NCBI GenBank assembly: GCA_938083135.1
Contig: CALLKY010000025.1
Location: forward strand, 1 to 33,463
Source: an uncultured Alphaproteobacteria bacterium
Lineage (GTDB): Bacteria > Pseudomonadota > Alphaproteobacteria > Bin95
Direction of reading: 5' to 3'
Length of the DNA stretch: 33,463 nt
Each line of letters opens with the position of its first letter. Position 1 is the stretch's first letter. Under the pieces are notes generated by a model. The model was not told where the DNA came from and searched no databases. It saw only the letters and a program-made list of their open reading frames with translations. Shown piece by piece: positions 1 to 33,463 of this stretch. A program made the translations under genes and the position numbers.

Positions 1-72
1 TTGGCCCTGTAGCACCTCGACCTGGCGCAGCTTCGCCACGATCTCTTCAGGTTTATCTCGCTTGCCTGCCAT
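1..72 (-). CDS. IS3-family transposase OrfA, N-terminal fragment
   Basis: Only 24 codons lie in the window. They start at ATG 72 and run off the left edge. The peptide begins MAGKRDKPEEIVAKLRQ, the usual start of a group of IS3-family OrfA proteins, in which a helix-turn-helix domain follows. OrfA binds the element's ends and normally joins OrfB, the DDE catalytic part, by programmed -1 frameshifting; neither the frameshift site nor OrfB can be seen here. A good ribosome binding site (GGAGG, 85-81 on the minus strand) supports this start. It is a mobile-element gene and unrelated to its neighbour, which it has interrupted. Confidence 0.8.
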   Translation of the reverse strand, partial: MAGKRDKPEEIVAKLRQVEVLQGQ

Positions 73-90
73 ATTCTGATCCTCCTTCGA

Positions 91-109
91 TGGGATAAAT
101 ACTATCCCA
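91..109 (-). repeat. Inverted repeat in IS3 transposase leader
   Basis: A perfect 7-base inverted repeat, TGGGATA (91-97) and TATCCCA (103-109), with a five-base loop lies between the IS terminus and the OrfA ribosome binding site. It would form a hairpin in any transcript entering from the flanking DNA. Such leader structures in other elements limit transposase expression by outside transcription; here that role is inferred. Confidence 0.5.
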
Positions 110-126
110 GTGGGTGGACCACTTCA

Positions 127-1953
127 GTGGGGCTGCTCCACGCGCAGAATACGGGGCGCGGTTCGGATACCTTCATTTCGATTGAAAACTTCATCGCAGG
201 CACAGGCAACGACAGCCTGACCGGCAACGCTGAAGCCAATATTCTGGATGGCGGCGCTGGCGGCGGCGACGATATCGACGGCCTTGGCGGCGATGACATC
301 CTGATATCCGGCAGCGGTACTGGCTTCCTCGATGGCGGCGCTGGCGACTATATTCTGCGTGGTCATGGTTTCATTTTAGATGGCGGTGATGATATCGACA
401 CGCTCGAATCAACCGCGACTGGCGACCTGACGATTGATCTCCGCATAACAGGCGCTGGGCAGGCGACGGGCTCTACAACTGGCGCAAATTTAACGCAGAT
501 CATCAATATCGAAAACGTCACGTTGGGTGATGGCTCCCATACGCTGACGGGTGATATTGCGGATAACATTCTGCGGACAGGTGCTGGCGATGATGTGGTC
601 AGCGGTCACTTCGGCGATGACACGCTCTTCACCGGGGCAGGGGCCGACCGGCTGATCTATACCGAAGACGCGGCAGATCGGATTGACCTTGAAATTTGGG
701 ATGGTGGCGACGGCGTCGACACGGCGGACTATTCAGACTTCCATTCCGCTGTGCAGATTGATCTGGCCGCGAACCATGAAGCCTACACGCGGGATGGAAC
801 GACCGTCACTACAGGTGCCTGGCGTATCATCGGTGAGCTGGACAATATCGAAAGTGTAATCGGTACAGCCTTCAATGACCGCATCTTTGGTGATGCTGAA
901 CCCAACGAGCTTCATGGCGGCGCTGGCAATGACATCGTTACAGGGGGGATCGGTGACGATCAGCTGTTCGGGGAGGATGGCAATGACATCCTATTCGGGC
1001 GGCAGAACACAGACCTTCTAGATGGCGGTGAGGGTGATGACCGTCTGTTTATCGACGGTTTGGATACATCTGTTGTTGGTGGTGCCGGTTTTGACCGGGT
1101 TAGCGTTCAAGCCTCACTCGCCGTAAACATCAATATGCGTGACGCAGGCCTAGAACGGGCCGTTGGGAATGCTGGCAATGATGTTTTCGATGCGAGCGGC
1201 GTAAACGACAGCATCGTTATCATCCGCGGCTTCGGGGGTGCGGACCAGATCACGGGCGGCTTCTTCAATGACGTGCTGCAAGGTGGTGACGGGGATGATG
1301 TGATCGTCGGCGGGGCTGGTCGTGACAGGCTGTTCGGGGAAGGCGGGGCTGATTCACTTTCTGGCGGTGATGGCGATGACCTATTGTTCGCAGATGCATC
1401 CGACACCTTAATCAGCGGTGGTGCCGGTAATGACGCACTGACCGTCCAAATTGGGGATGGCATAACGTTTAACGCAGCAGTCGGCAGTGTGGAGCGCGTG
1501 AATGGGTCCAATTCGGCTGGTGTCGGCGATGTTCTAAGCGGCGTTGGCGGCGACACAACCTTTATCTTCAACGGACGGGTTGGGAATGACACGCTGACAG
1601 GCGGTGATGCGGCTGACATCCTGCGTGGCGGCGCCGGAAACGACGTGTTGAATGGCGGTAGCGGCGGCAATGACCGGCTCTTTGGCGACGGTGGTCCAGC
1701 GGATATCTACGAGTTTAATTCTGCTTGGGGCCGTGACCGGATTGAGGGTGGGTTTGCCGATAACGGCACAGAACTTATCCGCTTTGCCGGTGTCTCCGAC
1801 GGTTCAGGTGGTGCGCTCGATTTTAATGATCTGCAGATCGTAAACGACGGTGACAATGCCGTGATCAGCATCGTTGGTGTCGCGACCCATAGCATCACGA
1901 TCCTGGGCTTTGACCACACCCGTTTGGACGCAACTGACTTCGCGTTTGTCTAG
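127..1953 (+). CDS. RTX calcium-binding repeat protein, 5'-truncated by IS insertion
   Basis: The frame carries many glycine- and aspartate-rich nonapeptides of the GGxGxDxLx type in several blocks, for example near residues 55-75, 260-305, 370-425 and 490-525. These fold into calcium-binding beta rolls. Between the blocks lie segments of the 'IENVxGTxxNDxLxGN' style seen in large secreted RTX and haemolysin-type proteins. The C-terminus is non-repetitive, poor in charge at the very end and finishes Asp-Phe-Ala-Phe-Val, as expected for a type I secretion signal. No adhesin, protease or lipase domain is visible, so the function is unknown. The only upstream start (GTG 127) lies inside the IS end and has no ribosome binding site, so the true 5' end was displaced by the insertion. 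The fragment is probably not expressed normally. No type I secretion genes are nearby. Confidence 0.8.
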   Translation: MGLLHAQNTGRGSDTFISIENFIAGTGNDSLTGNAEANILDGGAGGGDDIDGLGGDDILISGSGTGFLDGGAGDYILRGHGFILDGGDDIDTLESTATGDLTIDLRITGAGQATGSTTGANLTQIINIENVTLGDGSHTLTGDIADNILRTGAGDDVVSGHFGDDTLFTGAGADRLIYTEDAADRIDLEIWDGGDGVDTADYSDFHSAVQIDLAANHEAYTRDGTTVTTGAWRIIGELDNIESVIGTAFNDRIFGDAEPNELHGGAGNDIVTGGIGDDQLFGEDGNDILFGRQNTDLLDGGEGDDRLFIDGLDTSVVGGAGFDRVSVQASLAVNINMRDAGLERAVGNAGNDVFDASGVNDSIVIIRGFGGADQITGGFFNDVLQGGDGDDVIVGGAGRDRLFGEGGADSLSGGDGDDLLFADASDTLISGGAGNDALTVQIGDGITFNAAVGSVERVNGSNSAGVGDVLSGVGGDTTFIFNGRVGNDTLTGGDAADILRGGAGNDVLNGGSGGNDRLFGDGGPADIYEFNSAWGRDRIEGGFADNGTELIRFAGVSDGSGGALDFNDLQIVNDGDNAVISIVGVATHSITILGFDHTRLDATDFAFV

Positions 1954-1954
1954 G

Positions 1955-3004
1955 TCAGGTCTGCGGCCCGGCTTTCTTCAGCACATCACTCAGCTTCGCC
2001 ATGTCGCTATGGCAGAGCGCGGCTGCGCGGAGGATATGGATGGCCAATGCGGCCCCCGTTGCCTCGCCAAGGGCCATATCGAGGTCCAGCACCGGTTTCT
2101 TGCCAAGTAGATCACAAAGCTTCTTATGGCCGGGTTCGCGGCTGAGATGGCCGACGATGCAATGGTCCAGTCCGCCCGGTGCCAATTTGGCAATCACGGC
2201 GGCAGCTGCCGTTGCGACGAAACCGTCTAGTACAACAGGCACGCGCCCCATGCGGGCGGCGATGATGGCACCGCAGATGCCCGCCAACTCATATCCGCCC
2301 AAGCGCCGGAGCGCATCCAGCGGGCTGGTGATTTCGCCACGATGCAACGCCAGGCCTGCATCAACTGCCGCCCGCTTGCGGTCCATCTGATCTGAATCCC
2401 CGCCAGCACCTGGGCCAACCCATTCTGCTGCATCGCCGCCGAATAGCGCTGCGGAAAGCGCGGCGGCAACTGTTGTGTTGCCAATGCCCATCTCCCCAAG
2501 CGCGATAACGTCTACGCCTTGCTCAACGGCCATCATGCCGTAGGCCATGGCGCGGGCGCAGTCTTTGTCTGTCATGGCGGCTTCTTGGGTGAAATCCTTG
2601 GTTGGAACTTCAAGCGCCAACTCGAACACCCGGAAGTCCGCATCGAGTGCTGCTGACATCTGGTTGATAGCACCGCCGCCATCCGCAAAGGTTTGCACCA
2701 TCGCAGCCGTGACTTCAGGCGGGAATGCCGCAACGCCTTGGGCAACGACGCCGTGGTTACCTGCAAACACACTAACGCAGGGCCGTTCAATGCGTGGCGG
2801 ATGCCTGCCCTGCCAAGTTGCCAGCCATTCCGCCAGTTCTTCCAAACGGCCGAGTGCTCTGCGGGGCTTAGCGAGGTCGCGTTCATGGGCGACGGCGGTT
2901 GTGGCGGATTCTATGTCTGGGCCTGGGAAATCCGCGACCAAAAGCGCGATCTCGGTCAGGGTTACTTCCGGCTCGCGTGCGCCGTTTCCATTTTCCGCAG
3001 ACAT
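1955..3004 (-). CDS. cobT: Nicotinate-nucleotide-dimethylbenzimidazole phosphoribosyltransferase
   Basis: This enzyme transfers phosphoribose from nicotinate mononucleotide to dimethylbenzimidazole, giving alpha-ribazole phosphate for the lower ligand of cobalamin. The 349-residue length fits CobT. Family motifs are present: AGNHGV (81-86), LGEMGIGNTT (169-178), GPGAGG (197-202) and LGEATGAALA near 312-321, whose Glu314 matches the catalytic base in 'LGEGTGAALA' of the studied Salmonella enzyme. The same frame is open much further upstream, but that extension overlaps cobS on the other strand and is not CobT-like, so I start at ATG 3004, which has GAGG upstream. It is divergent from cobS with about 90 bases between them and convergent with the RTX fragment, whose stop lies one base away. 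Confidence 0.93.
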   Translation of the reverse strand: MSAENGNGAREPEVTLTEIALLVADFPGPDIESATTAVAHERDLAKPRRALGRLEELAEWLATWQGRHPPRIERPCVSVFAGNHGVVAQGVAAFPPEVTAAMVQTFADGGGAINQMSAALDADFRVFELALEVPTKDFTQEAAMTDKDCARAMAYGMMAVEQGVDVIALGEMGIGNTTVAAALSAALFGGDAAEWVGPGAGGDSDQMDRKRAAVDAGLALHRGEITSPLDALRRLGGYELAGICGAIIAARMGRVPVVLDGFVATAAAAVIAKLAPGGLDHCIVGHLSREPGHKKLCDLLGKKPVLDLDMALGEATGAALAIHILRAAALCHSDMAKLSDVLKKAGPQT

Positions 3005-3095
3005 AAGGCTATGGTCCTCACAACAAAAAGAATCGCTTGAACGCCAAGGGGTACCTTCCTCTGCGGCACCAAGCAAGCCTAATGAAGGAGCGCCC

Positions 3096-3830
3096 GTGCA
3101 GCGCGCGTTTGCAGAAGCCAAAGCGGCGTTGGGGTTCCTCACCAGATTGCCGGTTCCAATATCCACGCCGCCACCGCTGGCAGACGCCGCGTGGGCGTTT
3201 CCGCTTGCGGGGCTGGTGCCTGGATTCGCCTGCGCAATTACCTTGTGGGCCGCGATGACACTTGGCTTGCCGTCTCTTGCTGGTGGGCTTCTAGCGCTTG
3301 CCGCCGCCGCCGTTATCACTGGCGCGCTGCATGAGGATGGCTTGGCGGATTGCGGCGATGCATTGGCTGCTCCTGGCGACCGTGCGCGTCGCCTCGAAAT
3401 CATGCGGGACAGCCGGATCGGTGCCCATGGCGGTCTGGCGCTCATCGTCACCGTGGGCCTTAGGGCCTCTGCACTTGCAGCGCTTGGTATGGCGGATATG
3501 TGGTGGGCAGCTGGATTGGCTTTGGCGGCTGCACGGGCCGCACCTGTGCCGCTGATGCGCCTTTTACCGCTCGCCCGAGCGGATGGGCTTGCGGTCTATG
3601 CTGGTCAGCCCGGGTGGGGGCGGACTGCCCTGGCGACCGGGCTGGCGGTATTGCTGATGGCGGGTGCTGGATTGGGCGGTATTGCGGCTTTCTTGGTCGC
3701 TGGAATGACAGTCGGCCTATGGGCAATGCTCGCAAAGCGGCGGTTTGGCGGCTATACCGGTGACGTTCTGGGTATGGCGGAACAGCTCGCAGAAATTGCA
3801 TTACTTCTCACATTGGCGGCTTTCATATGA
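3096..3830 (+). CDS. cobS: Adenosylcobinamide-GDP ribazoletransferase (cobalamin synthase)
   Basis: CobS is an integral inner-membrane enzyme that joins adenosylcobinamide-GDP to alpha-ribazole (or its phosphate), the penultimate or last step of cobalamin assembly. The 244-residue protein has the N-terminal FLTRLPVP segment (14-21) and the signature HEDGLADCGDA (79-89), whose acidic residues bind magnesium. IMRDSRIGAHG follows, then several hydrophobic membrane segments. A GTG start at 3096 is chosen because AAGGAG (3085-3090) lies five bases upstream; the frame is open earlier, but that part is antisense to cobT. It overlaps the next gene by four bases (ATGA), so the two are translated together. 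No cobalamin riboswitch is recognisable in the short gap to cobT. Confidence 0.93.
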   Translation: MQRAFAEAKAALGFLTRLPVPISTPPPLADAAWAFPLAGLVPGFACAITLWAAMTLGLPSLAGGLLALAAAAVITGALHEDGLADCGDALAAPGDRARRLEIMRDSRIGAHGGLALIVTVGLRASALAALGMADMWWAAGLALAAARAAPVPLMRLLPLARADGLAVYAGQPGWGRTALATGLAVLLMAGAGLGGIAAFLVAGMTVGLWAMLAKRRFGGYTGDVLGMAEQLAEIALLLTLAAFI

Positions 3831-4483
3831 CAAAAACAACCCATTTCTGGTGGGTGCGCCACGCGCCTGTCGTTAACAATGGCGGCTTGGTTTATGGCGG
3901 CGGTGAAATTGATGCCGATGTATCAAACACCGCCTTATTCGAAGGCTTAGCGGCGCGTTTACCGAAGAAGGCTGTTTATCTGGCGTCTGGGCTGCGCCGG
4001 ACGCATCAGACGCTTGCCGCTGTCCGTGCTGCCGGGCGTCAGGATATTCCAGGTGAAATTCGTGGATATGTTGAATTGAACGAACAAAGCCTTGGTGACT
4101 GGCAAGGTCAGCCAATTGCTGAGCTTTTTTCGAAGGGCGGTCCGTGGCCCGGATTCTGGATGACGCCAGCCGATAACGTGCCGCCGAACGGGGAAAGCTT
4201 CGCGCAGTTATGCGAACGCGTCTCTGGCATCGTGCCAGAAATCGCCGCTGAATATGCTGGCAAGCACGTGGTGATCGCGGCCCATGGCGGAACTATTCGC
4301 GGCGCGCTTGCGCAAGCCCTGAACCTATCGCCGGCACAGGCGCTCGCGTTTGGGGTCGATAATTGCTCGACGACCAGGATTGATCACTACCTGGGTGATG
4401 ACGGCGCGGTCGCTTGGGGCGTGCCTATCGTTAATCTTCCAGCGGTCAATCTTCCAGTGGCTAATTTTGCGGCGGCGTATTGA
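3827..4483 (+). CDS. cobC: Histidine phosphatase family protein, probable alpha-ribazole phosphatase
   Basis: This is a phosphoglycerate-mutase-like phosphatase of 218 residues. The phosphorylated histidine is His12 in the RHAP motif, and the second active-site histidine is His153 in AAHGGTIRG. Arg57/Arg58 and Glu83/Glu86 lie where this fold places its phosphate-binding and acid residues. Translational coupling to cobS and the nearby cobT make alpha-ribazole-5'-phosphate the likely substrate, by context rather than by any specific motif. The C-terminus has an odd extension of near-repeats (VNLPAVNLPVANF) encoded by a 15-base tandem duplication. Its 3' end overlaps the convergent MBL gene by 23 bases. 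Another small phosphorylated substrate cannot be excluded. Confidence 0.8.
   Translation: MTKTTHFWWVRHAPVVNNGGLVYGGGEIDADVSNTALFEGLAARLPKKAVYLASGLRRTHQTLAAVRAAGRQDIPGEIRGYVELNEQSLGDWQGQPIAELFSKGGPWPGFWMTPADNVPPNGESFAQLCERVSGIVPEIAAEYAGKHVVIAAHGGTIRGALAQALNLSPAQALAFGVDNCSTTRIDHYLGDDGAVAWGVPIVNLPAVNLPVANFAAAY
4430..4459 (+). repeat. 15-base tandem duplication at cobC 3' end
   Basis: Two adjacent 15-base units, GTTAATCTTCCAGCG (4430-4444) and GTCAATCTTCCAGTG (4445-4459), differ at two positions. They add five codons per copy and produce the repeated V-N-L-P at the CobC C-terminus. The duplication ends just outside the stop codon of the convergent gene. Confidence 0.75.
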
Positions 4484-5270
4484 TGGCGCGGATATAGCGG
4501 GCGGCGGAGCGTTCCAGCGCAGCATTACCGTCGCGTTCTATCGTCCGGCCAACAAAGGCACCGTGAATAGCGTCAAATTCAAACGGTGCCACGGCTCCTG
4601 CAATTGCAGTGACGGAGCTTTCATCCAGCGGAATGAGGTTCGGATAGCTACGCATGAAGCTCACATGCTTGGCATCCGGCACGACTTGGATGATGTCACC
4701 GGTCAGAAGCACGCCTTTGCCATTGTCCCAGTGCAACACAGTGCCGCCAGCGAAGTGACCGCCGCAGCGAATCAGCAGCACATCATCCGCCAAGCGCTCC
4801 AAATCACCGTGCCAGAATTTGAGCCATGGTGATGGCACCTGGACCCAGGTTGCATCGGCTGCATTCACATAGACCGGCGCAGAAAAACGTTCCGCCCACC
4901 CGTGCATAATGCCGTAATAATGTGGGTGCGAAAGGGCGATGGCAGCCAGCCCACCCATGGCCTCAATCCGCTCTGCTGTTGCTTCATCCAGAATTGGCAG
5001 GCAGTCCCACAGGATCACGCCAGCAGGCGTTTCCAGCAGAAATGCCCGCTGCGCGATGGCAAAGTTGGGTTCGACTTTTAGCGCATGGAGGCCGGTGGAA
5101 ATCTCCGTCCATTCAATGGCATGGCCATCCAGCAGCGTCGGGTGCGTGGTCCAGGTTTGGCCGGATGCCGGCACAAACTGTCGCTCGTCTTCGCAGATCG
5201 GGCATTCAGCAGGAGGCGCAGGCGCATCTGGATAAGAGACACCGCAGGTTTGGCAAATATAGGCTGTCAT
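4461..5270 (-). CDS. Rubredoxin-like zinc-ribbon plus metallo-beta-lactamase-fold protein
   Basis: The 269-residue protein has two parts. Residues 6-26 hold a CxxCG...CPxC pair (Cys6, Cys9, Cys23, Cys26) like a rubredoxin or zinc ribbon. Residues about 55-240 look like an MBL-fold hydrolase. The usual HxHxDH motif reads HPHYYG (115-120), so the first two histidines remain but the Asp and the last His are Tyr and Gly. Later MBL positions are kept: His172 in GGHFAGG, Asp192 in LLTGD and His236 in DAIHG. A site able to bind at most one canonical metal is inferred. Substrate unknown. The gene is last in the minus-strand run after the DUF1989 gene (14-base gap). The start ATG 5270 puts the cysteines near the N-terminus as expected. 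Confidence 0.75.
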   Translation of the reverse strand: MTAYICQTCGVSYPDAPAPPAECPICEDERQFVPASGQTWTTHPTLLDGHAIEWTEISTGLHALKVEPNFAIAQRAFLLETPAGVILWDCLPILDEATAERIEAMGGLAAIALSHPHYYGIMHGWAERFSAPVYVNAADATWVQVPSPWLKFWHGDLERLADDVLLIRCGGHFAGGTVLHWDNGKGVLLTGDIIQVVPDAKHVSFMRSYPNLIPLDESSVTAIAGAVAPFEFDAIHGAFVGRTIERDGNAALERSAARYIRAINTPPQN

Positions 5271-5284
5271 CAGGCGTCTCCTGC

Positions 5285-6145
5285 TTATGTGCTGTGGCGA
5301 CCGTCATATGGTGCGGGCTCTGGTTGTTTCCAGCCTTGGAGTGCACCTGGTGCGGGGTCAAAAACCTCGATGACAAGTGGGTGGCAGGCCGCAGTATCGC
5401 TTGAATGTTTCGTGCCGCAGTCGCCGCCAGGACAGGTGGATAGGCCAACAAGGAGATCAATCTCAGCGAAGAATTCCAAATAGTCACCCGGGCGGACGGG
5501 GCTGGCTTTCATGAAATATTGGTGCGTATCCAGGCTGAAACCCGTGCACATAAACACATTCAGCACGTCATGCACGAGCGGTTCGGCTTCATTGAGCGGC
5601 ATACCGGTTGCAGCGGCGAGGCTGCGGGTTAGGTTGGAATGGCAGCAATGGTGGTAGGGATCATGGCCAAGCAAGCCATTGGTATAGGGATCACAGCGGG
5701 TTCCGATGACATCATGGACGCCGCCACCGTCTGCATCCCAGCCATACCAATCCAGCGTATCCCAGGTGATCGTCGCCATGGGGCGGAGGTTGGGGAATGT
5801 GCTCCACATACGGTCACCAAGGCCCAGATGTGTGCCATGCAGGGCGCGCGTTTTGCCGGAATAAAAGCGCTCCGACAGGTCATGGGCGTTCCAGAGATTA
5901 AGGTCACCAACCTGCGCGCCCTCGACGCTGAGAATGCGGAAGAATTGCCCGGCATTGATGCGCACTGTTCGGGCGTCGCGCGGGGCAACAGTGGTTTCGG
6001 AGACTTTCGTTAGGGCCGCCCTCGCGCGATCCAGCATTGCTGAGTCGTGGGATGGCAGCGTTTTCGTAGGATAAACCAGCACCGGCTCCGCATGGCGCCG
6101 GTCACGGGCGTCTATGGGGGCGGGGGTGCGGGCTTCCGGTTTCAT
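5285..6145 (-). CDS. DUF1989 / urea carboxylase-associated family protein
   Basis: This 286-residue protein matches the DUF1989 family by its central order: RINAGQFFRI (62-71), VGDLNLWN (79-86), RTLHGTHL-like segment (100-107), and a cysteine/histidine-rich block with Cys151, His161 and HHCCH (165-169). Later come CPGGDC (238-243) and Cys254. The conserved Cys and His residues suggest a metal site. The family is often found next to urea carboxylase or allophanate hydrolase genes, but none is present here, so a role in urea use is not supported. Its ATG shares one base with the stop of the preceding LUD gene (TAATG), which implies coupled translation. Biochemical function is not known to me. 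Confidence 0.8.
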   Translation of the reverse strand: MKPEARTPAPIDARDRRHAEPVLVYPTKTLPSHDSAMLDRARAALTKVSETTVAPRDARTVRINAGQFFRILSVEGAQVGDLNLWNAHDLSERFYSGKTRALHGTHLGLGDRMWSTFPNLRPMATITWDTLDWYGWDADGGGVHDVIGTRCDPYTNGLLGHDPYHHCCHSNLTRSLAAATGMPLNEAEPLVHDVLNVFMCTGFSLDTHQYFMKASPVRPGDYLEFFAEIDLLVGLSTCPGGDCGTKHSSDTAACHPLVIEVFDPAPGALQGWKQPEPAPYDGRHST

Positions 6146-6807
6146 TAGGCGTCTCCTGTCAGCAGAATATGCAGCGCTTTCGGGCCATGGGCACCGCGGA
6201 CCAGCTTGGATTCGATATCCGCCGTGCCACTAACACCTGTCACAAAGTTGATGTTGCGGGGATGGGCTTTGCCAGACGCGCGGAATGCCGCCCAGAAATC
6301 TTCCATATGCGGAACCACGCTGGCGGCTGGCGTAACAATGATGTGGCGTAGTGGCAGGAAGGCGTACAGCGTGGGCTGTTCCGGACTGGATAGCAGGATC
6401 AGGGACCCTGTTTCAGCAATGCCCCAATGCGCCCGGCTGATGGCTGCACCTTCGTTCGGGTCCAGCGTCCGGTGGGTATCGATACCCGTCCAGTCCAGGC
6501 TTTCCAATTCCGGGTCCGGCGGTAGGGCGAGGGAGAGCGGTGCGCCTTTGGCCTGCAGATAACGTGCGATGGCGGCGGGAATGGCAGCGTCGTCTGGAAT
6601 ACGCTCAACCGTTGCTGCCAGCCGTTCGCCCTGCACGCGCGCCATGAATTCAGCCAGCGGGTCTTGGAGCTTCAGGGCTGGCTGGGTCGCCGTTGCATCG
6701 ACGCTCAATGCCGCTGCTTCTGCTGCGACAACGGCTGGATCTGGCGGTGATGTCCGACCAAGCGCTTGGCGGACGGACGCCAGCATGCGGGTGCGAGTAT
6801 CAGCCAT
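6145..6807 (-). CDS. LUD-domain protein, LutC/YkgG-like
   Basis: The 220-residue protein has the LutC-like layout: an N-terminal helix (ADTRTRMLASVRQALG), an acidic middle, then the LUD core with ISRAHWGIAETGSL, RHIIVTPAASVVPHM and a final ITGVSGTADIE-type segment (here VTGVSGTADIESKLVRGAHGP). The last segment is typical of LutC, where it probably binds ligand. LutC belongs to the LutABC L-lactate-oxidising complex, but lutA and lutB are not adjacent, so calling it lactate utilisation would be unsafe. ATG 6807 is chosen over an upstream start because AGGAAGG precedes it and the upstream extension would only re-read pheA. It overlaps the pheA 3' end by eight bases and the DUF1989 start by one. 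Confidence 0.82.
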   Translation of the reverse strand: MADTRTRMLASVRQALGRTSPPDPAVVAAEAAALSVDATATQPALKLQDPLAEFMARVQGERLAATVERIPDDAAIPAAIARYLQAKGAPLSLALPPDPELESLDWTGIDTHRTLDPNEGAAISRAHWGIAETGSLILLSSPEQPTLYAFLPLRHIIVTPAASVVPHMEDFWAAFRASGKAHPRNINFVTGVSGTADIESKLVRGAHGPKALHILLTGDA

Positions 6808-7678
6808 TTCGGCCTTCCTGAATGCTCTGGAACCCATGCTCACGGAATGGGCTTGCGGGATAGACGCCGAGCAGGCGGAATTCACGGCTGAAGAAGCCAA
6901 GCTCTTCCAGCGCCATTTTTACGCTGGCGTCATCCGGATGGCCTTCAATGTCGGCGAAAAATTGGGTGGCGAAGAATTCGCCCTCAATCATGTAGCTTTC
7001 AAGCTTGGTCATGTTGACGCCGTTGGTGGCGAACCCACCCATAGCCTTGAAAAGGGCTGCTGGCACGTTGCGCACACGGAATATGAAAGTGGTGACCGTT
7101 AGTGCATCCGTCATAGGCGGCGTTTCTGGCTCGCGTGCGAGGACGATGAAGCGGGTGGTGTTGTAGGCGTGGTCCTCCATTTCAGCCCGCAGGATATGCA
7201 GCCCATAGGTTTCTGCGGCGAGCGAGGAGGCGATGGCTGCTTCTGTGATGTCTGTGGAATGCTCAAGGTCTGCGGCGGCACCAGCGGTATCCACATGGAC
7301 GATGGCGTTCAAGCCAAGTTCCTTGATTGCTTGGCGACATTGGCCAAGCGCATGCACATGGCTGCGGACGGTTTTAATGGTGTCCAGCGTCGCGCCTTTT
7401 GGGGCCATCAGAAAATGGCGGACTGGTTCGAAATGCTCCCCGATGATGTGCAGGCCCGTTGCTGGCAGCAAATGGTGGATATCCGCGACACGGCCTGCAA
7501 TGGAATTCTCAATCGGTATCATCGCTAGGCGGGCGTCACCATTTTCTACAGCGCCAAATGCACCTTCGAAAGACGAGCATGGCAGCGGCGTCATTTCCGG
7601 AAAGGCGGCCTTGCAGGCAAGGTTTGAATAGGCACCGGGCGCGCCCTGGAATGCGATGATGTTTGCGGGATCAGCCAT
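6800..7678 (-). CDS. pheA: Prephenate dehydratase
   Basis: This cytoplasmic enzyme converts prephenate to phenylpyruvate in phenylalanine synthesis. The 292-residue protein is the stand-alone form without chorismate mutase. The catalytic domain shows FQGAPGAYS (10-18), IPIENSIAGRV (54-64) and the TRF motif (175-177) with its catalytic threonine. An ACT regulatory domain begins near 195; the phenylalanine-binding 'ESRP' element reads ESYM (227-230), a variant I recall as common in alphaproteobacterial PheA. The start ATG 7678 gives the expected N-terminus; the longer frame would overlap kdsB. Its stop lies just inside the next gene, and kdsB ends 10 bases upstream, so all look co-transcribed. 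Confidence 0.93.
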   Translation of the reverse strand: MADPANIIAFQGAPGAYSNLACKAAFPEMTPLPCSSFEGAFGAVENGDARLAMIPIENSIAGRVADIHHLLPATGLHIIGEHFEPVRHFLMAPKGATLDTIKTVRSHVHALGQCRQAIKELGLNAIVHVDTAGAAADLEHSTDITEAAIASSLAAETYGLHILRAEMEDHAYNTTRFIVLAREPETPPMTDALTVTTFIFRVRNVPAALFKAMGGFATNGVNMTKLESYMIEGEFFATQFFADIEGHPDDASVKMALEELGFFSREFRLLGVYPASPFREHGFQSIQEGRNG

Positions 7679-7688
7679 AATTTTACTT

Positions 7689-8420
7689 CTACTGGTTCTG
7701 CGCGAGCATGATGCGGGCGCGTTCAAGGTCATCCGGGCCGTCGACACCCAGGGGCGGGTCATCGACTTCTGCGGCGGCGATAATCATGCCTGCTTCCAAC
7801 GCGCGCAACTGCTCCAATCGCTCCCGTTGTTCAAGCGGGCTTGGCGGCAAGGATACGAAGCGTTCTAAGGCTGCCCGACGATAGGCGTATAGGCCGATAT
7901 GATGCCAAAGTGGGCCTGGGCCAGTCGGTGCCGTCGCGCGGGTAAAGTAGAGTGCGCGGCCATTCGCGGCGAGGATTGCTTTCACAACGTTCGGATTATC
8001 GCGTTCCTCTTCCCGGGTGATTTCAGCCACCAGGGTTGCGATATCAACGTCTGCGTCTTCCAGTGGCTTTAAAGCCGCCTGGATGGATTGCGGGGAAATC
8101 GTTGGCAGATCACCTTGGACGTTGACTACGATGGAATAGGCGCGGTTGGGGTCCATTTCACGAAGCGCCGCCATGATCCGGTCTGAGCCTGAGGGCAATT
8201 CTGGATCTGTGACAATTCCGATGGCACCGGCGGCGGTTGCAGCGTCGGCGACCTCTTGTTCGGCAGCGGCGACGGCGACAGGACCAATGCCGGCCTCCAG
8301 GGCGCGGTCAATGACGTGGGCAATCATTGGACGGCCATTGATGTCCGCCAAAGGCTTGCCAGGCAGGCGGGTCGCCGCCATGCGGGCTGGAATCAGGATG
8401 ATAGGTGTTTCATTCGCCAT
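7689..8420 (-). CDS. kdsB: 3-deoxy-manno-octulosonate cytidylyltransferase
   Basis: KdsB activates Kdo with CTP to CMP-Kdo for lipopolysaccharide inner-core assembly. The 243-residue length fits. The N-terminal nucleotide-binding motif is [15 protein letters not shown] (11-25). Further motifs are [20 protein letters not shown], the metal-binding VVNVQGDLP and the [14 protein letters not shown] region. ATG 8420 begins the nucleotide-binding domain directly; an earlier in-frame ATG exists at 8501, but its extra residues are not KdsB-like. It is first in a five-gene minus-strand run and divergent from the cytochrome gene. A Gram-negative outer membrane with Kdo is implied. Confidence 0.92.
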
Positions 8421-8518
8421 GGCCGATGCGTGAACCTTTTCTCGTGCCAGGGTCCGGGCCCTAGGGCAATTGCAATTTAGCTGGATCAGCTTGAGCCGCA
8501 AAATTAGCTGCGAACGAA

Positions 8519-8545
8519 ATTATAGTGCGCCGGGCAAACCGCCAA
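8519..8545 (-). promoter_or_regulatory. Possible promoter for kdsB operon
   Basis: On the minus strand a perfect TATAAT (8524-8519) is preceded by TTGGCG (8545-8540) with a 15-base spacer, about 100 bases ahead of kdsB. The spacer is shorter than ideal, so the -35 is uncertain. A perfect 10-base palindrome, GCCCTAGGGC, lies between this site and the start codon. Confidence 0.35.
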
Positions 8546-8649
8546 GGCGCCCGCGGTGCTTTATCAGCAGACCCCCAAAACCACGCGACGGAAAGACGCA
8601 GAGTTTGCAAGGGCTCCCGGCGCTATTATCCCGATTAAAGGATTCCGCG

Positions 8650-8655
8650 TATACT
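8650..8655 (+). promoter_or_regulatory. Possible -10 element for the cytochrome c gene
   Basis: TATACT at 8650-8655 lies about 60 bases upstream of the cytochrome start and is the best -10 candidate on this strand. The corresponding -35 region (TTATCC, 8626-8631) is poor, so this is a weak call. The rest of the 295-base kdsB-cytochrome gap shows no other gene I can support. Confidence 0.25.
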
Positions 8656-8715
8656 ATTCTATGCGGAGTGCGCTATATCGGGCGCAAATTCGGGCTTATT
8701 TAGGGGCTATCGACC

Positions 8716-9288
8716 ATGGATTCCATGAAGATCAATAAGATTCTTGCGGCGGTATTGCTCGCGGGCGTCGTTGCGATGACAACTGGGTTTGTCACGCGTT
8801 TGATCCATCCTGCTTCTGGTGGGGGACATCACAGCGCTGATCATGGCCCGGTTGATCCGCTGTACGCCTCATACATCAAGGAAGATCACGGCGCAGACCA
8901 TGGCCCTAAAGAGCCAGCTGGCCCTGAACCCATCGCTGGTATGCTTGCAAGCGCTGACATTGAGGCCGGTAAGAAGGTTTTCAAGAAGTGCACGTCTTGC
9001 CATACCGCTGATAAAGGTGCCCCGAATAAGGTTGGCCCAGCGCTTTTCGGTATTGTTGGCAATGATATCGCCGGCGTCGGCAACTTCTCTTATTCAAGCC
9101 CAATGGCGGAACTGCCTGGCAATTGGACCTATGCAGACCTGAACCAGTTCCTCTACAAGCCAAAAGCGTATGTCAAAGGCACCAAAATGGCGTTCCCAGG
9201 CCTGAAACGGGCGAAGGATCGCGCTGCGGTCATCGCTTATCTCCGTGCACAGGACGATGCTCCAGAAGCGCTTCCAGCCGGCCAGTAA
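8716..9288 (+). CDS. cycM: Membrane-anchored class I cytochrome c, CycM-like
   Basis: The 190-residue protein has an N-terminal membrane segment (about 8-27) that acts as uncleaved signal anchor. A histidine/aspartate-rich linker follows (GGHHSADHG and DHGADHG, 36-63), then a class I cytochrome c domain. Haem is attached at CTSCH (92-96); Met158 in GTKMAFPG is the likely distal ligand. CycM-type proteins carry electrons from the bc1 complex to aa3 cytochrome c oxidase on the periplasmic face; that role is inferred from architecture. The second methionine (codon 4, position 8725) is an equally plausible start. The position next to kdsB and pheA resembles that of alphaproteobacterial cycM as I recall it. 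It is followed after 25 bases by a HisN-like gene. Confidence 0.85.
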   Translation: MDSMKINKILAAVLLAGVVAMTTGFVTRLIHPASGGGHHSADHGPVDPLYASYIKEDHGADHGPKEPAGPEPIAGMLASADIEAGKKVFKKCTSCHTADKGAPNKVGPALFGIVGNDIAGVGNFSYSSPMAELPGNWTYADLNQFLYKPKAYVKGTKMAFPGLKRAKDRAAVIAYLRAQDDAPEALPAGQ

Positions 9289-9313
9289 GGTAAGAGCGGC
9301 TGCGGCATAAACT

Positions 9314-10102
9314 ATGGAGACTGTGCAAATTCCGTCATGCAGCGCTGACTTAGCGCAACGGCTGGCTGATGCTGCGCGTTCCATCCTGCAAAATTACTAC
9401 CGCAAACCAATTCCAGTTGACGCCAAGTCAGATGCATCTCCGGTAACCCAAGCGGACCGGGACGCAGAATCTGCCATGCGCGACATCCTAAAGCGCGCGG
9501 CCCCTGACCATGGCATTGTTGGTGAGGAATTTGGCTCCGAGAATGCGGATGCTGAGTTTGTATGGGTGCTTGATCCGTTAGACGGCACGCGCGCCTTTAT
9601 TTCTGGCAAACCGACATTTGGCACATTGATCGGCCTCGCCCACAAAGGCGTACCGGTGCTCGGCGTCATTGATATGCCTATCTTGAATGAGCGCTGGGTT
9701 GGCGGTCATGGCATGGCGACAGTGCTGAACGGCACACCTGCGCACACACGCGCCTGCGCCAGTTTAAGGCAGGCGCGCATTGGCACGACCAGCCCCGAAA
9801 TTTTCTCTGACCCTGAACGGATCGAAGCGTTCAGCGGCCTGCGCCGACACGTGCTCGACTGCAATTATGGCGGCGATTGCTATGGGTATGGTCTGCTCGC
9901 ATCCGGCTGGCTTGATATCGTGATGGAATCGACATTGCAGCCTTATGACTTCGCAGCCATAGCGCCAGTTATCGCTGGAGCAGGTGGCGTGATGACAGAT
10001 TGGGCAGGGCAACCGCTCACACTTGCAAGCAATGGGGACGTCTTGGCGTCTGGCGATCCGGGATTGCATGGCGCTGCTCTCGGTGCGATTACGAAATCGT
10101 AA
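9314..10102 (+). CDS. hisN: Inositol monophosphatase family protein, HisN-like histidinol-phosphatase
   Basis: The 262-residue protein has the full magnesium/lithium-sensitive phosphatase motif set: GEEFG with Glu71/Glu72, DPLDGTRAF with Asp87, Asp90 and Thr92, and PYDFAAIAPVIAGAGG with Asp212. GTTSPEIF and the YGGDCYGYGLLASG segment resemble HisN-type histidinol-phosphatases more than true inositol monophosphatases. It probably dephosphorylates histidinol phosphate in histidine synthesis, but inositol-1-phosphate or 3'-phosphoadenosine phosphate cannot be ruled out. No other his genes are nearby. It may be co-transcribed with the cytochrome gene, since only 25 bases separate them, though no functional link is apparent. 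Confidence 0.8.
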   Translation: METVQIPSCSADLAQRLADAARSILQNYYRKPIPVDAKSDASPVTQADRDAESAMRDILKRAAPDHGIVGEEFGSENADAEFVWVLDPLDGTRAFISGKPTFGTLIGLAHKGVPVLGVIDMPILNERWVGGHGMATVLNGTPAHTRACASLRQARIGTTSPEIFSDPERIEAFSGLRRHVLDCNYGGDCYGYGLLASGWLDIVMESTLQPYDFAAIAPVIAGAGGVMTDWAGQPLTLASNGDVLASGDPGLHGAALGAITKS

Positions 10103-10185
10103 TCCGCCAAAGGCTTGCATCGCGGCTTAAGCCTGCGCCATAAAGATTTCCAGCAATTGGCTTATGGCCTGGAACGGGATTTCGT

Positions 10186-12084
10186 ATGGCAACGCGCTTC
10201 GCCGCTGTATTCTTCGGCCTCACGGCGCTCATGACTGGCGCTGTGGCGTTCGCGCAGGATGATGCGCCGAAGCCTGCACTGTCAGAAAAAGAGCGGGCGT
10301 GCCTGGCGAAGCTGAAACCGGCAGAGGTCGTGAATGATCGTGTCGTGCGCTCCCACGCGATTGCCATGCACGGGAAGGCGAAATACGGCCCGGATTTCAA
10401 GCATTTCGACTATGTAAATCCTGATGCACCGGTGGGCGGCACCTTGCGGCTGGCGACCGAAGGATCATTCGACAGCTTCAATCCATTCATCCCGAAAGGC
10501 GACGCCGCAAATCCTGGTGTGTTTGAAACGCTGCTAACCAGCAGTGAGGATGAAGCATTTACCGAATATGGCCTGATCGCTGAATCGATTGAATACCCCG
10601 AAGACCGGTCCTGGGTAATCTTCCATCTGCGGCCCGAAGCGCGTTGGCATGACGGTAAGCCGATCACGCCAGAAGATGTGATCTTCTCCCTGGAGACGCT
10701 GCGTAAGGAAGGCCAGCCGTTCTATCGCTATTATTATGGCAGCGTGAAAACCGCAGAAAAAGTTGGCGACCGCGCCGTCAAGTTCAGTTTTGGTGACGCG
10801 GCCAACCTGGAGCTACCACTGATCATTGGGCAGCTGGCGATACTGCCCAAACACTGGTGGGAAGGTCGGGACTTCGCCAAGACTCTACTTGATCCACCAT
10901 TGGGCTCTGGCCCCTACAAGGTCGGTGAATTTGAGCCAGGCCGGTTCATGGAGCGGGTGCGGGTAGATGATTATTGGGGCAAGGACCTTCCCGTTAATCG
11001 CGGCAAAAACAATTTTGAGCGCATCCGCACCGACTATTACCGGGATAGGATCGCTATCCGGGAAGCGGTGAAAGCCGGTGCTGTAGATTTCTTTGCGGAA
11101 AATCAGGCGAAAGCCTGGGCCGTTGATTGGGATACGCCCGCCGTCCGTGAAGAGCGGCTGATCAAGACGCTTGTGCAGCAGCGCACACCGCAGGGCATGC
11201 AGGCTTTTGTATTGAACACACGGCGCGCACGCTTCCAGGACTCGCGCGTTCGTCAAGCAATCACGCTTGCGTTTGATTTTGAATGGACGAACCAAAACCT
11301 GTTCTATGGTCAATACAAACGTACTGACAGTTTCTTTGCCAATTCCGAACTGGCGGCGACCGGTGCGCCTTCGGGCGAAGAGTTGGCTATTCTCGAATGC
11401 TTGCGTAAGCGCCTGCCCCGCACGGTATTCTGGCCGCCGATCAAACCGCCAGAGACCGATGGAACTGGGTGGCCACGCGAGAACCTTCGCAAAGCCTTCG
11501 CACTTTTGAAGGAAGCCGGGTATGAAGTGCGCGACCTTAAGCTCGTCAATGTCGAGACGGGTGAGCCGTTCCGCTTTGAGATCCTACTGGTGAGCCCAGC
11601 ATTCGAGCGGATCGTTCTTCCATTCAAGCGTAATCTCGCGCGCCTTGGCATAGATGCGCGCGTTCGGCTGGTGGATCAGTCGCAATACATCAACAGACTT
11701 CGGCAATATGATTTCGACAGCGTGATTTCCGGTTGGGGCCAGTCTGAATCGCCAGGGAATGAGCAGCGTGATTACTGGGGCTCTGCCGCAGCGAATAGGC
11801 CCGGAGGGCGCAATCTGATCGGCATCGCTCAGCCTGAAATTGATGCTTTGATTGAGCTTTTGATTGAAGCACCGGACCGGGATAGCCTTGTCGCCCGCAC
11901 ACGTGCGCTCGACCGGGTGTTGCTGGCAGGCCATTGGGTCGTGCCGAATTGGCATATCGCGGCGCAGCGGATCGTGTATTGGGATATCTTCGGGCGGCCA
12001 AAGAATTCGCCGTATAAAGGGGTCAGCATCATGACCTGGTGGCTGGACCCGGCAAAGGCCGGGGCGAAGAGGAATAAATCCTGA
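10186..12084 (+). CDS. yejA: Extracellular solute-binding protein family 5, YejA-like
   Basis: This is the periplasmic binding protein of an oligopeptide-type ABC importer. An N-terminal signal peptide with cleavage near residues 23-24 (AVAFA-Q) precedes a 632-residue protein. [18 protein letters not shown] near 65-82 and [11 protein letters not shown] are characteristic of the YejA branch, and the later [20 protein letters not shown] region belongs to the family's C-terminal lobe. YejABEF imports microcin C and small peptides in enterobacteria; the natural substrate in this organism is unknown. The stop shares one base with the yejB start (TGATG), showing coupled expression. Only a weak GGGA ribosome site precedes ATG 10186. 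Confidence 0.9.
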
Positions 12085-13202
12085 TGGCCGCCTATATTCT
12101 CCGTCGTTTGCTGCTGATTATCCCAACTTTGCTTGGGATCATGACCATCAACTTCTTCATCGTTCAGGCCGCACCGGGCGGGCCAGTAGAGCAGGTGATT
12201 GCGGAGTTAACGGGAACGGGAGCCGCCACCGAACGGATTACACGCTCCGGCGGTGATTTCGCTGGTGGACAAGGCGGTGCACAGAAGACGGACCAGGGTA
12301 GCAGTGGGGCCGGTGAATCCTCATATCGCGGTGCCCAGGGGCTTGATCCAGACTTCATCAAAGACCTGGAACAACGCTTCGGCTTCGATAAGCCGATGCA
12401 TGAGCGCTATTTCGGCATGCTCTATGATTTTGTCCGCTTCGATTTCGGAGAAAGCTTTTTTCGGTCCGAACGTGTGGTGGATTTGGTGATTGACAAGCTG
12501 CCGGTGTCTATATCGCTTGGCCTGTGGACGACGCTGCTGGTCTACTTGATTTCCATTCCGCTAGGCATTGCAAAGGCAACACGGGATGGGGAGGCGTTTG
12601 ATTTATGGACCAGTGCCGTTGTTATTGTTGGCTATGCCATCCCTGGATTTCTGTTCGCCGTGTTGCTGCTGGTGGTGTTTGCAGGCGGGAGTTACTGGCA
12701 ATGGTTCCCTTTGCGCGGGCTTACGTCTGAGAATTTTGACCAACTCAGTACGCTTGGCCAGATCGCGGATTATTTCTGGCACCTGGCGCTGCCCGTGGCA
12801 GCGATGGTCATCGGCGGGTTTGCAGGGCTGACCATGCTCACCAAAAACTCCTTCATGGAGCAGATTAATCAGCAATATGTGCTGACGGCGCGCGCCAAAG
12901 GTATTTCCGAGAGCAGGGTGCTTTACGGGCATGTGTTTCGGAACGCCATGCTGATCGTGATTGCGGGATTTCCGGCAGCTTTCATTGGCATCCTGTTCAC
13001 GGGCGCTCTGTTGGTGGAGGTGATCTTCTCGCTCGATGGCCTTGGCTTGCTTGGCTACGAAGCGGCGATCAAGCGGGATTATCCAATCATGTTTGCAAGC
13101 GTGTGGTTCTTCTCACTGCTCGGCCTTGTGATGAGCCTGATCGGCGATTTGACGTATATGTTCATCGATCCCCGCATTGATTTCGAGGCCCGCCGCGCAT
13201 GA
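12084..13202 (+). CDS. yejB: ABC transporter permease, YejB-like
   Basis: This 372-residue inner-membrane permease begins with a transmembrane helix ([19 protein letters not shown]) and APGGP, as in the DppB/OppB group. A glycine/serine-rich periplasmic stretch (about residues 40-92) then leads to YRGAQGLDP; enterobacterial YejB has a similar stretch. The cytoplasmic EAA loop that docks to the ATPase is visible as [20 protein letters not shown] near 269-288. The protein ends [12 protein letters not shown], close to the family consensus. It overlaps yejA by one base and yejE by four. It forms the translocation channel together with YejE. Confidence 0.92.
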
Positions 13203-14232
13203 GCCTCTCTCCCATCAATCAGCGGCGCATTCAGCAGTTCAAAGCGAATAAGCGGGGGTATTGGTCCGCCATTATCTTCGCGATCTTATTCATGTTGAGC
13301 CTGTTTGCGGAGTTCATCGCCAACGATAAGCCGTTTGTGGTGATGTATGATGGCGAAATCCATCTGCCTGTTTTCAACGGATATCCCGAAACCGCGTTCG
13401 GTGGCGAATTCCAGACCGAAGCGGATTACCGAGACCCATTCGTTGCGGAAAAGATCGCTGAGAAGGGCTGGATGCTCTGGCCGCTCATTCGCTATCACCA
13501 CCGCACCGTTGCGTGGGACTTGCCATCGCCAGCGCCGACTGGCCCGGACTCGCAGCATATCCTTGGGACAGACGACCAGGCGCGGGATGTGGCCGCAAGG
13601 CTGATCTACGGCTTCCGTATTTCGGTGCTGTTTGGGTTCACGCTGGTTGTCGTATCCAGTGTGATCGGCGTGCTGGCAGGGCTGGTGCAAGGCTTCTATG
13701 GCGGCTGGCTTGATCTCATCATGCAACGCTTCATCGAGATATGGGGCGGGCTGCCGCAGCTTTATATCCTGATCATCCTGGCAAGCGTGGTGGAGCCGAA
13801 TTTCTGGTGGCTGCTGGGGCTGTTGCTATTGTTCAGCTGGACCGGCCTTGTCGGCGTTGTGCGCGCGGAAACCCTGCGCGCAAGGAACTTGGACTTTGTG
13901 CGCGCGGCCCGGGCACTCGGCGTCTCCAACCGTAAAATTATGGTTCGGCATGTGCTGCCAAACGCCATGGTCGCGACCATTACATTCTTGCCATTCATCC
14001 TGGCAGGCTCCGTCACGACGTTGACGGCATTGGACTTCATCGGCTTTGGTCTGCCGCCCGGGTCAGCGTCCCTTGGGGAGATGTTGCAGCAGGGTAAGAA
14101 CAATCTACAGGCACCCTGGCTCGGCTTCACGGGGTTCCTATCCATCGCCGTTCTGCTGACGCTGTTGGTATTCGCCGGTGAAGCGGTGCGGGACGCGTTT
14201 GACCCGCGCAAAACCATTCCAGGAGCGGCCTA

Positions 14233-14233
<1 letters not shown>
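13199..14233 (+). CDS. yejE: ABC transporter permease, YejE-like
   Basis: The 344-residue second permease of the importer has the DppC/OppC plan: one N-terminal helix, a long periplasmic segment, and then five helices. [23 protein letters not shown] is the characteristic entry to the core domain. The EAA loop reads [20 protein letters not shown]. The end [11 protein letters not shown] is typical. Large periplasmic residues such as [15 protein letters not shown]-type sequence match YejE rather than DppC. It overlaps yejB by four bases (ATGA) and yejF by one (TAATG), so stoichiometric expression with both is expected. Confidence 0.92.
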
Positions 14234-15870
<1,637 letters not shown>

Positions 15871-15896
15871 CCTGTCTTGTGCTGAAATGAGCCCCC

Positions 15897-16829
15897 ATGA
15901 CCATACTCTTTAAACCCGATCCCGTTGTTGGCGGCGCTGATGCGTGGCGTGCGCAGTTGGCAAAGCGTTTGCCTGATGTGCCGTTTCGGGTGTGGCCTGA
16001 TGTGGGCGACCCGGCGGATATCCATTTCTTTTTGGGCTTCAAGGCTGCCACAGGCGACTTCGCCGGCATGACCAACTTGAAGGCTGTGCTCGCGACGGGC
16101 GCTGGGGTTGATGGAATATTCTTGGCGGAGGATGTGCCGGACGTCGCGATCGCCCGCATCATTGACCCATGGATGACGGAACAGATGGCGCAATGGGCGC
16201 TCTATGCTGTCCTACATTTCTATCGTCGCTTTGGCGATTATCAGGCGCAGCAAGCCGAAGGCGACTGGAATGAGCTTGATCCGTGGCGGGCAGCGCCGGC
16301 TAGGGTCGGCATGCTTGGCTGTGGTGAGATTGGCCAAGAGATTGGGCGGCGGCTTGGCGACATCGGTTTTGATGTCGCTGGATGGACGCGCAGCGCGCGT
16401 GACCTTGGTGATATTGAGAACTTCCATGGCGAGGACGGCTTTGCGCCATTCCTCGCCCGTAGCAATTTCTTGATCTGCCTATTGCCATTGACGGAGGACA
16501 CGACGGGCCTCTTGGACGCTGCAGCATTCAGTCATCTGCCGGAAGACGCTTACCTGATTAATATGGCGCGTGGCCGGATCGTCGATACGGATGATCTTGT
16601 GACCGCGCTCGACTCCGGGCGGGTCAAGGGTGCATTTCTGGATGTCACGGAGCCAGAACCCTTGCCGCAAGACCATCCGCTCTGGCGTATGCAGAATGTT
16701 CGCATCACGCCGCACAATTCAGGCAACACGAATGCGGATACGGCTGCAGACCAAGTCGCCGAAAATATCCGCCGCGCGCTGGCCGGCGAACCGTTATTGA
16801 ATGTCGTCGAGCGCGGGCGCGGATACTGA
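15897..16829 (+). CDS. ghrA: Glyoxylate/hydroxypyruvate reductase A family dehydrogenase
   Basis: This 310-residue protein is a D-2-hydroxyacid dehydrogenase of the GhrA type. The nucleotide-binding motif is GCGEIG (141-146). The catalytic set is Arg225 in NMARGRIVD, Glu254 in TEPEPLP and His273 in ITPHNSG. Family features include the N-terminal LATGAGVDGIF and the DPWMTEQMAQWALYAVL segment, where the conserved 'M-x-E' region lies. The expected reaction is NADPH-dependent reduction of glyoxylate or hydroxypyruvate, but other 2-ketoacids are possible. It lies 26 bases after yejF and ends seven bases from the convergent grpE stop, with no terminator visible between them. Confidence 0.85.
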   Translation: MTILFKPDPVVGGADAWRAQLAKRLPDVPFRVWPDVGDPADIHFFLGFKAATGDFAGMTNLKAVLATGAGVDGIFLAEDVPDVAIARIIDPWMTEQMAQWALYAVLHFYRRFGDYQAQQAEGDWNELDPWRAAPARVGMLGCGEIGQEIGRRLGDIGFDVAGWTRSARDLGDIENFHGEDGFAPFLARSNFLICLLPLTEDTTGLLDAAAFSHLPEDAYLINMARGRIVDTDDLVTALDSGRVKGAFLDVTEPEPLPQDHPLWRMQNVRITPHNSGNTNADTAADQVAENIRRALAGEPLLNVVERGRGY

Positions 16830-16836
16830 ATAAGCG

Positions 16837-17508
16837 TTAAGCGGTTTCGTTAACAGCACCGCCGCGGTCTGCGCTGGGCGTTCCGTCAGCGGGTGGTTTG
16901 GCGACGCCAACCATCGCTGGGCGGAGGAGGCGGTCATGCAGCATGTAACCGCGCTGCAAAACCTGCGAGACAGCGCCGGGCGGTACATCTGCCGTCTCGA
17001 CTTCAAACACCGCCTGGAAGGAGTTGTGGTCGAAGACGTCGCCGGGCGCGCCGAAAACCGCGACATTATGTTTGGCGAGGGCCTGAGCAAGCTCGCGCTC
17101 GACCATCTCAACACCTTCGGCCAGCTTGCCAAGTGCTTCGGACTCGGCCTTGGCGTCTGCAGGCATTGCGGCCAGCGCGCGTGAGAGATTATCCGCGACA
17201 GAAAGAATATCCCGGGCAAGGCCTGCTGCACCGTAGCGACTGGCTTCTTCCCGATCCTTCTGGGCGCGACGGCGGGCGTTTTCAGCTTCCGCTAACGCGC
17301 GCAGGCGATCTTCCTTCAAGGTTACGGCTTCGGCTTCAAGTTCCGCTACGCGGTCTGCCAATGCAGTCGCGGCAGATTTTGCTGCGTCCAACCCTGGTTC
17401 CTCCGCTGCCATATCGGCTGCGAAATCCGCCGCTGCGTCATTCGCGGCATTCAGGTAATCTTCCGGCGCATCTTCGGGCGCCTTGGGCGTATCGTCGCCT
17501 TGGGTCAC
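16837..17508 (-). CDS. grpE: Nucleotide exchange factor GrpE
   Basis: GrpE releases ADP from DnaK in the cytoplasmic chaperone cycle. The 223-residue protein has an acidic, disordered N-terminus followed by a long coiled coil (about 45-105: ADRVAELEAEAVTLKEDRLR and ENARRRAQKDREE). The beta-rich head contains the family signature region GVEMVERELAQALAKHNV and QVLQRGYMLHDRLLRPAMVGVA. It directly follows hrcA with three bases between them, so the two form a heat-shock operon. dnaK and dnaJ are not in the window. An alanine-rich C-terminal tail of about 20 residues is unremarkable. Confidence 0.93.
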   Translation of the reverse strand: MTQGDDTPKAPEDAPEDYLNAANDAAADFAADMAAEEPGLDAAKSAATALADRVAELEAEAVTLKEDRLRALAEAENARRRAQKDREEASRYGAAGLARDILSVADNLSRALAAMPADAKAESEALGKLAEGVEMVERELAQALAKHNVAVFGAPGDVFDHNSFQAVFEVETADVPPGAVSQVLQRGYMLHDRLLRPAMVGVAKPPADGTPSADRGGAVNETA

Positions 17509-17511
17509 GAG

Positions 17512-18579
17512 CTATTTCTCCGAATCTCTAGATAACATGCGGCCGATCACCCGGGCGGTGTAGTCGACCATAGGAATTATGCGGGCATAGTTCAGCCGCG
17601 TTGGGCCGATCACGCCAATGGCACCCAACACTTTCGCGTCGGCACCGCCATAGGGTGCGAGCACCATAGACCATCCCGCGTGATTGAATACCGTATTTTC
17701 AGCGCCAATAAAGATACGAACGCCATCACCGGTCTCTGCTGCTTCAACCAGCCGCAGCATGGTCTCTTTAGTTTCCAGCGCATCGAACAGGCTGCGGATG
17801 CGTTCCAGGTCAGTCACCGCAGCAACATCATCTAAGAGCCGCGCTTGGCCCTTAACGATGAGCGCGCCGCCACCAGCATCTGACCACACGGCCAAGCCAT
17901 CCTCGACGACTTGCTGGGTCAATGTGTCGAGCTGGGCTTTGTGGCGGGTGAGATCGTCCCGGATTTCAGCGCGAGCTTCATCCAATGTGCGATTGCGGAG
18001 GCGGGCGGACAGATAATTCGTGGCCTCCTGCAAGGAGGAGGCGGGCATGCCGACGGGCAGGTCGATCACCCGATTCTCAACCTGTCCCGTGCTGTCGACC
18101 AGAATCACAAGACCACGCCCATCACCGAGGGGCACAAATTCAATATGGGTGACAGCGTTAGCTGCCTTCGGTGCGACGACGAGCCCAGCATGGCTGGATA
18201 GGCCGGCCAGCGCGGTCGTGGCCCGGTCCAGCGCCCGGTCCATAGATATGCCGGCATTGCCAACCAGGCCTTCGATTTCCGTACGATCTTCCGCACCAAG
18301 ATCGCCAACTTGCAGGAGGCCATCGACAAATAGACGCAAGCCTGCATCCGTCGGTAGGCGACCTGCAGAATTGTGGGGGGCGTGCAGCAGGCCCAAATCC
18401 TGCAAATCCGCCATTACATTGCGGATTGTCGCGGGCGAAAGCTGCTGTGTCAGCCGCTGGGAAATGGTGCGGGAGCCAATCGGGTCGCCCTGATCCATAT
18501 AGGCGTCAACGATCACACGGAAGATATCCCGCGAGCGTTCGTTTAATTCCTGGATGCTGATGGGTTTCGATACGGCCAT
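17512..18579 (-). CDS. hrcA: Heat-inducible transcriptional repressor HrcA
   Basis: HrcA represses chaperone operons by binding CIRCE operators and is kept active by GroEL. The 355-residue protein starts with a winged-helix domain: LNERSRDIFRVIVDAYMDQG, then GSRTISQRLTQQLSPATIRNVMADL. A GAF-like dimerisation region and the C-terminal IGVIGPTRLNYARIIPMVDYTA signature follow. ATG 18579 is chosen over an upstream ATG because the protein then begins like other HrcA proteins. A CIRCE element is not visible in its own upstream region, so autoregulation here is not supported by sequence. It is divergent from rimP. Confidence 0.93.
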   Translation of the reverse strand: MAVSKPISIQELNERSRDIFRVIVDAYMDQGDPIGSRTISQRLTQQLSPATIRNVMADLQDLGLLHAPHNSAGRLPTDAGLRLFVDGLLQVGDLGAEDRTEIEGLVGNAGISMDRALDRATTALAGLSSHAGLVVAPKAANAVTHIEFVPLGDGRGLVILVDSTGQVENRVIDLPVGMPASSLQEATNYLSARLRNRTLDEARAEIRDDLTRHKAQLDTLTQQVVEDGLAVWSDAGGGALIVKGQARLLDDVAAVTDLERIRSLFDALETKETMLRLVEAAETGDGVRIFIGAENTVFNHAGWSMVLAPYGGADAKVLGAIGVIGPTRLNYARIIPMVDYTARVIGRMLSRDSEK

Positions 18580-18634
18580 GACTGTTCGCGCCTGGTGTCC
18601 CTGGATTTTTGCGGATCTGCGCATAGCGATGATC

Positions 18635-18640
18635 ACTATA
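18635..18640 (-). promoter_or_regulatory. Possible -10 element for hrcA-grpE
   Basis: TATAGT on the minus strand (18640-18635) lies about 55 bases ahead of hrcA. No convincing -35, heat-shock sigma motif or CIRCE inverted repeat accompanies it. This is a weak call. Confidence 0.25.
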
Positions 18641-18714
18641 GAGTGTCAGTTAGGCGTCGGTGTCGCCATCGTCAATATCTGCTGCACGATGGGATGGATT
18701 TGGCTGTGCTTGAC

Positions 18715-18743
18715 TTGCCAGGGGACAGAGTTTCACATATATA
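18715..18743 (+). promoter_or_regulatory. Promoter for rimP-nusA-infB operon
   Basis: TTGCCA (18715-18720) and TATATA (18738-18743) are separated by an ideal 17-base spacer, about 115 bases upstream of rimP. An overlapping TTGACT begins four bases earlier. This is the best vegetative promoter in the 279-base hrcA-rimP gap and would give a leader of roughly 110 nucleotides. Confidence 0.55.
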
Positions 18744-18792
18744 GCCCCTACGCCGCCTTGTTGCGGTACGAAATCGTCATGCCGGTAGGTGA

Positions 18793-18820
18793 CGGTGGGC
18801 TCTTGAGCCCGCCGTTTTTG
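18793..18820 (+). terminator. Leader hairpin with U-run ahead of rimP (attenuator-like)
   Basis: CGGTGGGCTC (18793-18802) pairs with GAGCCCGCCG (18805-18814), allowing one G-U pair, and TTTTTGTTT follows immediately. This is the shape of an intrinsic terminator, yet it sits between the promoter and rimP. It is either an attenuator of the nusA operon or the end of a short leader RNA. NusA feedback on it is an attractive but untested idea. Confidence 0.6.
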
Positions 18821-18858
18821 TTTAGGTACTACTGGCGTGCAGGCTTTTTGGGGACTGT

Positions 18859-19368
18859 ATGGAACGAGAGACGCGGGTTCAGGCACTGATTGAGCCGACC
18901 ATCGAAGACATGGGCTTCGAGGTCGTGCGCGTTCGCGTGTCTGGAACAGTGCGTCCCGTACTGGAAGTTATGGCGGAGCCGGCAGACGGATCGCCAATGA
19001 CTGTTGAAGGCTGCGCCAGCATAAGCCGCGCGATTTCAGCAGTGATGGACGTTGAGGACCCGATCACCAGCGCTTATACGCTGGAAGTGTCGTCCCCCGG
19101 CGTCGACCGGCCGTTAACGCGGCCCAAGGATTTCGATCGCTTCGCTGGCTTTGACGCCAAAGTGGAGTTGATCGCGCCCGTTGATGGGCAAAGACGCTAT
19201 TCGGGCCGCCTCGGCGGTTTGGACGATCAGGGTCAAGTGGTTGTTGGCGAAGGGGAGGCCGAAGTTCGGGTTCCGCTCGCTGAAGTCCGCCGGGCCAAGC
19301 TGATTATGACGGACGCCTTGCTGGCCGCATTCGCGGAAGATCAGCCAGGCCAGAACGGAGAGGGCTGA
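18859..19368 (+). CDS. rimP: Ribosome maturation factor RimP
   Basis: RimP assists late maturation of the 30S ribosomal subunit. The 169-residue protein has the expected two domains. The N-terminal one contains LIEPTIEDMGFEVVRVRV and the strongly conserved YTLEVSSPGVDRPLTRPKDFDRF segment (about 73-95). The C-terminal SH3-like barrel contains YSGRLGGLDDQGQVVV and ends VPLAEVRRAKLIMTD, a typical motif. It is the first gene of the operon, starts at ATG 18859 and is followed by nusA after six bases. Confidence 0.94.
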   Translation: MERETRVQALIEPTIEDMGFEVVRVRVSGTVRPVLEVMAEPADGSPMTVEGCASISRAISAVMDVEDPITSAYTLEVSSPGVDRPLTRPKDFDRFAGFDAKVELIAPVDGQRRYSGRLGGLDDQGQVVVGEGEAEVRVPLAEVRRAKLIMTDALLAAFAEDQPGQNGEG

Positions 19369-19374
19369 CACAAG

Positions 19375-21009
19375 ATGGCGCACATCTTTGGCGGCGAATT
19401 GCTGCAGGTCGCTGACGCGGCCGCACGGGATAAAGGCATCGACCGGGAAGAGGTTTTCCAGGCGATGGAAGAGGCTATTCAGCGGGCGGGTCGCTCGAAG
19501 TATGGCCTTGAGCACGATATCCGTGCGGAAATTGACCGTCGCACCGGTGAAGTGACGCTTGCGCGTTATCGCACCGTTGTTGAGGACGATGCTGAGATCG
19601 AGAACGAATCGGCGGAGCTTCCCGTTACAGCAGCGCAACGCTTTAAACCTGGCGTGGCTGTTGGCGACGAAATCGTCGATGATCTGCCGCCAGTCGATTT
19701 CGGTCGCGTTTCCGCACAGACCGCGAAGCAGGTTATTGTGCAGAAGGTGCGTGAAGCCGAGCGCAGCCGCCAATACGCAGAATTCTCTGGCAGGATTGGC
19801 GAGGTCGTGAACGGTGCCGTCAAACGGCTTGAGTTTGGCAACGTCATTATTGATCTTGGTCGCGCAGAAGCCATTATCCGCCGCGATGAATTGCTCCCCC
19901 GTGAGCATTTCCGGCGCAATGACCGGGTCCGCGCACAGATTTATGACGTCCGCGAAGAAACACGCGGCCCACAGATTTTCCTGTCACGCACACGCCCTGA
20001 ATTCCTGGTGTCGCTGTTTGCGCAGGAAGTGCCTGAAATTTATGACGGCATTATTGAGATTAAGGCCGCGGCCCGTGATCCTGGCAGCCGCGCCAAAATC
20101 GGCGTGATTAGCCACGATGCTTCAATTGATCCGGTCGGCGCATGTGTTGGTATGCGCGGTAGCCGTGTGCAGGCTGTTGTCGCAGAGCTTCAGGGCGAGC
20201 GGATTGATATTATCCCCTGGTCTGAAGACCCAGCCGTATTCGTCGTGAATGCGCTGGCACCGGCCGAAGTTTCCAAGATCGTGATTGATGAGGATGACGG
20301 GCGTATCGACGTTGTTGTCCCGGATGATCAGTTGTCATTGGCAATTGGCCGTCGCGGACAGAATGTGCGCCTTGCGAGCCAGCTTAGCGGTTGGTCCATC
20401 GATATTCTGACCGAGCAGGAAGAATCAGAGCGCCGCCAGGAAGAATCCAAAGTGCGTTCCCAGGCGTTCATTGACACGCTTGATGTTGACGAAGTTATCG
20501 CACACCTGCTGGTCGCTGAAGGCTTCTCCACAGTTGAAGAAGTTGCCTATGTCGATGCTGAGGAACTTGGCAGCATTGAAGGCTTTGACGACGATATCGC
20601 GGAAGAACTGAAGCGCCGCGCGTTTGATTATGTCACAGCCGAACAGGCACGCCTTGAAGCGCGCCGAGCAGAGCTTGGCGTTTCTGAGGACATTGATCGC
20701 ATTGAAGGCCTGACGCTGGCACAAATTGTGCGGCTTGGCGAATGCGGTGTGCTGAACTTGGATGACTTGGCTGATCTAGCGAGCGATGAGTTCCGCTACA
20801 TCACAAACCCAGCCGTCCCGGTCGCGACAGTGGACGATATTGCTGAACTCGACGCTGAGGCCTTGGCCGCAGGTATCGCAGGCAGTGACTTCTCCGCTGA
20901 GGAAGCTGACGGCTTGATCATGGCGCTCCGTGCGGAGTGGTATGAAGATGAAGAAACTGCTGAAGGCGATGAGGCGGCTGAAGAAGCCGCTGACGCGCCG
21001 GCGCAATAA
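19375..21009 (+). CDS. nusA: Transcription termination/antitermination protein NusA
   Basis: NusA binds RNA polymerase and modulates pausing, termination and antitermination. The 544-residue protein has an N-terminal polymerase-binding domain, an S1 domain (about 130-200, FSGRIGEVVNGAVKR), and two KH domains with PEIYDGIIEIKAAARDPGSR, GACVGMRGSRVQ and AIGRRGQNVRLAS. The C-terminus has helix-hairpin-helix repeats (LVAEGFSTVEEVAYV and LDDLADLASDEF) and a very acidic tail. This layout matches alphaproteobacterial NusA. It lies six bases from rimP and 49 bases from ylxR. If the leader hairpin upstream of rimP is an attenuator, NusA could regulate its own operon; that is inference. Confidence 0.95.
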   Translation: MAHIFGGELLQVADAAARDKGIDREEVFQAMEEAIQRAGRSKYGLEHDIRAEIDRRTGEVTLARYRTVVEDDAEIENESAELPVTAAQRFKPGVAVGDEIVDDLPPVDFGRVSAQTAKQVIVQKVREAERSRQYAEFSGRIGEVVNGAVKRLEFGNVIIDLGRAEAIIRRDELLPREHFRRNDRVRAQIYDVREETRGPQIFLSRTRPEFLVSLFAQEVPEIYDGIIEIKAAARDPGSRAKIGVISHDASIDPVGACVGMRGSRVQAVVAELQGERIDIIPWSEDPAVFVVNALAPAEVSKIVIDEDDGRIDVVVPDDQLSLAIGRRGQNVRLASQLSGWSIDILTEQEESERRQEESKVRSQAFIDTLDVDEVIAHLLVAEGFSTVEEVAYVDAEELGSIEGFDDDIAEELKRRAFDYVTAEQARLEARRAELGVSEDIDRIEGLTLAQIVRLGECGVLNLDDLADLASDEFRYITNPAVPVATVDDIAELDAEALAAGIAGSDFSAEEADGLIMALRAEWYEDEETAEGDEAAEEAADAPAQ

Positions 21010-21058
21010 GATGTAACCACGCACCACACACATTAGGATTAGGGCCAAACCGAACCAC

Positions 21059-21769
21059 ATGAATATGACCGCCGCCACGACTGATACGAACGGCGCGCGC
21101 CAGGCCCGGAAGGGCATGGCGGGTGACGGGGGTGGTGCGCCCAGTGATCCTGGCATGCGACGCTGCATTGTCACGCGGACAAAGAAACTGCGTGAAGAAA
21201 TGCTACGGTTTGTCGTCGATCCTGATGGACGTGTGACGCCGGATGTCGCTATGCGCCTTCCGGGCAGGGGTGTGTGGGTGCTGCCAAAGCGCGATGCTTT
21301 GGCAAAAGCGGTGAAGACAAACCGGTTCAAAAGCGCCTTTAAGGCCGATGTGACAACCCCTGAAAACCTCGTCGATATGACAATTGGCCTAATGGATCGC
21401 CGCATTGGTGAGCTGCTAGGCTTGGCCCGTGCCGCTGGGCAATTAGCGGTTGGCTGGGAGCAGGCGCGGGAGTTCGCGCGGAAGCATCCGGTGGGCCTGG
21501 TTGTTGTGGCTTCTGATGCTGCAGAGGCGTCTCGACGTCGGCTGGAGCGCATGGGCAATGGCGCACCGGTATTTGACCGCATGGATGCTTATGCGCTTGG
21601 TTCAGCGATGGGCCGTGAAAGAGTTGTGAACGCCTTGATATCAAAAGGTAAGTTTGCAGAAATGCTGGCGCGTGAAGCCGCGCGCCGTGATGGGCTCGAT
21701 GAGCCAAAGGTTCCGAATGGGCAGCGTGCGCGCAAGGCCGCATTCGATGCCTCCGACAGGGAGGGTTGA
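21059..21769 (+). CDS. ylxR: YlxR (DUF448) RNA-binding protein with L7Ae-like C-terminal domain
   Basis: The 236-residue protein fuses a YlxR/DUF448 domain (about 32-110) to a longer C-terminal domain. The first shows MRRCIVTRTKKLREEMLRFV and the GRGVWVLPKRDALAKAV stretch. The second resembles ribosomal L7Ae-type proteins (LLGLARAAGQLAVGWEQ, LVVVASDAAEASRR). YlxR proteins bind nucleic acid and, in some bacteria, affect RNase P or gene regulation; the exact role here is unknown. The nusA-ylxR-infB position is typical. Two in-frame methionines at 21059 and 21065 are close together and neither has a strong ribosome binding site, so the start is uncertain by two codons. Confidence 0.85.
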   Translation: MNMTAATTDTNGARQARKGMAGDGGGAPSDPGMRRCIVTRTKKLREEMLRFVVDPDGRVTPDVAMRLPGRGVWVLPKRDALAKAVKTNRFKSAFKADVTTPENLVDMTIGLMDRRIGELLGLARAAGQLAVGWEQAREFARKHPVGLVVVASDAAEASRRRLERMGNGAPVFDRMDAYALGSAMGRERVVNALISKGKFAEMLAREAARRDGLDEPKVPNGQRARKAAFDASDREG

Positions 21770-21775
21770 GGACAG

Positions 21776-24568
21776 ATGAGCGACGAAACCACAGAACGCA
21801 AGCCTGGTAAGCTCCGCTTAGGCGGCAAGCTTGGCAGTAAGACTGAGGCAAAGAAGACTGTTAGCGTCGGTAAGGTGCAGCAGAGCTTCTCCCGTGGCCG
21901 CAGCAAAACCGTCACCGTTGAGGTGAAGCGCCCACGTGCAGGCTCCGGTGATCGTAGTGGCGGCGGCGGCCAAGCTGGCGCTCAGAGCGATATTGAGCGC
22001 GAGAAGCGTCTTCGCGCGATTCAGGCACTGAAATCTGGCGAGAGCGCAGTCGCAGCACCACCGCCCGTGCCACCGCGCCCCGTGCGCCCTGCACCCGTGG
22101 TTAAGCCTGTTGAGGCAGCGCCGGTCGTCGAAGAGACGCCTGCTGTTGAAGCCGAGGCTGCAGAAGCTGAAGCTGTTGAAGCTGAAGCTAAGGCACCCGT
22201 TGCTGAAGCTGCTCCCGTGCCAGAGGTTGAGGCGGTTCCCGAAGCGGAAGCGCCACCACCTGCTCCAGAGCCTGAACCGGAACCCGAGCCCGAGCCGGAA
22301 CCCGAGCCGGAACTCTCGCAAGAAGAGCGTGAGATGCTGGCCCTGAAACAGGCTGAGGCCGTTGAGCGTGAGAAGCTTGATGCTGCGCGCCGCGAAGCTG
22401 AGGCGCGCGCTGAAGCCGCTGCGCCGCGTCGCCGGCCCGAAACAGATCGCGCTCGCCCAGGTGCAGCGCGCGGTGCGCCTGCTGGCAGGCCTGGTCCTGG
22501 CGGCGGTGCAGGCCGTCGTCCGCCTAGCCCAGCCGATGCGCCCGCCATGCCTGATCCATCTGCACCACCATCTCGTGGTCGCGATGATGACCGGCGGAAG
22601 ACCCGCAATGTTGATGAAGAACGCCGTGCGCAACCAAAGCGCGGCGGCGAACGGGGCGGCCGCCGCACTGGTAAGCTGACGATCACCCAGGTTGTTGATG
22701 GTGAAGTGCAACAGGAACGGACGCGCAGTCTCGCGTCCATCCGCCGTGTTCGGGAGAAGGAAAAGCAACGCCGCCGCGATAGCGGTAAGGGCGAGGCGAC
22801 ATTCGTTGTTCGCGAAGTGCGGGTGCCGGAAGTCATTGTCGTCAGCGAATTGGCGAACCGTATGGCTGTTCGTACCGTTGATGTGGTCAAGAAGCTGATG
22901 ATGCTTGGCATTATCGCCACGCCAAGCCAGAGCATCGATTCTGATACGGCAGAACTGGTGATCGAAGAGTTCGGCCACAAGATCCGCCGTGTATCAGAAT
23001 CCGATGTTGAGATCGGCATGGATGTTCAGGTCGAGAGTGACGCTGAAGATGATCTCCTCCCACGTCCACCGGTGGTTACCGTCATGGGCCATGTCGATCA
23101 CGGTAAAACGTCCCTGTTGGATGCGCTTCGCAAAGCAAATGTCGTATCCGGCGAAGCTGGCGGCATTACGCAGCATATCGGTGCCTATCAGGTACAGACC
23201 GAAGCTGGTGAAAAGGTGACGTTCCTGGATACGCCGGGTCACGCGGCATTCTCTGCAATGCGTCAGCGTGGCGCGAAGCTGACTGATTTGGTCATTCTTG
23301 TGGTCGCTGCGGATGATACCGTGCAGCCGCAAACGATTGAGGCAATCAATCACGCCCGCGCTGCTGGTGCGCCAATGATTGTGGCACTGAATAAGTGCGA
23401 TCGGCCTGAATCTGATCCAGACCGGATCAAGCAGGAATTGTTAAGCCAAGAGGTCGTATCCGAAGATTTCGGCGGCGACATTCAGATGATCAATGTCTCT
23501 GCGACACAGGGCACTGGCTTGGATGAGCTGGTTGAAGCGATCTCCCTGCAAGCCGAGCTGCTTGAACTGAAAGCCAATCCTGACCGTGAGGCACGGGGCG
23601 GCGTGGTTGAAGCACAACTGGACCGTGGTCGTGGCCCGGTTGCAACGATCTTAGTGCAGTCCGGCACCCTGAAGCGGGGCGACGTGCTTGTTGCTGGTGC
23701 TGAATGGGGCCGTGTCCGTGCGATGATTGACGAGCATGGCGGTCAGGTGCAGGAAGCAGGCCCCTCGATGCCCGTATCTGTGCTGGGCCTGTCTGGCGTT
23801 CCTTTGGCCGGTGACGAAGTGGTTGTCGTGCCAGATGAGAGCCGAGCCCGTGAAGTTAGCGAATACCGTCAACGGATTGATCGTGACAAGCGGACGGCGG
23901 TGGCACCCCGTGGCACCATTGAAGACATGTTCGGCAAGATCGCTGCTGGCGTCTCCCAAGAACTGCCAATTATCGTCAAATGTGATGTGCAAGGCAGCTT
24001 GGAAGCCATTGTGGCCGCTATCGAGAAGCTGGCGAATGAAGAGGTCTCGGCTAAGGTCATCCACGCTGGCGTCGGCGGCATCAACGAATCTGACGTGACG
24101 TTGGCCGCATCTGCGGGTGGCTTCATCGTTGGCTTCAATGTTCGTGCTAGCGGGCAGGCCAGGTCACAGTCCCAACGGGATGGTGTTGATATTCGCTACT
24201 ATTCAATCATCTACGAACTGCTGGATGATTTGAAATCGGCGGTCGAAGGATTGCTTGCGCCAGAACAGCGCGAGAAGTTCATCGGCAATGCGGAGGTCCG
24301 CGAGGTCTTCAACATCACCAAGGTCGGCAAGATTGCTGGTTGCCGCATCACGGACGGTATTGTCCGGCGTGGCGCTGGCGTCCGCCTGTTGCGCGACAAT
24401 GTAGTTATCCATCAGGGCAAGCTCGCAACCCTCAAGCGCTTCAAAGAAGAAGTGCGTGAAGTGCGCGACGGCTTCGAGTGCGGTATGGCCTTCGAAAACT
24501 ATCATGACATTCAGACCGGTGACGTCATCGAATGTTACGAGATCGAAGAAGTGGCCCGCACGCTGTAA
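21776..24568 (+). CDS. infB: Translation initiation factor IF-2
   Basis: IF-2 is the GTPase that brings initiator tRNA to the 30S subunit and promotes subunit joining. The 930-residue length fits alphaproteobacterial forms. The first 300 residues are low complexity: alanine/glutamate-rich, with a proline-glutamate dipeptide run near residues 162-178, then arginine/glycine-rich. The GTPase domain has G1 GHVDHGKT (438-445), G3 DTPGH (485-489) and G4 NKCD (539-542). The C-terminal fMet-tRNA-binding region ends with the [20 protein letters not shown] segment. It lies six bases after ylxR and 27 bases before rbfA. No frameshift is apparent. Confidence 0.96.
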
Positions 24569-24595
24569 TGGCAAGCGTTTAAGGATTGACTGAAC

Positions 24596-25000
24596 GTGAG
24601 CGTTCGTAGAGCAGGCGGGCCCAGCCAAAGGCAGCGGCGCATGGGTGAAGTCGTGCGTCATGCGCTAGCGGAAACGCTGGCGCGGGGAGACGTGCGGGAT
24701 CCTGACCTGTCCGGTGTGGCCATCACGATCACTGAAGTCCGCCCTAGTCCTGATCTCAAGGTCGCGACGGTGTTTGTGACACCGCTTGGCGGACAGGGGG
24801 ATATTAAAGTCATCCTGAAGGCGTTGAAGCGAGCAAAAGGCTACTTCCGTTCTGAACTTGGGCAGGCGATGACATCTAAATTCACGCCAGAGCTTAGGTT
24901 CGTCGCCGATGACGCGTTTGACCGTGGCGCGCGTTTGAATGCGCTTCTGGATGCGGTTGCCCATGAACAGGGTGACGAGGGAGCGAATGATGGGGCGTAG
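24596..25000 (+). CDS. rbfA: 30S ribosome-binding factor RbfA
   Basis: RbfA is a small KH-fold protein needed for 16S rRNA 5' end maturation. The 134-residue protein opens with a basic segment (QRQRRMGEVVRHALAETLAR), followed by ITITEVRPSPDLKVATVFVTPLGG, a conserved core. LGQAMTSKFTPELRFVADDAFDRGARLNALL matches the family C-terminal half, where 'RxTPxLxFxxDxS' is usual. It uses GTG 24596 as start. It overlaps truB by about ten bases, which implies coupled translation. Confidence 0.94.
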   Translation: MSVRRAGGPSQRQRRMGEVVRHALAETLARGDVRDPDLSGVAITITEVRPSPDLKVATVFVTPLGGQGDIKVILKALKRAKGYFRSELGQAMTSKFTPELRFVADDAFDRGARLNALLDAVAHEQGDEGANDGA

Positions 25001-25925
25001 ACGTCACAAACCCGCCCCTGATGCGCCGAACGGCTGGCTGATTATTGATAAGCCCTCAGGCATGACATCTACGGACGTATCAAACATCATCAAGCGCATG
25101 GCGCTGGGTGCGAAATGCGGCCATGGCGGCACGCTCGACCCACTGGCAACGGGGCTTTTGCCCATAGCCCTTGGCGCTGCGACCAAAACCGTGCCTTACG
25201 CGATGGATGGCCGCAAAGCCTATCGCTTCCGCCTGCGTTGGGGGGAGGCGCGGGATACCGATGATTCCGATGGCTCCGTTATCGAGACATCAGACAAGCG
25301 CCCCACCCGCGACGAGATTGAAGCAGCATTGCCCGCTTTCCGTGGGCTTATTTCCCAGGTGCCGCCTAAGTATTCTGCCATTAAGGTGAAGGGTGCCCGT
25401 GCCTATGATCTCGCCCGTGAGGATGAGGAATTTGAGCTGGCGGCGCGCGACATTCAGATTTTCCGCTTTGAACTCGCGGAGATGATTGACGACGACACAG
25501 CAGACTTCCTGGTTGATTGCGGGAAGGGCGGCTATATGCGCAGTCTCGCCCGCGATCTCGGGCAGGCGCTCGGCTGTTTGGGCCACATAGCGGCGCTGCG
25601 CCGCACACGGGTTGGGCCGTTTACGCTCGACCACGCCCAGGAACTCGAATATGTCAAAACTCTAGGCCGCATCAATGATGCGTGTCCTGTGTTGCTACCG
25701 GTTAAGACCGCGCTGGACGACATCCCGGCGTTGGCCGTTTCCGATAGTGAAGCGGCGGATCTGCGTAATGGACGCACGCTCCGCCTTCTGCGCAAAGGCG
25801 ATCTTGAACGGCTCCCTGACGTCGATGACGGCAAGGAGTTCCGGGTTGAAGCATCTGGCAGGCTGGTTGGCCTGGCGCGCTTTGAAGCCGGCGAGGTCAA
25901 ATCATCCCGCGTGCTTAACCTCTAA
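24990..25925 (+). CDS. truB: tRNA pseudouridine(55) synthase TruB
   Basis: TruB makes pseudouridine 55 in the T-loop of tRNAs. The 311-residue protein has GWLIIDKPSGMTS near the N-terminus and the catalytic GGTLDPLATG with Asp50. Other motifs are PPKYSAIKVKGARAYDLAR and CGKGGYMRSLARDLGQALG. The C-terminus (about 245-311) resembles the extra RNA-binding domain. Two adjacent ATGs (24987 and 24990) are possible; 24990 has the better spacing from GAGGGAG (24977-24983). It overlaps rbfA and is followed by rpsO after 13 bases, the conserved order. Confidence 0.94.
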   Translation: MGRRRHKPAPDAPNGWLIIDKPSGMTSTDVSNIIKRMALGAKCGHGGTLDPLATGLLPIALGAATKTVPYAMDGRKAYRFRLRWGEARDTDDSDGSVIETSDKRPTRDEIEAALPAFRGLISQVPPKYSAIKVKGARAYDLAREDEEFELAARDIQIFRFELAEMIDDDTADFLVDCGKGGYMRSLARDLGQALGCLGHIAALRRTRVGPFTLDHAQELEYVKTLGRINDACPVLLPVKTALDDIPALAVSDSEAADLRNGRTLRLLRKGDLERLPDVDDGKEFRVEASGRLVGLARFEAGEVKSSRVLNL

Positions 25926-25938
25926 CTAGGAGAAGCCG

Positions 25939-26208
25939 ATGTCGATTACTCAAGAACGTACCGAAGAATTGGTCAAAGAATTTGGACGTGGCGACAATGA
26001 CACGGGGTCCCCCGAGGTCCAGATCGCTATCCTGACAGAACGCGTCCGCAATCTGACGGATCACATGCTGACCCATAAAAAGGATCTGCATTCCCGCCGT
26101 GGCCTGATTGCCATGGTTGGCCAACGCCGCCGCCTGCTGGACTATCTGAAACGCAAAAATAATGATCGCTATCAGGCTATCCTGAAAGCGCTTGAACTGC
26201 GCCGCTAA
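25939..26208 (+). CDS. rpsO: 30S ribosomal protein S15
   Basis: S15 is a primary 16S rRNA-binding protein of the small-subunit platform. The 89-residue length is exact for bacteria. Typical sequence includes [48 protein letters not shown] and the end ALELRR. AGGAG precedes the ATG at good spacing. A strong hairpin follows the stop codon, separating it from pnp in the transcript. Confidence 0.97.
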
Positions 26209-26221
26209 GGCGACGAAGACG

Positions 26222-26252
26222 GAAACGGGCGGCCCAAAAGGCCGCCCGTTTC
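26222..26252 (+). terminator. Strong hairpin between rpsO and pnp
   Basis: A perfect 13-base-pair stem, 26222-26234 with 26240-26252, encloses the five-base loop CAAAA. The stem is GC-rich in its upper part and ends in three T-A pairs. Only TTTC, not a long T run, follows, so it may be a partial terminator or an mRNA-stabilising or processing structure between rpsO and pnp. Confidence 0.75.
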
Positions 26253-26397
26253 TATGCGACCTGCTTCAACTGAAGTTGGCGAATGGGCGCTTGCAAAGGC
26301 GAGCGCTGAACACAAGGTCTCAACGGAGGCCCGGGATGCGACGTGCGCGGCATTACGGCCAGCGGCGAACTTTTCCCGAAGGAAGGAAAATACATAG

Positions 26398-28518
26398 ATG
26401 TTTAATATTGTCCGCAAGGAAATGCAGTGGGAGGGCCGTACCCTCACGCTCGAAACGGGCCGTATCGCCCGTCAAGCGCACGGTTCTGTGCTCGCCACCT
26501 ATGGCGACACCGTTGTGCTGTGTGCAGTGACCGCAGAGCGCACCCCGCGCCCCGGCCTCGATTTCTTCCCGCTGACGGTTCACTACCAAGAAAAAGCCTA
26601 TGCGGCTGGCCGCATCCCAGGTGGCTTCTTTAAACGTGAAGCGCGCCCGAGCGAAAAAGAAACACTGACGTCCCGCCTGATCGATCGTCCGATCCGCCCG
26701 CTGTTCGCACCTGGCTTCAAGTGTGAAACTCAGGTGATCGCGACTGTCCTCTCCCACGATATGGAGAACGACCCGGACATGCTGGCGATGATCGCCGCAT
26801 CTGCTGCGCTGACGATCTCTGGCGTGCCATTCCTCGGGCCGATCGCTAATGCCCGTGTTGGTGAAATTGACGGCGAGCTTGTCGTTAACCCGACCCTTGA
26901 GCAAATGGCTACCAGCACGCTTGATCTTGTCGTCGCCGGCACCAGTGAAGGTGTGATGATGGTCGAGTCCGAAGCCCATGAGCTTTCGGAAGAGCGTATG
27001 CTTGAGGCCGTTGTGAAGGGCCACACGTCCTTCCAGGCTGTCATCGATCTTATCATTGACCTTGCCGAAGACAGCGCCAAAGAGCCTTGGCCCGCACCGC
27101 AGGCCCCAGCTGGCCAAGACGAAATGCGCGCCAAGCTTGAAGCGATGGTGTCTGACGACATCAAAGCGGCTTATGGCATCACGGAGAAACTGGCGCGTCA
27201 GACCGCTGTCGGTGCTGCCAAGGCGAAAGCCATGGAAGCCATCGAAGCTGAAGACGGCGACACTGGTCTCGCCAAGGGCGTGCTGAAAGACCTTGAGAAA
27301 GACATCGTTCGTAACTCTATTCTCGATACGGGCAAGCGCATTGATGAGCGCGACACAAAGACCGTTCGTCCGATTGTTTCAGAAGTTGGCGTGCTGCCGC
27401 TTTCTCATGGGTCTGCGTTGTTCACACGTGGTGAAACGCAGGGCTTGATCGTTTGTACACTCGGCACCGGGTCTGACGAACAGATTATGGATCGGTTGGA
27501 AGGTGAAATGCGGGAACGCTTCCTGCTGCACTACAACTTCCCTCCATATTCTGTTGGTGAAGCTGGTCGTATGGGGCCTCCTGGTCGCCGAGAAATCGGC
27601 CATGGCAAGCTTGCATGGCGCGCACTGCGCCCGATGCTGCCTGCCCACGAAGACTTCCCGTACACGATCCGCTGTGTTTCGGAGATCACCGAATCTAACG
27701 GTTCTTCCTCCATGGCGACCGTTTGCGGTGGTTCACTGGCCATGATGGATGCTGGCGTGCCTTTGAAGGCTCCAGTCGCGGGCATCGCGATGGGTTTGAT
27801 CAAAGAAGGCGACCGCTTTGCAGTGTTGTCTGACATCCTTGGTGATGAAGATCATCTCGGCGACATGGATTTCAAAGTCGCAGGTTCAGAAAACGGCATC
27901 ACCTCCCTGCAGATGGACATTAAGATCACTTCCATTACGGCAGAGATCATGCAGATTGCCCTGGATCAGGCCAAAGATGGCCGTCTCCACATTCTGGGTG
28001 AAATGTCTAAAGGTCTTGGCCACGCACGGACCGAAGTTAGCTCCAACGCACCACGCATCACGACGATGAAAGTGCCGAGGGAGAAGATTCGGGACGTTAT
28101 TGGCTCTGGCGGTAAAGTCATCCGCGAGCTGGTCGAGCTGACCGGTGCAAAGATCGACATTGAAGACGACGGCACCATCAAGATCGCGGCGACTGATCCT
28201 GCAGCGGCAGAGGATGCGCAGCGCCGCATCCACGCTATCGTCGCTGAGCCAGAAGCAGGCATGATCTACGACGGTAAAGTCGTGAAGATTATGGACTTCG
28301 GCGCTTTCGTGAACTTCCTTGGGCCGAAAGACGGCCTCGTGCATATCTCTGAGATGCGCCCGGGGCGGGTTCGCGCCGTGACCGATGTTGTCAGCGAAGG
28401 TGACATGGTCAAAGTGAAGTGCCTTGGCTTCGATGATCGTGGCAAAGTCCGCCTGACAATGAAGAATATCGATCAGGAAACTGGCGAAGAAGTCGAGCCA
28501 GCTGCTGAAGAAGGCTAA
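26398..28518 (+). CDS. pnp: Polyribonucleotide nucleotidyltransferase (PNPase)
   Basis: PNPase degrades RNA 3' to 5' by phosphorolysis and is a degradosome component. The 706-residue protein has two RNase PH domains separated by a helical domain. A KH domain ([17 protein letters not shown], near 562-578) and an S1 domain (from about 621, [17 protein letters not shown]) follow. The catalytic region [18 protein letters not shown] keeps the aspartates known from E. coli PNPase. GAAGGAAA lies just ahead of ATG 26398. A leader of about 145 bases after the rpsO hairpin may carry RNase processing signals; I see only short inverted repeats there. Confidence 0.96.
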
Positions 28519-28531
28519 GTAAGAAGCAGGA

Positions 28532-28566
28532 ATTCTGAGCGGCGCACTGGACGCGCCGCTCAGAAT
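28532..28566 (+). terminator. Hairpin after pnp
   Basis: A perfect 14-base-pair stem (28532-28545 with 28553-28566) has a seven-base loop. It starts 13 bases after the pnp stop. No T-run follows, so its action may rely on stem strength or on Rho; it also would protect the mRNA 3' end. It separates the translation operon from the flavoprotein gene. Confidence 0.7.
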
Positions 28567-28617
28567 GCCCTACCTCAATTAGGGTTAATACCAATACCTA
28601 GTGGGTGATGTCCGCAG

Positions 28618-30012
28618 ATGATCGTACAGCCGAGAATGATGTCTGGCGCTGAGACCCTGCCCCTTGTTGAGGGCGGGAAAGGCGTATCGGCCACGAACGG
28701 CGTTAGTGCTGGCGCTTGGGCGCGTGCTGGCGGCGTAGGTACGGTTTCTGCCGTGAATGCCGATAGCTTTGCGGAAAATGGCGAGCTTATTCCGCAGCTG
28801 TATTTTGGCCGTACCCGCAAGGAACGCCATCAGGAACTGGTCGCACATGGTGTGCGCGGTGCCATTCACCAAGCCCGGACAGCGTATGAAAGTGCGAACG
28901 GCAATGGCCGTATCCACATCAATGTGCTCTGGGAAATGGGCGGCGCTGAAGAGATACTGCACGGCGCGCTTGCTGGCGCTAAAGGCTTGATCCATGGCGT
29001 CACTTGTGGTGCCGGAATGCCTTACAGGATCGCGCAGATTGCGGCATCCTACAGCGTATATTACTACCCAATTATTTCATCCGCTCGCGCATTCCGTGCG
29101 CTATGGAAGCGGTCTTATCACAAGTTCGAAGATTGGCTTGGCGGTGTTGTTTATGAAGACCCCTGGCTTGCTGGCGGTCACAATGGTCTGTCCAATAGCG
29201 AAGATCCGCTGAAGCCGGAGCCGCCGCGCGCCCGCGTTGCAGAGCTTCGTAAGTTTATGAACGCGGCCGGGTTAAACGACGTGCCGATCATTATGGCAGG
29301 CGGTGTATGGCGCTTGGATGAATGGGCGGATTGGATCGATGATCCAGAAATAGCCCCGGTCGCTTTTCAGTTTGGTACGAGGCCCTTGCTCACCAAAGAA
29401 AGCCCAATCCCGGAGACCTGGAAGTCGCGCCTGCCGCACCTGAAGCCTGGCGAAATTATGCTGAATAAGTTCAGCCCAACAGGTTTCTATTCGTCTGCAG
29501 TCCGCAATGATTTCCTGGACAGCCTCGCAGCGCGCTCTGCGCGTCAAGTGGCGTATTCGGTTGAACCCGTAGGCGATCATGTCGTTGAATTGGCGGTTGG
29601 CGCACGTGGGCGGAAGGTGTTCCTGACCGCGCATGAGAAAGAGCTGGCTGAAGGTTGGATGGCCGAAGGCTTCACGGAAGGTATGCGGACGCCAGATTCG
29701 ACCATGGTCTTCGTAACGCCAACAGCAGCGCGAGACATCCATACTGACCAGGTTGCCTGCATGGGCTGTCTAACGCACTGCCGTTTCTCCAACTGGTCTG
29801 AAGGCGAGAAGGGTACAACGGGGCGGAAGCCTGACCCGCGATCCTTCTGCATTCAGAAGACGCTTCAAGCGATCGCCCATGGTGAGCGGCCTGAAGACAA
29901 CTTGATGTTCGCTGGTCATAACGCTTACCGGTTCTCTGAGGACGTTTGGTACGCAGACGGATTCGTGCCAACTGTAAAGCAGCTCGTGGATCGTATTTTG
30001 ACTGGTCAGTAG
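28618..30012 (+). CDS. Nitronate monooxygenase-family FMN flavoprotein with C-terminal cysteine cluster
   Basis: The 464-residue protein belongs to the nitronate monooxygenase (2-nitropropane dioxygenase-like) TIM-barrel family. VEGGKGVSATNGVSAGAWA and VGTVSAVNAD lie near the N-terminus, YYYPIISSARAF in the middle, and AGGHNG with His188 is the usual active-site position. IIMAGGVW and FQFGTRPLLT should hold the FMN phosphate. The C-terminal part adds four cysteines, CMGCLTHC (Cys381, Cys384, Cys388) and Cys411 in SFCIQK, spaced as for an iron-sulfur cluster; that is inferred. It could be a nitronate oxidase or another flavin reductase. The start ATG 28618 has weak ribosome-site support; methionines seven and eight codons later are alternatives. 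Confidence 0.78.
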   Translation: MIVQPRMMSGAETLPLVEGGKGVSATNGVSAGAWARAGGVGTVSAVNADSFAENGELIPQLYFGRTRKERHQELVAHGVRGAIHQARTAYESANGNGRIHINVLWEMGGAEEILHGALAGAKGLIHGVTCGAGMPYRIAQIAASYSVYYYPIISSARAFRALWKRSYHKFEDWLGGVVYEDPWLAGGHNGLSNSEDPLKPEPPRARVAELRKFMNAAGLNDVPIIMAGGVWRLDEWADWIDDPEIAPVAFQFGTRPLLTKESPIPETWKSRLPHLKPGEIMLNKFSPTGFYSSAVRNDFLDSLAARSARQVAYSVEPVGDHVVELAVGARGRKVFLTAHEKELAEGWMAEGFTEGMRTPDSTMVFVTPTAARDIHTDQVACMGCLTHCRFSNWSEGEKGTTGRKPDPRSFCIQKTLQAIAHGERPEDNLMFAGHNAYRFSEDVWYADGFVPTVKQLVDRILTGQ

Positions 30013-30136
30013 GCAACTATCGGCGTTAAGCCAATTACTTCCTGCAAATTGCTGGAATTTCAATTCAACTGCGCTATCTTCTGTTTCGGAAGACCTTTGA
30101 CGTGCGACCTTGGTTACAGCAGGAGGTGCGACGCCG

Positions 30137-30562
30137 ATGCAGACAAATAGCGAAGCCCTTGAAAATGCCGAAACGCAGAACCGTTTGCGTGACGCCGGGC
30201 TACGGCCCACGCGGCAGCGCATCGGTTTAGCGAACTTGCTGTTTGCTGGTGATTGCCGCCATGTGACGGCGGAGGAATTGTTTGCTGAAGCGAATGCGGC
30301 CGCACTCAGCGTATCCCTCGCCACTGTCTATAATACCCTTCGACAGTTTGTAGATGCTGGATTGCTCCGGGAAGTGCTGGCGGAGCCTGGGCGGGCTTAT
30401 TTCGACACTAATATTTCGGATCATCATCACTTCTTCCATGTGGCCGAAGGCCGGTTGGAAGATGTTCCAGCCGATGCCGTAAGCATTGCCAAGCTGCCAG
30501 TGGCACCGGCTGGCGCTAATGTCGAGCGGGTTGACGTCATTATCCGGCTGAACAAAGCCTGA
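30137..30562 (+). CDS. irr: Iron response regulator Irr (Fur family)
   Basis: Irr is the alphaproteobacterial Fur-family regulator that senses haem rather than free iron and controls haem synthesis, iron storage and uptake. The 141-residue protein has GLRPTRQRIGLANLLF (21-36) and SLATVYNTLRQFVDAGLL (60-77), which form the winged helix. AYFDTNISDHHHFF (87-100) carries the three-histidine haem/metal site typical of Irr. The N-terminal cysteine-containing haem regulatory motif of Bradyrhizobium Irr is not present, as in many alphaproteobacteria. ATG 30137 is preceded by AGGAGG (30121-30126); the frame is open upstream from a TTG, which I reject. It is the first gene before the rubrerythrin block. 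Confidence 0.88.
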   Translation: MQTNSEALENAETQNRLRDAGLRPTRQRIGLANLLFAGDCRHVTAEELFAEANAAALSVSLATVYNTLRQFVDAGLLREVLAEPGRAYFDTNISDHHHFFHVAEGRLEDVPADAVSIAKLPVAPAGANVERVDVIIRLNKA

Positions 30563-30604
30563 GAGCGCTTCCAATTTTGTCCACGTGGCATCGCAGAAAT
30601 CAAT

Positions 30605-30622
30605 CTTAGAACCTGTCTAAAG
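30605..30622 (+). promoter_or_regulatory. Irr-box-like inverted repeat upstream of rubrerythrin
   Basis: CTTAGA (30605-30610) and TCTAAAG (30616-30622) form an imperfect inverted repeat around ACCTG. It resembles the iron control element bound by Irr, whose arms read TTAGAA/TTCTAA. It lies two bases upstream of a candidate -35 and 90 bases ahead of the rubrerythrin ATG. The match is by eye and has not been scored. Confidence 0.45.
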
Positions 30623-30624
30623 AA

Positions 30625-30652
30625 TTGACTCTTAGCCGAGATTATCCATATT
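30625..30652 (+). promoter_or_regulatory. Candidate promoter for rubrerythrin
   Basis: TTGACT (30625-30630) and CATATT (30647-30652) are separated by 16 bases; a 17-base alternative gives ATATTC. The -35 is strong and the -10 weaker, a pattern often seen where a regulator assists or blocks polymerase. Confidence 0.45.
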
Positions 30653-30712
30653 CAAGATGTGCCGTCGTACTGGCGGCCTGAAGATTTTGATGAACGAGGA
30701 GGGATCAATCCT

Positions 30713-31129
30713 ATGGCGCTTAAGGGCAGCAAAACAGAAGACAACCTGAAAGAAGCGTTTGCTGGCGAAAGCCAAGCGAACCGCCGCTATCTGTATTTCG
30801 CACAGAAGGCTGACATTGAAGGCCACAATGATGTTGCCGCCGTATTCCGCTCCACAGCAGAAGGCGAAACCGGCCACGCACACGGTCACCTCGAATATCT
30901 CGAAGAGACGGGCGATCCGGCTACCGGCCTGGCCATCGGCCCGACTGAAGATAACCTAAAAGCTGCGGTTGCTGGCGAAACTCACGAATACACGGACATG
31001 TATCCGGGCATGGCCCGTACGGCTCGTGACGAAGGTTTCGACGAGATTGCAGACTGGTTTGAGACACTGGCGAAGGCTGAACGCAGCCATGCCGGTCGCT
31101 TCCAGAAAGCGCTCGACGAACTCGCATAA
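30713..31129 (+). CDS. Rubrerythrin (di-iron domain only)
   Basis: Rubrerythrins reduce hydrogen peroxide at a di-iron centre in a four-helix bundle. The 138-residue protein consists of that domain alone. The ligand pattern is present: Glu19 in [11 protein letters not shown], Glu52 with His55 in GETGHAHGH, Glu89 and Glu92 in GETHEYTDM, and Glu123 with His126 in AERSHAGRF. The usual C-terminal rubredoxin domain is missing, so electrons must come from another protein. ATG 30713 has GAGGAGGG upstream; an open frame from 30659 has no such site. The following iron-sulfur protein and DUF3501 gene form a set that I recall as recurrent in proteobacteria. A stable hairpin after its stop may raise rubrerythrin above its neighbours. 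Confidence 0.9.
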
Positions 31130-31149
31130 GCGATTAAGCATATGAGTTG

Positions 31150-31183
31150 GGAGGGCGCGTTGACGCTTGCGTCCGCGCCCTCC
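31150..31183 (+). terminator. Hairpin between rubrerythrin and CCG iron-sulfur gene
   Basis: GGAGGGCGCG (31150-31159) pairs with CGCGCCCTCC (31174-31183), and inside it GACGC (31162-31166) pairs with GCGTC (31169-31173) around TT. GGCTTTT follows. It fits a partial terminator or an mRNA stabiliser between the highly expressed rubrerythrin and the next gene 85 bases on. Confidence 0.7.
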
Positions 31184-31267
31184 GGCTTTTCTACTTCGTT
31201 TTAATTTTGCCCAGCCCGAATTCAATTCATTCCGTGCTGGAGCTTTCTGTCGCGCAAGGTTTTTGAG

Positions 31268-32635
31268 ATGAGCGAAGGCAGCCTCGAAGCGCCAACCCGT
31301 CACGTCATTGACTGGAACAACCCAGATTTCACCAATCCGGCGCTGCTGGATGAAGAGATGCGCCGCATCTTTGATATCTGCCATGGCTGCCGTCGGTGTT
31401 TTAATCTCTGCGACAGTTTTCCGCGCCTGTTTGATCTGGTTGACAGCGCGCCGTCTGAAGAGCTCGACACAGTTGATAGCGCAGGTTTCAAGGGCGTCGT
31501 GGATGCGTGCACCTTGTGTGATCTCTGCTTCATGACGAAATGCCCCTATGTCCCGCCGCACGAATTCGACCTTGATTTCCCGCACCTCATGCTGCGCTAC
31601 CGCCATGCTGAATTGAAGCGAGATGGCGCGAATACCCGCATTAAGCAGCTGACGGAAACGGACCGTAATTCCAAAATGGCTGGCCTTGCGCCGTCAATCG
31701 CGAATTGGGCAAGCAAGACCGACAACAATCTGACCCGTCCCGTGATGGAAAAGACGCTTGGCCTGCACCGGGATGCCGCGCTACCGAAGTTTGCCGCCAA
31801 GACACTTGTGAACGCGGCCAATGAAAACCCGGCGCAAGTCGATGCGACCGCACCTGGTTATGGCCGCAAGGCAGTCCTCTATGCGACCTGCTTTGGCAAT
31901 TATAATGACCCGGATATCGGCCTTGCAGCACGCCATGTGCTCGCGAAAAATGGCGTCCGGACGGAAGTCACCTATGAAGGCTGCTGTGGCATGCCGCAGT
32001 TAGAACAGGGCGATCTGGCGCGTGTGGCTGAACAGGCAAAGACCGTCGCGGCGGCCCTGGTCGCTCAATGGGTTGATTATGATTATGACGTCGTGCCGCT
32101 GGTGCCGTCCTGCGCGTTGATGTTCAAGTTTGAATGGCCGTTGATCGTGCCGGATGATGAGAATGTGCGAAAGCTTGCTGAGGCGACTAAGGACATCTCG
32201 GGATACGTCGTGGAGATCGCCAAAAAGGAAGGCCTTGCTGACGGCATGGTTCCTTTGGATGGCGACGTGACGATGCATCTTGCTTGCCACGCGCGCGCTC
32301 AAAATATGGGGCCGAAGGCGGCAGAGATGTTGCGAATGATCCCTGAAACCAAGGTGGCAATCATCGAGCGTTGTTCTGGCCATGGCGGCTCTTGGGGTGC
32401 GATGAAAGAGAATTTCGATGTGGCGTTAAAGGTCGGCAAACCGGTGGCGAAGCAGGCGGTTAAGGCAATGCAGCAATCGGCTGCGAAAGACCGCAAACGC
32501 TACATCGCATCGGAATGCCCGCTTGCCGGCGAGCACATTATGCAGGGTGTGGAGCGTGAGGATGGATCGTTAGAGATCGCCCACGCGCCCCATCCTATCA
32601 AGCTGTTCGCTAAGGCTTACGGCTACGACGTTTGA
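31268..32635 (+). CDS. CCG-domain iron-sulfur oxidoreductase, GlpC/HdrD-like
   Basis: The 455-residue protein begins with two [4Fe-4S] binding sets: Cys38, Cys41, Cys44, Cys48 (CHGCRRCFNLC) and Cys81, Cys84, Cys87, Cys92 (CTLCDLCFMTKC). Two cysteine-rich CCG-type domains follow, as in GlpC, LutA and heterodisulfide reductase subunits. The first is intact (Cys208, Cys239-Cys240, Cys282). In the second (Cys340, Cys369, Cys417) the double cysteine reads Cys-Ser, so its cluster may be absent or altered. Electron transfer to the rubrerythrin is a reasonable inference from adjacency and is not proven. AAGG lies eight bases ahead of the ATG. No membrane segment is evident, so a partner would be needed for any quinone link. 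Confidence 0.87.
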   Translation: MSEGSLEAPTRHVIDWNNPDFTNPALLDEEMRRIFDICHGCRRCFNLCDSFPRLFDLVDSAPSEELDTVDSAGFKGVVDACTLCDLCFMTKCPYVPPHEFDLDFPHLMLRYRHAELKRDGANTRIKQLTETDRNSKMAGLAPSIANWASKTDNNLTRPVMEKTLGLHRDAALPKFAAKTLVNAANENPAQVDATAPGYGRKAVLYATCFGNYNDPDIGLAARHVLAKNGVRTEVTYEGCCGMPQLEQGDLARVAEQAKTVAAALVAQWVDYDYDVVPLVPSCALMFKFEWPLIVPDDENVRKLAEATKDISGYVVEIAKKEGLADGMVPLDGDVTMHLACHARAQNMGPKAAEMLRMIPETKVAIIERCSGHGGSWGAMKENFDVALKVGKPVAKQAVKAMQQSAAKDRKRYIASECPLAGEHIMQGVEREDGSLEIAHAPHPIKLFAKAYGYDV

Positions 32636-32681
32636 CGTCATCGATTGACGCAATTTTCTGAACTTGAGGAGGCAGGCAGCA

Positions 32682-33269
32682 ATGTCCAAGCGTGAGATTA
32701 CCCGCGCCGATATCATGGATCTGGCAGACTACACGCCGGGCCGCAAAGAACGCCGCCGGGACATGATGCAGATGAAGGCCAACCGCCGCATCGCTGTTGG
32801 CCCGTTCGCGACATTCTACTTCGAGAACTACGCGACCATGTGGCACCAGGTGCATGAGATGCTGGCGATCGAAAAGGGTGGCGAGGCGCAAATTCCAGAT
32901 GAACTTGAAGCCTATAATCCGCTCATTCCCCAAGGCCGTGAGTTGATCGCGACAGTTATGATTGAGATAGATGATCCAATCCGCCGTAAGACAGTGCTCA
33001 ACCGTATGGGCGGGTTTGAGGAGCATATGTACCTGGAGCTGGATGGCGAACGCATTTCGAGCAGGGCTGAAGTTGATGTTGACCGCACATCAGCAGATGG
33101 CAAAGCGTCCAGTGTCCAGTTCGTTCACTTTGAATTGACTGACGCCCAGGCGGATAAGATGAAGCAGGCGAATACCCGCGCCATCCTTGGCATCGACCAT
33201 GAAAACTATGCCCACATGGCCGTTATCCCAGAAAGCGCCCGTGCGGAGCTTGCAGGCGATCTCGATTAA
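32682..33269 (+). CDS. DUF3501 family protein
   Basis: The 195-residue protein matches DUF3501 by its conserved N-terminus (ITRADIMDLADYTPGRKERR), the RRIAVGPFATFYFENYATMWHQVHEML segment in the middle (split here as RRIAVGPFATFYF and ENYATMWHQVHEML) and the C-terminal FVHFELT region. I recall the family as encoded beside rubrerythrin and GlpC-like proteins, but its activity is unknown. It is acidic, has no cysteines and no membrane segment, so it is unlikely to bind a cluster. ATG 32682 is chosen because GAGGAGG (32667-32673) precedes it. It lies 46 bases after the iron-sulfur gene and is the last gene before the IS630 element, which has inserted 11 bases past its stop. Confidence 0.85.
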   Translation: MSKREITRADIMDLADYTPGRKERRRDMMQMKANRRIAVGPFATFYFENYATMWHQVHEMLAIEKGGEAQIPDELEAYNPLIPQGRELIATVMIEIDDPIRRKTVLNRMGGFEEHMYLELDGERISSRAEVDVDRTSADGKASSVQFVHFELTDAQADKMKQANTRAILGIDHENYAHMAVIPESARAELAGDLD

Positions 33270-33300
33270 TCCCGAGGTTTAGAGCGGATTTGGATTTGAT

Positions 33301-33341
33301 TGAATCGTTTGGGATTCCCTTGGTAGGGAATATGTGATTCA
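33301..33341 (+). repeat. Nested inverted repeat in IS630 leader
   Basis: TGAATC (33301-33306) pairs with GATTCA (33336-33341), and ATTCCCT (33314-33320) pairs with AGGGAAT (33325-33331) around TGGT. It would fold in transcripts entering from the DUF3501 side, upstream of the transposase ribosome binding site. Confidence 0.5.
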
Positions 33342-33372
33342 CGATGTTTGCTGGCAAAGGAGGCCAGCTTAC

Positions 33373-33463
33373 ATGGCGAATGCTCTTTCTCTTGATCTGC
33401 GTTGTCGCGTTGTCGCGGCTGTTATGTCTGGTGCGTCCTGCCGTCAAACAGCCTCCCGGTTTG
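33373..33463 (+). CDS. IS630-family transposase, N-terminal fragment
   Basis: Thirty codons are visible from ATG 33373 to the window end. The peptide reads MANALSLDLRCRVVAAV and continues with SGASCRQTASRF, the usual helix-turn-helix start of IS630-family transposases (LSLDLRxRVVAAV...GASCRQAAxRF). AAGGAGG (33357-33363) gives a strong ribosome binding site. The DDE catalytic domain lies beyond the window. Confidence 0.85.
   Translation, partial: MANALSLDLRCRVVAAVMSGASCRQTASRF

Follow-up and report, generated by a model that had tools for sequence, protein, structure and literature searches.

PerR of Firmicutes and other bacteria is a Fur-family repressor of katA, dps/mrgA and rubrerythrin genes, and it senses peroxide when its own histidines undergo metal-catalysed oxidation. 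The locus described here concerns the same set of peroxide genes and, probably, a Fur-family repressor as well; however, the regulator is Irr, which answers to haem. Among Irr systems, the boxes at mbfA (blr7895) and bfr of Bradyrhizobium japonicum are alike in combining Irr and its box with a ferritin-like or rubrerythrin-like target and a link between iron and peroxide, according to the available text of two reports (PMC3413700, PMC4902296). However, MbfA, which has a ferritin-like domain, is an iron exporter in the membrane, whereas the target here is a small rubrerythrin encoded beside irr, and the start of R. sphaeroides mbfA maps inside the box (PMC3413700, available text), whereas the box here precedes the -35 hexamer. 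The same source describes an Irr-bound box about 40 nt before the mapped start of R. sphaeroides ccpA, likewise a peroxide-defence gene, although its product is a haem cytochrome c peroxidase (PMC3413700). At the protein level, the target resembles ferriperoxin (Fpx) of Hydrogenobacter thermophilus, a rubrerythrin-like peroxidase without a rubredoxin domain, for which the available text leaves Irr control unmentioned (PMC3317640).

In the open-licence literature, no description of an Irr box at a rubrerythrin gene beside irr was found, although rbr may have been predicted as an Irr target before. The word rubrerythrin is absent from the available text of a Brucella Irr DAP-seq paper (PMC10374146), and the available portions of PMC5459824, PMC12912731 and PMC3840689 hold nothing decisive on the box. 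In Magnetospirillum, a rubrerythrin was 2.1-fold lower without oxygen (PMC9549626, available text), which is not decisive either.

The irr-rbr locus and its products

The window (the whole stretch of 33,463 nucleotides analysed) carries irr and rbr in tandem, with an element between them at 30605 to 30621 that is very probably an Irr operator of a peroxide-defence regulon, placed at the rubrerythrin promoter. This prediction builds on what can be read from the DNA itself: the box with its conservation and preferred location, and further boxes before dps and katA. The features of the locus are as follows.

30137 to 30562, + strand: irr, encoding a Fur-family haem-responsive regulator of 141 aa (NCBIfam IrrA and Irr, Pfam FUR)
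30605 to 30621, no strand assigned: predicted Irr box (iron control element) CTTAGAACCTGTCTAAA, found in the same slot in relatives
30625 to 30630, + strand: -35 hexamer TTGACT, 3 bp past the box
30647 to 30652, + strand: predicted -10 hexamer CATATT after a 16-bp spacer; the relatives' consensus is weak around the same columns
30713 to 31129, + strand: rbr, encoding a ferriperoxin/sulerythrin-like rubrerythrin of 138 aa without a rubredoxin domain (Pfam Rubrerythrin, residues 10 to 133)
31268 to 32635, + strand: next gene after rbr, encoding a GlpC-like cysteine-rich/4Fe-4S protein (Pfam CCG; NCBIfam GlpC below cut-off)
32682 to 33269, + strand: gene for a DUF3501 protein (Pfam DUF3501), possibly a further member of the cluster

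The Irr protein scores 200 bits against NCBIfam IrrA (cut-off 150) and 179 bits against Irr (cut-off 170), passing both, and its gene is one of three FUR-family genes in the genome (E up to 0.001). A histidine-rich motif predicted to bind haem is present as HHH at residues 96 to 98, a feature shared by 55 of the 59 Irr-like ORFs from the first set of loci. The haem regulatory motif of the B. japonicum type is absent, since the single cysteine (Cys40) is not followed by proline; a Cys-Pro pair within the first 60 residues occurs in 1 of the same 59 ORFs. According to the available text of a review, the second haem site differs among Irr proteins (PMC7762939), so the absent Cys-Pro sets the subtype and not the membership. 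As for rbr, its product matches the full-length rubrerythrin model only at positions 3 to 144 of 194, below the cut-off, and the nearest solved structures are chains of 140 to 169 residues, followed by sulerythrin. Upstream of irr lies a nitronate-monooxygenase-like gene (Pfam NMO; window positions 28618 to 30012), and ORFs similar to it, as judged by eye, also precede irr in two relatives (L199 and L208).

The box and its promoter

An earlier note on this DNA had described a palindrome downstream of irr and directly before a TTGACT -35, and both its sequence (CTTAGAACCTGTCTAAAG, 30605 to 30622) and its location are confirmed. The likening of its arms to the iron control element of Irr also holds: with the Irr-box consensus taken as TTTAGAAnnnTTCTAAA, the 17-mer agrees in 12 of 14 positions, and in relatives a comparable box is anchored to the -35. 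By contrast, the arm limits drawn there, CTTAGA and TCTAAAG around a 5-bp centre, had to be redrawn, as the relatives' logo reads TTTAGAA-N3-TTCTAAA.

How far the match exceeds chance depends on the frame of comparison. Within the 150-bp intergenic region, agreement at 12 of 14 positions was reached in just 15 of 20,000 mononucleotide shuffles, and within the window TTAGAAnnnnTCTAAA at up to one mismatch has a single match, compared with 0.00 in 100 shuffles. Across the 4.15-Mb genome, the palindrome sequence at up to two mismatches occurs once, as does a reversed control pattern, and loose matches (up to three mismatches) are unenriched, at 52 versus 74 for the reversed control. The earlier note had proposed scoring the region with an Irr-box matrix, and the outcome was divided. 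With a matrix built from 92 irr-rbr boxes of other families, which is partly circular because these training boxes were picked by consensus match, the box scores 15.4 bits, the top of the window's + strand and far above the runner-up at 7.2. The same score falls in the lowest 2% of the 92 training boxes and is insignificant by itself genome-wide, as chance alone should produce about five equal scores across the genome (a calculated expectation, the genome's other boxes having come from pattern searches). As an independent source of boxes, nine loci with mbfA-like genes were considered and set aside: a box of at least 11/14 stands before the local ORF only in L158, L159 and L160, too few for a matrix.

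The score alone is thus unconvincing and the site a weak one; it is position and conservation that make the case, and because of these the predicted Irr operator is accepted. A functionless chance palindrome, which the weak score, the handful of equals expected per genome and the unenriched loose matches would suit, is the least probable of the readings considered. Such a palindrome would have to have arisen in the very slot of the relatives' boxes, at their modal 3-bp distance from the -35, with a score that few intergenic shuffles reach.

TTGACT-N16-CATATT (30625 to 30652) is the sole sigma-70-like promoter between 30000 and 30800, with 9 of 12 matches, although the call is weak by itself because shuffles yield 0.6 such promoters on average. 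The predicted promoter puts the box centre at about -47. No terminator-like site turned up in the scan of the stretch from the end of irr (30562) to the rubrerythrin start codon (ATG, 30713), so transcripts may also run on into rbr from irr.

Conservation, placement and other Fur-family boxes

Conservation was assessed on 134 rbr loci, comprising 6 of the family, the 28 best-matching of the class and 100 more that were taken mostly in rank order, though some ranks were passed over and three loci from low in the ranking were included, so that they are not a random sample. The class was taken as Alphaproteobacteria, from named relatives, and searching at order level brought in no genomes beyond the 14 of the family search. 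Six of these 14 family genomes have rbr, and in all six (five besides this genome) irr lies upstream with a box of 12 to 14 matches out of 14. Among the 134 loci, irr is found upstream of rbr on the same strand in 119, at a distance of up to 400 bp in 116, and in all 119 the upstream regulator resembles Irr more than it does the Fur-like protein of this genome. The best box in the irr-rbr spacer has at least 11/14 matches in 98 of the 119 loci and at least 12/14 in 78 (96 and 76, respectively, of the 116 within 400 bp); a box of 11/14 is missing from 21. Where no irr is adjacent, 7 of 15 rbr loci have a box of at least 11/14. The first set comprised 54 distinct loci with irr adjacent, of which 37 reach 12/14 or better, whereas 0.18 would be expected from shuffles.

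Placement is conserved as well. A TTGAC-type hexamer (at least 5/6) lies 0 to 6 bp downstream of the box in 83 of the 98 loci, compared with 17 of 392 control windows, and 58 of these 83 share the window's gap of exactly 3 bp. The hexamer is upstream of the box in 7 of the 98 and on neither side in 8. In 289 genomes, box-N3-TTGACW at up to one mismatch has 39 matches (5 for the reversed control), of which 31 are directly before rbr, 2 in an irr-rbr-type spacer on the other strand and 4 elsewhere. The other two matches come right after irr, ahead of a peroxiredoxin-like ORF in L198 and of a second Fur-family ORF in L208, as judged by eye. The irr-box-rbr arrangement is shared by many relatives, so that the switch is well founded but mostly of a known type.

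Boxes of this type are also found at rubrerythrin genes of Gammaproteobacteria. In 37 gamma loci, chosen by record title and scored by a relaxed consensus, 15 have a box of at least 12/14, each preceded by a TTGAC-type hexamer (6/6 in 13, 5/6 in 2); two of them, L021 and L035, also carry a 5/6 hexamer just downstream. Their inner arms are of the C..G type (TTTAGACnnnGTCTAAA) in six, A..T in four and mixed in five; sites of the TTTAGACnnnGTCTAAA type, which follow the -35 at the rbr promoters, belong to L021, L049, L055, L066, L067 and L072. An Irr-like protein is encoded in 8 of the 13 box-bearing gamma genomes examined (out of 15), at 96 to 137 bits to IrrA, below the cut-off of 150. In the other five (L049, L055, L068, L078 and L082) no Irr-like protein was detected, just weaker Fur-like hits, which argues against Irr there unless the assemblies are incomplete.

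These five genomes bear on a further reading, in which the main ligand of the window's box would be a different Fur-family protein of this genome, for instance the Fur-like one encoded on C5. Two more observations point the same way. First, in three sphingomonad genomes (L025, L040 and L084), where an Irr-like protein was not found and a single hit of about 50 bits was obtained in each, a perfect Fur-box-like TGCGAATTATTCGCA occupies the Irr-box slot about 110 bp before rbr, five bases ahead of TTGATC. Second, 13 of the 98 loci have a Fur-like box (at least 11/14) no more than about 30 bp upstream of the Irr box, where 0.28 would be expected and the downstream control gave 0 of 98; the 13 become 12 without L243, whose neighbouring element turns out to be another Irr box, and include the near-twins L272 and L273. 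Such neighbours suggest joint input from Fur and Irr. In the irr-rbr spacer of the window, however, no Fur-like box was seen by eye, and its arms, TTAGAA and TCTAAA, are those found where irr adjoins rbr, so that a regulator other than Irr is very unlikely to be the main ligand here. The loci with an abutting Fur-like box include L286, L297, L270, L292, L245, L272 and L273.

A probable wider peroxide regulon and the sign of control

Outside the window, the two best boxes of the genome precede a Dps-type ferritin gene (13/14) and a catalase gene (12/14).

L116, 1501 to 1517 (own genome, C92): box 16 bp from the start codon of a ferritin gene (Pfam Ferritin; Dps is our reading)
L117, 1501 to 1517 (own genome, C2): box 24 bp from the start codon of the catalase gene katA

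By eye, each of them overlaps the end of a -10 placed 16 bp after TTGAAC. The ferritin box is kept in G012 and G013, and the katA box in G012, while three distant catalase homologues lack it (8 to 9 of 14). In G012 the katA homologue (L322, G012:C49) is 96% identical, with three stops inside the match. Eight further 12/14 matches in the genome (L118 and L120 to L126) have no clear iron or peroxide genes behind them, as judged by eye, and are probably due to chance.

Perfect boxes number 26 in 143 genomes, versus 15 for the reversed control, so the count alone says little. A locus was available for 23 of the 26 and 17 of these could be assigned; the others (L350, L351, L354, L360, L362 and L367) are left out of the argument. 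The assigned boxes precede rbr in five cases, Dps-type genes in four (three called by Pfam Ferritin, L347 by resemblance), ahpC-like genes in four (two of them Pfam-checked), Rrf2 regulators in two, and a catalase and a di-haem peroxidase in one each. Irr, usually discussed as a regulator of iron and haem, is thereby tied to a conserved peroxide-defence set of rubrerythrin, Dps, catalase and AhpC.

Binding by Irr, the sign and signals of control and the order of release are what we infer from these patterns, and a scheme of repression is the one we favour, with reasonable though far from full confidence. At low haem, active Irr from the adjoining gene would bind the box as a dimer next to the rbr -35, hinder RNA polymerase and thereby keep rubrerythrin low. 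Once haem or peroxide rises, Irr would release the box or be destroyed, and rubrerythrin would be made. The same Irr probably also holds down the Dps-type ferritin and catalase genes via stronger boxes over their predicted -10 hexamers; since the rbr box is the weakest of the three, rubrerythrin should be freed first.

The earlier note had left the sign as either activation or haem-dependent repression, and the evidence, without settling the matter, favours repression that haem or peroxide would lift. The preference for repression comes from the two placements of the box, which within one and the same gene family lies before the -35 in some genomes and inside the core promoter in others. In the seven class loci with an upstream hexamer, this is a 6/6 match in every case, at 3 to 5 bp from the box in five and 24 to 25 bp in two, compared with 4 of 294 control windows; L243 is among these seven, its second box standing ahead of that -35. 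Both placements also occur at dps, katA and ahpC, where by eye the box is either near the start or before a -35-like hexamer; the latter applies to L352, L358, L361, L365 and L369, with a full TTGACA only in L358. If position alone set the sign, many flips would be needed.

Activators, too, bind in the slot immediately before a near-consensus -35, and a possible reading, roughly half as probable as repression, keeps the Irr operator and lets Irr activate rbr at low haem while repressing katA and dps from the boxes over the -10, a switch from a haem catalase to a non-haem peroxidase. A box centre near -47 and a preferred 3-bp gap would fit contact with RNA polymerase; however, the gaps vary between 0 and 6 bp, and a -35 close to consensus is unlike most activator-dependent promoters. 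On record in the available text of a review are direct activation by Irr and the dependence of activation or repression on the location of the box (PMC7762939). Against this, R. sphaeroides ccpA, with its like geometry, was not lower in an irr mutant: the available text gives it as about 1.8-fold higher under iron limitation and the same as wild type at normal iron (PMC3413700). In iron-limited Ca. Pelagibacter a rubrerythrin transcript rose 1.57-fold, as far as the available text goes (PMC2864753), which favours activation and would run opposite to repression by low-iron Irr.

The response of Irr to oxidants fits repression better. B. japonicum Irr is reportedly degraded on exposure to peroxide, as one paper states by citing earlier work (PMC4902296, available text), and oxidants reduce Irr in D. 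shibae (PMC8007024, available text). Loss of Irr on peroxide suits a repressor of a peroxidase gene, whereas an activator destroyed by peroxide would shut off the peroxidase just when it is needed. It is rather doubtful that two signs coexist in one regulon, with low-haem Irr repressing catalase and Dps and activating the haem-free rubrerythrin as a class-wide haem-sparing switch; if true, a two-sign Irr would amount to a switch between two peroxide defences, built into the irr-box-rbr gene order.

In these genomes one and the same operator is found ahead of the -35, within the spacer or at the start site, a natural promoter series that makes the question of how the position of Irr sets the sign directly testable. 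One rbr promoter, that of L243, has two perfect Irr boxes flanking its -35.
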